A stretch of DNA of 64,000 nucleotides from NCBI GenBank assembly GCA_014381555.1, contig JACNLO010000049.1, positions 1-64,000 on the forward strand. Direction: 5' to 3'. The notes below the pieces were generated by a model that did no database searches, was not told the origin of the DNA, and worked only from the letters and a program-made list of their open reading frames with translations. The translations under genes were made by a program, and so were the position numbers. This document shows positions 1 through 64,000 of this stretch, one piece after another (position 1 is the first letter of the stretch; every line of letters starts with the position of its first letter). This DNA is from Planctomycetota bacterium. GTDB taxonomy: Bacteria > Planctomycetota > Phycisphaerae > Phycisphaerales > SM1A02.

Positions 1-278
1 ACGTGCACTACACCATCGTTGAAGGTGAAAAAGAACGAGTTCAAATTTTCCAAGGTGTCCTCATTGGACAAAAAAGTAGTGGCATAAATGAAACAATTAC
101 AGTTCGACGAATCGTAGCAAACGAGGGTGTTGAACGAATCTTTCCACTACATTCACCACGCATTGCAAAAATCGAAATAGTACGCCGAGGTGATGCTCGC
201 CGAGCAAAACTGTACTACTTACGTGACCGCATTGGCAAATCACGACATATTCGTGATCAACGTCGCGGACTTAAGTAA
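1..278 (+). CDS. rplS: 50S ribosomal protein L19, 3' part
   Basis: C-terminal ~91 residues of ribosomal protein L19, a large-subunit protein at the 30S-50S interface. The family core is plain: [16 protein letters not shown] followed by [16 protein letters not shown] and the basic end [17 protein letters not shown]. The reading frame is open to the left edge, so the true start lies outside the window; the GTG at base 3 is an internal Val codon. The TAA stop at 276-278 is followed 25 bp later by a long hairpin, so L19 is probably the last gene of its operon. L19 often follows trmD, which cannot be checked here. Confidence 0.95.
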
Positions 279-302
279 ATACACTGTAACTGCAGATCCC
301 CC

Positions 303-340
303 AAGACAAAGGGCGCTCCAATTGGAGTGCCCTTTGTCTT
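303..340 (+). terminator. Long inverted repeat after rplS
   Basis: A 17-bp inverted repeat (arms 303-319 and 324-340, one G-T pair, AATT loop) lies 25 bp after the rplS stop. It reads AAGACAAAGGGC...GCCCTTTGTCTT. It has no long T-run, but the right arm is T-rich. It sits between convergent genes (rplS and the small minus-strand gene ending at 375), so it can serve both directions. Confidence 0.8.
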
Positions 341-374
341 GTCAGGAATGGTTCAAATTTAAACGCCGAAGAAA

Positions 375-647
375 TTAGCTCGCTTTACGGAACTGCTCTC
401 GGTCTCGGAAAAAGGAACTTGCTGCTTCTTTTGTTTTTGCTTTCGCCTTGCCGTTTGCTGCAACAGAGCTTCCAATAGTGAAGTTTGCAGGAGCTGAGGT
501 CGTCCCCTCCGACGACCCAGACCATGCGTTTGTTGTTGGGGATGTCCTTTTAGCGCGAGCAGCATCAATTGATCTCGCCATTGCTTCAAGCATTGGGCGG
601 ACATGTTCAGATGATTTTGTACTGTTTTTCATAGTGGTATATTCCAT
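375..647 (-). CDS. Small hypothetical protein
   Basis: A 90-residue protein of unknown function. The first half looks helical (SEHVRPMLEAMARSIDAARA); the second half is rich in Ser, Thr, Ala and Lys and probably disordered. No domain was recognised. The ATG at 647 is preceded by an AGAAGGGG ribosome-binding site about 4 nt upstream, whereas the in-frame ATG at 632 has none, so the longer start was used. A competing frame (359-604) has no comparable start signal. The reading frame and Shine-Dalgarno site are the only support; this could still be a chance ORF. Confidence 0.45.
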   Translation of the reverse strand: MEYTTMKNSTKSSEHVRPMLEAMARSIDAARAKRTSPTTNAWSGSSEGTTSAPANFTIGSSVAANGKAKAKTKEAASSFFRDREQFRKAS

Positions 648-681
648 TTCCCCTTCTGTGGGGTGCTTACCTATCGGCGAG

Positions 682-703
682 AAAAAAACCCGACTTTTGT
701 CGG
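682..703 (-). terminator. Intrinsic terminator after the SWIM gene
   Basis: Read on the minus strand: CCGAC, AAAA loop, GTCGG, then G and seven T. This is a textbook rho-independent terminator about 75 bp past the stop of the SWIM zinc-finger gene, and it would end the SNF2-SWIM transcript before the small gene at 375-647. Confidence 0.85.
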
Positions 704-779
704 TTTGTAAAAAAAACTACGTCCAATAACTTGAATGTCATCGGACATACATAGATAAGTGTTCTGAGATTATTTTCTT

Positions 780-1604
780 TCAGGAATCTCGACGTTGTTC
801 ACGAGCAACATTCGCTACATCGTCATAAATGGTTTCAAGTAAACCAACCATAGGAAACTTGCCAACCATTGGCGAAATGCCAAGACGACGAAGTAGTGTG
901 TGGGGCAAGTGTGTAGGCATAGGTGCTCGGTCTGCTTCTTTAAGTGAGTGTGGCGAACGCCAATAATCATCAAGACAATCCTCCAACTGAGGTAGGGTTG
1001 GAATGTCGTTATCACGAATACTAGCGTGTGCCCGCGCTTCACCCTTCGCTTCAAGAGTTCTCGCTTGGCGAAGTTTAATAAGAAGGTCGTCCTTATTTGT
1101 CCCTCTCAATTCAAAATACAGCAATGGTGTTGCTAGCAACCTCTCTGCAGTTAAAAATAATGCTGCAGCAGCATGCTTACATAATTTTTTATCTTTACAC
1201 GAACAACGCACTACAAGTTCGTCCGCAAATGCATCAAAGCCACAATCTTCAATCATGGCAGATAGGTTAGATGGAATTTTTCCAGCTGAGAGGCGCGCTG
1301 CTATCCTAGCTTCACCAGCCATGCGTTGCGAAATTTTTGTCCACTGATCGGAAGATAACACCGGTACATCAATTTCTAACCTAAACGGTTTTTCTTCAAT
1401 GCACATTACACTTGATTTGATACGCCCTTTAGACAATTGCAATGATTTAATTTGTCCGTCCATGGCATATGTTTGCCCTGAAACCAACCGATCCATTGAG
1501 AAGTTCTTATGAATAGATTCTATAACCCAAACAGACGGCGTGTGCAGTCGCAAATCTTCTACAGATGTCTTCAGTTTCAAACTAGGTTTGCCTTTTTTCG
1601 CCAT
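780..1604 (-). CDS. SWIM zinc-finger protein
   Basis: A 274-residue protein with a SWIM zinc finger: C134, C136, C142 and H144 fit CxC-x5-CxH (CSCKDKKLCKH). SWIM fingers bind DNA or proteins and accompany SNF2 ATPases in many bacteria and eukaryotes. The regions around the finger match no other domain I can name; the N-terminal ~95 residues look beta-rich and the C-terminus is helical. The ATG lies 2 bp after the SNF2 stop, so the two are co-transcribed and probably act together as an ATPase plus zinc-binding partner. That interaction is inferred from the pairing; the molecular target is unknown. Confidence 0.85.
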   Translation of the reverse strand: MAKKGKPSLKLKTSVEDLRLHTPSVWVIESIHKNFSMDRLVSGQTYAMDGQIKSLQLSKGRIKSSVMCIEEKPFRLEIDVPVLSSDQWTKISQRMAGEARIAARLSAGKIPSNLSAMIEDCGFDAFADELVVRCSCKDKKLCKHAAAALFLTAERLLATPLLYFELRGTNKDDLLIKLRQARTLEAKGEARAHASIRDNDIPTLPQLEDCLDDYWRSPHSLKEADRAPMPTHLPHTLLRRLGISPMVGKFPMVGLLETIYDDVANVAREQRRDS

Positions 1605-1606
1605 AT

Positions 1607-4600
1607 TTAAATCGCCCCGTCACTTTCTAGTGCTGACTCACGAAGCACAAGCATATCTCGCAATTGCCCTGCTGTTAAATCTGAAATCCATTGTTCACCT
1701 GAACCAACAATATTATCGGCTAGCTCCATTTTTTGTTCAATCATTTGATCAATGCGCTCTTCAAGCGTACCTGTGCATACAAACTTGTGCACTTGCACCG
1801 TTTTTTGTTGACCAATTCTATATGCCCGGTCTGTCGCTTGGTTCTCAACTGCAGGGTTCCACCACCTGTCGTAATGGAACACATGATTTGCTGCTGTCAG
1901 GTTCAAGCCAACACCGCCTGCTTTTAATGAAAGGATAAAGACTGGAACATTACCATCGTCTGATTGAAAACGATCAATAAATTGCTGCCGGCGTTTTGTT
2001 GGGGTTCCTCCATGCAAAAAGAGGGCTTCGCAATCTAAATCGTGTTGAATCATGGCGGAAAGGAGCCGGCCCATCTCTCTAAATTGTGTGAACACCAATG
2101 CTTTTTCGCCAGTTGCCAGAACTTCTTCAAGTAATGTCATGAGCCGCGATGATTTTCCTGATCTTGCAGACTGTAAGCCTGGTGTTGATGATTCTGTCAC
2201 CAACACACCATCACGATGTCCGGCTTGAGCATAGTGCCCGGGATGGTTACAAACTTGTTTTAGTTTTACAAGAGTTGAAAGGACGAGTCCACGACGTTGA
2301 ATACCTTCCGATTGTTCAACTTCGTTCATCATCTTATTTACTACTTGTTCGTAGATACCAGCTTGTTCTTTAGTGAGATTTGCAAACTCTTTTGTTTGAA
2401 CACAATCTGGAAGATCGTCAATAACTGTCGCGTCTGTTTTCAAACGTCTCAACACGAATGGTTGAATCATTCTTCGAAGTTGTTCCGACCGCTTTGGATC
2501 TCTACGTTGTTCAATCGGACGAGCAATTGTTCTTCTAAACGTAGTGACGGGACCAAGGTATCCGGGATTTAAAAACTCCATTATTGACCATAATTCAACG
2601 AGCCGGTTTTCAACCGGGGTACCGGTTAATGCAACCCTGTGCCATGCATTAAGTTCACGGATAGATTGTGCCTGTTTTGTTGGAGGGTTCTTAATGTATT
2701 GCGCTTCATCGAGAGTTACTCTGTGCCATGTAATTTGATTAAGAGTTTCTCGATCGCGATGCACGAGACCATACGTCGTAATAATAACGTCGTGCTCAGC
2801 AACAATATCCTTAAACGCATCACCTAATGGACGATCTGGCCCGTGGTGAACGTGCACTGTTATTTCTGGGGCAAATTTATCTAATTCTCTTTCCCAGTTT
2901 CCCACAACTGACGTTGGAACGATAAGTAATGATGGACCAACACCCGCGCCTTGTTCGATTCGCTCGTGCTGTAACAGGGCGATGAGTTGAATCGTTTTTC
3001 CAAGCCCCATGTCATCTGCCAAACACGTTCCTATGCCAAACTTTGACAAAAACGCCATCCACCTCAAACCCGTTAACTGATATGGGCGAAGTTGTCCCTC
3101 AAAATTTGGCGGCTGTGAAATTTCTGGTAATGACTCCGTATTAGAAGTTGATTCAAGGAGCTCGTTCACCCAGCCAGTCGCTGTCAATCCTCCTATCGAA
3201 AGAGCGTGTGTATTATCCCCATCACCCTGAGCAAGCCGAAGTGCCTCTACGAGTTGCATCGATGTTGTCGCCCCATCGACAAACAATCTTTTTGCTTCTT
3301 CAATTGCACCTTGTTGGAGGTGAACCCACTTCCCTTGAACTTGAACGAGTGGTTGTTTTTGCTTTAATAGTTGTTCAAAATCTTCTTGAGATAGCAAATG
3401 CTCTCCAACAGCAACTTGCCATTGGCACTCCACGATTGCGTTCAACCCTAGTATTGATGACGAACCATAAGCACCATCAGCCCGTTCGGCCAAAGCAACT
3501 TCTAACGAAGGAGATTCGATATGCAAACTAGCACTCAGCGTGCTTTGTTCGCTACCCCACCAAACTGGAACCGTCGTTCTAAAACCAGATTCTTCAAGAA
3601 GCGGAAGGAACTCAACAAGAAACCGATGAGCTTCTACTGTATTTAATTCGATATTGCACGGAGTTGATTCTTCAAGCGACAACTCTAGCTTTGGGTATAA
3701 CGATGCTGCCCGATCGAGTTCTGCGAGAAATAATTCAGGCAGTCGATCATCGCTTCCACTTTCACTACCCTCTGCACCCCACACTTCCACAGCAGAAACT
3801 TCTCTTGAAGCATCCTCTGCTGACTGCAACGAATAGGTCAACAACCAAACATCGGGGTTTTCATCAGGTTCATGTAGTTCAAAAAGTAAGCGCCAAGAGA
3901 GATCTTCTCCAATATCACAAAGTCTCCCAAGCCAACGACGAGCATCGGTGAAAATATTGAGAAGACGATCCGGATCACCTGGAACCGAATCATTGCGATG
4001 GAGCAATGCTGTTAACCAAGAGACGTGAGCATCTTCTGCGGAATCCCAACCATCAACAGAGTCTTCAAAATCATCATCAATAAGAATTGTCCGAATAACA
4101 TCATTTGTCATATCCCCAATCGCGGTTTCAAGAAGAGAGTGCCCGCTTGATGTTGTGGCGCGAGCCACCGGAGGCATCGCTCTGAGAAGTAATCCAAATC
4201 GATTTACGATTTCATCATCATGAAGCCAAGGTACCCACGTTGCAGAGAGGTGTTTTCGATCGACTTGCAATAATGTTGGGATAAAACGTTGGTCAACGAG
4301 AATATCTAACGCAAACCTTGATGCACTTGCCCAAAAATGGATCGATTGACCAACTTCAAATGTTTCATCACTTACACGCTGATCCAACCTGTTTAGTAAC
4401 CGAATGGCTTGTGCTGGTTCAACCGTAATACTTGGAACCTGAAATTCGCCGAGCACCGGATCGCTTGCGTGGTCGTGGTCACCAATAATGCTCACAAGCC
4501 GATCACTTGGCCACGGGTCAAGCAAATCGTGAGGTAATTTCAAATTAAGTGATGCCTCATCACTTACCCCCACCTCTACTCCCGCAGCTTGAAGAGAAGA

Positions 4601-4789
4601 AGTCAACTCATTGGCTGATACTGCATAAGGATGCACTGCTGTTTCTTCTTTAACAACAGCAACCGCATGATCGTTCATTAACAATTCTGATGATTCAATC
4701 TGTTTATGCGCGTTCAGGCCGAATCTTTCGAGAGATTCTGCCCATAAATGTAAATGACCAGCCTTCCAGTTGGCGTGAATAACAAGCAT
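1607..4789 (-). CDS. SNF2/SWI2-family helicase-like ATPase
   Basis: A 1060-residue SNF2 ATPase. The C-terminal half has the two RecA-like lobes: Walker A in LADDMGLGKTIQLIAL near residue 595, DEAQ near 694, then RRLKTD, FLHGGTPTKRRQQFIDRF, SLKAGGVGLNLT and DRWWNPAVENQATDRAYRIG. The N-terminal ~550 residues resemble the long N-terminal region of bacterial SNF2 proteins and lack a recognised enzyme domain. Such proteins translocate on double-stranded DNA and remodel nucleoprotein rather than unwind DNA. An ATG five codons further upstream exists, but the ATG at 4789 has GGAGG 4 nt before it and is preferred. It lies directly downstream of tRNA-Lys and is followed by its SWIM partner. Confidence 0.93.
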   Translation of the reverse strand: MLVIHANWKAGHLHLWAESLERFGLNAHKQIESSELLMNDHAVAVVKEETAVHPYAVSANELTSSLQAAGVEVGVSDEASLNLKLPHDLLDPWPSDRLVSIIGDHDHASDPVLGEFQVPSITVEPAQAIRLLNRLDQRVSDETFEVGQSIHFWASASRFALDILVDQRFIPTLLQVDRKHLSATWVPWLHDDEIVNRFGLLLRAMPPVARATTSSGHSLLETAIGDMTNDVIRTILIDDDFEDSVDGWDSAEDAHVSWLTALLHRNDSVPGDPDRLLNIFTDARRWLGRLCDIGEDLSWRLLFELHEPDENPDVWLLTYSLQSAEDASREVSAVEVWGAEGSESGSDDRLPELFLAELDRAASLYPKLELSLEESTPCNIELNTVEAHRFLVEFLPLLEESGFRTTVPVWWGSEQSTLSASLHIESPSLEVALAERADGAYGSSSILGLNAIVECQWQVAVGEHLLSQEDFEQLLKQKQPLVQVQGKWVHLQQGAIEEAKRLFVDGATTSMQLVEALRLAQGDGDNTHALSIGGLTATGWVNELLESTSNTESLPEISQPPNFEGQLRPYQLTGLRWMAFLSKFGIGTCLADDMGLGKTIQLIALLQHERIEQGAGVGPSLLIVPTSVVGNWERELDKFAPEITVHVHHGPDRPLGDAFKDIVAEHDVIITTYGLVHRDRETLNQITWHRVTLDEAQYIKNPPTKQAQSIRELNAWHRVALTGTPVENRLVELWSIMEFLNPGYLGPVTTFRRTIARPIEQRRDPKRSEQLRRMIQPFVLRRLKTDATVIDDLPDCVQTKEFANLTKEQAGIYEQVVNKMMNEVEQSEGIQRRGLVLSTLVKLKQVCNHPGHYAQAGHRDGVLVTESSTPGLQSARSGKSSRLMTLLEEVLATGEKALVFTQFREMGRLLSAMIQHDLDCEALFLHGGTPTKRRQQFIDRFQSDDGNVPVFILSLKAGGVGLNLTAANHVFHYDRWWNPAVENQATDRAYRIGQQKTVQVHKFVCTGTLEERIDQMIEQKMELADNIVGSGEQWISDLTAGQLRDMLVLRESALESDGAI

Positions 4790-4807
4790 CGATCCTCCGT
4801 GCATGAA

Positions 4808-4880
4808 TGATCGCGTTGGGGCTCGAACCCAAGACCGCCTGATTAAAAGTCAGGTGCTCTACCAACTGAGCTACGCGATC
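4808..4880 (-). tRNA. tRNA-Lys (anticodon UUU)
   Basis: A full cloverleaf on the minus strand: 7-bp acceptor GATCGCG/CGCGATC, D-arm GCTC-AGTTGGTA-GAGC, anticodon arm CCTGA-CTTTTAA-TCAGG with anticodon TTT, five-base variable region, T-arm TTGGG-TTCGAGC-CCCAA, and discriminator A. CCA is not encoded and must be added enzymatically. Upstream (4881-4940) is a TAAAAT box that could be its -10. The SNF2 gene begins about 20 bp after its 3' end. Confidence 0.97.
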
Positions 4881-5022
4881 GAGAATCGAGCATTTTACAT
4901 GCAACGGGACCCCAACGCGAGGGGCTTAGAGAGAGATTTTCACGTTATCGGGTGCAATACTTGAAAGGAATCCTCCAAGAAGTCAATTATCACAGAGTCG
5001 CTATGAACACTCAAGACATGCA

Positions 5023-5481
5023 ATGGAGTCGTCCGATAAGAGGATGGACCGGATACCGCTTCAGGTGGAACCCGAAGTACTCCCAACAAAAAAGGCGGTC
5101 AACTTATTGGATGAAGAAGTTGAGCGAAAAATGTGGACACGGCATTTTGCCGCATACGATGTAACTATGAATCCAATACACCACTCAAGACTAAAAACCA
5201 AACAAAGACCGATATTAAGTGGAAATATGAGAAATCCTCTTAATACCCGCAAAGTAACAGCCGAATACCAGAAAATGTCAAATCAAATAAATAATAAACC
5301 CAATCGAGTCGTACTCGTCAAAGGCGAAGATCAGTGGCGGTTCGAGTGGGAATCTGGGGAAGAATTAAAAACCGTTGAGGCAATCACTGATATTGCCAAA
5401 TCACCTGAAACTAATTTTGACTGGTTTGATGCTGCCATGGTGTGCCACGAAATGTCAAAAATTACTTCGAAGGCTGCATAA
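5023..5481 (+). CDS. Hypothetical protein upstream of xerC
   Basis: A 152-residue soluble protein with no family I recognise. It is polar and mixed, with a charged segment (LLDEEVERKMWTRHF) near the N-terminus and a tail FDWFDAAMVCHEMSKI. It has no signal peptide, membrane segment or metal-binding cluster. The ATG at 5023 has no clear Shine-Dalgarno site. The stop is 17 bp before the preferred xerC start, which suggests co-transcription. Codon use looks like that of the neighbours. It could be a lineage-specific gene of this group of planctomycetes. Confidence 0.6.
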   Translation: MESSDKRMDRIPLQVEPEVLPTKKAVNLLDEEVERKMWTRHFAAYDVTMNPIHHSRLKTKQRPILSGNMRNPLNTRKVTAEYQKMSNQINNKPNRVVLVKGEDQWRFEWESGEELKTVEAITDIAKSPETNFDWFDAAMVCHEMSKITSKAA

Positions 5482-5498
5482 CGAAAATTGGAATACTC

Positions 5499-6512
5499 AT
5501 GAATAAGAATATTGAACAACATGTAGAAATCGTAACCTCGTTTCTTTCGTATCTTCTTGATGAACGAGCTTTCAGTGCGTACACCGGAAGGTGCTACGGA
5601 GTTGATCTCCGTCAATATTTAGTTTGGATTACTGAAGAACAAAATCTTACTCTTGACATTCCTGCTGAAAAGGCTGCGTGGCAACGATACTCAAGCGGTG
5701 AAAAAGAAATTGCAGGACATGTAGGCCCAGAAACTATCAGTGAGCACATCATCAGCGCAGATACAGAATATCTCCGCAGTTTTTTGGCATATCTCGCAGA
5801 TTCAAATTACTCCCCCGCCACAATGGCGAGAAAAATCGCAACCCTGCGAAGTTTCTACAAATGGTTAGAACGAAATGGTTGCATTGAAACAAATCCAATG
5901 ACACTCATTCGCACACCAAGACAAAAACGTCGGCTACCGAAGGCTATTGGTGTTGAAGATATTGAAAAACTGCTCTCTGCACCAAATGATAAAACATTAC
6001 TCGGCGCTCGTGACCGAGCAATTATGGAAACACTGTATTCCACGGGCATTCGAGTGAGCGAACTTGTTGGTATTAACTTTGGGGATATTGATGAAACTGG
6101 TCAAGCAATCATTATTCGTGGGAAGGGACGGAAAGAACGCATTGTTCCTCTTGGAACACATGCAATGTCTGCGATTTCTCATTACCTCGGAGTTATGCAA
6201 GTAAATGATATTTCTAACGAAAGTGGAGATCCACTATTCATAAACAAACACTCCACTCGTCTTTCAACTAGAAGTGTTCGACGAAAAGTTAGTAAGTATT
6301 TGGAACAAGTTGGACTTGATCCTTCGATTAGCCCGCACACACTTCGCCACAGCTTTGCAACCCATTTACTTGATAATGGTGCAGATTTGCGAAGCGTTCA
6401 AGAGCTTCTTGGTCACCAATCTCTTTCCACAACTCAGGTATACACCCACTTGACGACAAAACGTGTGCGAGAGTCGTTTGATGAAGCGCATCCTCGCGCA
6501 GAAGCTGGTTGA
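5499..6512 (+). CDS. xerC: Tyrosine recombinase XerC/XerD
   Basis: A 337-residue tyrosine recombinase that resolves chromosome dimers at dif with a partner Xer protein. The catalytic set is complete: R185 (TGIRVSELVG), a Lys in RGKGRKER near 209, H280-x-x-R283 (HTLRHSF), H306 (LLGHQSLS) and Tyr315 (TTQVYTHL). The C-terminus ESFDEAHPRA resembles XerC more than XerD. The N-terminal SAM-like domain carries an insertion around residues 65-90, making it longer than the usual ~300 residues. The ORF could begin at 5442, but that overlaps the previous gene; the ATG at 5499 matches family length better. The XerC versus XerD choice is tentative. Confidence 0.88.
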   Translation: MNKNIEQHVEIVTSFLSYLLDERAFSAYTGRCYGVDLRQYLVWITEEQNLTLDIPAEKAAWQRYSSGEKEIAGHVGPETISEHIISADTEYLRSFLAYLADSNYSPATMARKIATLRSFYKWLERNGCIETNPMTLIRTPRQKRRLPKAIGVEDIEKLLSAPNDKTLLGARDRAIMETLYSTGIRVSELVGINFGDIDETGQAIIIRGKGRKERIVPLGTHAMSAISHYLGVMQVNDISNESGDPLFINKHSTRLSTRSVRRKVSKYLEQVGLDPSISPHTLRHSFATHLLDNGADLRSVQELLGHQSLSTTQVYTHLTTKRVRESFDEAHPRAEAG

Positions 6513-6530
6513 TCGCGACTGGTCACTATT

Positions 6531-6562
6531 AAAAGGGACACTCAAAAGAGTGTCCCTTTTTT
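6531..6562. terminator. Bidirectional terminator between xerC and the SpoIIE gene
   Basis: A perfect 13-bp stem (AAAAGGGACACTC / GAGTGTCCCTTTT) with an AAAA loop and flanking A and T runs. It follows xerC by 18 bp on the plus strand. On the minus strand it lies about 50 bp beyond the phosphatase stop, so it can terminate both convergent transcripts. Confidence 0.9.
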
Positions 6563-6613
6563 ATGTTGCATTGCAACTTCTGGCACAGAGCCAACTTTGC
6601 CCAGAGCCAGAGT

Positions 6614-8716
6614 TTAGCAGCGCCTTGCTACCACCATAGTGATGTCATCGGTTCGAGGGGCTTTTCCGCAAAATTCAAGAACTGCTGCGCCAATTGCGTT
6701 GCAAATATCTTGGACTGGTTCCTTGCGATTACGTACGATTACTTCAATCATGCGTTCCTTGCCATACATTTCGCCCGCTTCATTTCGAGCTTCCCAAATA
6801 CCGTCAGTTCCCAGAACAATGACCGATCCAGACTGAATCAAAACCGGACCCTTTCCAGTGAATGCCCAATCTTCGGTAACACCAAGTGGAATGTCGTCCC
6901 CCTCTAACTCACTCACATTTCCATTATCATCAACAACAATCGCTGGGTCGTGACCTGCTGAAATCCAGTGGACTTCTGATTGGTTTGCCTTAATTTCTAG
7001 GCAGAAAAATGTCATGAACCACCCAAGTGGTGTGTCTTGAACAAGAGAGTTGTTTACATCGTTCAATCGTTGCACGGGGTCGTCTCCACACTGAACGCCA
7101 CCTCGCAAAAGTGAACGAGCCGTTGCCATCATCAAAGCCGAAGCTATACCGTGACCAGTTACATCTCCAAGAACAAGTCGCAAATGTTCTGTATCGCGTG
7201 GTGGAGAAATAAAGTCGTAATAATCTCCACCAGTTGCATCACAATACATGCTCTTACCGGTTATTTCCCAACCACCTATAGTTGGATCGTTACTCGGAAG
7301 TAGGCACTGTTGAATTTGCTTTGCTACTTCAAGTGAATCTTGTAATTTAAGTCGCTCCTTTAATTTTGGAACCATGTCTTTAAAGTGACGTGTCAATTCT
7401 CCAATCTCATCTGCACCACCATTATCAATTTCAACATCTAAGTTGCCAACTGCAATTGATGCGGTTGCTTTTGTTAACTGAACTATGGGCCTACTCACCA
7501 ATTTTGAAACTATCAGTGAGATAACAATCACAAGAAGAATAATTGATATAGAAATTGTTGCAATAATTACTATGTGATCCAATGTTCTTTTGAACACGGT
7601 TTCTTCTTCAATAATTGCCTCATAAGCAATGACATCGTGTGGCACCCAAATCACAAGTGATGCTTCCATACCAACAATCGGAGAGTACGCAACTACAAAT
7701 GTTTTCCCGCCATCGTTGTAATCCATCACACCAACATCTTGAGAAGATACATGGTTTAGGAGTTGTTGAAAGTTCTCTGTCCAATCGTACAACTCCTCTT
7801 GCTTTATTACATCATTCCAATCAGCTAAACCATCTTCCATGTCTTGCGATGCTATGACTACAAGCTTATCACCTCTTGGTACAACAACACGAATTTTGGC
7901 ATCACTGCTCCACTCAACAGGGATAATAATTTCATGGAGAACATCCACAACAGATTTTTCTGCGCCAGTTACTCCTAGGATAGTGCCATCAAAATCGTAC
8001 ACGGGTGCAACAGATGCGATTACTACTCTCAAGGTACTTGCGTCAATCGTAGGTAGGGTGTGCACAACCTCTCCGCTAGAACTTAACGCTAACTTAAACC
8101 ATTCGCGATTTCTTGGGTCGTACCCATCAGGCATACCACCGTGACCCGGAAATGTACCACCCATTCCTTGAACTGTTGCGGTGAAATATCGCAAGGCGGG
8201 GAAACCTGGACGCAAAGAAAGTGCTCGGTACATCGGATTCATGAGCTGCAATTGATTCGCCTGAACCTCAGCAATAGAATCAGGAACGCCATCTGCACGA
8301 ATAATGGCTTGGGTTTGATATGAAACAGGACATTCAACTGTCGTACCATCAATGAGATGGCGATCAAACACGCTCAATGTAATCACATCTGGCGAAGTTG
8401 ACGGGGTATCAAATGACTCGACAGAAAATATTTTTTTCGGTGCTGCAATAGAAGACGTGAGTGCTTTTCTTGCAGCAATTTGTTGAACACGAACCGCCAT
8501 ATCTAGTTGAGATCTACTTAATCCAATCAGTTTTCCATTTTCTTCAACGATTTCTTTTAGGTGAATTTCGGCGTTCTCTAAAAGTGTTTCTGCAGTCTCA
8601 CCAGCAAGTTGCGTGCCCAGATTCTCTAAAGATGAAAAACCTATAAAACTAACAACAAGTGTTGGAGTAACTGAAACTATCAAAAGAAGTAAAAGTAGTT
8701 TTGTTCTTAACTTCAA
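6614..8716 (-). CDS. Membrane sensor PP2C/SpoIIE serine phosphatase
   Basis: A 700-residue RsbU-type phosphatase. Order of parts: transmembrane helix ~6-28, large extracytoplasmic Cache-type sensor ~30-375 (DPRNREWFKLA is typical), second helix ~381-405, HAMP ~406-458, then a SpoIIE domain from ~485 to the end. Metal-binding motifs are present: ATGGDYYDF, LGDVTGHGIASALMMA, LGTDGIWEA and RTDDITMVV. Such enzymes dephosphorylate STAS anti-anti-sigma factors. A STAS protein exists at 23598-23933, but pairing is only a guess. The start is TTG at 8716 with GAGAAG upstream; the next Met is deep inside the sensor. It is last in the nusA-to-phosphatase run, 11 bp after the lipoprotein gene. Confidence 0.93.
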   Translation of the reverse strand: MKLRTKLLLLLLIVSVTPTLVVSFIGFSSLENLGTQLAGETAETLLENAEIHLKEIVEENGKLIGLSRSQLDMAVRVQQIAARKALTSSIAAPKKIFSVESFDTPSTSPDVITLSVFDRHLIDGTTVECPVSYQTQAIIRADGVPDSIAEVQANQLQLMNPMYRALSLRPGFPALRYFTATVQGMGGTFPGHGGMPDGYDPRNREWFKLALSSSGEVVHTLPTIDASTLRVVIASVAPVYDFDGTILGVTGAEKSVVDVLHEIIIPVEWSSDAKIRVVVPRGDKLVVIASQDMEDGLADWNDVIKQEELYDWTENFQQLLNHVSSQDVGVMDYNDGGKTFVVAYSPIVGMEASLVIWVPHDVIAYEAIIEEETVFKRTLDHIVIIATISISIILLVIVISLIVSKLVSRPIVQLTKATASIAVGNLDVEIDNGGADEIGELTRHFKDMVPKLKERLKLQDSLEVAKQIQQCLLPSNDPTIGGWEITGKSMYCDATGGDYYDFISPPRDTEHLRLVLGDVTGHGIASALMMATARSLLRGGVQCGDDPVQRLNDVNNSLVQDTPLGWFMTFFCLEIKANQSEVHWISAGHDPAIVVDDNGNVSELEGDDIPLGVTEDWAFTGKGPVLIQSGSVIVLGTDGIWEARNEAGEMYGKERMIEVIVRNRKEPVQDICNAIGAAVLEFCGKAPRTDDITMVVARRC

Positions 8717-8727
8717 AATACTTCTCG

Positions 8728-9156
8728 TTACTCAATTGATTTTTGTAACAGTGTGTCAACCTGTGAGAAATAGCGGGTTGCTTCATCGAGTATTCTCGCA
8801 GGGACTAATTGTGTTTCGGGATCATCAAAAGTCACTGTTGGTACCTCTTGTGATTTTAAACGAATCACAAATAGCCATTCTCGATGGTCAATTTGTTCTC
8901 GTTGACGGGGCAACTTTAGAGAGCGTGATAATTTCCTGCGGATAACTATTCTTCCAAACTGTGGGTTTGCATCCACATCATTTTCTATAACAATCCATCT
9001 TTTTCGAGGATCGTCTGAAAAATAATCTGGCGCATTTGCCGCAGCGACCATTGCAGTCCAAACAAAATCTTTTGTTTCATTTGGCCACCTCTTTGTAGGC
9101 ACCGAACACCCTGCAAGAATGAGAACAAATGATGTTAAGACCACACATCGAATCAT
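8728..9156 (-). CDS. Hypothetical lipoprotein
   Basis: A 142-residue secreted protein. The N-terminus is a lipoprotein signal (hydrophobic SFVLILAGCS, lipobox LAGC with Cys at position 17), so it should be lipid-anchored. The mature part has no cysteine pairs and no family I recognise. It is charged, with DDPRKRW and FGRIVIRRKLSR segments. The ATG overlaps the yebC stop by 4 bp, so its translation is coupled, and the sensor phosphatase follows. A role in feeding the Cache sensor is conceivable but unsupported. Confidence 0.8.
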   Translation of the reverse strand: MIRCVVLTSFVLILAGCSVPTKRWPNETKDFVWTAMVAAANAPDYFSDDPRKRWIVIENDVDANPQFGRIVIRRKLSRSLKLPRQREQIDHREWLFVIRLKSQEVPTVTFDDPETQLVPARILDEATRYFSQVDTLLQKSIE

Positions 9157-9896
9157 TCTTCCATTGCCTCTTCGGGAATGTCTGCGTTGGAATATACATT
9201 TTGAACATCTTCATGATCTTCGAACGATTCAATCAATCGAAGCATTTTCGTTCCAAGCTCAATATCACAAACTACTGGTGATGCTGGAACCATCGTTAAT
9301 TCCGATGAAGCCAATGGTATCCCGGCTAATTCGATTGCTTTTCGCAATTCTAAATAATCTGATGGTTCACAGGTTACTTCCCAAACCCCCTCGCTTTGAA
9401 CAATATCACTAGCCCCAGCTTCAAGAGCAACCTCCATTAGTTGTTCTTCGCTTGTTTCACCTTCTTCAATAATAATGATACCGGTGCTTGAGAAACCAAA
9501 CGCAACCGAACCGGGCTTTGCAAGATTACCGTTACCCTTTTCGAATAATTTTCTCATTTCTGGAGCAGTCCGATTTACATTATCAGTAAGAACATCTATA
9601 AGTATTGCGACACCACCTGGACCATATCCTTCATATCGAACTTCCTCATAAGAAACACCTTCATCACCTTCTCCACTTGCTTTTTTTATCGCTTTTTCGA
9701 TAGTGTCTTTCGCCATGTTTACAGCTTTTGCATCTTCTATCGCATAACGAAGTGTTAAGTTCGTTTCAGGATCTGGTCCACCATTCTTAACGGCTACCAT
9801 GATTGCCCTACTACATTTTGACCAAGCTTTGCCTTTTACCGCGTCTTGCCTTGCCTTGCGGTGTTTGATATTGGCCCATTTACTATGACCAGCCAT
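9153..9896 (-). CDS. yebC: YebC/PmpR family (TACO1-like) regulator
   Basis: A 247-residue YebC-family protein of normal length. It opens with the family signature MAGHSKWANIKHRKARQDA, followed by PETNLTLRYAIEDAKAVNMA, GYGPGGVAILIDVLTDNVNR and the acidic C-terminal domain. Family members act as transcription regulators or, as recent work on YebC/TACO1 suggests, help ribosomes through proline stretches. The presence in a nusA-infB-rbfA operon favours a translational role here. It starts 1 bp after the TPR gene stop and overlaps the lipoprotein start by 4 bp. Confidence 0.97.
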   Translation of the reverse strand: MAGHSKWANIKHRKARQDAVKGKAWSKCSRAIMVAVKNGGPDPETNLTLRYAIEDAKAVNMAKDTIEKAIKKASGEGDEGVSYEEVRYEGYGPGGVAILIDVLTDNVNRTAPEMRKLFEKGNGNLAKPGSVAFGFSSTGIIIIEEGETSEEQLMEVALEAGASDIVQSEGVWEVTCEPSDYLELRKAIELAGIPLASSELTMVPASPVVCDIELGTKMLRLIESFEDHEDVQNVYSNADIPEEAMEE

Positions 9897-9897
9897 T

Positions 9898-11343
9898 TTA
9901 TTTCACTCCATTAATTGGTACTTCAAACCCAAGTTGTGGTTCACTACCCTCTTGCACAGCAGAAAGTTTTTCTTTTAATCGGCGAGATACCCCACCTAAC
10001 TCATAATCATACAGTGCCTCAGGTGTAGCAACAGAAATTCCCCACACTGTATACGCCATACTCGCATATCCTTCTAATATTCTTTGGCGATGGTCTGCAG
10101 AGTTCAAAATCATAGAAGCGGTCTCCCAAGCCCTAACAGCGTTTTCTTTTTGCTCAGCTATCCAATACGCATCACCTAAATGATCGTACGTCTCAGCACT
10201 AGGTTCCGGAGAAAGTTTAATCGCTTCCGTTAGGAGTGATATTGACCGATCTGCTTCTCCTAACAACACAAACATCCAGCCAACTGTGTCCAATACGTGT
10301 GCAGAGTCTGGGTCTAATTTCAAAACCTGAGAACAAAGCTTCTGTACTTCCCTTGTAGGCCCCTCTTGTTCAAGTTTTATCCACGCCAGATTATTTAGCA
10401 CTAATGTGTTTGTTGGATTTATCTCCAATGATGCGGTATAAAGACGTATTGGAGCGTTTTTATTCTTTCCAACGATTGACATTGATTGTGCTGCAACCGA
10501 CAGAGCCTCAGAGAGTGGCACCGGTTCATCCCATCGAGGTGCAAGTGAAATAGTTCTATTGAGAGCAATCTCTTCGTACACTTTCAAGGTAGTTGATCCA
10601 TCTCCTCCAGCAGTTGCTTCTAGAACTGGAAGAACAATTAAAAGAGTGGCAAGCTCTTTTTGGTGGAGTTCGTAGATTGTTGCCATAACTACTAACTGCA
10701 CTGCCATGTCAGCTGCGTTTAAGTCAACCAATTGCTGCATTACTCCTAACCAAACCGGAGAGGTTGCATCTGGAATTAATTTATGTAATGCACTTTCAAT
10801 AATAGAGTCCACGGGTTCACTAAGTAAATCTGTAATACTTTGATCTGATTCAAAAACCGATTTTAACCCAGCAATCCTTAGCACTGCCTCGATGGAACTC
10901 GCTTCTTGCGTTAGCCAATGTTGGGAAAGTAGCCGTCTCCCCTTTTCCACTTCGCCCATTCTTGCAGCATCCAAACCAAGAATTAAAAGTGCATCCTTGT
11001 GCAAAGGATTCCTCGAAATAACTTCGTTCCAAGCGACTATTGCCGCATCTTCCCTGCCAGTAGCAGCAAGAGAAATTGCGAGAGAAGCCCAAGGTGCTGG
11101 CGATAACTCATCAATAACCGCTGCACGTCGAAAATGTGGAATTGCCAACAGGTGTTGATCTTGTAAAGCTAATTGGCGACCAATAATATATTCTCTTGCC
11201 GCCCTTCTTACTGTTGGGGAAGAAGGAGATTCGGGAAGTTTTCCGACAACTGCTTCGAGTTGCTTTTGAAGAAGATGGTCTTCTGCACGTACCGCACATG
11301 TCGCGAATAATAGAATCAGCAAGGATAGCCAAATTCGTTTCAC
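9898..11343 (-). CDS. Secreted TPR-repeat protein
   Basis: A 481-residue protein with a cleavable signal peptide (MKRIWLSLLILLFATCAVRA, likely cut after ~20). TPR-type helical repeats are visible around residues 50-130 (LLAIPHFRRAAVIDELSPAP, AIVAWNEVISRNPLHKDAL) and 300-420 (TASLEINPTNTLVLNNLAWI, ISLLTEAIKLSPEPSAETY). TPR arrays are protein-binding scaffolds; the partner is unknown. It overlaps the preceding HhH-GPD-like gene by 4 bp and ends 1 bp before yebC. An envelope protein inside an information-processing operon is somewhat unusual. Confidence 0.88.
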   Translation of the reverse strand: MKRIWLSLLILLFATCAVRAEDHLLQKQLEAVVGKLPESPSSPTVRRAAREYIIGRQLALQDQHLLAIPHFRRAAVIDELSPAPWASLAISLAATGREDAAIVAWNEVISRNPLHKDALLILGLDAARMGEVEKGRRLLSQHWLTQEASSIEAVLRIAGLKSVFESDQSITDLLSEPVDSIIESALHKLIPDATSPVWLGVMQQLVDLNAADMAVQLVVMATIYELHQKELATLLIVLPVLEATAGGDGSTTLKVYEEIALNRTISLAPRWDEPVPLSEALSVAAQSMSIVGKNKNAPIRLYTASLEINPTNTLVLNNLAWIKLEQEGPTREVQKLCSQVLKLDPDSAHVLDTVGWMFVLLGEADRSISLLTEAIKLSPEPSAETYDHLGDAYWIAEQKENAVRAWETASMILNSADHRQRILEGYASMAYTVWGISVATPEALYDYELGGVSRRLKEKLSAVQEGSEPQLGFEVPINGVK

Positions 11344-12194
11344 TTCTTAGTTTTTGCCTTCTTCTTTGTAACCTTCTTTTTAGACACCTTCTTTTTTGTA
11401 GCAGCTTTTTTCGAAGACTTCTTTTTAGTCGCTTTTTTCTTCGCCACTGTTTTCTTCGCCACTGTTTTTTTTGCAACCTTCTTTTTTACCGAAGTTTTTT
11501 TAACGTCCTTCTTTTTAGGGGCTTTCTTCTCCACTGGCTTCTTTAATGCCTTGCTCTTTGTTTTTTTCTTCTTGGACGAAGCAGTTTGTTTTCGAACTGG
11601 CTGGGTCTCTACCCAAGCATGTAACGAGGCGTGTGCTTCAATAACATCATCTGCTTTCACCTGTCTGCTCAGCCAAGACGAAGCGTCTACAACACATGCT
11701 GTTTCGTGAACCAAATCATTTGTAATCATTATGTCTAGTGTTCGGTCATCAACAGGCATTGCTGCGACATCAAAACAAATTGATATAACCCTGTTACAAA
11801 CAAATGGTGTAATCCCGTTAAGCGTTTCAAAGTACTCTCGGATATCGCGTTTTCCAGCACCTTCTAAACTGTCAACATGAACACCGTGTTCACGTTTATA
11901 AATTGCATTTAAAACAGTTTTTAACCGTTTCGCCCTCTCATTTGCCTGAGGGTAATTAACTCCAATCAACTCAATGGTTTCATAAACATTGTTCATGCGC
12001 AAATCGTTTAAATCTACAGATGCGTCAATTAATTTTTTGCTTGCAGTGGCAGCTTGTTTCGATGTGGCGTTCCAAAGCAGTTGGGAATAAATAACTTCAC
12101 CAATAACTCCGTGTTCACTCGTAACAACTTCCACTTTTGGCAACTTACGGCGAAACGATTTAAACTTTTTTGCAAATTCTGTTGCGTTTTTCAC
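11340..12194 (-). CDS. HhH-GPD (endonuclease III-like) fold protein with Lys-rich tail
   Basis: A 284-residue protein in two parts. Residues ~30-185 align by eye with the endonuclease III core: helices VIGEVIYSQLLWNATSKQA and IELIGVNYPQANERAKRL, a degenerate hairpin LNGITPFVCNRV, and VDDRT where the enzyme has VDTHI. The catalytic Lys position is Phe131, while the Asp (D149) is kept, and there is no C-terminal 4Fe-4S cysteine cluster. Residues ~204-284 are mostly Lys with Ala, Thr and Val, like a histone H1 tail. It is therefore probably a nucleic-acid-binding protein rather than a glycosylase-lyase. It abuts rbfA and overlaps the TPR gene by 4 bp. The fold assignment is mine, without a profile search. 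Confidence 0.7.
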   Translation of the reverse strand: MKNATEFAKKFKSFRRKLPKVEVVTSEHGVIGEVIYSQLLWNATSKQAATASKKLIDASVDLNDLRMNNVYETIELIGVNYPQANERAKRLKTVLNAIYKREHGVHVDSLEGAGKRDIREYFETLNGITPFVCNRVISICFDVAAMPVDDRTLDIMITNDLVHETACVVDASSWLSRQVKADDVIEAHASLHAWVETQPVRKQTASSKKKKTKSKALKKPVEKKAPKKKDVKKTSVKKKVAKKTVAKKTVAKKKATKKKSSKKAATKKKVSKKKVTKKKAKTKK

Positions 12195-12575
12195 TCAATT
12201 ATCCTTCATCTTTTTTCTATTCTCTTTTTTTTCGTCTTCTTGCTTTGCTTCAGCAATACTCGCAAGAACTTCTTGCTGACGTAATAGTTGTTGGTCTGTT
12301 TTAAAAGAGAATTTTGGCATTCTTCTAAACTTGACTTTGTCTGCAACTTGCCTGCGAATCCACCTAGATGCAGCATTTAGACCGTGCATAGAAATTTCCT
12401 CGTGTTTACGAGGAATAATGGTACAAAATAAAGTTGCATTGGCTAAATCTGCACTTACATCAACACGAGTCACTGTAACAATTCCTTGCACGCGGGGATC
12501 TGCGAGACCACGAGACAAAATGTCTTGGGTTGCTCTCTGCAGAGTTGATGCAACTTGGTCTGTACGCTGAGTCAT
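12195..12575 (-). CDS. rbfA: Ribosome-binding factor A
   Basis: A 126-residue RbfA, a KH-fold assembly factor for the 30S subunit. The family pattern is clear: QRATQDILSRGLADPRVQG, VTVTRVDVSADLANATLF and NAASRWIRRQVADKVKFRRM, then PKFSFKTD. A charged C-terminal tail (EDEKKENRKK) follows. It lies 4 bp after infB, and its stop is immediately followed by the next gene's ATG. This is the usual nusA-infB-rbfA order. Confidence 0.96.
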   Translation of the reverse strand: MTQRTDQVASTLQRATQDILSRGLADPRVQGIVTVTRVDVSADLANATLFCTIIPRKHEEISMHGLNAASRWIRRQVADKVKFRRMPKFSFKTDQQLLRQQEVLASIAEAKQEDEKKENRKKMKDN

Positions 12576-12579
12576 AGTG

Positions 12580-15138
12580 CTACTTAAGCGTTCGCTTCAC
12601 CTCTAAGGATTTATAACACTCGATGACATCACCGACTTTAATATCGTTATATCCATCTATGTTCATACCGCATTCTTGACCAGATTTAACTTCTTTCGCA
12701 TCATCTTTGAAACGTTTCAATTGATCAAGTCGCCTGTCAGATTCAACAACTATGCCCTCGCGAGTTACACGAATTTGTTGATGACGTTCAATTGTTCCAT
12801 CTGTCACATAACACCCGGCAATCATGCCTGTTTTTGAAATCTTAAACACATCTCGAACTTCAGCATGACCAAGAACTTCAAGTTTAATTTCTGGATCAAG
12901 GAGCCCTTCAAGCGCTTTCGTAAGGTCATCTATAAGATCGTAAATAACATCGTAATAACGTATCTCAACACCTTTTTGCTCAGCAAGCCTTCTTGATTTT
13001 GACGAACTCGTTACATTAAACCCAGCAATAATTCCACCACAAGCTTCTGCCAAGTTAACATCAGATTCGTTCACTCCACCAACCCCACAATGTTTGATAA
13101 CAATCGTAGCCTCGTCAGTTCCTACTTTCCCAATGGTAGATTTCAGTGTTTCGATTGAACCTTGAACATCTCCCTTTATTATGACGGGCAATTCACGGAT
13201 ATCTGCTGTTTTCATCTGGTCAAAGATGTTGTCGAGGGTTATTGATTCTCTCGATAGAGCTACTTCACGCTCTTGTGCGACACGCTCTTTCGATGCTGAT
13301 TCTGCTGCTTTTAATGATTTCACAACATAAAATTTGTCACCAGCATCAGGAACTTCGCTCAATCCAAGAAGTGAAAGTGGTGTTGATGGAGTTGCTTGAG
13401 CAATCTGATTCCCACGATCATCCATCAATGCTCGAATACGGCCATAGCCACGACCTGCTACTATAAAATCGCCCTTCTTCAAGCACCCTTCCAAAACAAG
13501 AATGTTTGCAACAGGCCCACGACCATCTGCAATATGGGCTTCGATCACAAAACCTTCCGCCGCACCACTGAAGTCTGCCTTGAGTTCAAGTAACTCAGCT
13601 TGATAATCTAAAATATCAAGCAAGTCTTGGATACCTGTGTTTTCAATTGCACTTGTTCGTATAACTTCAGTCGAGCCACCCCAATCCACCGGGTTCAAAT
13701 CGTGTTCAGCTAATTGACCAAGAATCCGCTGAATATTTTCTTCAGTAGCATTTTGCTTATCTATTTTATTCAAAGCAACCACGATTGGAACTCCAGCGCT
13801 TTTCGCATGATTAATCGATTCAATTGTTTGCGGCATCACTCCGTCATCTGCTGCAACAACCAAGATAACAATATCTGTAACCTTAGCTCCTCTTGCCCGC
13901 ATTTCTGTAAATGCTTCATGTCCTGGGGTATCAATGAAAGTAATAAGTCGTTCAACATCGCCGGCCTTCACAGGTACTTGGAAGGTGCTTGTCGCTTGAG
14001 TAATTCCACCAGCTTCACCTTCTGCAACATTTGCTGAACGAATTCTGTCTAGGAGTGATGTCTTGCCATGATCAACATGCCCAAGAATTGTCACAACTGG
14101 AGACCTGTGTTGTTCGTTTTCTCGTTCTCGTTCGCTGAAGGAATCAACAATTTTTTCTTCGGCACTCTTTTCTTCAGTTACTTCAAGTTCAATTCCCCAA
14201 CCCATCATCATTTCTACTGCTTGCGTTGGGTCGATGTTATCGTTTACCGTTGCTTCCACTTCAGCAAGTAGTAATTTTTTCAAAATTTCGTTTGCCTTTA
14301 CTCCAGTTGCAGATGAAAGCTTTTTAATGGAAATTGGTTCTGAAATTAAAACTTTACCACCAGTTTGTTTTAATGTTTTTGCTCTTTCAGCTGGTTTGTC
14401 TGTACGCTTTTGACTATCTCGACGAGCTTGTCTGAAAAAACCACCACTTCGTCGAAGTCGGTTCTCTCGCTCGAGTAAATCTTGCTTTCTCCAGTTTGCG
14501 TTGCCACGATCCTGGGTGGGAGTTTGTCCTTTAGATCCTCGTTCGCCCTGCCGTGAACCTAATTGTGTTGTTGCTCTGCGCTTATTTCTACGCGATCCAC
14601 GACCTGAATCTTGTTGGGGAGGTGGCATCTGCTGTGGAACACCTGCACCTGCACCACCACCACCGCGAGGAGGAGAAGGTTGCTGTCGCCTTTGAGGTCT
14701 GGGTTTTGGCTCTGGCTCAGGTTGTTCAATCCTTATCACCCGAGGACCTGCCATCTTCGCTTTTTCTGGTGAATCCATCTTGCGACCAGCTGGTTGAACC
14801 GATTGCTCTGTTTCACTTTCTTTGCTGGATGAACCTTCCGTTTTTTTTGCTTTTTTAGACGTGGCTTTCGCCTTGGTCTTCTTTTTGGTTTTCTTTTTTG
14901 CCCTCGATTTGGCTTTTGAAACGTTTACTTTTTCAGTGGTTTCAACAGCAGTTGATGAAGTGCCTTCTTCACTGAACCATTCAACAATTGTCGCTTCAAG
15001 ACCAGCAGAGATAGCGGACATGTGACCTGTAATATCAGGAATACCCTCGCTCGTACATTTCTCGATGATGTCTTTCGATCCAACACCTAAATTTTTGGCT
15101 ACATGATGTACCCTTGTTTTCACTGCTTTTTTAGCCAC
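12580..15138 (-). CDS. infB: Translation initiation factor IF-2
   Basis: An 852-residue IF-2, the GTPase that brings initiator tRNA to the 30S subunit. The N-terminus has an IF2_N motif ([20 protein letters not shown]), then a long Lys-, Pro- and Gly-rich linker ([30 protein letters not shown]) and a second IF2_N near 270. The G domain begins near residue 350 with [14 protein letters not shown], followed by [15 protein letters not shown] and NKID. Domains II-IV follow and end in [17 protein letters not shown]. The ORF can be read from a TTG at 15153, but the GTG at 15138 has GGAGA 6 nt upstream and is preferred. Confidence 0.96.
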
Positions 15139-15165
15139 GTGTAATCTCCGCAATCAAGTTAATGA

Positions 15166-16545
15166 TTATTCGTTACTTTCTTCTGTTTCTGTTGATGCTG
15201 CTACTTCAGCGTTATCTAATTCTTCAGGAACTTCATCATCAGCAGACATATCGAGAATTGAGTCCGCCGCTGCTTCAATTTTCTCATCAACCTCTGTATC
15301 AAGAACTGCAGATGCTGCTGCTTCTTCTTCTGCACGCACTGCTTCTTCTGCAAGTTTTGCTTGCTCTTGTTCAATTGTCACTTCTTTAGAACGAGTGATT
15401 GATTTATCAATGCATCGATCTGCAATTTGTTTGGAGAATTCAAGGTCTTCCTCAAGCACGTTTCTGCCAATTTCTTCGACATCAAAAATACTAATGATGC
15501 CCATTGCAGCCATCCGATCCAACATCTCTTCTGTCACGCCTTCAATTGGTTTCAATGCATCCCATAGTATTTCAAGGCCTTTCTGATATTCTTCCGGAGT
15601 CAAAATGTCAATATCCCAGCCAGTCAACCTCGCTGCTAAACGAACATTTTGCCCCCGACGCCCAATTGCAAGAGATAGTTGATCATCGCGAACAATAATT
15701 GTTGCTCTGCCAAGTTCGAAGCATAAACTTACTTCATCGACTTCAGCAGGCTTCAACGCGTTGGAAATTAATACTTGGCTCGATTCATTCCATCGAACGA
15801 TGTCTATTTTTTCGCCGCCAAGTTCTTCGACAATATTTCGTATTCGACTACCTCGAACACCAACACATGCGCCTACAGGATCAACTTTAGAGTCATTTGA
15901 CGTCACAGCAATTTTAGTTCTAAAGCCCGGCTCTCTGGACATTGCGTGTATTTCAATTACATGCTCTTGTACCTCGGGAACTTCTGCCTCAAACAAACGG
16001 CGAATAAAGTCTGGATGGCTTCGAGACAATACAATTTTTACTTGGCTACCAGTATCTCGAACATCAAGAATAAAACAACGAACACGATCACCTGGTCTAA
16101 ATTGCTCACCAGGAATTTGCTCAGACCGTGGCATAAACCCTTCAACACGTCCACCCTTATCGAGTTGAATAATCAGTGAACCGCCTTCATATCGGCTACA
16201 AACACCGGTAGTTAATTCGCCAGCTTTATCAATGTACTCATCAAAAATACCTGTTCGTTCGTCTTCTCTGAACCTTTGAATCATGACCTGCTTTGCTGTT
16301 TGAGCAGGTATTCGCCCAAGTTCTTCAAGAGGAATTTCCACTGCACCGCCATCTAGGTGCCGCCAAATTCTAATTTCACCAGTCATCAAGTCCATGTTGC
16401 ACGAAAACTCCTCTGTATCTAATGAGTTGAAGTGTTTGCGTGCTGCACTAACCATTGCCTGTTCAAGGTCTTCAATAATTGCAGTTTTATCAATCTTTCG
16501 CTGCTTGGCGATGACGTCGATAAGTTCTATTGTGTCTCTGTTCAT
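15166..16545 (-). CDS. nusA: Transcription termination/antitermination factor NusA
   Basis: A 459-residue NusA that binds RNA polymerase and nascent RNA to control pausing and termination. The order is an N-terminal polymerase-binding domain (LEQAMVSAARKHF), an S1 domain ~135-200, and two KH domains (DPVGACVGVRGSRIRNIVEE, LSLAIGRRGQNVRLAARLTG). A single helix-hairpin-helix follows near 340-380, then an acidic tail of ~80 residues. It starts at ATG 16545 with AGGACAGG upstream. No rimP precedes it, unlike many bacteria. It heads the minus-strand run and lies just after a hairpin-rich leader and terminator, which suggests attenuation control. Confidence 0.96.
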   Translation of the reverse strand: MNRDTIELIDVIAKQRKIDKTAIIEDLEQAMVSAARKHFNSLDTEEFSCNMDLMTGEIRIWRHLDGGAVEIPLEELGRIPAQTAKQVMIQRFREDERTGIFDEYIDKAGELTTGVCSRYEGGSLIIQLDKGGRVEGFMPRSEQIPGEQFRPGDRVRCFILDVRDTGSQVKIVLSRSHPDFIRRLFEAEVPEVQEHVIEIHAMSREPGFRTKIAVTSNDSKVDPVGACVGVRGSRIRNIVEELGGEKIDIVRWNESSQVLISNALKPAEVDEVSLCFELGRATIIVRDDQLSLAIGRRGQNVRLAARLTGWDIDILTPEEYQKGLEILWDALKPIEGVTEEMLDRMAAMGIISIFDVEEIGRNVLEEDLEFSKQIADRCIDKSITRSKEVTIEQEQAKLAEEAVRAEEEAAASAVLDTEVDEKIEAAADSILDMSADDEVPEELDNAEVAASTETEESNE

Positions 16546-16591
16546 TGGAATTACCTGTCCTAAGTTGTTTGAATGTTGGGTTGTCTATCAA

Positions 16592-16620
16592 TTAAAAAAC
16601 GGGTCGCGGTGCGAACCCGT
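16592..16620 (-). terminator. Terminator/attenuator hairpin before nusA
   Basis: On the minus strand: ACGGGT, inner stem CGC/GCG, ACCCGT, then a run of T. It lies 47 bp upstream of the nusA ATG. No convincing promoter fits between it and nusA, so it most likely acts as an attenuator inside the nusA leader. It could instead terminate an independent small RNA. Confidence 0.75.
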
Positions 16621-16841
16621 GGCACAACCAGAAGGTTGCGTGTGCAAAATGCACGACTATGATTTAGGGGAAAACCTAAATCACTACTGAACCTCCATAG
16701 AGATGCGAACATCCACTAATGAATGGCTCAGAGCCACGGGATGACTGCGATTAGCAGTCATAGCTAGAAAAAAGTTGTAAGGATTCACTGTGAATCATTA
16801 CTACACTCCTAATAAATACCTGTGCTGTCTACGCTGACAGC
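16593..16841 (-). promoter_or_regulatory. Hairpin-rich leader upstream of nusA
   Basis: The 370-bp gap 16546-16915 holds at least seven short stem-loops. Perfect stems include 16824-16841 (6 bp), 16782-16796 (6 bp), 16741-16761 (8 bp), 16724-16736 (4 bp), 16661-16682 (8 bp), 16642-16654 (5 bp) and 16625-16638 (5 bp). The array ends in a terminator hairpin (16599-16620) with a T-run on the minus strand. That orientation marks it as RNA transcribed toward nusA, either an attenuated 5' leader or a separate small RNA. In Bacillus subtilis, NusA autoregulates through a NusA-dependent terminator upstream of its own operon, which makes the same logic plausible here. I do not recognise 6S RNA, tmRNA, RNase P RNA, SRP RNA or a known riboswitch. 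Confidence 0.6.
16751..16798 (-). CDS. Candidate 15-residue leader peptide
   Basis: A short reading frame in the nusA leader: ATG at 16798, 15 codons (MIHSESLQLFSSYDC), TAA at 16751-16753. AGGAG lies 7 nt before the ATG, a better ribosome-binding site than many genes here have. The start codon touches a 6-bp hairpin and the stop lies in the loop of an 8-bp hairpin, so ribosome position could switch RNA folding. No run of one amino acid stands out. Expression is unproven. Confidence 0.35.
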   Translation of the reverse strand: MIHSESLQLFSSYDC

Positions 16842-16915
16842 GGGAAACGGTACATGGTATCCCACCTTCACAAAAACGCAACTCCAACCACTACTTGCAC
16901 GTACTATATATACCT

Positions 16916-18844
16916 ATGAATTTCGTCAAAACACTGTTTTTAACCATGTCAGGCCTGTTTGCTCTGAGCAACGCAAATGCACAACCAGGCATTTTTCATG
17001 ATTCTCGCGACAAAGTAGGCGTTTCGGTTCAAGTGAGCCCAAAAAACGCAATCGCTGGAAGCGACGCCATCATCGCGGTAATCCTCGAACACGAGGAACA
17101 TTGGCATTCGCACACGAATGAACCCCAGGTGCCAGAAGCCCTCGGCGATCCCGAAGATTACATCGCAACTTCGATTGCATTTGAACTCCCTGAGGGTTCA
17201 CCCCTCACCGTGCATGATGGGTTCATCCAATGGCCTGAGCCAACTATCGTCGAAGTAGGATTCGCTGGCACGCCTGTTGACTACGGAGTGTTCTCTGGAA
17301 AAACTGTTATTTATATTCCACTCACGATTGCAAGTGATGCAAAAATAGGTGACGCTTCCTTCACCATTAAGACAGTCTTCCAAGCGTGCGACGACACAAC
17401 ATGCCTTATGCCAACACCACAATCAGGCGGATGGGGGTGGGATGAATATGGAATAACTTCTAAAATTGCTATCGTTTCAAAAGAGAACCTAACTCCAACA
17501 GCCGGTTCAAGTACGTTTGATTTATTTGATGGTTCCGTGTTTGCAGATATTCGCGCAGGTGTAAAAGCACCAGACAACAATAAAATTGAATTTGATGCTT
17601 TTGGTCTTCAGTTTTCCCTTACCGCTGATGGTCCTTCGGGTTTATTTCTTTTGCTCCTTGTTGCGATGTGTGGAGGTTTTTTGCTGAACTTAACACCTTG
17701 CGTGTTACCTGTTATTCCAATCAAAATTATGGGGTTAAGTGCAAGTGCCGGAAACCGAAAGAAAACGCTTATTCTCGGTGCATGGATGATGTTTGGCGTG
17801 ATGGCACTTTGGATTTTTCTTGGTGTTGCAATCGCAGTTGTTGCAGGTTTTACTGCTATAAATCAACTTTTCCAATACCCCGCATTTACCATTATTCTCG
17901 GAGTTTTCATTGGCATTATGGCAATTGGCATGGGTGGACTCTTTTCTATTCGTTTGCCAAACGTTATCTATAAGGTCAATCCAAAACATGACTCGTGGTA
18001 TGGGTCGTTTTTGTTCGGAGTTATGACTGCAGTCTTATCAACGCCTTGCACTGCGCCATTCATGGGTGCTGCTGCAGCTTGGGCTGCAACACAGTCAGCA
18101 ATACTCACGTTGACAGTTTTTGGCTCAATTGGTTTTGGCATGGCGTTTCCATATTTAATCCTTGCGGCGTTCCCACACCTTGTTGACAAAATGCCAAGGG
18201 CAGGCGCATCGAGCGAAGTGATAAAACAAGTCATGGGATTACTCATGCTCGCAGCTGCTACGTACTTTCTTGGTGTTGGCTTAAGTGGCTTGCTCCAAGA
18301 AGAAGGTGCACCACCCTCGAGAATTTACCTTTGGGTCGTTGCCGCGTGTGTCGCGAGCGCAGGCATCTGGCTTGCATGGCGAACATTACGAATCGCAAAA
18401 AACACTGCCCCAAAAATCATTTTTGCATCACTTGGAATAGTAGTTGCGGTCAGCTCTATCTTTGGTGGAATTCGTTTAACTGAAAAAGGACCTGTCGATT
18501 GGGAGTATTACACACCTGAATTGTTAACCGAAAAACTCGCAGAGGGCGATGTTGTTGTTCTCGAATTTACAGCAGAATGGTGCTTAAACTGCAAAGCACT
18601 CGAATCCACAGTACTACATAGTAAACGAGTTGTTGAGGCGTTTTCTGCTGACGATGTCACACCAATCAAAATCGATTTAACAGGGAACAATATATCTGGC
18701 AATGCGCTGTTAAATGAACTCGGTGGCCTACGCATTCCCTTGCTCATCGTCATGGGTCCAGACGGTGAAGAGGACTTCCGTGGCGACTTTTACACTGTTG
18801 ACCAAGTACTTGAAGCAATTAAAAAATCACGGGGTGGCGAATGA
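16916..18844 (+). CDS. dsbD: Thiol:disulfide interchange protein DsbD
   Basis: A 642-residue inner-membrane protein that passes reducing power from cytoplasmic thioredoxin to the periplasm. It has a signal peptide (FVKTLFLTMSGLFALSNANA), an N-terminal DsbD-alpha-like domain to ~170, and a membrane domain ~240-500 with the paired Cys motifs LNLTPCVLPVIPIKIMGL and STPCTAPFMGAA. A C-terminal thioredoxin-like domain carries WCLNC. The ORF extends to a TTG at 16895, but the ATG at 16916 gives a proper signal peptide. It overlaps the LOG gene by 4 bp. Its promoter region is shared with the divergent nusA leader around 16895-16915 (TATATATA). Confidence 0.93.
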   Translation: MNFVKTLFLTMSGLFALSNANAQPGIFHDSRDKVGVSVQVSPKNAIAGSDAIIAVILEHEEHWHSHTNEPQVPEALGDPEDYIATSIAFELPEGSPLTVHDGFIQWPEPTIVEVGFAGTPVDYGVFSGKTVIYIPLTIASDAKIGDASFTIKTVFQACDDTTCLMPTPQSGGWGWDEYGITSKIAIVSKENLTPTAGSSTFDLFDGSVFADIRAGVKAPDNNKIEFDAFGLQFSLTADGPSGLFLLLLVAMCGGFLLNLTPCVLPVIPIKIMGLSASAGNRKKTLILGAWMMFGVMALWIFLGVAIAVVAGFTAINQLFQYPAFTIILGVFIGIMAIGMGGLFSIRLPNVIYKVNPKHDSWYGSFLFGVMTAVLSTPCTAPFMGAAAAWAATQSAILTLTVFGSIGFGMAFPYLILAAFPHLVDKMPRAGASSEVIKQVMGLLMLAAATYFLGVGLSGLLQEEGAPPSRIYLWVVAACVASAGIWLAWRTLRIAKNTAPKIIFASLGIVVAVSSIFGGIRLTEKGPVDWEYYTPELLTEKLAEGDVVVLEFTAEWCLNCKALESTVLHSKRVVEAFSADDVTPIKIDLTGNNISGNALLNELGGLRIPLLIVMGPDGEEDFRGDFYTVDQVLEAIKKSRGGE

Positions 18845-19425
18845 ATTCTGTTGGAGTCTACTGTGCATCTTCGCAAAATCTTGAACCCTGTTTTCATGAT
18901 GCCGCAGCCATTATTGGTAAGGGGCTCGCAACAAGAGGGCTCACCCTAGTCTACGGAGGAGGTTGCATTGGATTGATGGGTGAAGTAGCAACTGTCGCAG
19001 CAAAACATGGAGGAAATGTAGTTGGTGTGATTACACATAAACTTGTAGCGCACGAACAAGCAAATGAAAAGTGCAACGAACTTATCGTGGTTGACACAAT
19101 GCAAGAACGCCGGTCAATCATGATGAATCGTGGGGATGCCTTTATTGTTCTTCCAGGCGGAATTGGGACTTACGAAGAATTTTTTGAAGTGCTTGTTGGA
19201 AGGCAACTTGGCGATCACACAAAACCAATTGGAATTGTCAATGTTGATGGATACTTTGACCCTCTCCTTGAGATGCTCGAATATGGCATCGAACGAAATT
19301 TTATGCGCCCTGCGCTGCGCCAACTTATGTTCATTAACCCTTGCGCCGACGCTATCCTTGATTACGTTACTTCTGTTGTGAACAATCAACCATCCCCCGA
19401 AGATATTCTGCCAATGCATGGTTAG
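18841..19425 (+). CDS. LOG family (Rossman fold) phosphoribohydrolase
   Basis: A 194-residue member of the TIGR00730/LOG family. Motifs are GVYCASSQN, VYGGGCIGLMGEVA, MQERRSIMMNRGDAFIVLPG and the signature PGGIGTYEEFFE. In plants and some bacteria the enzyme releases adenine-type bases from nucleoside 5'-monophosphates, including cytokinin precursors; in most bacteria the physiological substrate is unclear. Its ATG overlaps the dsbD stop by 4 bp, so the two are translationally coupled although their functions seem unrelated. Confidence 0.93.
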   Translation: MNSVGVYCASSQNLEPCFHDAAAIIGKGLATRGLTLVYGGGCIGLMGEVATVAAKHGGNVVGVITHKLVAHEQANEKCNELIVVDTMQERRSIMMNRGDAFIVLPGGIGTYEEFFEVLVGRQLGDHTKPIGIVNVDGYFDPLLEMLEYGIERNFMRPALRQLMFINPCADAILDYVTSVVNNQPSPEDILPMHG

Positions 19426-19431
19426 GTAGCA

Positions 19432-19489
19432 GTGACTGTCACACTGAGCGAAAAGTGACAGTCACACCTGTTTTCTGGGACTGTCCCCA
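19432..19489. repeat. Palindromic repeat pair between LOG and lpxI
   Basis: Two palindromes fill this gap. The first is a perfect 11-bp stem, GTGACTGTCAC / GTGACAGTCAC (19432-19442 and 19455-19465), with a 12-nt loop. The second is TGGGACTGTCCCCA (19476-19489), nearly the same unit as the GGGGAC(T/A)GTCCCC array at 53379-53484. They look like REP-type dispersed repeats. They may also end the dsbD-LOG transcript, though no clear T-run follows the first hairpin. Confidence 0.75.
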
Positions 19490-19506
19490 ATCAGAGGTGG
19501 GGTATA

Positions 19507-20358
19507 ATGCGTTCCATGGCCACAAAGCCAATACTTGGAATGATTGCGGGGAATGGCATTTTGCCAATCATTGTAGCGAGGAGTGCCAGCGCTTCTGGTT
19601 TTCAAGTTTGTTGCGTTGGTTTACGAGGACAGTGCGCTCCTGAACTCGCTGCGGAATGCGATACCTTTAAATACGCAGGAATGGCACGAATAGGCCGATG
19701 GATTCGTCTCCTTAAAAAATGGGGCGTACGTGACACCGTTATGGTCGGAGGCGTTGGAAAAGCCGTCATGCATGATCCTTTTGCCACCATTCGGCTTATG
19801 CCAGACATCACTGGACTGCTTCTTTGGTACAGAACACTGCGGCATGACCGCAGGGATGCTACAGTTCTTGGTGCAATTGCAGATGAATTGCAAAAATCTG
19901 GAGTTACTCTCATCGATTCAACAACACACATCCCAAACCACCTTACTGGAAACGGAACTCTTGGCAACGTTACACCAAGCGCAAAACAAGTTGCAGACAT
20001 TGATTTTGGTTGGCCATTATTAACTCAGAGCGCTGCCCTACATATTGGACAATCAATTGCTGTGCGTGATGGAGATGTTCTCGCGGTCGAAGCAATCGAA
20101 GGAACCGCAGCACTCATTGAACGTGCTGGATCTCTATGTAAAAAGAATGGCTGGACATTACTTAAGACTGCAGCAGATGATCACGACATGCGAGCAGATG
20201 TGCCGTCGATTGGAACAAAAACTATAGAACAAGTTGCTGCCGCTGGTTGCTCATGTATAGCACTCGGAAGCGGACGCGTTATTTTGCTTGACTCCCAAGC
20301 CGTTATCGAGGCAGCAAATAACGCAGGAGTTGCATTGGTCGGCGTTTCAAATGGCTGA
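19507..20358 (+). CDS. lpxI: UDP-2,3-diacylglucosamine pyrophosphatase LpxI
   Basis: A 283-residue DUF1009/LpxI-family protein, which hydrolyses UDP-2,3-diacylglucosamine to lipid X in lipid A synthesis where LpxH is absent. Family features seen are the N-terminal GMIAGNGILPIIVARSASA, FKYAGMARIGRWIRLLKKWG, VMVGGVGKA, DRRDATVLGAIADEL and the C-terminal HDMRADVPSIGTKTIEQVA. The ATG at 19507 follows a GAGGTGGGG purine stretch; an ATG at 19516 is an alternative. It overlaps the methylase start by 8 bp. It indicates an LPS-type outer membrane. Confidence 0.9.
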   Translation: MRSMATKPILGMIAGNGILPIIVARSASASGFQVCCVGLRGQCAPELAAECDTFKYAGMARIGRWIRLLKKWGVRDTVMVGGVGKAVMHDPFATIRLMPDITGLLLWYRTLRHDRRDATVLGAIADELQKSGVTLIDSTTHIPNHLTGNGTLGNVTPSAKQVADIDFGWPLLTQSAALHIGQSIAVRDGDVLAVEAIEGTAALIERAGSLCKKNGWTLLKTAADDHDMRADVPSIGTKTIEQVAAAGCSCIALGSGRVILLDSQAVIEAANNAGVALVGVSNG

Positions 20359-20938
20359 AAACACATTTGTTTCTCGAGCGGGTCTAAAACTGAATCACGC
20401 TTTGGATGAGTTTAATTTTGATGTCTCGGGTTTGATCTGTGCCGATCTTGGATGCAACGTTGGAGGGTTCACAGACTGTTTACTGCAACGTGGCGCCTCA
20501 AAAGTTTTTTCGGTCGATACTGGATACGGCACTTTCGCTTGGAAGCTACGAAATGATGAACGCGTCACCACATTGGAGCGTACCAACGCCATGCACATTG
20601 ATCCACCTGAGCAAGTTGACCTAGTCGTCATCGACCTTGGATGGACACCTCAAAAACTCGCTCTGCCAGCAGGAATGAGGTGGACAAATTGTGGACACAT
20701 TATCACGCTCATAAAACCTCACTATGAACTTACAAAAGAAGAAAAAACAAGGGAATCCGTCAGTGAGGGGCTTTCTGAAGAAGCTATTTCGTGTGTTATT
20801 TCACGCGTAAAAAATCAATGCCAAGATTTGTCTCTCGAAATACTCGGCGAAACACTCTCTCCAATTCGTGGAAAAAAATCAAGTAAAAAGGGTAGTGGAA
20901 ATAGCGAGTATTTGTTGCTTCTAAAGACCACCTCCTAG
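20351..20938 (+). CDS. TlyA/FtsJ-like rRNA methyltransferase without S4 domain
   Basis: A 195-residue SAM-dependent methyltransferase. FVSRAGLKLNHALDEFNFDV, LGCNVGGFTDCLLQRGASKV, DTGYGTFAWKLRNDERV and LERTNA match the TlyA branch (2'-O-methylation of 16S/23S rRNA cytidines). The catalytic set includes a Lys in GLKL and LIKPHYEL. TlyA proteins normally begin with an S4 RNA-binding domain of ~60 residues; here the protein starts right at the methylase domain. The ORF can be extended to 20288, inside lpxI, but that extension does not look like S4. The ATG at 20351 overlaps the lpxI stop. Confidence 0.82.
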   Translation: MAENTFVSRAGLKLNHALDEFNFDVSGLICADLGCNVGGFTDCLLQRGASKVFSVDTGYGTFAWKLRNDERVTTLERTNAMHIDPPEQVDLVVIDLGWTPQKLALPAGMRWTNCGHIITLIKPHYELTKEEKTRESVSEGLSEEAISCVISRVKNQCQDLSLEILGETLSPIRGKKSSKKGSGNSEYLLLLKTTS

Positions 20939-20970
20939 AGTTCTGGCTATCGAAATTTATTGCCCCGTTC

Positions 20971-20979
20971 TGGTACAAT
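20971..20979 (+). promoter_or_regulatory. Extended -10 promoter of gyrA
   Basis: TGGTACAAT at 20971-20979 fits an extended -10 (TGnTAnAAT) and lies 22 bp before the gyrA ATG. No good -35 box is placed, as is usual for extended -10 promoters. The site is in the gap after the methylase gene. Confidence 0.5.
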
Positions 20980-21000
20980 AATCTATCTTGAAAAGGCATT

Positions 21001-23601
21001 ATGAGCGAGACACCTGAACAGAATCCTGAAGAACAAAACAGTGAAGCGTTTAGCAATATTGGCAACGTTGTTGACCAACTTATTGAACGCGAATTGCACG
21101 ACAGTTATCTAACGTATGCAATGTCCACCATTATGGATCGTGCATTACCTGATGTTCGTGATGGCTTAAAACCATCGCAACGAAGAATTCTTGTTGCGAT
21201 GCACGACCTAAATCTTTCGCCTGGTCGAAAGCATCGTAAGTGCGCAAAAATTGCTGGCGATACTTCTGGTAACTACCACCCACACGGTGAATCGGTCATC
21301 TATCCAACTTTGGTCAACATGGGTCAAAACTGGAAAATGCGAGTCATGCTTGTCGATAAACAAGGCAACTTTGGTTCGATTGATGGTGATCCACCTGCAG
21401 CGATGCGTTATACCGAAGCACGTATGACGCATGCAGCGGTTGCGATGCTTGATGACATCAAGTTAGATACCGTTGACTTCAAACCAAATTACGACGAGAC
21501 ACGGCAAGAACCAACGGTCTTACCAGGGAAGTTTCCAAACCTACTTGTCAACGGTTCAAGTGGTATCGCAGTTGGAATGTCATGTTCCATGCCCCCACAT
21601 AATGTTGGCGAGATATGCGACGCGATCGTAGCAACAATTGATACTCCTGAAATTGACTTACCAGATTTGCTAAAAATTGTCCCTGGTCCTGACTTTCCAA
21701 CGGGTGGAGTCGTTGTAGGAAAACAAGGTCTTTCTGAAGCATACGCAACTGGTCGAGGAAAATTACAAGTTCGAGGACGAGTTCACCACGAAACAATTGG
21801 CAAGCGTGAAGCAATTGTAATTGATGAAATTCCATACCAACTCGTACAAAATAATTTGATTGAAAAAATTGTCAACTGCGCAAAAACTGGTCGTATTTCT
21901 GACATCTCAGATATCAAAAACTTCTCTGGGAAAAAATGGCGAACACGAATCGTTGTATATCTAAAACGCGGCGCCGATCCAGATGTTGTCGAACGACAAC
22001 TCTACAAATACACTCCGTTGCAGTCTACTGCTTCTGTTATAAACATTGCACTTGTCAACGGTCGCCCACAAACACTAGGTATCCGTGGACTAATTGATTG
22101 TTGGGTAGATCATCGCCGAGTAGTTATCATAAGACGAACCGAGTTTTTACTTCGCGAAGCAGCGAAAGCCGCGCATCGTCTTGAGGGATTGATTTACGCT
22201 GTTTGTGACATAGATGAAGTTATCGCCCTCATCCGAGGAAGCCAAACGCGTGAAGAAGCTATAGAAAAGTTAATGGCTCGGTCGTTCTGCATCCCAGAAA
22301 AACACGAATATGCCAAATTCATAGCAAAGCGATTAGTTGAAACAGCAAAAGATGGTGTTTCGCTGTCAAAACTCCAAGCAGATGCTATTGGCGCCCTGCG
22401 ATTAATTCAACTTGTGGGTCTAGAGATTGAAAAACTAACTAGCGAGTATGCTGACTTACTTGAAAAGATTGATGACTATGAAGCAATCCTTGCAGATGAA
22501 CAACGTGTACTCGACATAATTCGTGAAGATTGTGTCGAACTCAAACAAAAATATGCAACAGATCGGCTAACGGGTTTTGTTGATGGTGAAGATGACAATT
22601 TTGATTACGGCGCACTCATCCATGAGCATGATGTTTGTGTAACAATCTCCCATCAGGGCTATGTCAAACGTTTACCCATTGACACATTCCGTGAACAGGG
22701 TCGAGGCGGGAGAGGCATTAAAGGTGGCGAAACAAAAGACGGTGACTTTATCGAACACATCTTTGTTGCATCAACTCATGATGACCTTCTATGCTTTACA
22801 GACACTGGACGTGTGTTCCAAATCAAGGTCTATCAAATTCCTGAAGCAACACGAACAAGTAAAGGACGTGCGATTGTAAACCTTCTTAAACTCAAAGAAG
22901 GTGAAACTATAGTCACGTTCAGAAGCATTAAAGATTTTGATACCTGTCAAGATAACCTTGTCTTTGCAACCTCAAAGGGTCGAGTAAAACGAACAGCTGT
23001 TTCTGAATACAGAAATGTAAATCGCGGTGGTATCAACGCTATCAAACTAAATGATGGCGACAAGTTAGTCGATGTAATAAAAACAAATGGTGAAAGCCAT
23101 GTACTTCTTGGAACGTCAACAGGAATGTCAATCCGTTTCGTTGAAACCGATGCTCGCCTCATGGGCAGGACTGCTGCTGGCGTTAAAGGCATTGCATTAT
23201 CAAAAGGCGACCGAGTTGTCGGCTGCGTTTTAGCTGAGGATGATGCTGACCTTATGACAATGACAGAAAACGGATACGGCAAACGCACTCCTATGCTCGA
23301 TTATCTTGTACATAGTGAAGATGGATCTACAAGGGCACAATCTCGGGGTGGTAAGGGGCGAAGAGATATTCAAACTGGCGACCGGAATGGCATTGTGGCT
23401 GACATTCGTGCGGTTCGGGATAGTGACAGTTTGATGTTTATCACTGCAAATGGCATGCTTGTACGCATTTCGGCCAGCGATATCCGAACGATTGGCCGAA
23501 ACACTAAGGGAGTTAGAGTTGTGAACCTGAAAGATGGCGACCGCTTAATTGCTGCCGCAAAAGTCGAAGGCGTCGAAGATACGGTATCCTCTTCCACATG
23601 A
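21001..23601 (+). CDS. gyrA: DNA gyrase subunit A
   Basis: An 866-residue GyrA, the DNA-cleaving subunit of gyrase. The cleavage Tyr is residue 137 in PPAAMRYTEARMTHAA, and the quinolone-determining region GDTSGNYHPHGESVIYPTL is intact. The C-terminal beta-pinwheel has a GyrA-box-like QGRGGRGIKGG near residue 568, which separates it from ParC. Its start is ATG 21001 with AAAAGG upstream. GyrB is not nearby. The stop overlaps the STAS gene start by 4 bp, which is unusual for gyrA. Confidence 0.96.
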   Translation: MSETPEQNPEEQNSEAFSNIGNVVDQLIERELHDSYLTYAMSTIMDRALPDVRDGLKPSQRRILVAMHDLNLSPGRKHRKCAKIAGDTSGNYHPHGESVIYPTLVNMGQNWKMRVMLVDKQGNFGSIDGDPPAAMRYTEARMTHAAVAMLDDIKLDTVDFKPNYDETRQEPTVLPGKFPNLLVNGSSGIAVGMSCSMPPHNVGEICDAIVATIDTPEIDLPDLLKIVPGPDFPTGGVVVGKQGLSEAYATGRGKLQVRGRVHHETIGKREAIVIDEIPYQLVQNNLIEKIVNCAKTGRISDISDIKNFSGKKWRTRIVVYLKRGADPDVVERQLYKYTPLQSTASVINIALVNGRPQTLGIRGLIDCWVDHRRVVIIRRTEFLLREAAKAAHRLEGLIYAVCDIDEVIALIRGSQTREEAIEKLMARSFCIPEKHEYAKFIAKRLVETAKDGVSLSKLQADAIGALRLIQLVGLEIEKLTSEYADLLEKIDDYEAILADEQRVLDIIREDCVELKQKYATDRLTGFVDGEDDNFDYGALIHEHDVCVTISHQGYVKRLPIDTFREQGRGGRGIKGGETKDGDFIEHIFVASTHDDLLCFTDTGRVFQIKVYQIPEATRTSKGRAIVNLLKLKEGETIVTFRSIKDFDTCQDNLVFATSKGRVKRTAVSEYRNVNRGGINAIKLNDGDKLVDVIKTNGESHVLLGTSTGMSIRFVETDARLMGRTAAGVKGIALSKGDRVVGCVLAEDDADLMTMTENGYGKRTPMLDYLVHSEDGSTRAQSRGGKGRRDIQTGDRNGIVADIRAVRDSDSLMFITANGMLVRISASDIRTIGRNTKGVRVVNLKDGDRLIAAAKVEGVEDTVSSST

Positions 23602-23933
23602 CTTTAAATCAATGGGACGACAATATACTTATTCTAGAACTTCTTGACGAGCCAGACTTCTCAGAGGACACGGACACACTGCTACTAAAACTTCGTGATG
23701 AAGGCGAAACGTATTGCAATGTCATTGTTGATTTACAGAAAGTTTCAACGTTGAACTCGTCAAATCTTGGCGCGTTGATTGAAATCAATAAATTATTAAA
23801 GACAAAAGATAAGCGGTTAGTAATCTGCAACATCTCTGACCCCATTTGGTCAACCATGCTTGCTACTGGTTTGGACCAAGTCTTTGAGTTTATCGAAGAC
23901 ACAACCACCGCTCTCCTTTTAATAGGATCATAA
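23598..23933 (+). CDS. STAS-domain protein (anti-anti-sigma type)
   Basis: A 111-residue single STAS domain. The usual features are NVIVDLQKVSTLNSSNLGAL, with Ser at the phosphorylation position, then IEINKLLKTKDKRLVICNIS and a C-terminal helix. STAS proteins of this size bind anti-sigma kinases and are switched by phosphorylation. A SpoIIE-type phosphatase exists at 6614-8716, but no anti-sigma kinase is in the window. It overlaps gyrA by 4 bp and is followed 4 bp later by exbD, so it is expressed with both. Confidence 0.88.
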   Translation: MTLNQWDDNILILELLDEPDFSEDTDTLLLKLRDEGETYCNVIVDLQKVSTLNSSNLGALIEINKLLKTKDKRLVICNISDPIWSTMLATGLDQVFEFIEDTTTALLLIGS

Positions 23934-23937
23934 TCAA

Positions 23938-24378
23938 ATGCGACCCATCCGTCGCACAGAACATGACGCTCGAATTGAGATGATGCCGCTCATCGATGTT
24001 ATTTTTTTGCTCTTAACATTTTTTATATACGCTATGGTTCTGATGGTCAGAGCAGAAATTTTGCCTGTTCCCCTTGAGTCATATGTTTCTGGCACTCCAG
24101 CAGAACCACGTCCCTCGATTTCTATCACTATCGGAGTTGATGGAAACATATACGTCAACAAAACAATTGTCACACTCGATACCGTTGTTCCAACCGTTTC
24201 TCAAGTATTAGAATCCAACCCAAAAGCCGCAATTTATTTAGTTGTCGAAGACGGTGAAGCTGTAGTAGATCGTGGTCCTCTATTAACAGGTACTTGGGAC
24301 CAGTTGCGGCAACAAGGGCTAGAAATGTTTTTGGTGGGAGCCCCAAAACAGAAGGATGTGGGTGAAAATGCTCCGTGA
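23938..24378 (+). CDS. exbD: ExbD/TolR-type biopolymer transport protein
   Basis: A 146-residue inner-membrane protein with one N-terminal helix (residues ~20-40) and a periplasmic domain. It begins RRTEHDARIEMMPLIDVIFL; the Asp in PLIDVIFLLLTFF is the conserved membrane Asp used for proton coupling. ExbD works with ExbB to drive TonB or Tol proteins using the proton gradient. No ExbB/TolQ gene is adjacent, so its partner must be elsewhere. The next gene, which overlaps its end, encodes a TonB-like protein. Confidence 0.9.
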   Translation: MRPIRRTEHDARIEMMPLIDVIFLLLTFFIYAMVLMVRAEILPVPLESYVSGTPAEPRPSISITIGVDGNIYVNKTIVTLDTVVPTVSQVLESNPKAAIYLVVEDGEAVVDRGPLLTGTWDQLRQQGLEMFLVGAPKQKDVGENAP

Positions 24379-25234
24379 TAACGCTGTTGTCTTGATTGCT
24401 TTTTTGGGGTCTATTGGGTTGCACCTTATCGCCATCCCAATTCTCTATAAAAAAAATCCACCATTGGTATATCTACCACCACCGAAGTCAACGCACCTTG
24501 AAACACCAGCAGACGAGTACCCAGAAATCGAACTTGGAATTGACGATTCAAATGAATCAACTCTAACCTGGATTGGATACGAAGAATATGAGGAGCAACG
24601 TGCTCGTTTTTCAAAAGTCGAACAAGCAGCAATGAAAATCGAAGCCGATGTTGCAAGACCTGTTCCAACCTTAATTGCACTCACAACAATTCAACAAGCA
24701 ATTCAACCTGTAAAGGAAATGTCGATTCAATTTCTCGAGGCACTGAAGGGTGTTAAGCTTATAACTCCTTCAAACGTACCGGTTCTGCCACAGCCATCTC
24801 CAAAAAAGATTGAAACCAAAACAGTTGATATTGCGGTAGCGCCGTCACCCACAGAAGAAGTTAATGATACTCCTGTAGATGGAAATCCCAGCGACAGAGA
24901 ATCTACAGCGACCTCTATCATTCAATTCTCAGAGGACCAGTGGATGTCTGGTAAACCACTTGCAGCCCATGGAATTGTGTTACGACCAAGAAAACAGGAA
25001 TTACCCAATGCATGGAAATCGTTTTACAATTCACCTGATACTTTGGTAGCCCAGATGCAAATCAACAATAGTGGAAAACCAATGCGTGTAATCATTCTAG
25101 ACAGCACAGGTAGCAGATATTTAATCCAAGATATAAAATCAAATTTATACCGCTGGCGAGCATCTGGAGATCAAATTGACGCTCTCAATGATGAGGAAAC
25201 TTTAACAATTACAATTCAACTCTTGTTCCGCTAA
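24368..25234 (+). CDS. TonB-like membrane-anchored protein
   Basis: A 288-residue protein with an N-terminal membrane helix (VVLIAFLGSIGLHLIAIPIL), a Pro-rich and acidic periplasmic region, and a C-terminal domain from ~220 (TLVAQMQINNSGKPMRVIIL). This plan fits TonB or a Tol-associated protein, although I cannot see a classical TonB C-terminal YP motif. It follows exbD and overlaps it. Two in-frame ATGs compete (24356 and 24368); the second has GGGTG upstream and matches the short cytoplasmic tail usual before a TonB helix. The TonB call is inferred from layout and context. Confidence 0.65.
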   Translation: MLRDNAVVLIAFLGSIGLHLIAIPILYKKNPPLVYLPPPKSTHLETPADEYPEIELGIDDSNESTLTWIGYEEYEEQRARFSKVEQAAMKIEADVARPVPTLIALTTIQQAIQPVKEMSIQFLEALKGVKLITPSNVPVLPQPSPKKIETKTVDIAVAPSPTEEVNDTPVDGNPSDRESTATSIIQFSEDQWMSGKPLAAHGIVLRPRKQELPNAWKSFYNSPDTLVAQMQINNSGKPMRVIILDSTGSRYLIQDIKSNLYRWRASGDQIDALNDEETLTITIQLLFR

Positions 25235-25237
25235 GAA

Positions 25238-26029
25238 TCAACTGTTTTCAAGGCGATCTTTCCACAGCGGCATGCGGCTTGTATTAGAAAGAACATAATC
25301 AAGTGGTGTAACTGTCGCATGTCCCAACTTGAGTGCTTCTACATCACTACCTTCTGCAGTATGTGTAAACGCCATCCCGTCTCCTGCAGCCCAGTAATAT
25401 GTTCTGCCATCTGGAGCAACACGTTTATCGTAATGCCCTAGAACGCTAGAGCCATTCATTTCAACAACTTTAATCTCTGGCATTGCACGGTCGGGTGTTT
25501 CACAAGCGGGCACATTTATGTTTATTACTTCGTGTGGTTCAAGTTTGTTTTCTAAAACCCTATCAATGACTTCTCTTGAAATTTCTGCTGCCCTGTCATA
25601 ACACGTTAACGATCTGTTCTTCAGATGCAAACTCACCGCAATGGATGGTACGCCTAGAAAAGCAGATTCAATTGCAGCTGCAACTGTCCCAGAGTAAATA
25701 ATGTTGATACCAACGTTTGATCCACTATTCATTCCACTAATCGTAAGATCTGGTCTTGTGCCTTCACCGAATCTCTCTTCCCACAGGGCTTCCAATGCCA
25801 GTTTTACACAATCTGCTGGGCGCCCATCAACTGCAACTCCTGACATACTTTCCGTAACCTCTACCATTTGTGTCATTAGCGGAGAAGTGTATGTAATACC
25901 ATGACTAGTTGCAGATTGCACCGTTTCTGGCGCAAACACTACAAGTTCGCCCAAGTCTTGCAGTGCCTTGTGCAAGGCGATTATTCCGGGCGCTCGAATG
26001 CCGTCATCGTTTGTAAGAAGAATTTTCAT
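25238..26029 (-). CDS. surE: 5'-nucleotidase SurE
   Basis: A 263-residue SurE, a metal-dependent nucleoside 5'-monophosphate phosphatase. The signature is at the start (MKILLTNDDGIRAPG, with the DD metal ligands), followed by PETVQSATSHGITYTSPL, ISGMNSGSNVGINIIYSGT and AAIESAFLGVPSIAVS. The ORF is open 13 codons further upstream, but those overlap the previous gene, and the family begins at MKILLTNDDG, so the ATG at 26029 was used. It is 2 bp downstream of the glycosyltransferase and converges on the TonB-like gene. Confidence 0.95.
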   Translation of the reverse strand: MKILLTNDDGIRAPGIIALHKALQDLGELVVFAPETVQSATSHGITYTSPLMTQMVEVTESMSGVAVDGRPADCVKLALEALWEERFGEGTRPDLTISGMNSGSNVGINIIYSGTVAAAIESAFLGVPSIAVSLHLKNRSLTCYDRAAEISREVIDRVLENKLEPHEVININVPACETPDRAMPEIKVVEMNGSSVLGHYDKRVAPDGRTYYWAAGDGMAFTHTAEGSDVEALKLGHATVTPLDYVLSNTSRMPLWKDRLENS

Positions 26030-26031
26030 GT

Positions 26032-27210
26032 TTACTTTGGCTCCAAAATATATTCTCGACCACCCCATTTCACAGGAGTACGATTATGCAGCATCGATGC
26101 AGAATCAAGGAAAAGTTTAGCAACAACTAAACCTCCAATTGGCGCAAATATGGCAAAGATTAATGGTGCATTGTTGATTCTGTACAGCCAACCAATAACG
26201 ATTGAGTATGCAATGAGAGAAGCTATCGAAGTCCAAAACAACCATGGAGAAACTTGGTGACCAACAACAATTCCTGCAACACCTGCTGCAGGCAAGAGAA
26301 TTGAAACCACAAAAGCTAATATTGCACTTCGCCGTAATCGGCTAATGTTTCGGGTACTGGACTCTATGTAAATTCGCTTCCAGCCCGTTTTGAATGCTTC
26401 AAATGTTGAGTACATGGAACAGCGGAGCATACCGTCTGCAAAAAGCATTTGAACCCTGCCACCTTCTTTATGAATGACCCTCGCAAAAGCAATGTCTTCA
26501 AGTAAATCATCTTTCACAGCAGTGTGACCACCTATTGATTCATAGGCGGTTCGAGAAAAAAGTAAGAATTGACCGTTTGCAAATGGACGAGATCGATGCT
26601 CTCGGTTCACACGATCAACTGGGAATTGTCGAACAAGGAATGTCCCTGCGATTGGTTGTACAACTCGTTCAAAAGTTTTTGTAATTGTGAGTGAACTTAA
26701 TAGACTCAATAATGAAGCATCTCGTTTTATCGCAGACGCTATAGAACAACACACCAATTCTGGATCAAATTGTGTGTCTGCATCTGTAAACAATAACCAA
26801 TCTCCTGTGGCTTTCTGTGCGCCAATTCGAGCGACGTTGCATTTTCCTGTCCAATCATCTGGACAATTATCGTTTTCAATGAGACAAATGCGGTCGTCTT
26901 CTTTGGCGTGTTCTTGAAGAATCTCAAGAGACCGATCAGTACATCGATCTAATACAAAGATGATTTGAATGTTTGCGTGTGATTGGCTTCGAATAGATTC
27001 AGCGCATCTATCTATTACTCGTTCTTCGTTGTGCACAGGGACAATAATGCTAACGGGGATACCCGAAGGTTTTGGAAGATGCAGGCCTTCGCGAATAGTG
27101 CATTTTGAATGCACCATGGCAAAAAGTCTGTATGCAACACCTAGCCACAAGCAAAGCGAAGCGAAAACAATTATGCCAAGAATATGTGAGGTGATTTCAA
27201 TTGCTGGCAT
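26032..27210 (-). CDS. Family 2 glycosyltransferase, HpnB/CrtQ-like
   Basis: A 392-residue membrane glycosyltransferase. It has an N-terminal helix (~8-30), a GT-A domain opening with PVSIIVPVHNEERVI, a DxD-type motif in LLFTDADTQFDPEL, an acceptor loop FANGQFLLFSRTAYESIGGH and DDLLEDIAFARVI, and two to three C-terminal helices. The pattern resembles the hopene-associated HpnB family and carotenoid glycosyltransferases. The true acceptor lipid is not evident from the sequence. It is followed by surE on the same strand and diverges from nnrE. Confidence 0.85.
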   Translation of the reverse strand: MPAIEITSHILGIIVFASLCLWLGVAYRLFAMVHSKCTIREGLHLPKPSGIPVSIIVPVHNEERVIDRCAESIRSQSHANIQIIFVLDRCTDRSLEILQEHAKEDDRICLIENDNCPDDWTGKCNVARIGAQKATGDWLLFTDADTQFDPELVCCSIASAIKRDASLLSLLSSLTITKTFERVVQPIAGTFLVRQFPVDRVNREHRSRPFANGQFLLFSRTAYESIGGHTAVKDDLLEDIAFARVIHKEGGRVQMLFADGMLRCSMYSTFEAFKTGWKRIYIESSTRNISRLRRSAILAFVVSILLPAAGVAGIVVGHQVSPWLFWTSIASLIAYSIVIGWLYRINNAPLIFAIFAPIGGLVVAKLFLDSASMLHNRTPVKWGGREYILEPK

Positions 27211-27246
27211 CAGTGCACATGGTACCTCGTTATCATCTACAAAACG

Positions 27247-27927
27247 ATGATTCCTTCATCAATCAATCAAACGCTTTTATTTTCACGCGAGTCATTGCGG
27301 GAAATTGATTCTTGCTCGGTTAACCAATACAACATCCCTGGTATTGTGTTGATGGAAAACGCGGCTAGAGGAGCGTCTGAAATTATTCTTGAGTCAATCA
27401 AGGACGAGATGAAGAATAACATTGTCATCTTATGTGGGAGCGGTAACAATGGTGGAGATGGATATGCGGTTGCCCGCCATCTTGTAAATGGTGGTTGTGA
27501 CGTTTCGATACTTCAACTTGACGAACCAAAGAGTGCAGACGCGAGAACGAATGCTACTAGTTGTGCCGCGATGGGTATTTCTATTGAACCGTGGACCCAG
27601 AATGCTTGTTATGAGGCTCCGCTCTTCATCGATGCAATATTTGGAACTGGGCTCGATCGTAACGTAGAAGGAAAATACGAAAAAGCAATTAACTATTGCA
27701 ACTCCCTTCCAACTCCATGCATTTCACTTGATATTCCCTCGGGCATGGATTGTGACACAGGGGGCACATTTGGGTGTTGCATCAATGCTTGGATAACAAT
27801 TTCATTTGTTGGAATGAAACTTGGGTTTCTCTGTGAAACTGCCAATAAATATCTCGGAAAAGTTGAGGTTACTGATATTGGTTGTCCACAAACTCTTCTT
27901 CAAAAGTACGGAAATACTCCAACATAG
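27247..27927 (+). CDS. nnrE: NAD(P)H-hydrate epimerase (YjeF_N domain)
   Basis: A 226-residue YjeF N-terminal domain protein that epimerises damaged NAD(P)HX for repair by a dehydratase. Motifs are IPGIVLMENAARGA, CGSGNNGGDGYAVARHL, DAIFGTGLDRNVEG and SLDIPSGMDCDTG. The ADP/ATP-dependent dehydratase domain often fused in bacteria is absent, so it must be a separate gene. It is 15 bp before the LolC-type permease. Confidence 0.93.
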   Translation: MIPSSINQTLLFSRESLREIDSCSVNQYNIPGIVLMENAARGASEIILESIKDEMKNNIVILCGSGNNGGDGYAVARHLVNGGCDVSILQLDEPKSADARTNATSCAAMGISIEPWTQNACYEAPLFIDAIFGTGLDRNVEGKYEKAINYCNSLPTPCISLDIPSGMDCDTGGTFGCCINAWITISFVGMKLGFLCETANKYLGKVEVTDIGCPQTLLQKYGNTPT

Positions 27928-27942
27928 TACGATGAGCAACCT

Positions 27943-29748
27943 GTGTACCAAACGCTACTCACATCTCGATATTTAACTAGTCGGGTCATCCCGCTAATCG
28001 CAGTTGGTGCTGTTGCGTTGTGTGTAGCTCTTGTCATTGTGATTGTTTCTGTTATGTCAGGCTTCCTTAATATGGTGCAATCTTCTGGACGGACGTTAAT
28101 GGGCGATGTCATCATTACATATGGAATCTCTGGGATTCCACACTACGAACAATTGATTCAACATCTAGAGAAAGATGAAAAAGTTCTTGCTGCTTCGCCT
28201 GTAGTCGATGGATGGGGTTTACTTCGTATGCCATATCCAGACTCTGAAGCAAAGCAGAGCGAAACCGTTCAAGTGTGGGGAATCGATCCAAGTTCATTTG
28301 CAAAAGTAACTTCCTTCGATGAGTCATTCCAATGGGAAACCCCCACTGATAATCAACGCGACTGGTTACTGTTCGATGCTATTACCGCTAACAAAGAATT
28401 GTTACGTTCAAACATGAATGATGAGGAATGGAACTCACTTGTAGAAATTATAAGTAATGCTTCACGCACTATGAATTATGAAAGTGGTTCTCTCTGGTCA
28501 GATGTACAAGCAATTCTCGATGTGCCTTTGTGGAATACAGTGCTGGGGTCCGATGAACGACTCACAAATTCCGATGCTCTACTTGAGCAGGGTCTCACGT
28601 TGTCTCAGAACGGAAGGGATGGCATTGTTTCTGGTCTTCATGTCTCAGAGGGGAACGTAAGACAGAAGGATGGCACGTACCAAGTAATTCGCAATGACTT
28701 TTGGTGGCTACCTAGATACGAAGGCACCTTGACGATGCTTCCAGTTGATTCTCAGGGCGGAATTATAGAACCTGAGTCTACTATTCTTCCTTTTGTGAAC
28801 GAGTTTCAATCTGGTGTATTCATGATTGATGAGTCAAGAGTTTTTGTCCCCATTCGCGTCTCCCAACAATTGTTGCACCTTGATGAAGCAGAAATTATAG
28901 ATGAAGATGATCCAACAGTTGTGCTTGGAATAGACCCTGCAAGAGCAACAAGTATCATCATCAGAGGGAGCGAGGATATTTCTGCAGAGAGTTTGCAGAG
29001 CAGAATTGTACAAATGTACGATGCTTTCATTGCTCAGTTGCCTAGTGATACGATTGTATTTCCGCCAATGAGAAATGATCCAGGATTATCCATTCATACA
29101 TGGGAAGAACAGCAGCGCAGTTTTACAGGTCCTATTGAAAAAGAACGAGAATTAATGCGAACTTTGTTTTCCATTGTCTATCTGGTTGTTGCAGCATTGA
29201 TACTTTCTATTTTCTGGTCCATTGTGTTTGAAAAAACTCGAGATATCGGCATCCTCAGAAGTATTGGAGCATCGCGTGGAAGCATTGTCTGGATTTTCTT
29301 GCAATACAGTCTTGTTGTTGGGGTAATCGGTTCAGGGCTTGGTTTATTTTTTGGCTGGCTAATCACAAAAAATATTAATGCAATACATTCTGGAATGGGA
29401 AACCCACCACTAAGTGTGGCTATTGGTGCATTTGTTATTACAGGATGTATTGCAATCTATACCATTATGAAATCAAGGGAAGGACAGTTATTACCAGTCG
29501 TCCTTGGCTCCCTTGGTTTGATTACATCTGGTGGTTTGGGCGCATTAATTCTATTCATCAGGCATATTGGTGGGCTGGTGGTTTGGGATGCTTCAGTGTA
29601 TTACTTCGCCATTATTCCAAACGAAGTCGACTGGCCCTCAAGTATCGTAACGGTTCTTGGTGCCATTCTCTTTTGTCTGCTTGGAGCAATAATTCCAGCT
29701 GCAAAAGCGGCTGATACCGATCCTGTAAAGGCACTTCGTCATGAGTAG
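27943..29748 (+). CDS. lolC: LolC/LolE-type ABC transporter permease
   Basis: A 601-residue permease of the MacB/LolCE group that, with LolD, releases lipoproteins from the inner membrane. It has helix 1 at ~16-40 (ALCVALVIVIVSVMSGFL), a very large periplasmic region to ~405, then FtsX-type helices ending in [20 protein letters not shown]. Between helices 3 and 4 there is extra hydrophobic sequence (~495-535), probably an additional membrane hairpin. It is longer than LolC of Escherichia coli (~400). The start is GTG 27943; no in-frame ATG is upstream. It overlaps the ATPase gene by 8 bp. Confidence 0.88.
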   Translation: MYQTLLTSRYLTSRVIPLIAVGAVALCVALVIVIVSVMSGFLNMVQSSGRTLMGDVIITYGISGIPHYEQLIQHLEKDEKVLAASPVVDGWGLLRMPYPDSEAKQSETVQVWGIDPSSFAKVTSFDESFQWETPTDNQRDWLLFDAITANKELLRSNMNDEEWNSLVEIISNASRTMNYESGSLWSDVQAILDVPLWNTVLGSDERLTNSDALLEQGLTLSQNGRDGIVSGLHVSEGNVRQKDGTYQVIRNDFWWLPRYEGTLTMLPVDSQGGIIEPESTILPFVNEFQSGVFMIDESRVFVPIRVSQQLLHLDEAEIIDEDDPTVVLGIDPARATSIIIRGSEDISAESLQSRIVQMYDAFIAQLPSDTIVFPPMRNDPGLSIHTWEEQQRSFTGPIEKERELMRTLFSIVYLVVAALILSIFWSIVFEKTRDIGILRSIGASRGSIVWIFLQYSLVVGVIGSGLGLFFGWLITKNINAIHSGMGNPPLSVAIGAFVITGCIAIYTIMKSREGQLLPVVLGSLGLITSGGLGALILFIRHIGGLVVWDASVYYFAIIPNEVDWPSSIVTVLGAILFCLLGAIIPAAKAADTDPVKALRHE

Positions 29749-30448
29749 TTCAATCATTCTTGAAGGTAAAAACTTAAAAAAGACTTACGAACTTGGTCGT
29801 GCAAAAGTCCAAGTGTTGCTCAACGCTTCACTTCAAGTAATGCAGGGTGAGTGGGTAACTATTCTGGGATCAAGCGGTTCGGGAAAATCTACTATATTGC
29901 ATTTGCTTGGCGGTCTCGATCGACCCGATGTAGACGGAGGAGATGTTCTGTTCCATGGTGAATCTGTGTGGACAAGGTCGAATAAACAAATCAATCATTA
30001 CCGAAATACACAAATTGGGTTTGTGTTCCAGTTCTATCATCTCCTTCCTGAACTTACGGTTCTTGAAAACACTGTCCTCCCAGCGATGATAGGTTCTCAT
30101 TCCACTTCAACATCTTCAGCAAAGGACAAGGCGACGTCCCTACTAGAACAATTTGGATTAGGACACCGGCTCCAACACCGCCCTCGCGAGCTCTCTGGAG
30201 GAGAACGACAGCGCGCTGCTATCGCCCGAGCGCTTGTAAACGAGCCAAGTATCTTGCTCGCAGATGAACCCACCGGAAATCTCGACGAAGAAACAGGCAA
30301 TGAAATTCTGGACGTATTGGCCCAACTCCACCAGGATGGTCTTACTGTGGTTCTTGTGACTCACAACGTTGAAATTGCTGCGATGGGAAACCGCTCTGTG
30401 CATCTTAGGCACGGTGCCATCGAACAACCCGCCACTTTGGCACAATAG
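29741..30448 (+). CDS. lolD: ABC transporter ATP-binding protein LolD
   Basis: A 235-residue ATPase of the LolD/MacB type. It has Walker [15 protein letters not shown]-loop [18 protein letters not shown], signature [15 protein letters not shown], Walker [13 protein letters not shown] and a switch His in VVLVTHNVE. It powers the permease encoded just upstream, with which it overlaps. Together they form a LolC/E-LolD unit; whether one permease forms a homodimer (LolF-like) or another exists elsewhere cannot be seen here. Confidence 0.93.
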
Positions 30449-30630
30449 ATAATTCTGCCCTATTTTAATATATGCAATATTGCCTTTATCTGGCTAATAC
30501 GCACATTATTTATTTTATCTTCAGAACAACTGGAATGGAACGCGCCTTGCACCGATTGTATAGGTGGCGGGTATCGTTATGCTCGCCAAAAAAGCACATC
30601 CCGCATATCATGTGGGCGGAGAACTGAACA

Positions 30631-33159
30631 ATGTTTGAACGATTAACAGACCGCGCTCGAAAAGTAATGGCTCTTGCGAACCAAGAAGCCCAACGCTTTA
30701 ACCACGAATACATCGGAACAGAGCATATCCTGCTCGGACTTGTGAAAGAAGGGTCTGGCGTCGGTGCAAATGTACTTAAGCACCTAGAAATTGACCTGCG
30801 AAAAGTTCGACTTGAAGTTGAAAAACTCGTCAAAAGTGGTCCAGATATGGTCATGATGGGAAAATTACCACAAACCCCACGAGCAAAAAAGGTTATTGAG
30901 TACGCAATTGAAGAAGCACGCTCACTAAATCATAACTACGTTGGCACCGAACACCTCCTCCTTGGTTTACTTCGTGAACAAGATGGTGTTGCAGCTCAAG
31001 TACTTATGAATCTTGGCCTGAAACTTGAAGATGTACGTGAAGAAGTATTGAACCTCCTTGGTGCAGGCGTTGGTCAACTTGAAGAAATTGACGAAGAAGG
31101 CATGGAACCACAAGGTGATTCCCCGGGTCCTGCTCCTCGTCGTGGTAAAAGTAAAACTCCCGCACTTGATAGTTTTGGGCGAGATTTAACAGAACTTGCG
31201 AAAAAGAATGAACTTGATCCTGTCATTGGTCGCCATAAAGAAATTGAAAGACTTGTTCAAATTCTTTGCCGACGAACCAAGAACAACCCCGTTCTTCTTG
31301 GTGAAGCCGGTGTTGGTAAAACTGCAATTATTGAAGGACTCGCTCAACGAATAATTGAAGGCGAAGTTCCTGACCTTCTTCATGATCGAAGAGTGGTTGT
31401 ACTTGACCTTGCAATGATGGTTGCTGGTACAAAATACCGCGGTCAGTTTGAAGAACGAATCAAAGCAGTGATGAACGAGGTGCGTCGAGCAAAGAATATA
31501 CTTTTGTTCATTGACGAACTTCACACTCTCGTTGGTGCAGGTGGAGCCGAAGGAGCAATCGATGCTTCAAACGTTCTTAAGCCCGCGCTTTCTCGAGGTG
31601 AAATTCAGTGCATCGGCGCAACGACTTTTGATGAATACCGTAAGTACATTGAAAAAGATAATGCACTTGAACGACGATTCCAATCAATTGCCGTAAACCC
31701 ACCAAACACACAAGACACCATTGAAATTCTTAAGGGATTACGTGAACGATATGAACAACATCACCGCGTAAAATTTACGAATGAGGCAATTCTTGCAGCA
31801 GTTGAATTATCCAACCGTTACATTTCTGATCGTGTTCAACCTGATAAATCTATTGATGTAATTGATGAGGCAGGTGCACGAGTACGTCTAAAATCAATGA
31901 CAAAACCCCCTTCAATGGCTGACCTTGAAGAACAACTTGAATTACTCAAAGTGAAGAAAGACGAAGCGGTAAAAAATGCTGATTATGAAGCAGCTGCTTC
32001 GCTCCGCGATGAAGCCGAACAACTTCGCTCGAAGAAAGACGGATTGCAAAAAGAGTGGCGAGAACAAATGAATGAAATAACAAGCGAAGTTGATGATAAC
32101 ATCATTGCTGAAGTTGTTTCAAGCATGACAGGCGTTCCGTTAACCCGTCTTGAAGAAGCAGAGTCACAACGGCTTTTACAACTTGAAGATGAACTTCACA
32201 AAACTGTCATTAGCCAACATGATGGCATCACTCAAATCGCAAAAGCTATTCGCAAATCTCGAAGTGGATTGAAAGATCCAAATCGACCAATGGGCTCGTT
32301 CTTGTTTCTTGGTCCAACAGGTGTTGGCAAAACACTTCTTGCAAAAGCAATTGCTGAATTCATGTTTGGTGATTCTGATTCGCTCGTCTATCTTGATATG
32401 TCCGAATACATGGAAAAGCACACTGTCTCACGATTAGTAGGCGCTCCTCCCGGATATGTTGGGTATGAAGAGGGTGGACAACTCACTGAAAAAATCCGTC
32501 GCAAACCCTATGCTGTCGTCCTTTTCGACGAAGTTGAAAAGGCGCATGGCGACATCTTTAACATGTTGCTTCAGATTATGGAAGAAGGACGTTTAACCGA
32601 CTCCTTTGGTCGACAAGTTGATTTCAGAAACACAATTGTAATTTTAACTTCAAACATCGGCTCTGATCTTATCAAGGGTGGGCAATCCTTCGGATTCGGT
32701 AAACGTGAAGAGGTCATGGACTATGATAAATTGAAGAAACAACTTCTCAGTGAGACTGAAAAGTTCTTCCGACCAGAATTCATCAATCGACTTGACGATG
32801 TTGTAGTCTTTCAACCTTTATCAAAAGATGATCTTTACTCCATCATCGATATTGAACTTGCAAAAATCATGAAGCGATTGGAAGCCAAGGGTATCACAAT
32901 GGAACTTGATCAAGCGGCACAAGATTTCCTCATCGAAAAAGGGTACAACCCCGACTTTGGTGCAAGACCTCTCCGGCGTGCACTTGGTACTTATATCGAA
33001 GATCCACTTGCTGAATCATTGCTCGCGGGTGATTACTCCGAAGGACACCACGTGGAAATCACTCACAAAGAAGGTGATGAACACTTGTTCTTTTCTTCCA
33101 AAGAAAAGGAAGAAACAAGTGAACCAGAACCAGAACCATCTGGCGCAAGTAGCGACTAA
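30631..33159 (+). CDS. clpC: ATP-dependent Clp protease ATP-binding subunit ClpC
   Basis: An 842-residue ClpC, the unfoldase partner of ClpP. It starts with two Clp-N repeats (MFERLTDRARKVMALANQEA and YAIEEARSLNHNYVGTEHLL). AAA1 follows with GEAGVGKTAIIEG, then a UVR motif near 425-460 and AAA2 with GPTGVGKTLLAKA and LFDEVEKAH. An acidic tail (SEPEPEPSG) ends the protein. The UVR motif separates ClpC from ClpA and ClpB. It has its own 182-bp upstream gap. The ctsR-mcsAB genes of Gram-positive clpC operons are absent. Confidence 0.96.
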   Translation: MFERLTDRARKVMALANQEAQRFNHEYIGTEHILLGLVKEGSGVGANVLKHLEIDLRKVRLEVEKLVKSGPDMVMMGKLPQTPRAKKVIEYAIEEARSLNHNYVGTEHLLLGLLREQDGVAAQVLMNLGLKLEDVREEVLNLLGAGVGQLEEIDEEGMEPQGDSPGPAPRRGKSKTPALDSFGRDLTELAKKNELDPVIGRHKEIERLVQILCRRTKNNPVLLGEAGVGKTAIIEGLAQRIIEGEVPDLLHDRRVVVLDLAMMVAGTKYRGQFEERIKAVMNEVRRAKNILLFIDELHTLVGAGGAEGAIDASNVLKPALSRGEIQCIGATTFDEYRKYIEKDNALERRFQSIAVNPPNTQDTIEILKGLRERYEQHHRVKFTNEAILAAVELSNRYISDRVQPDKSIDVIDEAGARVRLKSMTKPPSMADLEEQLELLKVKKDEAVKNADYEAAASLRDEAEQLRSKKDGLQKEWREQMNEITSEVDDNIIAEVVSSMTGVPLTRLEEAESQRLLQLEDELHKTVISQHDGITQIAKAIRKSRSGLKDPNRPMGSFLFLGPTGVGKTLLAKAIAEFMFGDSDSLVYLDMSEYMEKHTVSRLVGAPPGYVGYEEGGQLTEKIRRKPYAVVLFDEVEKAHGDIFNMLLQIMEEGRLTDSFGRQVDFRNTIVILTSNIGSDLIKGGQSFGFGKREEVMDYDKLKKQLLSETEKFFRPEFINRLDDVVVFQPLSKDDLYSIIDIELAKIMKRLEAKGITMELDQAAQDFLIEKGYNPDFGARPLRRALGTYIEDPLAESLLAGDYSEGHHVEITHKEGDEHLFFSSKEKEETSEPEPEPSGASSD

Positions 33160-33182
33160 GTTAAATTTAATAAGAAATCACC

Positions 33183-33884
33183 CTAAAACGGGCAATCAGC
33201 CACTGAAGTGAGCCGATTGCCTGTTTTTGGGTGGATTACTGTCAACGAAAGCGCATGTAGGAGTAATCGATCTGACATCCCCTGTACTTGTGATGGCGCA
33301 TACAAGTCATCGCCGAGAATTGGATGCCCAATCTCGCGAAGATGAATACGTAGTTGATGCGATCGACCGGTAATGGGTCGCAACTCGATTCGAGCTCTAT
33401 CCCCTTTCTGTTCCACCAAACTCCAGTGTGTTTGTGATGGCTTGCCCTGTTCAAAATCAACACACTGCATTGGGGGATTATCCATATCTTTTCGTATTGG
33501 AAGATCGATAGTCCCACTTTGTTCCTCAAAATGACCGCACACTTCCGCGATATATGTCTTTTCTACTTCACGATCTTGGAATTGGCGGCTTAACTCACGG
33601 TGAGTATCCGCATCTCTTGCCATAACAAGAACTCCTGAGGTATCCATATCCAATCGATGCACAATCCGAGCCCCTTCAATCGCTGAAGCAACCCGAACAG
33701 CCAAACAATCTATTTTGTCGAGCCCAATACCCTTCACACTCAGTAAACCAGATGGTTTACTGACCGTCACTAGGTAATCATCATGGTATAACACTTGTAC
33801 ACCGTGCGGTACATGGTCTGGTGGCGTATGATGTGCGGTTCGATTACTCAAGGAGATTACCAATGATAGTACATTGTATGCCAC
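33183..33884 (-). CDS. RluA-family pseudouridine synthase
   Basis: A 233-residue synthase that converts uridine to pseudouridine in rRNA or tRNA. The catalytic Asp lies in IVHRLDMDTSGVLVMARD, and other core motifs are VSKPSGLLSVKG, YIAEVCGHF and LRPITGRSHQLRIHLREIGH. It lacks an S4 domain, like RluA/TruC-type enzymes; the target site is not predictable. The GTG at 33884 has a GAGAAG-like site upstream, but this start overlaps the 5' end of the divergent propeller gene. TTG and GTG codons further in (for example GTG in VQVLYHDDYL) are alternatives. Confidence 0.9.
   Translation of the reverse strand: MAYNVLSLVISLSNRTAHHTPPDHVPHGVQVLYHDDYLVTVSKPSGLLSVKGIGLDKIDCLAVRVASAIEGARIVHRLDMDTSGVLVMARDADTHRELSRQFQDREVEKTYIAEVCGHFEEQSGTIDLPIRKDMDNPPMQCVDFEQGKPSQTHWSLVEQKGDRARIELRPITGRSHQLRIHLREIGHPILGDDLYAPSQVQGMSDRLLLHALSLTVIHPKTGNRLTSVADCPF
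33188..33229 (+). terminator. Terminator after clpC
   Basis: Stem GGCAATC (33191-33197) / GATTGCC (33215-33221) with an internal GC pairing is followed by GTTTTT. It lies about 30 bp after the clpC stop. The left arm includes the last codons of the convergent pseudouridine synthase gene, so the terminator is shared with coding sequence. Confidence 0.75.
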
Positions 33885-34975
33885 TACTTCTCACCCTTGC
33901 TGGTATTACCACCTCACCCCTTCATCCTGATGAAGCGAGCGCTATTGGGGAGCCAGTATTGTTAACAGATCCAACCTTTTTCCTTAAAGCGGGCGAATCT
34001 TATTTTGATCCAGATACAAAGCGGGTCATTTTCCAGGCCATTGAACATCCAAAAGAGGGGCAAGAACCGGATGATGATTATGGAATGTATCTTGGAGATT
34101 TGACTTTCAACAACGATGGCGCAATCACCGGCTTAAATAACATTACGCGTTTGAGTAATGAGGGTTCTGCCAACACATGTGGCTGGTTCCACCCTGAAGA
34201 TGATTCGCTTGTGATGTACGCAACAACCACAACCCCACTTGTCGACGGTGATATACCTGGCTATCAGCGAGGGACTGGGAGATATAGATGGGCGTTTCCT
34301 CCGAAAATGAACATCGTCTCTAAAAATCTCAAAGATAATTCTGTTACCCAAATTATCACTGATGATAAACATTATCTAGCAGAAGGGTCTTGGAGCCCAG
34401 ATGCTAGGCATGTTGTGTACTGTTCACTTGCCTCTGGTGCGGGAGACATTTACATTACGGATCTTCAAACTGGAGAAAACAGACTCATTGTTGGAGATGA
34501 AGGATATGACGGAGGACCTTTCTTTTCACCTGATGGAAAACGTATTGTCTATCGATCTGACAGAAGAGGAAATGATTTACTGCAACTCTATGTTTCTGAA
34601 CTTAGTTTCGATGAGAACGGGTCTATCGTAGGAATCGAAAAAGAATACCAGCTGACTGATAATGAACATGTAAACTGGGGACCATTTTGGCATCCGAACA
34701 ACCGGTTTATTATTTATGCAACAAGTGAAGTGAGTCATCGAAATTACGAACTATTCGTTTGCGATGCAGATAGTGGTAAAGCTGATGGAACCACTCGCTA
34801 TGGAATTCGTCGAAGACGTATAACACATGCCGATGGATTTGATGGTCTGCCAGTATTTGATACTTCTGGCAAATGGCTCATGTGGACGAGCAAGAGAGAA
34901 ACCGGAACAAGCCAACTTTGGGTTGCTCCATTTTTGTTTGAACTTGATGCGGGGCCAGCTGTCATGGGACATTAA
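33863..34975 (+). CDS. Secreted TolB-like beta-propeller protein
   Basis: A 370-residue exported protein. The N-terminus MIVHCMPLLLTLAGITTSP is a probable signal sequence. PD40/WD40-like blades repeat through the chain: GSWSPDARHVVYCSLASGAG, FFSPDGKRIVYRSDRRGNDL, GPFWHPNNRFIIYATSE and FDTSGKWLMWTSKRETGTSQ. Such TolB-type propellers bind proteins or carbohydrate in the periplasm. AAGGAG 7 nt before ATG 33863 fixes the start; an upstream ATG at 33821 has none. Its stop codon shares one base with the start of the next lipoprotein gene. Confidence 0.85.
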   Translation: MIVHCMPLLLTLAGITTSPLHPDEASAIGEPVLLTDPTFFLKAGESYFDPDTKRVIFQAIEHPKEGQEPDDDYGMYLGDLTFNNDGAITGLNNITRLSNEGSANTCGWFHPEDDSLVMYATTTTPLVDGDIPGYQRGTGRYRWAFPPKMNIVSKNLKDNSVTQIITDDKHYLAEGSWSPDARHVVYCSLASGAGDIYITDLQTGENRLIVGDEGYDGGPFFSPDGKRIVYRSDRRGNDLLQLYVSELSFDENGSIVGIEKEYQLTDNEHVNWGPFWHPNNRFIIYATSEVSHRNYELFVCDADSGKADGTTRYGIRRRRITHADGFDGLPVFDTSGKWLMWTSKRETGTSQLWVAPFLFELDAGPAVMGH

Positions 34976-35574
34976 TGTCACTTCAAAGGAACATTCTAAT
35001 AACAACGTTTTTACTTACTGGATGTGGAACCCAAACTACCGAGTATCGCACAAGCCCTAGTTGGCAAACAGCGCTGTCAGGTGGGAACAGTGTGGACCAT
35101 GTCCGAGATGATGGGACAGTTGTAAAATTTAACTCCTCAAACGAATCATCAAGCCATACCATTAAAGAATATTTAAACACCATTGAGTTACAAGAAAAAG
35201 ATGAGATAACCGGAGAATTAACAGTAAGATCCATTCTTCCAGAGCACGTGCTCAATCACACTTTAACTTGTTTAAGGGATCGTAATTGGGATGTCTTGTA
35301 CGAACAAATCATCAGTGCAAAATCTCGCCAATATTATTCACAACTCGAAAATGGTCGCGAAGAATTCGACATGTTTTTTATAACTAATCGCCGAGAGCTT
35401 GCTAGAACTCTTCAACGAATTCATGGGGGAAAGGGCTTTGGAGATATGGTTGCTTCAGAAAATGGGAACACAATTATCTATGAATTGTCTGCAAGGGTTG
35501 CGAGTGGTTACAAATTCAAAGCAGTTACCTTTGTCAGAGAAGATCAGTTTCTAAAACTTGACTCCATTCGGTAA
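34975..35574 (+). CDS. Hypothetical lipoprotein
   Basis: A 199-residue lipoprotein: signal NILITTFLLTGCGT with lipobox LTGC and Cys at position 17. The mature part starts with a polar linker and ends in a compact domain (~80-199) that includes YYSQLENGREEFDMFFITNR. No family was recognised. The TAATG junction with the propeller gene implies coupled translation, so the two probably form one envelope unit. It converges with the FIST gene with a 1-bp gap and no visible terminator. Confidence 0.8.
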   Translation: MSLQRNILITTFLLTGCGTQTTEYRTSPSWQTALSGGNSVDHVRDDGTVVKFNSSNESSSHTIKEYLNTIELQEKDEITGELTVRSILPEHVLNHTLTCLRDRNWDVLYEQIISAKSRQYYSQLENGREEFDMFFITNRRELARTLQRIHGGKGFGDMVASENGNTIIYELSARVASGYKFKAVTFVREDQFLKLDSIR

Positions 35575-35575
35575 T

Positions 35576-36757
35576 TTAGATGTCGTGCGATGCTCGAAAG
35601 AGGGTTAAACATGCTGTATGACCGTGTAAAAACGATCGCCCACCAATTGGGCCAATTTCTCCCGCCGCAAAAAACCCTGCAATTGGAATTTTCCCTATTC
35701 GATTTCGAATAATCGTAAGGTCGTGGTCATCTTCGTGAAACAAACTTCTCCCCCTTCCGTTACATGTCACGAGGATGCCTGCAAGTGGTTGTTCATCAAG
35801 TTGTTGAGAGTCAAGTAAAAGCTGTAAATCTTCTACAGCAGTTTGAGCATCACGAACGTGAAACTGTACTGTTTTTCCAAGTCTGTAAAACTCACCTGCA
35901 GCAATTCCCTTTCGTTTTCTGTCAATACCGAGAATAGACCTAACCAAGAAGTCTCCACGACCAAAATGGTCTTTGTGTTCATCGATAACACCTCCAAGCA
36001 ATAGGCCGCCCTCGAGCAACTCTCTTTCGTGCTGGGTTGCGTTCTTGGCGAGTTCGTGCAGAACGTACAGAGCGGGCTTACCACCAAGCTCAAGCACAAC
36101 GTTGCCTTCAACCTTTGTAACCCGGTGATGTTCACCAATTGGCCTGCACCCTTGACTCACAACACATTCAATGTCAATTGGCCCAGAAATGGTGATTCCT
36201 ATTCCACCACTACGCATTCCTTGATTATCTAAAAACAGTCTATTGTGTGTTGCCTGTGATGCACCAGATGCCATTCCACCAATAATCGGAAGAGCCCTGC
36301 CGTCTCCCCTGCTGTTGACAAGTGCTGGTAGCAATCTTGTAATCGGAGTCGAAAACGGGTCAGCAAAGAAAAACACTGCCTTTGTATCATCCTGCAAACC
36401 TATCCAATCAGGAATTTCATCTGGGCGAGAGATAGGCACAGGTTTTTTCGGACTCGTTGTCCAAGGTGTAATCGTCACCCCTGGCATGTGCATTGCTATT
36501 GCTGATAACCCAGAAACACCCTCGAGTTCTAAATCACATCCAACCACAGACTCTGCTGTTACACCGACAATCGTCTTAGGGGCGAGTGTTGTCCTTATAT
36601 CTGCAACTGCTTCTGCAAAAGATTCTCGATGATGAAAGCTCGCAAATACAAGCACAAGGTCGGATGGTCCGGCCATTGCTTTTTCTAGCAAGGCTGCTAC
36701 CTCGATAGCTGCGGTGCGGGTATCAAGGTGCTCACTAATTGCTGCAGCACTACGCAA
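35576..36757 (-). CDS. FIST N/FIST C domain sensor-like protein
   Basis: A 393-residue protein consisting of FIST N (DLVLVFASFHHRESFAEAVA, IVGVTAESVVGCDLELEG) and FIST C (YRLGKTVQFHVRDAQTAVED, GILVTCNGRGRSLF, PIAGFFAAGEIGPIGGRSFL). FIST domains are proposed to bind small ligands such as amino acids and are usually fused to signalling modules; here no output domain is attached. The apparent start is TTG 36757, 5 bp after the aminotransferase stop, without a clear Shine-Dalgarno site, so the start is uncertain. The context suggests a link with lysine metabolism, which is inference. Confidence 0.85.
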   Translation of the reverse strand: MRSAAAISEHLDTRTAAIEVAALLEKAMAGPSDLVLVFASFHHRESFAEAVADIRTTLAPKTIVGVTAESVVGCDLELEGVSGLSAIAMHMPGVTITPWTTSPKKPVPISRPDEIPDWIGLQDDTKAVFFFADPFSTPITRLLPALVNSRGDGRALPIIGGMASGASQATHNRLFLDNQGMRSGGIGITISGPIDIECVVSQGCRPIGEHHRVTKVEGNVVLELGGKPALYVLHELAKNATQHERELLEGGLLLGGVIDEHKDHFGRGDFLVRSILGIDRKRKGIAAGEFYRLGKTVQFHVRDAQTAVEDLQLLLDSQQLDEQPLAGILVTCNGRGRSLFHEDDHDLTIIRNRIGKIPIAGFFAAGEIGPIGGRSFLHGHTACLTLFRASHDI

Positions 36758-36762
36758 CGGTT

Positions 36763-38091
36763 TTACACTATCGCTACCATTGCATTTACTGCAATTCGAG
36801 TTCTGCTAAGTAGTTCGTCAGCATCTGGAATAGTCATAACAAGAGGTAGCCGGAAACGTACCGAACGTGTTCCACAAGGCAATGCTATTACCAACGCATC
36901 CATGAATGCGCTTAACATTTTCGCTCGATGTTCTGGTGTTTGGAGAGTAAAGGCAATCAAAGAGCCCTTTCCTCGAACACTATCAAACACTCCTGACTCC
37001 GTTGCTATTTCGCGTAAACCGGAGACCACATATTCACCAACAGTTGTTACAAGGTCAGCGATATTATCGCGTTCAATTATGTTAATAAATTGCATGCAAC
37101 GAACCATATCAACCAAATTGCCACCCCACGTTGAGTTAATTCGGCTAGATTTATGAAACACATTGTCTGCAACTTCGTCAACTCGTTCGCTCGCATAAAT
37201 ACCACACGTTTGTGTTTTTTTTCCAAAGCACACCACGTCTGGTCGAACCGTTGTGTGTTGCCAGAACCATGGTTTTCCAGAACCATAAAAACCTGTTTGA
37301 ACTTCATCAAAAATTAATAATGCTTCTCTTTCATTTGCGTATGTCCGAAGTTTTTCTAGGAACTCGTTACGAAAATGATTGTCGCCACCCTCGCCCTGCA
37401 TTGGCTCAATAATAATTGCTGCAATGCGGTTTGAGTGTTCTTCAAATGCACATTCAATTTCAGCACATGCTTGTGCTTCAGCAGCTTCAATATCGTTGCA
37501 AATATTTCCCTCGAGATCAAACTCGCAAAATGGGTTCGTCACTCGTGGCCAATTAAATTTTGGAAAAAGCCCAACCTTGTCTAGAAGTGTGTTTGTTAAA
37601 CTCATGGTGTACCCGCTTCGACCATGGAATGCCTGCTTAAAATGCAAAATCACGAGGTCGTTTACATCATCATGGAAATTTGTTCTTCCAAGTTTTCGTG
37701 CTTTCCAGTCAAAGGCGGTTTTTAATGCGTTTTCAACTGCAAGTGCTCCACCTGAAACCCAAAAATGGTGTGGGAAACCTTCTGGGGTTACCCTTGAACC
37801 AAAGGCATCAACAAATTCAGCAAGTTCGGTTGTATACAAATCAGAATTCGCAATCTTGTTGCGTGATGCTTTTAATATTTCTTCACTAAATTTATCTTCC
37901 ATTAACTCGGGGTGATTAAAGCCAAGTGGGCATGATGCAAAACATGTAAATGCATCTAGGTAATCGTTACCACTCACCGAATCATGAATCCATACGGTAT
38001 GTGATTTGTCAAGATCCACTACAAAGTTGTAGCCATCGACAAGCTGATATTTACTAAGAACGGAATGTACGTCTTTGGGTGGTATGGTCAT
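36763..38091 (-). CDS. lat: L-lysine 6-transaminase
   Basis: A 442-residue class III, PLP-dependent aminotransferase of the LAT type, which moves the epsilon-amino group of lysine to 2-oxoglutarate. Features are DVHSVLSKYQLVDGYNFVVD, FTCFASCPLGFNHP, HHFWVSGGALAVENALKTAF, LLIFDEVQTGFYGSGKPWFW and the PLP-Lys region VVCFGKKTQTCGIYA. The ORF extends 22 codons further, but ATG 38091 has GAAAGG about 9 nt upstream and matches the family start. It is followed at 5 bp by the FIST gene. LAT is known from actinobacterial beta-lactam clusters and as a stress or lysine-degradation enzyme elsewhere. Confidence 0.9.
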   Translation of the reverse strand: MTIPPKDVHSVLSKYQLVDGYNFVVDLDKSHTVWIHDSVSGNDYLDAFTCFASCPLGFNHPELMEDKFSEEILKASRNKIANSDLYTTELAEFVDAFGSRVTPEGFPHHFWVSGGALAVENALKTAFDWKARKLGRTNFHDDVNDLVILHFKQAFHGRSGYTMSLTNTLLDKVGLFPKFNWPRVTNPFCEFDLEGNICNDIEAAEAQACAEIECAFEEHSNRIAAIIIEPMQGEGGDNHFRNEFLEKLRTYANEREALLIFDEVQTGFYGSGKPWFWQHTTVRPDVVCFGKKTQTCGIYASERVDEVADNVFHKSSRINSTWGGNLVDMVRCMQFINIIERDNIADLVTTVGEYVVSGLREIATESGVFDSVRGKGSLIAFTLQTPEHRAKMLSAFMDALVIALPCGTRSVRFRLPLVMTIPDADELLSRTRIAVNAMVAIV

Positions 38092-38369
38092 GCGAGTTGC
38101 CTTTCTAATAATTGATTCATGATACCAAGACTTCTGCTCATAGAAAGATGCCCACATTCATGTTAAACCGCGTTCAATTTCTATAAAACAACAATTTTGT
38201 TGCCAGAAAACGAAGTTTTTGCACTAGAAATTGAAACTGTGCCCATTTGAACTTGACGGGTGGGCGTAAAACAAAGAAACTGTGCTTTCATTGAATGGGC
38301 TATTTGTTGCCCAACGGTCTGTACCGCCTTCAGCCACAAAGCTGAATGCGATTATTGGAGAAATTCCCC

Positions 38370-39746
38370 ATGGCTATTCGTAGCGGCGCTGGTACTGGTG
38401 TCATAGTTTCCTTAGTTGTTTTTGTCTTGGCAACCGTGTTCCTACTTGTCTTAAGCATTGTTTTTTATGCTAACAATCGAGAGCAGGTGGACTCTGTAAC
38501 CCAAGCAGAGGATTCACTTAAAGTCTTTGCTCGCACCTCGGAGCGTGGTAATGATTCTGTTCAGACAATTGTATCCCTTGCAGAAGATTCTAATCAGTCT
38601 GTCGTTGGATATCTAAATGATCAGATCGAACAACGGAATATATTACTCACGGGAAATCCATCCGAAACCATCGAACAAATTAACGCGGATTTTTCAAAAA
38701 TAGTTTCTTCAAGTAGCCCACTTGCCATAACTGTGTCTAGTTTGCAAAGCCAAATAAAATCACGACAACAAGAATTAGATGCTCGAGTTGAAGAATTAGC
38801 GAGTGCTCATGAATCAATCCAGTCACTGCAAGACCAACTTGAACAACAAACTCAAAGTCAAGAAGCAGAAGTTCAACTCGTAAAGGACCAGTGGAAAGAG
38901 GTACAAGATGGTTCAATTGAATTAAGCGCACAATCCGATGATTTGTTTGATAGCAGAGATGAAAGACTCGATTCGGTTAGGGAGGAATATGTAAATCGAA
39001 TTGAAGATTTAGAAGAGTCTGTTGATGAATTGCGTTCAGAAAAGGCTCAACTTATAAGTACAATTGATGATTTGCGCAGCAAGGTTAATTCAAGCCGCAT
39101 GAATTCAATTGATCCATCCCTCTTGATTGACGGCACAGTTCTTGAAGTTGGTTCCGGAAACGAAATCTTTATTGATCGAGGAGAAAAAGATCATATCGTT
39201 CTAGGGATGAAGTTTGATGTATATGATGGAGCATCTCAACTTCTAACAGATGAAAACAATACGCTACCTCGTGGAAAAGCGTCCATTGAAATCGTAAAAG
39301 TTGGGGCAACTACTTCTACAGCAAAAATAACAAGATCAACTCCAAGCCAGCCAATCGTTCGAAACAACATCATTGTAAACCCCGTGTATGACCCTAATTA
39401 CAAGTTCTCATTTATCGTTCACGGCTTCTTTGATGTCGATGGAGATGGCAAACCAGAACCAAACAATTCTTTTATCAAAGATCAAATATTGCGTTGGGGT
39501 GGACTTGTTATTGATGATGATGGAATAATTCCCGGAGACCTAGATTTCTTAGTGCTAGGCGTTTCTCCTAGAAAACCTACACACGAACCGGGAAGAGGTG
39601 CCTCGCATGCAATGATGGATGCGTATGCCGAACAACAAAAAGCTTATGAAGATTATGAATCCCTTTACGAACAAGCAAAAGCTGCTCAAGTTCCTATTTT
39701 GACTGCAAACCGTTTGGATGTGGTCACGGGACAACACAAAAGATAA
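38370..39746 (+). CDS. Membrane-anchored coiled-coil protein
   Basis: A 458-residue protein with one membrane helix near the N-terminus (VIVSLVVFVLATVFLLVLSI). A long coiled coil runs ~110-250 (QELDARVEELASAHESIQSL, EDLEESVDELRSEKAQLIST). The C-terminal ~200 residues form a beta-rich domain starting DGTVLEVGSGNEIFIDRGEK, reminiscent of FlgT-C-type domains. Its function is unknown; this organisation is common in planctomycetes. The ORF begins at ATG 38346, but ATG 38370 has TTGGAG 10 nt upstream and gives a standard N-in anchor. It may organise the envelope. Confidence 0.75.
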   Translation: MAIRSGAGTGVIVSLVVFVLATVFLLVLSIVFYANNREQVDSVTQAEDSLKVFARTSERGNDSVQTIVSLAEDSNQSVVGYLNDQIEQRNILLTGNPSETIEQINADFSKIVSSSSPLAITVSSLQSQIKSRQQELDARVEELASAHESIQSLQDQLEQQTQSQEAEVQLVKDQWKEVQDGSIELSAQSDDLFDSRDERLDSVREEYVNRIEDLEESVDELRSEKAQLISTIDDLRSKVNSSRMNSIDPSLLIDGTVLEVGSGNEIFIDRGEKDHIVLGMKFDVYDGASQLLTDENNTLPRGKASIEIVKVGATTSTAKITRSTPSQPIVRNNIIVNPVYDPNYKFSFIVHGFFDVDGDGKPEPNNSFIKDQILRWGGLVIDDDGIIPGDLDFLVLGVSPRKPTHEPGRGASHAMMDAYAEQQKAYEDYESLYEQAKAAQVPILTANRLDVVTGQHKR

Positions 39747-39773
39747 TCTATTCAGATCGCTACTCGTCACGAG

Positions 39774-40790
39774 ATGGCACAACAGCAATCCAACCTTATA
39801 TCTTGGTCGCAGTATCTCCCTCTTAGAGCACTGGCCGTTCTTATTGGCTGTGTACCAATAGATATTAATATGCAATCAAGCAAAGTAATCGGGGACTTGT
39901 TTTTTCGCCTTAGCAAAAAAAGAAGACACAGGGCGATTGAAAATATTAGCACAAGTTTTCCAGAACTCACGCATGAAGAAGCTCGAGCGCTTGCAAGGAA
40001 ATCCATGGAACATTTGTTCCAATTATTTGTTGCTGAAGGCGTACAAATGCCCTCGCTTATCACCCCAACATCGTGGCACAAATACATTGAGTTTAAAAAT
40101 GTAGAACAAATTACTGCTCGACTCACACAAAATAAACCTACGATTTTTATTACTGGGCATTGTGGTAATTGGGAGTTGCTCGGATACGCTCTGTCTGTTC
40201 TGGGATATCCAATCGCTGCATTAGCCAGACCTCTTGACAATCCACTCATAAATAATTGGGTTTTGAGCATCAGAGAGAGGTTTGGTCTACAGATTGTCAC
40301 AAAATTCGGAGGCGTCTCGGTACTTCAAGAACTAATCAAACAAAACAAAAGTGTTGGATTTATTGCTGATCAAAACGCTGGGGACAGGGGGATGTTTGTA
40401 CCGTTCTTTGGACGACTTGCCTCAACATACAAGTCTATTGGTCTGCTCGCTATGAAGTACGAGTTACCAATCGCTGCGGTGCATGCAAAACGGATCGATG
40501 GGCGATTTAAGTATGAAATTTCAGTAACAGACTTTATTGAACCAGATGATTGGAACAACCAACCAGACCCCCTGTATTACATCACAGCTCGTTACAACAA
40601 AGCGATTGAACAGATGGTTATTAACGCTCCAGAACAATATCTTTGGCTACATAGGAGGTGGAAAAGTAGACCAAAATTTGAAACTAATAACCTTCCAATG
40701 CCCAAAAAACTCATACAGCAAATCGAATCTTTGCCATGGATGACGAATCAAGAGGTCGCCAATCTCACTGAGTGCTACAATTTGTCCTAA
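39774..40790 (+). CDS. LpxL/HtrB-like lipid A acyltransferase
   Basis: A 338-residue member of the lysophospholipid/lipid A acyltransferase family. The HX4E catalytic motif is in ITGHCGNWELLGYAL, followed by FIADQNAGDRGMFVPFFGRL and APEQYLWLHRRWKSRP. The N-terminus has one hydrophobic segment (~15-35). Enzymes of this type add secondary acyl chains to lipid A. With lpxI in the same window this supports lipid A synthesis in this organism. It is followed after 2 bp by the response regulator gene. Confidence 0.88.
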   Translation: MAQQQSNLISWSQYLPLRALAVLIGCVPIDINMQSSKVIGDLFFRLSKKRRHRAIENISTSFPELTHEEARALARKSMEHLFQLFVAEGVQMPSLITPTSWHKYIEFKNVEQITARLTQNKPTIFITGHCGNWELLGYALSVLGYPIAALARPLDNPLINNWVLSIRERFGLQIVTKFGGVSVLQELIKQNKSVGFIADQNAGDRGMFVPFFGRLASTYKSIGLLAMKYELPIAAVHAKRIDGRFKYEISVTDFIEPDDWNNQPDPLYYITARYNKAIEQMVINAPEQYLWLHRRWKSRPKFETNNLPMPKKLIQQIESLPWMTNQEVANLTECYNLS

Positions 40791-40792
40791 CC

Positions 40793-41182
40793 ATGCAACG
40801 ATTAGACGGTTATTCCATTTTGATTGTCGACGATGATATTGACATTCTTGAGTCATTTGAACTTGCCATGCGCGCAGAAGGTGCAAAAACCGCAAAAGCA
40901 ACTGACGGAACCGAAGCCATCTCTCGTTCTTATGAAGAAATGCCTGATGCCATTATTTTAGACATGATGCTTCCCAAGCGGTCAGGATTTCTCGTTCTTG
41001 AAGAACTTCAAAACATGGATTCTCCACCCATGGTTATCATGGTGACTGCAAATGAAGGTAAACGACACATGGCATATGCAAAATCATTAGGTGTTGCTGC
41101 ATACCTTATGAAGCCGGTTAGTCTCGATCGTTTAATTGAAACGGTATCTTCTGTACTTAAAGATTCGAGCAAAATTTCATGA
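40793..41182 (+). CDS. Single-domain response regulator (CheY-like)
   Basis: A 129-residue receiver domain with no output domain. It contains the acidic pair in LIVDDDIDILESFE, the phospho-acceptor Asp in IILDMMLPKRSGF, the Thr in IMVTANEG and the Lys in AYLMKPVS. It would be phosphorylated by an unlinked histidine kinase; none is in the window. The ORF can start at a GTG at 40772 within lpxL, but the ATG at 40793 is preferred. Its stop overlaps the next gene by 4 bp, which suggests that gene encodes a functional partner. Confidence 0.92.
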   Translation: MQRLDGYSILIVDDDIDILESFELAMRAEGAKTAKATDGTEAISRSYEEMPDAIILDMMLPKRSGFLVLEELQNMDSPPMVIMVTANEGKRHMAYAKSLGVAAYLMKPVSLDRLIETVSSVLKDSSKIS

Positions 41183-41484
41183 GTAAACAATTCGTTATTC
41201 AGTCTCGTACCGGGAATGACGATGGCACCAGGGTCCCTCTTGGAAATCGTCAAGAAATTGTAGATTCACTCGGAAAGTTTAATACTGCTGCCGAGATCCC
41301 TGGTGGAAATGTGCTTTGGGGTCCAGGTATTAGAATTGAACTTCCACCAGACGAAGGTGAAATTCAACAAATGCTGCTATTCATCGTTGAGGATGAGATT
41401 GCTTGGCTACCGATTGTTCGACTTGCTAAACAATTTGACTGGTCTGTCATGGATATTGAAACAGGACGGGAACTTCAGCCGTAA
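41179..41484 (+). CDS. Conserved-looking hypothetical protein
   Basis: A 101-residue soluble protein of unknown function. It has a Gly/Pro-rich middle (EIPGGNVLWGPGIRIELPPDE) and a C-terminal alpha/beta part (LLFIVEDEIAWLPIVRLAKQ). It has no cysteines and no signal. The ATG overlaps the response regulator stop by 4 bp. Translational coupling makes it a candidate partner or output of that receiver. Confidence 0.65.
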   Translation: MSKQFVIQSRTGNDDGTRVPLGNRQEIVDSLGKFNTAAEIPGGNVLWGPGIRIELPPDEGEIQQMLLFIVEDEIAWLPIVRLAKQFDWSVMDIETGRELQP

Positions 41485-41485
41485 C

Positions 41486-41893
41486 CTATCGCTCCATTGT
41501 GCTAAGTGCAAGGAGCACTTCTTGCATCGGAGCGTCAAACCTTTGTGGACCGTGATTAAAACATACATACTCCACACCTTGCCCTGCCAAAGCCATTACG
41601 TACATTGATGCCGCATTCGTAGGTAGACCAAGGATTCGGAATTCTTCGTCATTTTCAAATAGTGCACTAGCAGTTTGAACTGCGAGCTCATAATTTGTAA
41701 ATACCATTGCCGTAGGTGCATCTTGTTCAAAAACAATCCAAGGAATTGGACATTTTTTACGCCCACATTGCACAAAATATATAGTTGGCATTGCATTGAT
41801 GTAATCCCAAACAAGTTGCCTCGCTTGCTGCGTTCTAGTGCGTGAGAAGTGCTGTACCGTTTGATTAAAAGTTTTGTTGTGTATCTTGACCAT
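41486..41893 (-). CDS. Hypothetical protein
   Basis: A 135-residue protein of unknown function with alternating hydrophobic strands and helices (PTIYFVQCGRKKCPIPWIVF, PTAMVFTNYELAVQTASALF, ASMYVMALAGQGVEYVCFNH). The layout is vaguely SseB-like but not enough to call. AGGAG 6 nt before the ATG at 41893 is a strong ribosome-binding site, which supports a real gene. It converges with the 101-residue unknown gene, with 1 bp between stops. Its upstream region holds the C-rich repeat. Confidence 0.7.
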   Translation of the reverse strand: MVKIHNKTFNQTVQHFSRTRTQQARQLVWDYINAMPTIYFVQCGRKKCPIPWIVFEQDAPTAMVFTNYELAVQTASALFENDEEFRILGLPTNAASMYVMALAGQGVEYVCFNHGPQRFDAPMQEVLLALSTMER

Positions 41894-41961
41894 CTAGGGC
41901 TCCTGCCGTTTGTCTCGCTAACCATCCAAGCCAACGTTCTTTTGAAACAACTCAAAAGAAA

Positions 41962-42007
41962 ACCCCGAACCCCCGAACCCCCGAACCCCCGAACCCCGAA
42001 CCCCGAG
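41962..42007. repeat. C-rich tandem repeat, G-quadruplex candidate
   Basis: Six C-tracts of 4-5 bases separated by GAA (C runs at 41963, 41970, 41978, 41986, 41994 and 42001) form a 7-8 bp tandem repeat, unit CCCCGAA(C). The minus strand therefore has six G4-G5 tracts with TTC loops, enough for a very stable G-quadruplex. It lies in the 235-bp gap between oppD and the 135-residue unknown gene. The G-rich strand is the sense strand of both genes. Confidence 0.9.
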
Positions 42008-42128
42008 CCACCGAACTCTCACACCGAAGTCCAAGACCCAACCATTCAATCTAGTTACGCTCGTACAATCAATACGAAAGTGGATTTCTTTCGGTTCTAA
42101 GACGTTTTTTGTTTTTTTGCTGAGCGCG

Positions 42129-42935
42129 TTATTCCACAGGCACTGTCATTAGACGCTTCTTCCGCCTATCGATGGATGGTTGGCAAGCAAGCAACGCTCT
42201 TGTGTATTCATTCTTGGGCTCATGCAGTACCTGATGAGCATTACCGGATTCAACAAGATTGCCAGACCTCATCACGGAAATATCATCCGCTATTGACCCA
42301 ACTAATCTCAAATCATGCGTGATAAATAGCATGCTCATCTCGCGACGTTGTTTTGCTTCAAAAAGTAGTTTCATTATTTGCCTAGATGTTGTTGCATCTA
42401 GTGCTGTTGTTGGCTCATCGGCAATTAGAAGTGAAGGAGTGTTTGCTAACGCCATGGCAATCATGGCTCGCTGTCGCATCCCTCCTGAGAATTCATGCGG
42501 ATACGAGTGAATGCGATCCCCCGCTATCCCAACTTCGTGCAACATCTGTGTAGATTTGTTTCTTATACCTTTACGAGAGATGTGTTGATGCAATCGAATA
42601 ACTTCTTCTATTTGCTCTCCTATGGTAAACACTGGGTTTAAGGAAGTCATCGGTTCTTGAAATATCATCGAAATTTTCTTCCCTCGAATTAAACGTAACT
42701 TTTGTTCCGTCAACGAAAGGAGCTGGTTGTTTTCAAATTTAATAGTACCTGTAACTGTTGCAGTTTTTGGTAGTAGTCCAAGGACAGACATCGCAGTCAC
42801 ACTTTTTCCGCTACCAGACTCACCAACAATTGCTGTTGTCTTTCCTTTTTTTACTTGAATACAAATAGTATTCACAGCACGCTTACCGCTGAATGAAACA
42901 CTTACGTCTTTAATATTTAGGTGCGTGTCTGTCAT
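42129..42935 (-). CDS. Peptide/nickel-type ABC transporter ATPase (OppD-like)
   Basis: A 268-residue ATPase: Walker A AIVGESGSGKSVTAMSVLGL, Q-loop ISMIFQEPMTSLNPVFTIGE, signature HEFSGGMRQRAMIAMAL, Walker B LLIADEPTTALD and switch FITHDLRLVG. This is the OppD/DppD type, but it ends shortly after the core and lacks the C-terminal oligopeptide-transporter extension with its usual metal-binding cysteines. It overlaps the permease gene by 4 bp. No OppF, OppB or binding protein is adjacent. Confidence 0.9.
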   Translation of the reverse strand: MTDTHLNIKDVSVSFSGKRAVNTICIQVKKGKTTAIVGESGSGKSVTAMSVLGLLPKTATVTGTIKFENNQLLSLTEQKLRLIRGKKISMIFQEPMTSLNPVFTIGEQIEEVIRLHQHISRKGIRNKSTQMLHEVGIAGDRIHSYPHEFSGGMRQRAMIAMALANTPSLLIADEPTTALDATTSRQIMKLLFEAKQRREMSMLFITHDLRLVGSIADDISVMRSGNLVESGNAHQVLHEPKNEYTRALLACQPSIDRRKKRLMTVPVE

Positions 42936-43897
42936 GAGTTCACCATAGTTGCTGGGTCAACCCTGCGAAGAAGTCGTTGCCCAACCCAATTCATCACAAC
43001 GAGCGTTGTCGCAATACAAAGACAGGGCCAAAGCAAAAGCCACCATCGGGAATGAACTGGGTTTAATTGACTTAAACCGTCTGACGCTAAATTGCCCCAA
43101 CTTGGTAACGGTTCTCTTATTCCTATTCCTAGAAAACTTAAAAAGGCTTCAGAAAGAATTGCTGTTGGTACAGTTAATGTTGCATACACAACGATCGTCG
43201 CCAATAGTGGTGGAAGAAGATGGTGTGTAAATGTGCGAACAGGTCCAACTCCAGTCACCCTACATGCTTCCATGGATGGGCGGGCTTTGAGACTACGTAC
43301 CTGTCCACGAATTACCCTCGACACCGTCAACCAACTCACCATGCCTATCGCTGTAAGAAGGCCAACAACTTGTACAATTTCTTTGGTAGAGTGAGAAATG
43401 TTTTGGTTTTGACTCACAATACTATTCGCCGCAACAGTGATAAGGACTACGAGCATTATTGAAGGTAACCCGTACAAAACATCAACCATCCTCATCATGA
43501 TTGCATCTACCGTTCCTCCACGGAGACCTGCTATTGTTCCCCATATTGTTCCCACAAACACTGCAATACAAGCCGCAACCAATCCCACCGCAATGCTTAT
43601 TGCACCACCCACGACACATCTTGATAACACATCTCTTCCTAGTTGATCTGTCCCGAACCATGAATACCATTCCCCACCTTTTTTAAGAGTTATTACTTGG
43701 TTCTCTTGACTTTCAGAATGAATCCACCACGACGGAGGAAGCAACGCCGCTTGCACATTTGTTCGTTCAAAACGACGACCATTTACTGATTCTGAACTTG
43801 CCCACAAAAAAAGAATGATGTAGAACATGGCAAATGCAATGCAAATCACTTTTATATTCGCAATAGTCCTGATACTCTTTTTCACCATTGTGTACAT
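42932..43897 (-). CDS. Peptide/nickel-type ABC transporter permease (OppC-like)
   Basis: A 321-residue permease of the DppC/OppC type. It has an N-terminal helix (~15-35), then a periplasmic part that includes WYSWFGTDQLGRDVLSRCVVGG, followed by five helices and the EAA-type coupling loop SLKARPSMEACRVTGVGPVR. The last conserved part is LSFLGIGIREPLPSWGNLAS. A second in-frame ATG at 43888 is possible. OppC normally pairs with OppB; no OppB lies next to it, so the set is incomplete here. Confidence 0.9.
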   Translation of the reverse strand: MYTMVKKSIRTIANIKVICIAFAMFYIILFLWASSESVNGRRFERTNVQAALLPPSWWIHSESQENQVITLKKGGEWYSWFGTDQLGRDVLSRCVVGGAISIAVGLVAACIAVFVGTIWGTIAGLRGGTVDAIMMRMVDVLYGLPSIMLVVLITVAANSIVSQNQNISHSTKEIVQVVGLLTAIGMVSWLTVSRVIRGQVRSLKARPSMEACRVTGVGPVRTFTHHLLPPLLATIVVYATLTVPTAILSEAFLSFLGIGIREPLPSWGNLASDGLSQLNPVHSRWWLLLWPCLCIATTLVVMNWVGQRLLRRVDPATMVNS

Positions 43898-43988
43898 GGT
43901 AGAAAGATTGAGTAAACATGGTTTGTTAGACGTAAAAGACCCAGAAGTTTGGTGGTAATTGCACCACCGAAATCATAAAACCCAAAGT

Positions 43989-44729
43989 TCAATCCACCGG
44001 TGATGGCTTTTCACTAGGTTCATCCGAAACAACCTGCAAAAGTTGCTCGAGTCGCTCGCCAACCATTTCATCAAAACGGTTTGATGTGTCCTCAAGTCTC
44101 GTTCGAAGCCCAACAAGATGCTGCTCCAAACGTTCAATATAGAGTGTTTGAGCACGAATCGACATCGCTGTTCTGACACGAATAAGCCCCTCTAACTCTG
44201 CAATTTTTGCTAGTATCAATGGGTCTGTTTGGTCTTGCCCACGGATTGCTTCGGCAATTTGATAAATTTCGGCATCAGTCTTTAACTCAGTCACCTTCAC
44301 CTCATACAATTCTGGATCCGATTCACGAAGGTGAATAAGCGATCCCAGTCGCCGACCCTGCTTCCGTACAATTGTGTTAAATGCTTCTGGATCTTTCTCG
44401 CACATCGACATGAGTTGAGTAGCGAGTTCTGGATCTATTTCCTTCGCAACTGCCATTATGTGTTCCACCATATTCGCTGGAATTGGTGAATTGGGTGGAA
44501 ATGGTTTTCTCCACTCCATGTTTTTGTTTTTTCGATCTGGACGCACTCTGCCATTTTGCTGTGGTTTTTTCTTTTCCACATCCATCAATTGTTCGTGTGT
44601 TGGTTTCAAAAATCCCATCAAATGAGTGGTTGAACACGACAAGTTACAACTTGATTGTGAACTAGGCGAGCTCATCCCAAGCATCATGAGCAATACAAAT
44701 AATAAGCAAATGGTTGTTGTACGTTTCAT
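43989..44729 (-). CDS. Periplasmic helical protein (CpxP/Spy-like layout)
   Basis: A 246-residue exported protein. Signal peptide MKRTTTICLLFVLLMMLGMS is followed by a polar linker and a long, highly charged helical region (~85-235: ELATQLMSMCEKDPEAFNTI, IRAQTLYIERLEQHLVGLRT). The layout resembles periplasmic stress proteins of the CpxP/Spy/ZraP type, though I see no clear LTxxQ motif. It follows the ECF sigma and anti-sigma genes on the same strand with a 48-bp gap, a setting typical for a sigma-controlled envelope stress function. The family call is weak. Confidence 0.6.
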   Translation of the reverse strand: MKRTTTICLLFVLLMMLGMSSPSSQSSCNLSCSTTHLMGFLKPTHEQLMDVEKKKPQQNGRVRPDRKNKNMEWRKPFPPNSPIPANMVEHIMAVAKEIDPELATQLMSMCEKDPEAFNTIVRKQGRRLGSLIHLRESDPELYEVKVTELKTDAEIYQIAEAIRGQDQTDPLILAKIAELEGLIRVRTAMSIRAQTLYIERLEQHLVGLRTRLEDTSNRFDEMVGERLEQLLQVVSDEPSEKPSPVD

Positions 44730-44777
44730 TTTTGTAATCTCCGTCCGTGTAACCGCAAGTTTATATGTTTCATCATC

Positions 44778-45353
44778 TTATTCTGAGAGCAAGCCATATT
44801 GCCACAATTCGATGTCATTGCGTAGACCGTTCAGGCTCTCGGCAACATCAACAAATGCAAGTTCTCGAGAATCAGCAAGATACGCAAATTCGCTGAGATT
44901 TAAATCTTCAAGAAGCAACTCCTCGTCTTCAACACTCAACACCGCGTTAATCGCAACAAGGGGTTGTTGAGAATATTGGTCTAATGGCTGTGAGCCGAAT
45001 CGAATTGCGACAAGAACAGCGAATAGTACACAGGCTGCGAGAGCTAATTGGCGCCATGCTACAGAGCGACCGATTCGTGCGATGACGACTGGGTGAACGT
45101 TGTGAAGTTGAGAGACTGAAGCGTCAAACACACGTGAAGCGAGCCCTGCTGGCACATCTACCGAGAATGCCATATCAAGACGTTGTTCCAATGTTTTTGC
45201 GCTCGATTCAAGAAGGTATTCCCGCGATGCATGAGCAACTCGATCAGCGAGACCTTCAGGCGTTTGTGTCACCAAAGCTTCTGCGAGAAGTGCATCGATA
45301 TGCCGATCTTCTGCAGTCATTTCTTGTTCAAATTGTTGTTCTTCGTAATTCAT
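44778..45353 (-). CDS. Anti-sigma factor, membrane-bound
   Basis: A 191-residue protein with a cytoplasmic N-terminal half, one membrane helix (QLALAACVLFAVLVAIRFG) and a periplasmic tail. The N-terminal part is helical and acidic (EDRHIDALLAEALVTQ) and carries a repeated motif (PEGLADRVAHAS, PAGLASRVFDAS). No zinc-binding HxxxCxxC is seen. The reading frame is open to 45428 inside the sigma gene, but the ATG at 45353, 13 bp after the sigma stop, is chosen. Its position makes it the likely inhibitor of the ECF sigma factor. Confidence 0.78.
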   Translation of the reverse strand: MNYEEQQFEQEMTAEDRHIDALLAEALVTQTPEGLADRVAHASREYLLESSAKTLEQRLDMAFSVDVPAGLASRVFDASVSQLHNVHPVVIARIGRSVAWRQLALAACVLFAVLVAIRFGSQPLDQYSQQPLVAINAVLSVEDEELLLEDLNLSEFAYLADSRELAFVDVAESLNGLRNDIELWQYGLLSE

Positions 45354-45366
45354 AACTTGCTCATAT

Positions 45367-45978
45367 TCAACGATCTTCCTCACAATCGATTGCTCTTTTT
45401 TGTCCACTGTTTTGAAGATAATTTTCACTATCCATCAAACTTTTTAACTTTTTCAATGCACGGTGCTGACGTGCCAATACCGTCCCTAGTGGTTCTCCAA
45501 TGGCTTCTGCAATCTGCTTATAGCTCATTCCAGCCGAATGACGCATATGTATGATGTCCTGATCAGAACTCGATAGTTGGCAGACAGCGGCTCTGAGCCG
45601 CTGTATTTGGGTAGCAAGTTCCTCGTCGTCATGAACGTCCGATAGCCCTCTGGAGAGCACTCCGATCATCTCATTCTCCATTGGGACTGCTTGGCGCTTC
45701 CTGCGACGCATCTCGTCACGAAGTCGATTCATAGCGATTCTAAAGAGCCACGCTTCAAATTTGCCTGTTTCTTCATAGGTGGGTAATTTTTGGGCAATGG
45801 TACAAAAGGTCGATTGCGTGATTTCCTCAGAAAGTTCTTCATTTCCACACTTTGACCGAATTAGAGCAAAAACCCGATGTGCATAGGCGTCTACGATATA
45901 TCGCCATGCAAGTTCGTCACCGTTTGCTGCTGCAATGATGTTGTCGTGGAGTTCTTGTTTCTCTTGGGGATTAGTCAT
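45367..45978 (-). CDS. ECF RNA polymerase sigma factor
   Basis: A 203-residue sigma-70 family ECF factor. Region 2 is seen in RVFALIRSKCGNEELSEEIT and EAWLFRIAMNRLRDEMRRRK; region 4 in LRAAVCQLSSSDQDIIHMRH and GMSYKQIAEAIGEPLGTVLA. It directs polymerase to a small stress or envelope regulon. It is followed by its probable membrane anti-sigma factor and a periplasmic helical protein, so signal, inhibitor and target lie together. The start is ATG 45978. Confidence 0.94.
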   Translation of the reverse strand: MTNPQEKQELHDNIIAAANGDELAWRYIVDAYAHRVFALIRSKCGNEELSEEITQSTFCTIAQKLPTYEETGKFEAWLFRIAMNRLRDEMRRRKRQAVPMENEMIGVLSRGLSDVHDDEELATQIQRLRAAVCQLSSSDQDIIHMRHSAGMSYKQIAEAIGEPLGTVLARQHRALKKLKSLMDSENYLQNSGQKRAIDCEEDR

Positions 45979-46088
45979 ATCTCAGTCTTGTTACCACCTG
46001 AACGTAGGTCAACGATGGAAAACCTACCAGATTGCAGGCATTCATAGGGTACTTTCATCGGCAACATTCGTACAATCTACCCCTACCA

Positions 46089-47063
46089 ATGGATTCAATC
46101 ATCACATTTGCCCAAGATTGGTATGGAATTACGCTTATCCTCGGAGTCGCCATGCTCATTTTCGGGGGGCACATGCTTGTAGAAGGTAGTGTTGCAATTG
46201 CGACCCGCCTTGGTATCAGTAAACTCGTCATCGGGCTTACTATTGTTGCCTTTAGCACAAGCTCTCCCGAACTTGCTCTCAATGTGGTTGCCTCCATCAA
46301 TAACCATGGTGAACTGTGCCTTGGTAATATTTTTGGTTCTAACATTGCAAACATCGGGCTTGTACTTGGCATCGGAGCACTCATTTGCAAACTTCCAGTG
46401 ACAGGCCGCATTATCAAAGTCGAATTCCCCTGGCTCATAGTTGCAACCGTTGTTGTAGGAGGTGCAACTCTGTTCGGGGTACTTAACTCTTACTGGGCAA
46501 TTGGGTTTCTCTGTTTGTTCACCGTTTTGATGTGGACATGGTTTCGAATTGGAAAGGAAGAAGAGTCACAACTTGCTTCGCAAAGCGAGGAGGCCATCCC
46601 AGAAGTGCATTGCTCTTCGATTGGCGCATGGGCAATGCTTTTGGTTGGCTTACTATTATTAGGTTTTGGTGGAAAGGCGACAGAGGTTGGAGCAGTCACA
46701 GGTGCACTCGCACTTGGCATGAGTAAAATTGTCGTTGGCGGTACAGTTGTTGCAATTGCAACAAGTTTGCCAGAAGTTGTTACAACAATTATTGCTGCTA
46801 AGAAGAATCACCCAGACCTTGCTGTTGGTAATGTCGTGGGGTCAAACATTTTTAATATTTTGTTTGTGCTTCCAATTACTATGCTCGTTAAACCAATCAC
46901 AGTGCCAAGCGACGCGTGGATGTATGTTGTCATCATGGTCGGAATCACCTTGTTAGCTTGGGTCCTTACTATGGACCAGAGAATCAAGCCAAAAGAAGGT
47001 GGAATCCTTCTAGCGCTGTATATTTCGTTCTTGGTTTGGGTTACCTTCGTGGCAGTTTCGTAG
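46089..47063 (+). CDS. CaCA-family Na+/Ca2+ exchanger (YrbG-like)
   Basis: A 324-residue membrane protein with about ten helices in two inverted halves. Each half carries the ion-binding alpha repeat: FSTSSPELALNVVAS ... GNIFGSNIANIGLVLG, and ATSLPEVVTTIIA ... GNVVGSNIFNILFVL. It exchanges Na+ or H+ for Ca2+ or related ions at the inner membrane. The ORF can start at a TTG at 46032, but the ATG at 46089 precedes the first helix directly. It converges on dnaB with a 5-bp gap. Confidence 0.93.
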   Translation: MDSIITFAQDWYGITLILGVAMLIFGGHMLVEGSVAIATRLGISKLVIGLTIVAFSTSSPELALNVVASINNHGELCLGNIFGSNIANIGLVLGIGALICKLPVTGRIIKVEFPWLIVATVVVGGATLFGVLNSYWAIGFLCLFTVLMWTWFRIGKEEESQLASQSEEAIPEVHCSSIGAWAMLLVGLLLLGFGGKATEVGAVTGALALGMSKIVVGGTVVAIATSLPEVVTTIIAAKKNHPDLAVGNVVGSNIFNILFVLPITMLVKPITVPSDAWMYVVIMVGITLLAWVLTMDQRIKPKEGGILLALYISFLVWVTFVAVS

Positions 47064-47068
47064 AGTAC

Positions 47069-48565
47069 TTAAATCGCAAGGTCATCAAAGTTGTCATTTG
47101 AAAAAGGGTCGTCCGATCCTTGTGGCAATACTGTGGCAAATCCAGCGCCTTCGGTCGGTGTTGCGTTTGTCCAATCATAGAAACGTGTACAGGTATTATC
47201 CCAAGTCAACTTCACCGTCGCTGTCGGGCCATTTCTTTGTTTTGCAATAATTAGTTCTGCAAGGGAATGTTTGTCTTCGTTTGCTTCCATCCACGAAGGA
47301 TCGCTCTGGTGGTAATACGATTCACGGTGGAGCATTGCAACTACATCTGCATCTTGTTCAATCGAACCAGACTCTCTCAAATCGCTCATCCGAGGTCGGT
47401 GTCCCTCGCGTTGTTCCGCTGCTCTGTTCAATTGACTTAGACAAACAACAGGGACTTCAAGCTCACGAGCTAGCGCCTTGATGCTTCGACTAATGTCACT
47501 CACTTCTTGTTGTCTTGACTCGGCACGTTTTCCACTTGTCATCAATTGCAGGTAGTCAACCAATATGACACCAACATTCTCTGATTGTTTTAAGCGCCTT
47601 GCTTTTGCTCGAAGTTGTGTAATTGTTAAACTTGGGGTGTCGTCAATAAAAAGTGGTTTGCCCATCAAGTCATTCGTTGCTTGAATAATTGCTTCCATGT
47701 CACGGTCGCTCAACATGTTTCTTCGAATTTTATGACCCGAGACAGATGCTCTTGAACTTAACAATCGTTGCACGAGTTGTTGGCGACTCATTTCAAGACT
47801 AAAGAACGCCACAGGTGTCCCTCGCATCACAATATTTTCTGCAATGTTTAATGCTAGAGCAGTTTTACCCATCGATGGTCGTGCAGCAACAATAACCATT
47901 TCGCCAGTTTGCAAACCACTTGTAATTTCATCAAGACTTGGATAGCCAGTTCCTACACCAGTAATTATTCTTCCATCGTTTGCTTCAAGTTGTTCGATTG
48001 CCAAATTGAGTAACTCGTCAAGTTTCTCAGCATGACGAGATTCAGATTGCTGAGCAATGCTGAAAATACGTCGTTCAGCTTCACCCAATATGTCTTCTGG
48101 ATTCTCGGGATTGCTGTATGCATCGTGTAATATTTCACCAGCTGCCGCAATCAATTGACGCACAACTGATTTTTCTTTTACTAAGCGGGCGTAATGAGAA
48201 GCACTTGCAGCACTCGGAACTGCTGCTGCGATATTGACAAGATAATCCTCGCCGCCGACAGCATTTAGCAGATTTCTATCCTCAAGAAGTTGCTTGAGAT
48301 GAACATAGTCAACGGTTTTCAGAGAGCCGTTGTTGAGTTCGGTCATAATGTCATAAATTGAACCATTTGCCTTCTTAAAGAAGTCGTCCCCACTATTAAG
48401 AATAAGCTGTACATCGTTAAGCACACTTGGGTCAATAATAATTGAGCCCAAGAGACTTTCTTCCGCTTCAACTGAGTGTGGCGGTAATGCGTCGACCAAA
48501 CGATTAATCGCCTGAGACTTTGCGCCTTGCTGAAGATTTTGTGTTTGTTTTTGCTCTTTGCTCAT
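47069..48565 (-). CDS. dnaB: Replicative DNA helicase DnaB
   Basis: A 498-residue hexameric helicase of the replication fork. The N-terminal domain starts LPPHSVEAEESLLGSIIID; a linker leads to the RecA-like domain with Walker A VAARPSMGKTALALNIAE, then FFSLEMSRQQLVQRLLSS, DYLQLM, LSQLNRAAEQREGHRPRMSD and LIIAKQRNGPT. No intein is present. The C-terminus is longer than usual and acidic (ends NDNFDDLAI). The gene after HU lies 98 bp downstream of that gene's stop on the same strand. Confidence 0.96.
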   Translation of the reverse strand: MSKEQKQTQNLQQGAKSQAINRLVDALPPHSVEAEESLLGSIIIDPSVLNDVQLILNSGDDFFKKANGSIYDIMTELNNGSLKTVDYVHLKQLLEDRNLLNAVGGEDYLVNIAAAVPSAASASHYARLVKEKSVVRQLIAAAGEILHDAYSNPENPEDILGEAERRIFSIAQQSESRHAEKLDELLNLAIEQLEANDGRIITGVGTGYPSLDEITSGLQTGEMVIVAARPSMGKTALALNIAENIVMRGTPVAFFSLEMSRQQLVQRLLSSRASVSGHKIRRNMLSDRDMEAIIQATNDLMGKPLFIDDTPSLTITQLRAKARRLKQSENVGVILVDYLQLMTSGKRAESRQQEVSDISRSIKALARELEVPVVCLSQLNRAAEQREGHRPRMSDLRESGSIEQDADVVAMLHRESYYHQSDPSWMEANEDKHSLAELIIAKQRNGPTATVKLTWDNTCTRFYDWTNATPTEGAGFATVLPQGSDDPFSNDNFDDLAI

Positions 48566-48663
48566 CCTTGAGCATTACCTTACATTAAATTGCATACAAG
48601 AATGGAGAAACGACAAGTCATCCACCGAGGTTGTGCACCCCTTTTGAAAAAAACTAAGTGACC

Positions 48664-49026
48664 TTACGCTGTAGCAAACTCTTTTGAAGGAGTTTCAACA
48701 ACAGGTGTTTCGACAATCGGTGTTTCTTCTCGATTCACAAGTTTACTATCTACAGCTTCTTTCATTAAACGGCCGACCTTAAATTTAACTGTTCTTCGGG
48801 CAGGTACTGGAACGCGTTCAAGTGTTCGTGGGTTTTGAGCCATACGCGGAGCGCGTTCCCTAATTTCAAAAACACCAAAGTCCCGGAACTCAAGACGATT
48901 CCCCTCACCAAGTTCTGTTATTACACCATCAAGAAATGCTTGAACGATTGAGCGAACATCGTTTCTTTTATATTTTGTTTCATCCGCAATTCGATCTATC
49001 AAGTCTTTCTTGGTGGTCGTTGTCAT
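48664..49026 (-). CDS. HU/IHF-family DNA-binding protein
   Basis: A 120-residue histone-like protein. It shows the normal HU core: KKDLIDRIADETKYKRNDVR, FLDGVITELGEGNRLEFRDF, GVFEIRERAPRMAQNPRT with the DNA-intercalating arm, and VPVPARRTVKFKVGRLMKEA. A non-family tail with repeated ETP units (PIVETPVVETPSK) follows. A TTG two codons upstream is also possible; the ATG at 49026 is preferred. It bends DNA and organises the nucleoid. Confidence 0.94.
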   Translation of the reverse strand: MTTTTKKDLIDRIADETKYKRNDVRSIVQAFLDGVITELGEGNRLEFRDFGVFEIRERAPRMAQNPRTLERVPVPARRTVKFKVGRLMKEAVDSKLVNREETPIVETPVVETPSKEFATA

Positions 49027-49032
49027 AGTCAA

Positions 49033-49548
49033 AACTTTCTGTTCCTAAGAACTAGTCTCGGAGATTGACACTATAAGCTGGTTCTACCTCCAGCACGTGC
49101 CTCTCTGCTTCTCTCAGTCTGTTGCAAAGACAATCATCGTGAAATGTCCGTTTTGAACTCGACATCTATACCACGTGAAGACTCTCAATTTTTGCAAGTA
49201 AAACTCTCCATTTCTACTCCATTTAAGACACTTCTTCAAATGCCAACACCATTAACGTATGTGCTACCCTTCAGTATGGCGTTTTCCTCTCTGCTCGTCA
49301 AGAACCTTTTTCAAACTCTGGGTGTTCGTTTTATTTTTATTTTCAAAATCTAAATTTCAAAATCAATATGTCACAATATTTCCATGTGACCCAAGCATAC
49401 TTATGATTGCCATCTTTTTAATTAAAAAACCCTTTTTGAAGCGAGTTATTGGTGGTTCAAGTAAAATTATCTTTGATTTTAGTTGGTTCTTACTCTATTA
49501 GAGGTATCATTCCCGCCCGACCATCTGGTCGATGATTGGATTATTGCC
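49033..49548. other. AT-rich 516-bp gap between HU and trkA
   Basis: No convincing gene lies here. The one open frame (49144-49353 plus) has no ribosome-binding site and low-quality sequence. The right part is rich in A/T. An inverted repeat GTCACA-N9-TGTGAC occurs at 49370-49390 and a CGACC-ATCT-GGTCG hairpin at about 49518-49531, just before trkA. Minus-strand TATAGT at 49070-49075 may be the HU -10 box. No DnaA-box cluster was found. The region probably holds the divergent promoters of HU and trkA. Confidence 0.5.
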
Positions 49549-50889
49549 ATGAATATTATTATTTGTGGGGCTGGAAAAACCGGTGCCCACGCAGCAGAAA
49601 TTTTATCAGCCGATGGTGCAGATGTCACCGTCATCGACGAGAGCTTGCCGTTACTAGAGTCGCTCGCCGATTCACTAGACGTAGCTATTCTTGCTGGCCA
49701 ACCATCGGCAGCAAAAGATTTAAAAGCAGCGGGTGTCGCAGACGCCGATGTCGTCATCGCAGTAACTGAAGATGACGAAGTCAATCTTCTCTGCGCATCA
49801 ACAGCTTCATACATGGGCGCTGATAGAACCTTTGCAACAGTCACCCACAGTATGTACCTCAATAGAAATCCACTAGATTATTCGAAAATCTTTTCAATAG
49901 ATAGTTTGATTTGTCCAGCGTACTCTGCTGCTCGAGCGATTGCATCACACTTGCGAAACCCTGCAGCGATGAAGGTTGAGCGATTTGTAGGGCATACAAT
50001 TGAAGTGCAACAGTTCCAAGTGAGTAAAGGTGCTTCCGGAATTGGGCGTCGTTTGTCTGATGTAAAACTTCCTGGTGGAGCACGTCTTGCCGCTATTACT
50101 AGAAATGGTGACACATATTTACCAAGCGGGATAAGCACCGTCGATGAAGGGGATGAAGTATTACTCGTCGCAAACTCAGATGTATTTCACGATGCTCGCA
50201 GGGTGTTTAGAACAAAGGATGCCGGTAGACGAAGCGTTGTAATAATGGGTGGATCACCTGTCGCTGTCTGGCTTTGCAGGACACTGAAAAACCGTGGGTT
50301 CTCAATTCGCCTATTTGAAACCGAAACAGAAAGAGCAAACGAACTCGCTGAAAAACTCCCTTGGGTCACTGTCATTCAATCCGATCCAACAGATCCAAAT
50401 GTTTTTACAGATGAGCATATTGAGAATGCTGACGCTTTTGTGGCACTCACAAATGATGAGCACAATATCCTCAGCTGTGCATGGGCAGCAGGTTTGGGTG
50501 TCAAAGAAACCTATCCAGTTGTCTCAAAGAAGGATTATGCACCTTTTGTCAAAGCAATGGGACTTACACATACGTTCAGCCCACGCGAGTTGGCTGTTGA
50601 AGAAATCAGGAAGAGATTAGCACGAAAGCAAATGACTAAGGTGGCATCCCTAGCTGGGGGTGATTTGGGTATCTTTCGTATCCGGGTTGGGAAAAACGCC
50701 CCCGTTGCACAAAAACCGCTTTCTGAATTATCGCTTATGCCAAACTGCATGGTCATCGTCCTTGAGCACGATGAACACCTTGGTGTTGTTCCAAATGCTA
50801 GCGAAGTACTCCAAGAGCGAGATGTGGTATTTGTTGTTGTCCACGGTGAATACGAGGATGAACTACGATCTTTGTTCGCAGTAACATAA
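49549..50889 (+). CDS. trkA: Trk potassium uptake regulator TrkA
   Basis: A 446-residue peripheral protein that gates the TrkH channel. It has two RCK units: first NAD-binding fold MNIIICGAGKTGAHAAEIL with DVTVIDES, then a TrkA-C domain near 150-220; second fold SVVIMGGSPVAVWLCRTLKN followed by another TrkA-C. The ORF is open to 49483, but family proteins begin at MNIIICGAG, so ATG 49549 was used. It lies 4 bp upstream of trkH. Confidence 0.94.
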   Translation: MNIIICGAGKTGAHAAEILSADGADVTVIDESLPLLESLADSLDVAILAGQPSAAKDLKAAGVADADVVIAVTEDDEVNLLCASTASYMGADRTFATVTHSMYLNRNPLDYSKIFSIDSLICPAYSAARAIASHLRNPAAMKVERFVGHTIEVQQFQVSKGASGIGRRLSDVKLPGGARLAAITRNGDTYLPSGISTVDEGDEVLLVANSDVFHDARRVFRTKDAGRRSVVIMGGSPVAVWLCRTLKNRGFSIRLFETETERANELAEKLPWVTVIQSDPTDPNVFTDEHIENADAFVALTNDEHNILSCAWAAGLGVKETYPVVSKKDYAPFVKAMGLTHTFSPRELAVEEIRKRLARKQMTKVASLAGGDLGIFRIRVGKNAPVAQKPLSELSLMPNCMVIVLEHDEHLGVVPNASEVLQERDVVFVVVHGEYEDELRSLFAVT

Positions 50890-50893
50890 TTCA

Positions 50894-52438
50894 ATGAACT
50901 ACCGCTTGATTATTCATCAACTTGGCTTGCTCGTACTTGTGCTAAGCGCAGTACTGTTTGGCATTTGGCTATGGGCTGCAATCGCACTTGGCTTAAGTGG
51001 ATTAGGAGTCTCCCCACTGCTCTGGTCAACTGGAATCGGCACCGTTCTTGGTTGTATTCTGTTTCTGGTTGGAAAGTCAGCCAAGAAACAATCTGGCACC
51101 GGATCAATGGGCCGAAGGGAAGCACTACTTCTTGTTTCATCAAGTTGGCTCCTTGGTGCCGTTGTTTCTTCGCTTCCATTTTTTATCTGGGGACGATACG
51201 AACAAGATGGAAGCCACCCTTTTCAATCTGTTATCAATTGTTTCTTTGAAGCAATGAGTGGTCTTACCACAACCGGTGCAACAATATTAACTGACATCTC
51301 AACCGTACCAGACCCATTACTTTTTTGGAGATCAATGATTCAGTGGCTTGGCGGCTTGGGCATAGTTGTACTCTTCGTGGCAGTGCTTCCTAGTTTAGGT
51401 GTAGGTGGTAAAAAACTGTTTAAGGTTGAGGCTCCCGGACCAGAGCCCGAGGGAGTTCGACCACACATACGCGAAACTGCAAGAATTCTTTGGGTTATTT
51501 ACCTCTGCTTAACTATTGTTGAAATTGTTGCCTACAAGGTTGCGGGCATGCAATGGTTCGATGCAAGTTGCCACGCATTAACAACACTAGCAACCGGTGG
51601 GTTCAGCACACAAAATGCAAGCACTGGCGCTTTTGATTCTAGAACCATAAATATCATCACGATTGTTTTCATGGTTCTCGCTGGAGCAAACTTTGGTTTG
51701 TACTATGCAGCTGTAAAAGGAAAACTTCGAGTTGTTTGGACCGATCCTGAATTTCGTTTTTATATTTTCTTGCTAACCGCGGGTTCAGTGGTTGTCATTT
51801 TTTCTTTACTAGGAAGCGGGAAACCACTAATTACTACAACTGGAGCGATAGAACAAGCAACGACAGGTGAAGTTGTAACGCAAGGTATTTTCACTGTTGT
51901 CTCACAGCAGACAACGACTGGTTTCGCAACTGCAGATTATGACACATGGCCATTTGTTGCAAAAGGTGTCCTTCTAATGTTGATGTTTGTTGGAGGATGT
52001 GCTGGTTCAACTGGTGGCGGAATTAAAGTTATTCGTGTTTGGATTGCATTGAAAGTAATGCTTGCTGAATTAGAGCGAGCCTTTCGACCAAACGTTGTTC
52101 GACCACTTAAGGTTGGTAAAACTGCAATCGACCCCGAGCTAAAACTTGCGACGATTGCATATGTCCTAGGTGTCCTCGTTCTGTTTGGGATTGGTTCGGG
52201 AGCCATCATGCTGTTCGAGTCTGGAAACCCAGAGTGTAGTGTGACAACAGCAGCAACAGCATCAATTGCTACTATCTGCACTGTTGGTCCGGGACTTGCA
52301 AAAGTTGGAGCAATTGAAAACTATGCTTGGTTCAGTGATGCTTCAAAACTTTTTTTGTGTGTCTTAATGGCAATCGGTCGCCTTGAAGTTTTTGCCGTTC
52401 TTGTCCTATTCGTTCCACGATTCTGGCGAAGCACATGA
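50894..52438 (+). CDS. trkH: Trk potassium uptake channel TrkH
   Basis: A 514-residue K+ channel subunit with four pore repeats. Selectivity-filter regions are SGLTTTGATILTDI, ALTTLATGGFSTQNAS, QQTTTGFATADYDTW and ATASIATICTVGPGLAKVG. TrkH lets K+ in under TrkA control. Its stop overlaps the start of the zinc-ribbon gene by 4 bp, so three genes form one operon. Confidence 0.95.
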   Translation: MNYRLIIHQLGLLVLVLSAVLFGIWLWAAIALGLSGLGVSPLLWSTGIGTVLGCILFLVGKSAKKQSGTGSMGRREALLLVSSSWLLGAVVSSLPFFIWGRYEQDGSHPFQSVINCFFEAMSGLTTTGATILTDISTVPDPLLFWRSMIQWLGGLGIVVLFVAVLPSLGVGGKKLFKVEAPGPEPEGVRPHIRETARILWVIYLCLTIVEIVAYKVAGMQWFDASCHALTTLATGGFSTQNASTGAFDSRTINIITIVFMVLAGANFGLYYAAVKGKLRVVWTDPEFRFYIFLLTAGSVVVIFSLLGSGKPLITTTGAIEQATTGEVVTQGIFTVVSQQTTTGFATADYDTWPFVAKGVLLMLMFVGGCAGSTGGGIKVIRVWIALKVMLAELERAFRPNVVRPLKVGKTAIDPELKLATIAYVLGVLVLFGIGSGAIMLFESGNPECSVTTAATASIATICTVGPGLAKVGAIENYAWFSDASKLFLCVLMAIGRLEVFAVLVLFVPRFWRST

Positions 52439-52803
52439 ATAAACAGTTTGTTTCAAGGTTTTTTGTATTTGCTGGTTGTGTTACGTTTGTGTTTGGGGTT
52501 TTTCAGATTACTTATTTTTTGGTCTCCGCTTTTTTCTTCATGCTTGCTGCGGGATTCAAATTCCCATTCCGCGAAGAGGAGGGATGGGAATGTTCCTGTG
52601 GATATGACCTTTCCTATCTGAACCCTAACTCCCCTAAATGCCCAGAGTGTGGGAAGGATGCAAAGTTAGAGTGGACTTCTTCGCATGGGGAGTATTCACG
52701 TTCAACAACAAAACGACTGCACTGGGCAGTCTTCCAATTCATACTTTCAGTTTTTGTTCTCACGGTGTACATCCTGTTCTGGATGTATCGGAACTCGCCG
52801 TAA
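52435..52803 (+). CDS. Small membrane zinc-ribbon protein (CGYDL type)
   Basis: A 122-residue protein with a helix near each end (FFVFAGCVTFVFGVFQITYF and FQFILSVFVLTVYILFWMYR). Between them is a four-cysteine ribbon: CSCGYDLSYLNPNSPKCPEC. The CGYDL...CPECG pattern is very common in small membrane proteins of planctomycetes, especially Phycisphaerae. The function is unknown. The ATGA overlap with trkH implies co-expression with the K+ transporter; a role in its assembly is possible but unproven. Confidence 0.8.
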   Translation: MNKQFVSRFFVFAGCVTFVFGVFQITYFLVSAFFFMLAAGFKFPFREEEGWECSCGYDLSYLNPNSPKCPECGKDAKLEWTSSHGEYSRSTTKRLHWAVFQFILSVFVLTVYILFWMYRNSP

Positions 52804-52810
52804 ACCGATA

Positions 52811-53368
52811 TTACATTGGTTTATCTTCGACCGTAATATCGTAGATTGAGAGGAGTTTTTCTTTATCGAAAATCATTTCTTCCCGAGAAGTTCCAACAAT
52901 CTCGTAACGAGGCGTAAGTTCAATCGCATCGCAAGGACACGCTTCTTCGCACATTCCGCAGAAGATACACTTTAATTCATCAATTTCAAATGAGAGCGGG
53001 CGCTTCTCGCGATCATCCCATGGTGCTTCTTCGGCAACAATTTCGATACAGTCCGCAGGGCACGCTGTTGAACACATAAAACACGCAACACAGCGTTCTC
53101 TACCTTGTTCATCACGATTCAGTCGATGCACCCCACGGAACAAAGAACGTTCTTGACCACCCTCAAGAACATCACGATCGTCGCGTTTTTGTTCTGGGTA
53201 TTTTACAACCCAGACATTTTTCTTATTCGTTCCACCTCTACCCATATTGCCAAGGCAGTGCCGCATCGTCGTTCCAAGCCCGCGTAGTACCGCGGGAACA
53301 AAAAAGTAGTCCGATGCTGACATCGGCTTTGGTGTCACGTCAACAATGTAATCCTTGTTCATAGCCAT
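52811..53368 (-). CDS. nuoI: NADH-quinone oxidoreductase subunit I
   Basis: A 185-residue ferredoxin-like subunit of complex I with two 4Fe-4S motifs: CVACFMCSTACPADCIE and CIFCGMCEEACPCDAIEL. The flanking sequence YPEQKRDDRD and RLNRDEQGRERCVACFMC fits NuoI. It carries electrons from the peripheral arm to the quinone site. Other nuo genes are not adjacent, so it stands alone. A second start (ATG, third codon) is possible. It diverges from the ATP synthase cluster across a repeat element. Confidence 0.92.
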   Translation of the reverse strand: MAMNKDYIVDVTPKPMSASDYFFVPAVLRGLGTTMRHCLGNMGRGGTNKKNVWVVKYPEQKRDDRDVLEGGQERSLFRGVHRLNRDEQGRERCVACFMCSTACPADCIEIVAEEAPWDDREKRPLSFEIDELKCIFCGMCEEACPCDAIELTPRYEIVGTSREEMIFDKEKLLSIYDITVEDKPM

Positions 53369-53378
53369 AAGATTATAC

Positions 53379-53484
53379 TGGGGACAGTCCCCAGGGGACT
53401 GTCCCCAAGAAAACCTTGGTTAAGAATCTATTACGGCTGGAAAAACCATTTTTTGGGGGGACTGTCCCCAGGGGACTGTCCCCC
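53379..53484. repeat. REP-like GGGGAC(T/A)GTCCCC palindrome array
   Basis: Four copies of a 13-15 bp palindrome: TGGGGACAGTCCCCA at 53379-53393, GGGGACTGTCCCCA at 53394-53407, and a second tandem pair at 53455-53484. A 47-bp spacer separates the pairs. A single related unit is at 19476-19489. This matches REP-type dispersed repeats that are mobilised by RAYT transposases in many bacteria; no such transposase is in the window. It fills the nuoI/atp divergent promoter region. Confidence 0.85.
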
Positions 53485-53500
53485 TAATTACAATGCCGAG

Positions 53501-53731
53501 ATGGCGAAAGATGCACAAACAAAGCGGCTCTGGCGGCTATCGGCAATGGGATTCACATTTGTATCGATGATTATTGCCGGCGGGTTGCTCGGGTGGTTTC
53601 TTTCGTGGATCTTGGGGCAGTCAAGCAACGAGCGAACCTTCATAGTCTCGGGTGCCATATTTGGCATCATCTACGGCATGATTGATTTCATCCGAGACGC
53701 ACTTCGGGCAGTCCGCGAGGATTCGCAATGA
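53501..53731 (+). CDS. AtpI/AtpQ-like small membrane protein
   Basis: A 76-residue protein with two helices (GFTFVSMIIAGGLLGWFLSW and TFIVSGAIFGIIYGMIDFIR). It fits the AtpI-type family (F0F1-ATPase assembly factor or Mg2+/Ca2+ transporter) that opens many atp operons. The ORF runs back to 53453 through the repeat, but ATG 53501 is the sensible start. A TACAAT box at 53489-53494 lies just before the ATG, so the transcript may be nearly leaderless. It overlaps the next gene by 4 bp. Confidence 0.75.
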   Translation: MAKDAQTKRLWRLSAMGFTFVSMIIAGGLLGWFLSWILGQSSNERTFIVSGAIFGIIYGMIDFIRDALRAVREDSQ

Positions 53732-54147
53732 AATCGCCTGAAATATCACTCTCATTCAGGCGCATAGCCACTGCCCAGTGTGGAGCCACCATCGTTGCAG
53801 CCACGCTCTGGTGGCTCGGAGCAATCATAGGTGGCTTTGGGATGCAAAACGCAACCGCAGGAGCAACTCAGGCTGGCATCCTGCTAATCATCTCACTCAT
53901 CATTTTGGCGCTCTTTTCACCAAGCAAAAAACGCCCAATAGCGACCGTTTCAACCCTCTGGTCAGCGACCTCGTTTATACGGTTCCTTGTTGCACTTGGG
54001 GGCTCTACTTTGCTATACTACTCGGCTCAATTTGGCCTTCGCTCATTGATGTTTTCGTTCCTTTTGACCGCTGTTTTTCTGTTAATAGCAGAGACCAAAA
54101 CTCTCGCAAATTCACTCTCAGAATACAGTATTACAACTAACGATTAA
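53728..54147 (+). CDS. atpI: AtpI-like membrane protein of the atp operon
   Basis: A 139-residue protein with four hydrophobic segments (GATIVAATLWWLGAIIGGF, ILLIISLIILALF, FIRFLVALGGSTLLYY, LMFSFLLTAVFLLIA). This is the size and plan of ATP synthase subunit I, which helps assemble the c-ring, but I recognise no strict signature. The assignment rests on position: it overlaps the AtpQ-like gene and is 8 bp before atpB. Confidence 0.65.
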   Translation: MKSPEISLSFRRIATAQCGATIVAATLWWLGAIIGGFGMQNATAGATQAGILLIISLIILALFSPSKKRPIATVSTLWSATSFIRFLVALGGSTLLYYSAQFGLRSLMFSFLLTAVFLLIAETKTLANSLSEYSITTND

Positions 54148-54155
54148 GATCCCCT

Positions 54156-55070
54156 ATGTTTCCTTTTTTAGCAAGCAACAACCCGATTCACCATATCCTC
54201 GATAAGCCAATTTCGGGGACTGAGCATATTACGTTCCTTGGGAAACCGGCTCTCACAATGCACATGGCGTCTCTTCTAATCGCCGCAACTGTTGCGTTCC
54301 TTGTATTGCGAATTGCTGCCAAAAAAATATCCATTGGACATGAATCACAGGGCACAGATCGTTACCTTACAAAAGGTCGACTCTCACAAATCATCGAGGT
54401 CATTACGTTATACATGCGTGATACCGTCATTAAACCAGTCCTTGGTCACGACACCAACAAGTTCCTCCCCTACCTACTCTCGTTGTTTTTCTTTATTTTG
54501 ACTTGCAACATTCTGGGCATGATTCCATTTGCAGATATTCAATATGTAGTAGGCAACAAGGCATTTGGATTAAGCAGTGAATTCGACTGGGCAATCTTTG
54601 GCGGAACTGCCACGAGTAACCTTGCGGTAACTGCAGGGCTTGCAATAGTCTCGTTTTTCGTGATTCAAATGCACGCATTTAAATCCTTAGGTATCGGCGG
54701 TTGGGCACACCACTTAACTGGTGGCGCTCCTCTTTACCTACTTCCAATCATGCTCCCAATTGAATTTATGGGCATGTTCATTAAACCTGCAGCCCTAGCA
54801 ATTCGGTTGTTTGCAAACATGGTCGCAGGTCACACGATGCTAGCCGTTCTTACGATGTTTGGCATGATTGCATTCCAAACAACACAGAACTGGTTAATGA
54901 CTGGCTCGGTTGAAGCCGTCTCAACAGTTGCGGCTGTCTGCATTAGTTTCCTTGAATTGTTCGTCGCTTTCTTACAAGCGTTTATCTTTATGTTCCTCAC
55001 TACGGTCTTCATTGGACAAATGTCGCATCATGGTGAGCATGAAGAACACGCCGAGCCAGCGACAAGTTAG
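54156..55070 (+). CDS. atpB: ATP synthase F0 subunit a
   Basis: A 304-residue subunit a, which forms the proton half-channels next to the c-ring. The essential Arg lies in KPAALAIRLFANMVAGHTML. Other marks are LSLFFFILTCNILGMIPFAD and the C-terminal FLELFVAFLQAFIFMFLTTV. The start at ATG 54156 has weak ribosome-binding sequence. It is followed by a 103-bp gap with a hairpin before atpE. Confidence 0.95.
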   Translation: MFPFLASNNPIHHILDKPISGTEHITFLGKPALTMHMASLLIAATVAFLVLRIAAKKISIGHESQGTDRYLTKGRLSQIIEVITLYMRDTVIKPVLGHDTNKFLPYLLSLFFFILTCNILGMIPFADIQYVVGNKAFGLSSEFDWAIFGGTATSNLAVTAGLAIVSFFVIQMHAFKSLGIGGWAHHLTGGAPLYLLPIMLPIEFMGMFIKPAALAIRLFANMVAGHTMLAVLTMFGMIAFQTTQNWLMTGSVEAVSTVAAVCISFLELFVAFLQAFIFMFLTTVFIGQMSHHGEHEEHAEPATS

Positions 55071-55080
55071 TCTCAATATT

Positions 55081-55099
55081 GGCCTACGTGGGATAGGCC
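55081..55099 (+). promoter_or_regulatory. Hairpin between atpB and atpE
   Basis: A perfect 6-bp stem GGCCTA / TAGGCC with a 7-nt loop lies 11 bp after the atpB stop. A T-rich stretch (TGTTTTCTTTTC) follows a few bases later. It may be a weak terminator, RNase-processing site or mRNA stabiliser that helps set subunit c at many copies per enzyme. Confidence 0.6.
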
Positions 55100-55173
55100 T
55101 TGAATGTTTTCTTTTCTGAAGTGTTCTCACGGCACTTGCAAACTAGTCACTTTTTGACGAACTGGATGAACTT

Positions 55174-55512
55174 ATGAAAAAGCTTGTTGCTTTCACTGCT
55201 CTGGCCACACTTGGCCTCATGATATTTGATGTTGACACCGCTCAGGCGGCTGCTGAAGGATCCGAAGACGCCCTAGCACTTGCTAAAGCAAGCGCAAGTG
55301 GTCTGAAGGGTATCGGCGGCGGACTTGCTGCTGGTATCGGTGCTCTTGGCGCTGGCGTGGGTATTGGTCGAATCGGTGGTGGTGCTGTTGAATCAATCGC
55401 ACGCCAACCAGAAATGGCTGGCTCAATTGGTACCAACATGATTATTACTGCTGCACTTGTTGAAGGCGTTGCCCTCTTTGCAGTTGTTGTTGGCCTGCTC
55501 GCAATCCTCTAA
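55174..55512 (+). CDS. atpE: ATP synthase F0 subunit c with signal peptide
   Basis: A 112-residue subunit c. The mature part is the normal hairpin: GLAAGIGALGAGVGIGRIGG, loop ARQPE, then TNMIITAALVEGVALFAVVV with the ion-binding Glu. No Na+-type Gln/Ser ligands are seen, so it is probably proton-coupled. Unlike E. coli, an N-terminal signal-like segment (VAFTALATLGLMIFDVDTAQA) precedes it, probably cleaved near AQA. It is flanked by hairpins at 55081 and 55527. Confidence 0.94.
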   Translation: MKKLVAFTALATLGLMIFDVDTAQAAAEGSEDALALAKASASGLKGIGGGLAAGIGALGAGVGIGRIGGGAVESIARQPEMAGSIGTNMIITAALVEGVALFAVVVGLLAIL

Positions 55513-55526
55513 GTTTGGTTTTATGT

Positions 55527-55554
55527 TCGGCGGGCTAAATTGTTAGCTCGCCGA
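55527..55554 (+). promoter_or_regulatory. Strong hairpin between atpE and atpF
   Basis: A 12-bp stem TCGGCGGGCTAA / TTAGCTCGCCGA (one G-T pair) with an ATTG tetraloop, 14 bp after atpE and 34 bp before atpF. No T-run follows, so it looks like a stabiliser or RNase processing stop protecting atpE mRNA rather than a terminator. Confidence 0.75.
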
Positions 55555-55588
55555 GATACCAAGCTTTCCCTATCGGAAGGAAAATCCC

Positions 55589-56116
55589 ATGATGATCCCT
55601 TTCATTGCCTCTGATGCTGGTGGTTCGCCAACAGACGTACAGTTACTCACTCTCGGAACAACGATTGTTGTATTCGCAATCTTTTTCGTGCTCGCTGCGA
55701 AATTTGTATGGCCACATATCCTCAAGGGTCTCGATGAACGTGACCAAAAATTGCGTGATGACCTTGAAGCAGCAGAACAAGCCAGGGCACAAGCCAAGGC
55801 AGCTCTAGGGGAATACGAGGACGAACTTAAAAAGGCACGTACTGAAGCTGGCGAAATGATTGCAAAAGCAAGACAAGATGCCAAAGCCGCTGCCGAAGAA
55901 CTTCGTTCGAATAACACACGTGAACTTGCTGAAATGAAAAGCGCTGCAACTGCAGATATTAGTGCTGCTAAGAAAGCGGCTATTGGCGAGTTGCACACTG
56001 AAGCGAGCAATTTGGCTGTTGCTATTGCAAGTCGAATTCTCGATAGAGAAATCTCAGCAACAGACCAAGAGACGTTACTTTCTGAATCCCTTGCTGAAAT
56101 GGGACAAACAAAGTGA
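55589..56116 (+). CDS. atpF: ATP synthase F0 subunit b
   Basis: A 175-residue stator subunit: one N-terminal helix (LGTTIVVFAIFFVLAAKFVW), then WPHILKGLDERDQKLRDDLE and a long, Ala- and charge-rich helix. It forms the peripheral stalk with delta. ATG 55589 has GGAAGG 8 nt upstream; the adjacent ATG could also serve. It overlaps atpH by 4 bp (GTGA). Only one b-type gene is present. Confidence 0.94.
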   Translation: MMIPFIASDAGGSPTDVQLLTLGTTIVVFAIFFVLAAKFVWPHILKGLDERDQKLRDDLEAAEQARAQAKAALGEYEDELKKARTEAGEMIAKARQDAKAAAEELRSNNTRELAEMKSAATADISAAKKAAIGELHTEASNLAVAIASRILDREISATDQETLLSESLAEMGQTK

Positions 56117-56715
56117 CCTGCCAAACCGACGCACTTGCAACAGTTTACGCTAAAAGTTTGTTTGAACTTGCATCAGACGCTGGCGGCAACGACAAAATAG
56201 TCGAGATTGCAGACGAACTAGAGCAGGTCTGTGAACTTATGCGCCAAAGCAATGAGGTTCGCTTGTTCTTTGCTTCCCCGATTGTGGATGTTCCAAAACG
56301 CGGAGAAGCACTTTCCGCAATTTTTTCAAATCGAGTTACCGATTTAACACTCCGCTTCCTTCTTGTCCTGAACAACAAGGGGAGACTAAATCACCTTGAG
56401 TCCATCACAGCCTCTTTTGATTTGCTTGTTCAAGAGACATTTGGCAAAATCGAAGTTGATATTTTTACACCAACCGCTATTGACACGCAAGCAATCAACA
56501 CAATCAAGGAAAAAGTGCATTCCATGCTCGGAAAAGAACCAATCATGCACCCATATGTTGACAGAGCAATGCTCGGCGGAATCAAACTACGCATCGGTGA
56601 CCAACTCATTGACGGTTCCGTGCAAACAAAACTACGACGGCTCTCTGAAACTATTAAGAACAGTGGTGGCACTGCAATCAGAGAACAATTTGAAACGTAT
56701 CTAGAAGATAACTAA
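56113..56715 (+). CDS. atpH: ATP synthase F1 subunit delta
   Basis: A 200-residue subunit delta (OSCP-type) linking F1 to the stator. It begins LATVYAKSLFELASDAGGND and includes VRLFFASPIVDVPKRGEALS, LTLRFLLVLNNKGRLNHLES and the C-terminal MLGGIKLRIGDQLIDGSVQT. The start is GTG 56113, overlapping the atpF stop. It is 33 bp before atpA. Confidence 0.95.
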   Translation: MTCQTDALATVYAKSLFELASDAGGNDKIVEIADELEQVCELMRQSNEVRLFFASPIVDVPKRGEALSAIFSNRVTDLTLRFLLVLNNKGRLNHLESITASFDLLVQETFGKIEVDIFTPTAIDTQAINTIKEKVHSMLGKEPIMHPYVDRAMLGGIKLRIGDQLIDGSVQTKLRRLSETIKNSGGTAIREQFETYLEDN

Positions 56716-56748
56716 TTAGAAAAGCCCTTTTCGAAGGCGAGGAATATC

Positions 56749-58296
56749 GTGAAGATTAAAACAGACGAAATTACATCAGTCATCAAACAAGAAATTGAGC
56801 AGTTCTCAAGTGAACTTGAAATCTCTGAAGTCGGCCAAGTTGTAGAGGTTGGTGACGGCATTGCACGAATTTATGGTCTTTCTGGCTGCATGGCTGGTGA
56901 ACTCCTTGAATTTGAAACACCACGAGGCACCGTCATGGGTCAGGCGATGAACTTGGAAGAAGACACTGTTGGTGCAATCATCTACGGCGACTATCTATCC
57001 GTAGAAGAAGGCAACACGGTAAAGACAACCAAACGACTTCTTGAAGTTCCAACAGGACCTGAAATGCTTGGCCGTGTGGTTGACCCGCTTGGTAACCCTG
57101 TTGATGGCGGACCTCCAATCAATGCTTCGGGTTCTTCGAAACTCGATATCGTTGCACCTGGAATCGCTGCTCGCCAACCAGTCGTTGAGCCAATGCAAAC
57201 TGGCATTAAAGCGGTTGACTCTATGATTCCAATTGGCCGTGGCCAACGGGAACTCATCATCGGTGACCGAAAAACAGGTAAAACTGCGGTTGCAATCGAC
57301 ACGATTATCAACCAAAAACAATATTGGGGTACAGACGAAGCCGTTGTCTGTATCTACGTAGCGGTTGGTCAAAAAGACTCCACAGTCGCAGGCGTTATTG
57401 AAACACTAAAACAAAATGGTGCGATGGATTACACCATCGTCGTGGTCGCTGGATCATCCACTGCTGCCACACTTCAATACATTGCTCCTTATGCTGGTTG
57501 CGCCATGGGCGAGTACTTCATGTGGCAGGGTAAAAATGGCAAAACTCCAAAGCACGCCCTCTGCGTATACGACGACCTCTCCAAACAAGCTACTGCATAT
57601 CGTCAATTATCACTTCTTCTTCGTCGTCCTCCTGGACGCGAAGCATTCCCTGGCGATGTGTTCTATCTACACAGCCGATTGCTTGAACGTGCAACGAAAC
57701 TTTCTGATGCCAATGGTGGTGGATCACTGACCGCGCTTCCAATTATTGAAACTCAAGAAGGTGACGTTTCCGCTTACATTCCTACAAACGTAATTTCAAT
57801 TACTGATGGGCAAATTTACTTGCAACCAGAATTGTTCGCTTCCGGTGTCCGCCCTGCGATTAACGTAGGTATTTCTGTAAGCCGCGTTGGTGGTAACGCT
57901 CAAATTAAAGCAATGAAAGAAGTCGCGGGTTCACTGAGACTTGACCTCGCTGCATACAGAGAACTTGAAGCATTCGCGCAACTTGGTACTGAACTTGATG
58001 CTGCAAGTCAACAACAACTTGATCGAGGCGCGCGTCTTGTTGAATTGCTCAAACAAGGTCAGTACACACCGTACATGGCGATCGATCAAGCAATTTCAAT
58101 TTATGCTGCATCCAAGGGATTCCTTGATGATGTTGACCTAGAAAAAGTTCATGCATTTGAAGAAGGGCTTCTTGAATATATGAACACTTCTGCTAAATCC
58201 ACTAAAGACAAACTTATTGAAGCAAAGTCATTCAAGGGTCTTGAAGACGATTTCAACACAGCCATTGGTGAGTTCAAAGCAACGTTCGTTGCATAG
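56749..58296 (+). CDS. atpA: ATP synthase F1 subunit alpha
   Basis: A 515-residue alpha subunit. The noncatalytic nucleotide site has the P-loop [14 protein letters not shown]. Other family motifs are [55 protein letters not shown] and [14 protein letters not shown]. The start is GTG 56749 with GAGG upstream. The gene is followed by a strong terminator. Gamma, beta and epsilon, which normally follow, are missing from this locus. Confidence 0.96.
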
Positions 58297-58315
58297 AAAT
58301 CGATAATCTCACTTG

Positions 58316-58347
58316 AAAAAGCCCCCCATATATCAGGGGGCTTTTTT
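58316..58347 (+). terminator. Terminator after atpA
   Basis: An 11-bp stem (AAAAAGCCCCC / GGGGGCTTTTT) followed by further T, 19 bp after the atpA stop. It is a textbook rho-independent terminator and shows that the ATP synthase transcript really ends at alpha. Confidence 0.92.
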
Positions 58348-58423
58348 GTGTGAACAACTTAGTAGATGCAAACGTAATTTTGATGGTTAAAATGTCTCTT
58401 TTTAGCCGATTAAGAGAGGAATT

Positions 58424-59449
58424 ATGAGTGAACTACAATCCCAACACCGTCTTATTCCAGCAGCCCTTGAAGCCGTCAGCACTGCCTGCGCCGTATCTAG
58501 GGCTGTACAAGCAAATCTATCGCAAATATGTGAAGTCACCAAGGATGATCGCAGTCCCGTAACCGTTGCGGACTTCGCCGTTCAAGCCATTGTATCGCTG
58601 AGTTTAGCTGACTCTTTAGATAGCCAAGATCGTCTCATTGTCGGCGAAGAAGATGCCACCGCGCTTCGCACAGATGAACAAGCAGTCGTGCGAAAAGCCG
58701 TCCTTGAGGCAGTCCAGTCATGGCGACCACAAGTCTCCGAAGACGAAATGCTCGATGCCATAGATGCATGTAATCATGACGGAAGTGGCAACAAGTTCTG
58801 GGCACTAGATCCCATCGATGGCACAAAAGGTTTCTTGCGCGGGCAACATTATGCCATCGCGCTTGGACGAATTGAAGATGGTGAAGTAGTGGCTGGCGTT
58901 ATGGGTTGCCCAAATTTATCAACAGATCAATCGTTCCCGCTCGACCAAGTCGATTCGCAAGGTGTTGTCTATGCCGCTTCAAAGGGTGCCGGCGCTTGGG
59001 AATTCGCAGATTGCAATCCAACTTCATCGCCTATGAGAATTTTGGCACAACAATTCGAAGAGTCTAGACCACTTCGATTTTGTGAATCGGCTGAAAAAGG
59101 ACATTCCAATCGTGGCGACAGTGGAAGAATAATCGACGCAATCGGAACAGAAGGTGAACCTGCCCGTCTCGACAGTCAATGTAAATACTCGCTCGTTGCC
59201 AGAGGGCAAGCAGATGGTTACTTGCGACTACCAACAAGCAAAACGTATGTGGAAAAAATTTGGGACCATGCTGCCGGGCTTTGCATTGCAACGGAAGCGG
59301 GCGCAATTGTGAGCGACGTGTCTGGCAAGCCGCTTGATTTCACGCATGGGCATCGACTCGAAAAAAACCGCGGTGTCATTTGCGCAACGGACGGGCTTCA
59401 TCAGCGAATTATCGCAGCAATTGATGATCTTGCGATAGCTCAGGAATAA
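58424..59449 (+). CDS. 3'(2'),5'-bisphosphate nucleotidase, HAL2/SAL1-like
   Basis: A 341-residue Mg2+-dependent phosphatase of the inositol monophosphatase fold. Metal sites are seen in SPVTVADFAVQAIV, LIVGEEDA and LDPIDGTKGFLRGQHYAIAL, with WDHAAGLCIATEAGA near the end. The order and wording closely resemble the eukaryotic HAL2/SAL1 branch rather than E. coli CysQ. Such enzymes hydrolyse 3'-phosphoadenosine 5'-phosphate from sulfate assimilation. The ATG at 58424 follows GAGAGGAATT. The transporter gene begins 4 bp later. Confidence 0.9.
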   Translation: MSELQSQHRLIPAALEAVSTACAVSRAVQANLSQICEVTKDDRSPVTVADFAVQAIVSLSLADSLDSQDRLIVGEEDATALRTDEQAVVRKAVLEAVQSWRPQVSEDEMLDAIDACNHDGSGNKFWALDPIDGTKGFLRGQHYAIALGRIEDGEVVAGVMGCPNLSTDQSFPLDQVDSQGVVYAASKGAGAWEFADCNPTSSPMRILAQQFEESRPLRFCESAEKGHSNRGDSGRIIDAIGTEGEPARLDSQCKYSLVARGQADGYLRLPTSKTYVEKIWDHAAGLCIATEAGAIVSDVSGKPLDFTHGHRLEKNRGVICATDGLHQRIIAAIDDLAIAQE

Positions 59450-59453
59450 TTAT

Positions 59454-61286
59454 ATGAACTTCGATGCTTGGTTTACATTAGGAACAATCGTTTGCATCAT
59501 CGTGGCTTTGATGCACAGAAAAAAGATTGGTCCTGACCTCATCATGGCCGGCGGACTGGTCGCTTTAATGATTGTAGGTGTAGTAAATTTTGAAGAAGCA
59601 ACTGCTGGCTTTGCTCAACGACCTCTCCTCATGATTGCCGGGCTTTTTGTAATTGCTTCTGCGTTGCAAGAAACCGGAGGAATAGAGCTCATTGCTAGAA
59701 AACTCCTAGGAAAACCAACCTCGCTTGCAACAGCCCAATTTCGGATGATGGTACCAGTTGCACTAATGTCGGCGTTCATGAACACAACACCAATTGTTGC
59801 AATGTATCTACCAATGATTAACAGGTGGTCAAAACGATTGAACATCCAACCGTCAAAACTCTTTATGCCTCTCAGCTTTGCTGGAATCTTAGGTGGGCAG
59901 GGAACAATGATTGGCACTGGTTCCAACTTAATTATCATGGGTCTATTCATAGGTTGGTGGCAAAATCCACCATCATGGGTCGAATCCATCAATGTATCTG
60001 GTCCTTCTGGACCTGTCGCCATGTGGGGTGCGGCATGGATAGGGGTTCCTATCGCCGTTCTTGGGATTACTTTTATTATCATCACATCAAAATGGTTACT
60101 TCCTAATCGTGAACCATTGAAGACCGAGGAGTCACGTAAACGTGAATACGAAATCAAGATGGCGATTGAGAAAGGCGCAGCAATTATTGGAAAAACTATT
60201 TCCGATGCCGGGCTACGTAATTTGCAGGGTCTCTATTTGTATGCAATTGTTCGAGAGGACCAATTGCTAGTTGGTGTTACACCACAAGAAGTTCTTCAAG
60301 AAAAAGATAAACTTGTTTTCGTTGGCGATGTTAGGTCGGTTGTTGACCTAAGAAAAACTCGTGGCTTGATTCCTGCAAATGAAGAACTAAGAGATTTTGA
60401 TGGAAGACCATTTGCCAGAAAAATGCTTGAGGCGGTTATCTCTGGAGGCTCGCCGCTTGTTGGACTGACTGTTCGTGATTCGCAGTTTCGCACCACATAT
60501 AACGCGGCAATTCTTGCCGTTCACCGCAAAGGTGAACATATCGATGGGAAAATAGGTGATATTGTGCTAAGGCCAGGTGATACGTTGCTCCTTGAGTCTG
60601 GTGGTGGTTTTCTCAATACGTGGAAACACAGCCCTCACTTTTATCTCGTTTCAGAACTCGATGACTCAAGACCCACACTACACAATAAAGCTTGGATATC
60701 ACTAGGAATCCTGGCGTTGTTAATTGGATTACTCACATCGGGCTTAATTGATAGGGTCGCTGCTATTTGGCTTTGCGGGTTACTTATGGTTTTGTGTAAA
60801 TGCATAAGTGGACCAGTTGCTAGACGAGCAATTAACTTCCAAGTACTGATTGTCATTGGTGCTGCTATGGGTATTGGAAAGGCGGTTGAAACAAGTGGAT
60901 TAGCTACAACTGCAAGCGGAGCTTTGCTTGATTTTGCACAAAATATGCATATTGGCAATTACGGTTCATTGTTCTTGGTTTTTCTAATGACGAGTATCGC
61001 GGCACAACTTATGACGAATTTTGGAGCAGCAGTCATCATGTTCCCAATTGTTGTAGGCGCAGCTGAGGGGGTTGGTGTGTCGCCCTACCCATTTGTATTT
61101 ACAATGATGGCAGCTGCAGGCTGCAACTTTATAACTCCCGTCACTTACCAGACAAATCTAATGGTATATGGTCCAGGCGGATATAAATTTATGGACTTCC
61201 CAAAACTCGGTGTTCCTCTCACACTGCTAGTTGCAATTATTGCCACCATAATTGCACCACAAGTATTTCCTTTCATGCCAACATAA
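59454..61286 (+). CDS. SLC13-family transporter with TrkA-C domains
   Basis: A 610-residue transporter. The first membrane half ends with the substrate loop FMNTTPIVAMYLPMINRWSK and GTMIGTGSNLIIMG; the second half has MTNFGAAVIMFPIVVGAAEG. Between them are two cytoplasmic TrkA-C regulatory domains (~200-285 and ~300-385). SLC13/DASS members move sulfate, dicarboxylates or similar anions with Na+. Its position right after a PAP phosphatase gene hints at sulfate, which is an inference. The stop TAA shares its last A with the next start. Confidence 0.88.
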   Translation: MNFDAWFTLGTIVCIIVALMHRKKIGPDLIMAGGLVALMIVGVVNFEEATAGFAQRPLLMIAGLFVIASALQETGGIELIARKLLGKPTSLATAQFRMMVPVALMSAFMNTTPIVAMYLPMINRWSKRLNIQPSKLFMPLSFAGILGGQGTMIGTGSNLIIMGLFIGWWQNPPSWVESINVSGPSGPVAMWGAAWIGVPIAVLGITFIIITSKWLLPNREPLKTEESRKREYEIKMAIEKGAAIIGKTISDAGLRNLQGLYLYAIVREDQLLVGVTPQEVLQEKDKLVFVGDVRSVVDLRKTRGLIPANEELRDFDGRPFARKMLEAVISGGSPLVGLTVRDSQFRTTYNAAILAVHRKGEHIDGKIGDIVLRPGDTLLLESGGGFLNTWKHSPHFYLVSELDDSRPTLHNKAWISLGILALLIGLLTSGLIDRVAAIWLCGLLMVLCKCISGPVARRAINFQVLIVIGAAMGIGKAVETSGLATTASGALLDFAQNMHIGNYGSLFLVFLMTSIAAQLMTNFGAAVIMFPIVVGAAEGVGVSPYPFVFTMMAAAGCNFITPVTYQTNLMVYGPGGYKFMDFPKLGVPLTLLVAIIATIIAPQVFPFMPT

Positions 61287-62215
61287 TGGTACGAGGAGTT
61301 ACATTAACCCGTTTTGTCGTGGTGGCATTTCTCATACTTTGGATAGTTGGCGCAATTTTTTCAGATCGCTGGGTTTGGAGCCAATGGCTTTTGTGGGTTC
61401 CGACACCACTTATTCTTTTTATGCTTGCAGTTCTGAGCGTGCTGTCTCTTCTAATTAAAAAAAGGGTGCAAGCTACGATATGTCTTTTCGGTGTACTTGT
61501 TGTTGCAGTTTGGTTTTGTGTTTTTGAGCACAACTTGTTTTCAAGAAAAAGTAGCAAAGGAACAGTTTCATTGGTGGGGTGGACAATGAGCCACTCAAAA
61601 AAAGATGTCGCTAAAGAATCCGCTGACATCATCGTAAAATTAAATGGTGATATTACTTTGTTAACTCATGGGTGGAGAGTCCGAGGAGAACCATCAATTC
61701 AAGAGTGGCTCGGAACTTCTGGGCATAAAGTTATCAATAGTCAATTTACACTTCTTACAAAATTCACCCCCATACAGGTACACACACTCATTGCGGTTGA
61801 TGAAATTTACATTTCTTCCTTCGTACTTGACACAACAGAAGTTCTTGGCGATGTACTTGTTATCTGGGCGGTCGATTTTCCATCTTCGCTTGTCATCTCA
61901 AAAATGGAAATTGCCAATCGAGTTTTAAGGTTATTACAAACGATTGACACTATAAAACCAGATATTGTAATTGGCGATTTTAATATGACTAGAAGTAGCT
62001 CTGCCATGCAAACGATGTTTCCAGAACTTCATGATGTGGCTGATACTGTCGGCACTGGAATCCTAACTTCATTTCCATTGGAATTTCCACTTTATCACAT
62101 CGATCACATACTGATTCGATCTGGATTTCGTGCCATGAACTATTCATTGATAAACCCACATCTAGGTCGACATCGAATACAAGTGTTAGATTTTGAGATG
62201 ACCCCTGAAAAGTGA
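61286..62215 (+). CDS. Membrane endonuclease/exonuclease/phosphatase-fold protein
   Basis: A 309-residue protein with three N-terminal helices (VVVAFLILWIVGAIF, LLWVPTPLILFMLAVLSVLS, ATICLFGVLVVAVWFCVF) and a C-terminal EEP-fold domain. GDFNMTRSSSAM and HIDHILIRSGFRAMNY are family motifs. The early NxN and catalytic Glu positions are not found, and the final SDHxP is GRHRIQ, keeping only the His. It may be a divergent phosphodiesterase or inactive. The TAATG junction couples it to the SLC13 gene. Confidence 0.75.
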   Translation: MVRGVTLTRFVVVAFLILWIVGAIFSDRWVWSQWLLWVPTPLILFMLAVLSVLSLLIKKRVQATICLFGVLVVAVWFCVFEHNLFSRKSSKGTVSLVGWTMSHSKKDVAKESADIIVKLNGDITLLTHGWRVRGEPSIQEWLGTSGHKVINSQFTLLTKFTPIQVHTLIAVDEIYISSFVLDTTEVLGDVLVIWAVDFPSSLVISKMEIANRVLRLLQTIDTIKPDIVIGDFNMTRSSSAMQTMFPELHDVADTVGTGILTSFPLEFPLYHIDHILIRSGFRAMNYSLINPHLGRHRIQVLDFEMTPEK

Positions 62216-62241
62216 GCTACAGACCAATACGATTATGTTTT

Positions 62242-63042
62242 TTAATCTTCTGGGAAGAACAGTTCGTAAATTAAATCATTAAAACTACGAAGTCCATCAA
62301 TATCTGTTGGAGGCAGCGCTGCCAAACGTGTTCGGATTTCAGGATCGTCTCGCCAAGCAACCGATCCATCACCACGAAGTTCGTTGTACCCAACACCGTG
62401 ACTATAGTCAGATTTCGTTCGCAACCCATCAGTAACTAGGATTAATTTTTCTGCACGAAGGAGTGAGTTGAGAGACCCAGTTCGCCAGTTTTTATGACCT
62501 ACATATTGATAGTTGCCATAAAGAACTTTGTTCGAAGGTTCAAGGTCCCACATATCTTCACATTTATCAAGTGTGTGCTCGCCTTCGTGGCTTGGGCAGT
62601 AGAAAATTTCTGGTACCCCACAATAATGCCATCTGAAGAGGTGCCCTAAACCATCCCACGATGTGTCAGGCAGTGGCTTTGGTACATGAATTCTTTGATT
62701 ACCGCTAGCGGCATAGTTTACTTGCGCAGGTTTGGCATTACGAAGCTTTGACAACTCGGCTGAGTTTGGTTCAAATTCATCGAGTGCACTTGCGTTTGGT
62801 AGTCTTTCACCATGCGAACCGCCATACATGATGAGTGCTTGCCCTAATTGTTTTTGATTGGACCCACACTTCACGCGGTTTGCATTTTCTCGAACAGATG
62901 AAAGAGCTGGTAACAGCAACCCAGCAAGTAACGATGTGATACTCATTACAACGATGAGTTCGAGCAAACTAAAACCTCTTCGAAATGGAAGACCAACTGG
63001 CCTCTGTTGAGATAGTGAAGATGTTCTAATTGCGCGTGTCAT
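62242..63042 (-). CDS. Type II-pseudopilin-like protein (H-X9-DG type)
   Basis: A 266-residue protein with a prepilin peptidase site and N-terminal helix (RRGFSLLELIVVMSITSLLA; cleavage after Gly, Glu at +5). A globular domain follows with VKCGSNQKQLGQALIMYGGS and a tail YNELRGDGSVAWRDD like the H-X9-DG end of planctomycete DUF1559 proteins. Such proteins are numerous in planctomycetes; function is mostly unknown, probably pseudopilus- or secretion-related. There is a poly-basic leader of ~22 residues before the cleavage site. It diverges from the ECF sigma gene. Confidence 0.85.
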   Translation of the reverse strand: MTRAIRTSSLSQQRPVGLPFRRGFSLLELIVVMSITSLLAGLLLPALSSVRENANRVKCGSNQKQLGQALIMYGGSHGERLPNASALDEFEPNSAELSKLRNAKPAQVNYAASGNQRIHVPKPLPDTSWDGLGHLFRWHYCGVPEIFYCPSHEGEHTLDKCEDMWDLEPSNKVLYGNYQYVGHKNWRTGSLNSLLRAEKLILVTDGLRTKSDYSHGVGYNELRGDGSVAWRDDPEIRTRLAALPPTDIDGLRSFNDLIYELFFPED

Positions 63043-63233
63043 ATCTAATAAATATCTCTAAAAAAAGAGAATCCAAACGTAGTCTAATGGAGATTTGCAA
63101 AATTGCTAGATTTTTCTGTAATTTTAAGGCAAATTATCGGTACACTCCTAGATATATCACAAAGCCGGCATGTCGTTTGGTTTTTGTACGGGTGTGTGAT
63201 TGATTTACGGCGTATTAGCCTTGGAGATAGGAA

Positions 63234-63797
63234 TTGCCTAACGAGGAACCAGATTATCGACTTATGAGACGCGTAGCGATTGGTGAAGAAGACGCCATTG
63301 CTGAGCTCTATGATCGCTTTGGGGCCCTAGTTTTCAAACTTTCTATTCAATTCCTCTCAAATAACACTGAGGCAGAAGACGCTGTACAAGAAATATTTGT
63401 GCGACTTTGGAAGACCGCAGACCGATTTGACCCAAGAAAAGCCAAGCTAGTGACATGGGTCATGCTTATTACCAGACGTCACCTTATTGACAGAATTCGG
63501 CGAAAAACGGTACGTCCGAAATCATATGAACTTGGAGAACAACACCAAGTTTCTGCAACCGAACAACCAAAACAATCGAATATTTTATTACATGAACGTA
63601 ATGCCGCCATCTGGGAAGCATTGCAAGCCCTACCAGAGATGCAGCGAACTGTGATTGAAAGGGCTTATTTTCAAGGGTTCACGCTACGTGAAGTGAGCCT
63701 ACAGATAGACGCACCGCTAGGAACGGTGAAATCGGCTTTGAGCCGAGGGTTGCTCCGCTTGCGGGAGTACGGATTAAAGGATTCATCCGCCCTCTGA
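63234..63797 (+). CDS. ECF RNA polymerase sigma factor
   Basis: A 187-residue ECF sigma factor. Region 2 is IAELYDRFGALVFKLSIQFL, AEDAVQEIFVRLWKTADRFD and ITRRHLIDRIRRK; region 4 is LPEMQRTVIERAYFQGFTLR and PLGTVKSALSRGLLRLREYG. The start is TTG 63234 with GGAGATAGGA upstream; no ATG fits better. A protein that looks like its anti-sigma factor begins 41 bp after the stop. It resembles the SigK/RpoE-like group with a RskA-type partner. Confidence 0.93.
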   Translation: MPNEEPDYRLMRRVAIGEEDAIAELYDRFGALVFKLSIQFLSNNTEAEDAVQEIFVRLWKTADRFDPRKAKLVTWVMLITRRHLIDRIRRKTVRPKSYELGEQHQVSATEQPKQSNILLHERNAAIWEALQALPEMQRTVIERAYFQGFTLREVSLQIDAPLGTVKSALSRGLLRLREYGLKDSSAL

Positions 63798-63838
63798 CTT
63801 ACAAGAGGATCCCAAGAACGATAACGGAATTAGTAACT

Positions 63839-64000
63839 ATGTCAAACGAAACACACAACTACAAACAACTAATTGAACTTGCGGTTCTCGATGCATATGG
63901 TTTGCTTGAGCCAATCGAGTCAGATTTATTCAATCGTTCGTTCCATGATGCTCCTGTATCAATCCAAGATGAAATCATTCGAATGCAACGAGATTTTGCT
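63839..64000 (+). CDS. Putative anti-sigma factor, N-terminal part
   Basis: The first 54 codons of a gene that runs off the window: ATG at 63839, then MSNETHNYKQLIELAVLDAY and GLLEPIESDLFNRSFHDAP. The pattern of an acidic helix with YGLLEP-E-x-x-F is typical of the cytoplasmic N-terminus of RskA-type anti-sigma factors, which hold the upstream ECF sigma inactive. The membrane helix and extracytoplasmic part would lie beyond the edge. The assignment rests on context and a short sequence. Confidence 0.7.
   Translation, partial: MSNETHNYKQLIELAVLDAYGLLEPIESDLFNRSFHDAPVSIQDEIIRMQRDFA

Follow-up and report, generated by a model that had tools for sequence, protein, structure and literature searches.

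What controls transcription of nusA in a planctomycete in which this gene is preceded by a dense array of predicted RNA hairpins? Among core bacterial operons, nusA-infB is nearly universal, and the mechanism of its feedback is understood in very few bacteria. In Bacillus subtilis, NusA is autoregulated by attenuation in the leader of its own operon, where it stimulates termination (PMC12288461). The rimP-leader motif places a premature terminator in front of nusA-infB, and feedback by NusA was proposed for it (Naville and Gautheret 2010, PMC2965389), and in some Gammaproteobacteria it also includes a putative antiterminator (PMC2965389).

The window analyzed here, a 64,000-nucleotide stretch of a Phycisphaerae genome, carries on its minus strand an eight-gene run, already recognized in a first-pass annotation, that begins with nusA (15166..16545), infB, which encodes IF-2 (12580..15153), and rbfA (12195..12575), and continues with genes for a lysine-rich protein, a TPR protein, YebC, a small protein and a HAMP-SpoIIE phosphatase. 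Two of the products are without a Pfam family (window 11340-12194 and 8728-9156, minus strand): one has a long lysine-rich tail, and one is small and lipoprotein-like. RimP (PF02576) was not detected in 13 genomes of the order (the window genome and 12 relatives), with the same search positive in 10 of 14 controls; NusA is kept despite this non-detection, and RbfA is seen in the window.

Results

A structured, conserved leader precedes nusA

The relatives of the window's NusA come from metagenome-assembled genomes of Phycisphaerae/Phycisphaerales, in agreement with the first-pass placement in the planctomycetes. For comparison, we located nusA in 59 of 61 related genomes and sampled the upstream DNA of 13 genus members, 42 genera of the family, 16 genera of the order's other families and 20 genomes of the class's other orders. 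The minus strand from 16870 to 16590 folds at -107.4 kcal/mol, versus -71.4 +/- 4.6 for dinucleotide shuffles (z -7.8, 0/200), and the array occurs upstream of nusA, with compensatory changes, in 13/13 genus genomes. The hairpin array and terminator that the first-pass annotation had described directly before nusA are thus real. It had listed seven short stem-loops, two of them with perfect 8-bp stems; we count eight in addition to the terminator, one of them a small GGCTC/GAGCC alternative.

These elements form one leader, extending on the minus strand from ~16850 to the nusA start codon at 16545. Upstream lie a putative -35 element, TTGCGT (16876..16881, minus strand), which is kept as TTGC[GT]T in 13/13 genus members, and a putative -10 element, TACCAT (16854..16859, minus strand), which in the genus alignment reads TACCCT in most relatives; their spacing is 16-17, and transcription is predicted to start at ~16847. 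Because this promoter-like pair is kept in 13/13 genus genomes, transcription should enter the array. No such pair was seen within the 48 nt separating the terminator's U tract from the nusA ATG, in agreement with the earlier description of a terminator lying close to nusA with no evident promoter in between.

Several other origins for the array were ruled out. The terminator is not the 3' end of another gene, as the upstream neighbor (DsbD-like, plus strand) is divergent, nor is it a bidirectional terminator, as both neighbors diverge from the region. It is also not a multi-copy element: the core of the stop hairpin has a single copy in the genome, at nusA only. Searches against Rfam returned no match to the leader at gathering or permissive thresholds, the only hits being tRNA and a chance match. 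In 15 relatives there was no match at E<=1, and at E<=10 the leader of the window gave only a chance match to another family.

Since the inner hairpins cannot be aligned, RNAalifold gave a poor global fold of the whole alignment; this structure was dropped, and helices were instead scored individually by name. The 5' hairpin P0 (16824..16841, minus strand) has double-sided changes within the genus in 5 of its 6 pairs. Scored jointly, P0, the start hairpin, the stop hairpin and P1 have 94% of cells paired, compared with 89.6% after column shuffling and 29-49% when slid, and a covariation of 0.221 versus 0.144, with 0/500 shuffles as high. Within the genus, P0 accounts for most of the double-sided changes, and there is very little variation in P1 or the stop hairpin; such near-invariance is consistent with the predicted structure rather than independent support for it.

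The leader contains a short ORF under selection

Within the leader we found a short ORF, MIHSESLQLFSSYDC, running from ATG to TAA (16751..16798, minus strand) and led by a Shine-Dalgarno (SD) sequence, AGGAG (16806..16810, minus strand), that is invariant in 13/13 genus members. A hairpin containing the start codon (16777..16801, minus strand) has 98% of cells paired and includes one pair with CG<->UA covariation. Invariant in the genus are AGGAG, a start codon 6-7 nt downstream of it, and a length of 14-15 codons ending in TGC TAA; in L008/L009, the ORF has an indel of exactly 3 nt, i.e. one codon.

In other genera of the family, the leader ORF recurs with quite different sequences, for example MVSFLHLWSTRHDG, MGEFHQTWLNTHDG, MTTIVYPVSRHDA, MRNMSQQHVSCHVE and MSSSVNVFVLRHEG. 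SD-led ORFs with the required tail were found in 42 of 126 family leaders, against 0.4 in dinucleotide shuffles, and the distance from the SD-start to the CATGN5-stop is in frame in 38 cases and out of frame in 1. When the count required only a GGAG, a start codon (ATG/GTG) and a stop, leaving tail and hairpin free, lengths peaked sharply at 14 codons (13/42 genera versus 0.58 expected). Outside the order, ORFs of 12-15 codons occur in ~6/20 genomes versus 1, an excess that is suggestive only. A recognizable leader ORF is absent in about half of the family's genera, though a terminator is retained in most. The peptides differ between genera, and those compared share no run of regulatory codons. 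Together, these patterns show that the SD, the frame and the length of the ORF are under selection, and the ORF is presumably translated. We are confident that the region is an attenuator leader that has been conserved and whose ORF is under selection.

The stop codon of the leader ORF lies in a hairpin loop

The ORF's stop codon, TAA, sits in the loop of an 8-bp hairpin (16741..16761, minus strand), the stop hairpin, which is found in the genus and in 22 genera. In most of these 22, three of which belong to a second family of the order, the stop codon is in or beside the loop, and the stems vary (GACTGC/GCAGTC, GACGC/GCGTC, TGGAG/CTCCA, GGAGCG/CGCTTC). When only the 14 nt past the stop were shuffled, the hairpin had p <= 0.2 in 20/22 genera, with a Fisher combined p of 8e-14. 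Codon -3 of the ORF is CAT or TAT in 46/51 leaders and never CAC, and so the feature kept at this codon is RNA rather than peptide; a conserved His at peptide position -3 was accordingly rejected as peptide conservation in favor of the RNA stem (CATG...CATG).

P1 competes with the terminator within the genus

Immediately 3' of the stop hairpin, 10 nt after the stop codon, begins CCCGTGGC (16733..16740, minus strand), the 5' strand of a putative antiterminator helix, P1 (93% of cells paired). Its partner is GCCACGGG (16616..16623, minus strand); in the genus, the terminator starts with the last five bases of this 3' strand. The intrinsic terminator (hairpin 16620-16599; with the U tract, 16594..16620, minus strand) ends ~48 nt before the nusA ATG. 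Because P1 uses the terminator 5' arm, antiterminator and terminator are mutually exclusive. P1 comprises 7-8 bp in 11/13 genus members, and most of its pairs are in the minimum free energy fold of 11/13. When P1 was blocked, or a ribosome-sized stretch at the stop was masked, folding with these positions masked yielded the terminator pairs.

P1 has no double-sided change in the genus and does not form, or forms only weakly, in L004 and L010; at +10 past the stop, it is significant in few genera only, mainly the own genus. The helix is well supported in the genus only. Terminators precede nusA in most of the sampled order and class. Most other genera keep it, often with a GGRYCACG 5' arm whose partner varies; in some genera other upstream segments are complementary to the arm, but not uniformly. 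The terminator stem of the rimP-leader is GGGc...gCCC. In the genus the stem reads ACGGG...CCCGT, and in the class's other orders (L264-L282), where U-tract terminators also precede nusA, several have GTGGG...CCCAC stems that resemble the rimP-leader motif. Separately, a hairpin of the form RTGAYCTGA...ACAGRTC, with a conserved CUGA/ACAG inner edge, lies shortly before the nusA terminator in L006, L008, L009, L015, L020-L023 and L029, and could be a protein site.

The narrow distribution of P1 bears on an alternative in which there is no switching between P1 and the terminator, and the leader ORF mainly keeps Rho off a long leader or serves re-initiation or coupling. In its favor, significance for P1 beside the stop is largely confined to the genus, and the ORF is more widespread. 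The stop codon lying in a hairpin loop in 22 genera, and the exact overlap of P1 with the terminator in the genus, point instead to RNA folding, and we consider the alternative improbable.

P1 encloses a variable set of hairpins

P1 encloses the inner hairpins (16624..16730, minus strand): P2 (16730-16688), P3 (16684-16659, 8 perfect bp within 10), P4 (16654-16642) and P5 (16639-16624). This region is hairpin-rich in all members, and its sequence is not kept: members of a single genus differ in how many hairpins they have and in the size and sequence of these, and only ~8 of 107 positions are invariant (positions 123 to 230 of the alignment's first sequence). As they lack sequence conservation and differ in number, the inner hairpins most likely serve to compact the P1 loop, which would explain the dense array. 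A multibranch closed by P1 over a terminator does look like a riboswitch, and a ligand- or protein-binding aptamer (a riboswitch or ribosomal-protein leader) might be proposed. A ligand aptamer is unlikely because the inner hairpins are not conserved in sequence; we found no conserved aptamer core in this region, no Rfam match even at E 1-10, and no second genomic copy of the stop-hairpin core away from nusA. We regard an aptamer of either kind as highly improbable, the least likely of the alternatives considered.

A boxC-like element lies between the terminator and nusA

In many leaders, the motif CAACTSAAYAR, mostly in the form GACAACTCAACA or GACAACTGAATAG, occurs in the interval from the terminator to the start codon. 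With at most one mismatch, it is found in 23/58 genera versus 0.4 expected, and at 16/55 nusA genes (29%) versus 1/543 other genes; similar elements extend to other orders of the class. The window genome has a degenerate copy, CAACCCAACAT, with 2 mismatches (CA-rich stretch CAACCCAACATTCAAACAAC, 16564..16583, minus strand). In the nusA 5' UTR of L020, a boxC-like unit, CAACTCAA(C)A, is repeated head to tail without a break over ~70-80 nt, a short distance upstream of the start codon.

The element is nearly identical to a sequence that many of these organisms carry in their rRNA leaders, where boxA is directly followed by CAAGTGAACAG or a near variant. In rRNA leaders of this order (L232-L261), ~200-350 nt upstream of 16S, boxA (GCTCTTTGA) abuts CAAGTGAACAG, a likely boxC/NusA site. 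The nusA-leader site differs in its position, after the terminator and before the start codon, and by eye no boxA was seen beside it. The element is also like the M. tuberculosis boxC, a comparison made by way of the rRNA leaders of these organisms. The M. tuberculosis NusA S1-KH1-KH2 fragment binds boxC-like RNA (PMC6614801), and the NusA of the window aligns with the crystallized M. tuberculosis KH fragment 2ASB/2ATW. By analogy, NusA may bind the boxC-like site of its own leader.

Involvement of NusA might suggest a simpler arrangement: a plain NusA-dependent attenuator, in which polymerase-bound NusA stimulates the terminator and the leader ORF and P1 are accessory. The terminator before nusA is indeed the most widely shared part of the leader, the boxC-like site suggests that NusA is involved, and nusA of B. 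subtilis is regulated in this way (PMC12288461). Left unexplained are the conserved SD, frame, 14-codon length and stop-codon hairpin, as well as the retention, in the genus alignment, of those bases of P1 that lie beyond the terminator (GCC of GCCACGGG). We therefore consider this arrangement unlikely, although it is the strongest of the competing accounts.

Discussion

On balance, we lean towards reading the ~300-nt array, conserved among marine planctomycete relatives, as the 5' leader on the mRNA of the nusA-infB-rbfA operon, where it would attenuate transcription in a translation-coupled manner and be subject to feedback by NusA. In this model, when the leader ORF is untranslated, the stop hairpin would form beside P1, and P1 would close over the compact inner hairpins and hold the terminator 5' arm, so that polymerase reads through. 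A ribosome that starts on the leader ORF and proceeds to the stop codon would open the stop hairpin and encroach on the 5' strand of P1, located from 10 nt past the stop; with P1 hindered, the terminator would fold and transcription stop early. IF-2, by raising initiation on the leader, would lower its own synthesis: infB is the second gene, and the predicted outcome is therefore negative feedback. NusA could apply a further brake: it may promote termination, and it may bind the boxC-like site immediately upstream of the nusA start codon. The direction of this switch was deduced from the order of emergence and the overlap of the helices, and we judge the chances that it runs as described to be even. 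Counting against the model, a ribosome sitting at the leader stop would extend no further than the initial bases of P1. Because the peptide sequence is not conserved between genera, the signal is likely ribosome position and not an amino acid or arrest peptide; with no codon run either, sensing of initiation capacity is likelier than sensing of amino acids.

How does this leader relate to known systems? Like the B. subtilis nusA attenuator, it has a premature intrinsic terminator in the leader of the same gene; a leader ORF, a stop hairpin and the P1 antiterminator set it apart. With the rimP-leader it shares a premature terminator before nusA-infB. Here, however, nusA comes first, rimP was not detected in the 13 genomes of the order and there is no Rfam match, and the rimP-leader as described is without a leader ORF, without long conserved structure and usually without a visible antiterminator. 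Its Rfam entry is RF01770. The first-pass claim that the RNA resembles no known class was too strong, since the rimP-leader family covers terminators before the same operon (PMC2965389); a conserved regulatory leader with a premature terminator before nusA in Phycisphaerae, outside every Rfam family, is nonetheless what we find. Likewise, the proposed hairpin array with a NusA-dependent terminator stands as to array and terminator and was incomplete as a picture, as the leader also has an ORF, a stop-codon hairpin, an antiterminator and a boxC-like site.

Leader-peptide attenuators of the trp, ilv, vmlR and topAI types similarly place an SD-led short ORF before alternative antiterminator and terminator folds, and the present leader has such an ORF, presumably translated, and exclusive folds in the genus (11/13). 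It differs in having no conserved peptide and, among the leader peptides compared, no codon run for a sensed amino acid; in the stop codon in a hairpin loop; in the regulated operon, which encodes transcription and translation factors; and in the predicted sign, which is opposite to that of amino-acid starvation attenuators. Relative to nusA and rimP-leader attenuators, the leader ORF and the stop-codon hairpin would appear to be new. In the open papers searched, neither a leader ORF nor a stop-codon hairpin is described for nusA, although such a search cannot prove that none has been reported.

More tentatively, the leader might be a gauge used throughout Phycisphaerae, in which a leader ORF of 13-15 codons with a hairpin-caged stop reads initiation capacity, IF-2 and RbfA, a factor in 30S maturation, exert feedback on the transcription of their own genes, and NusA binds directly to a boxC like that of rRNA antitermination. 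The leader ORF is a conserved short ORF of the kind missed by annotation. If the leader does read translation and carries an element resembling a NusA site, the levels of transcription, initiation and ribosome-maturation factors would be linked in one RNA.
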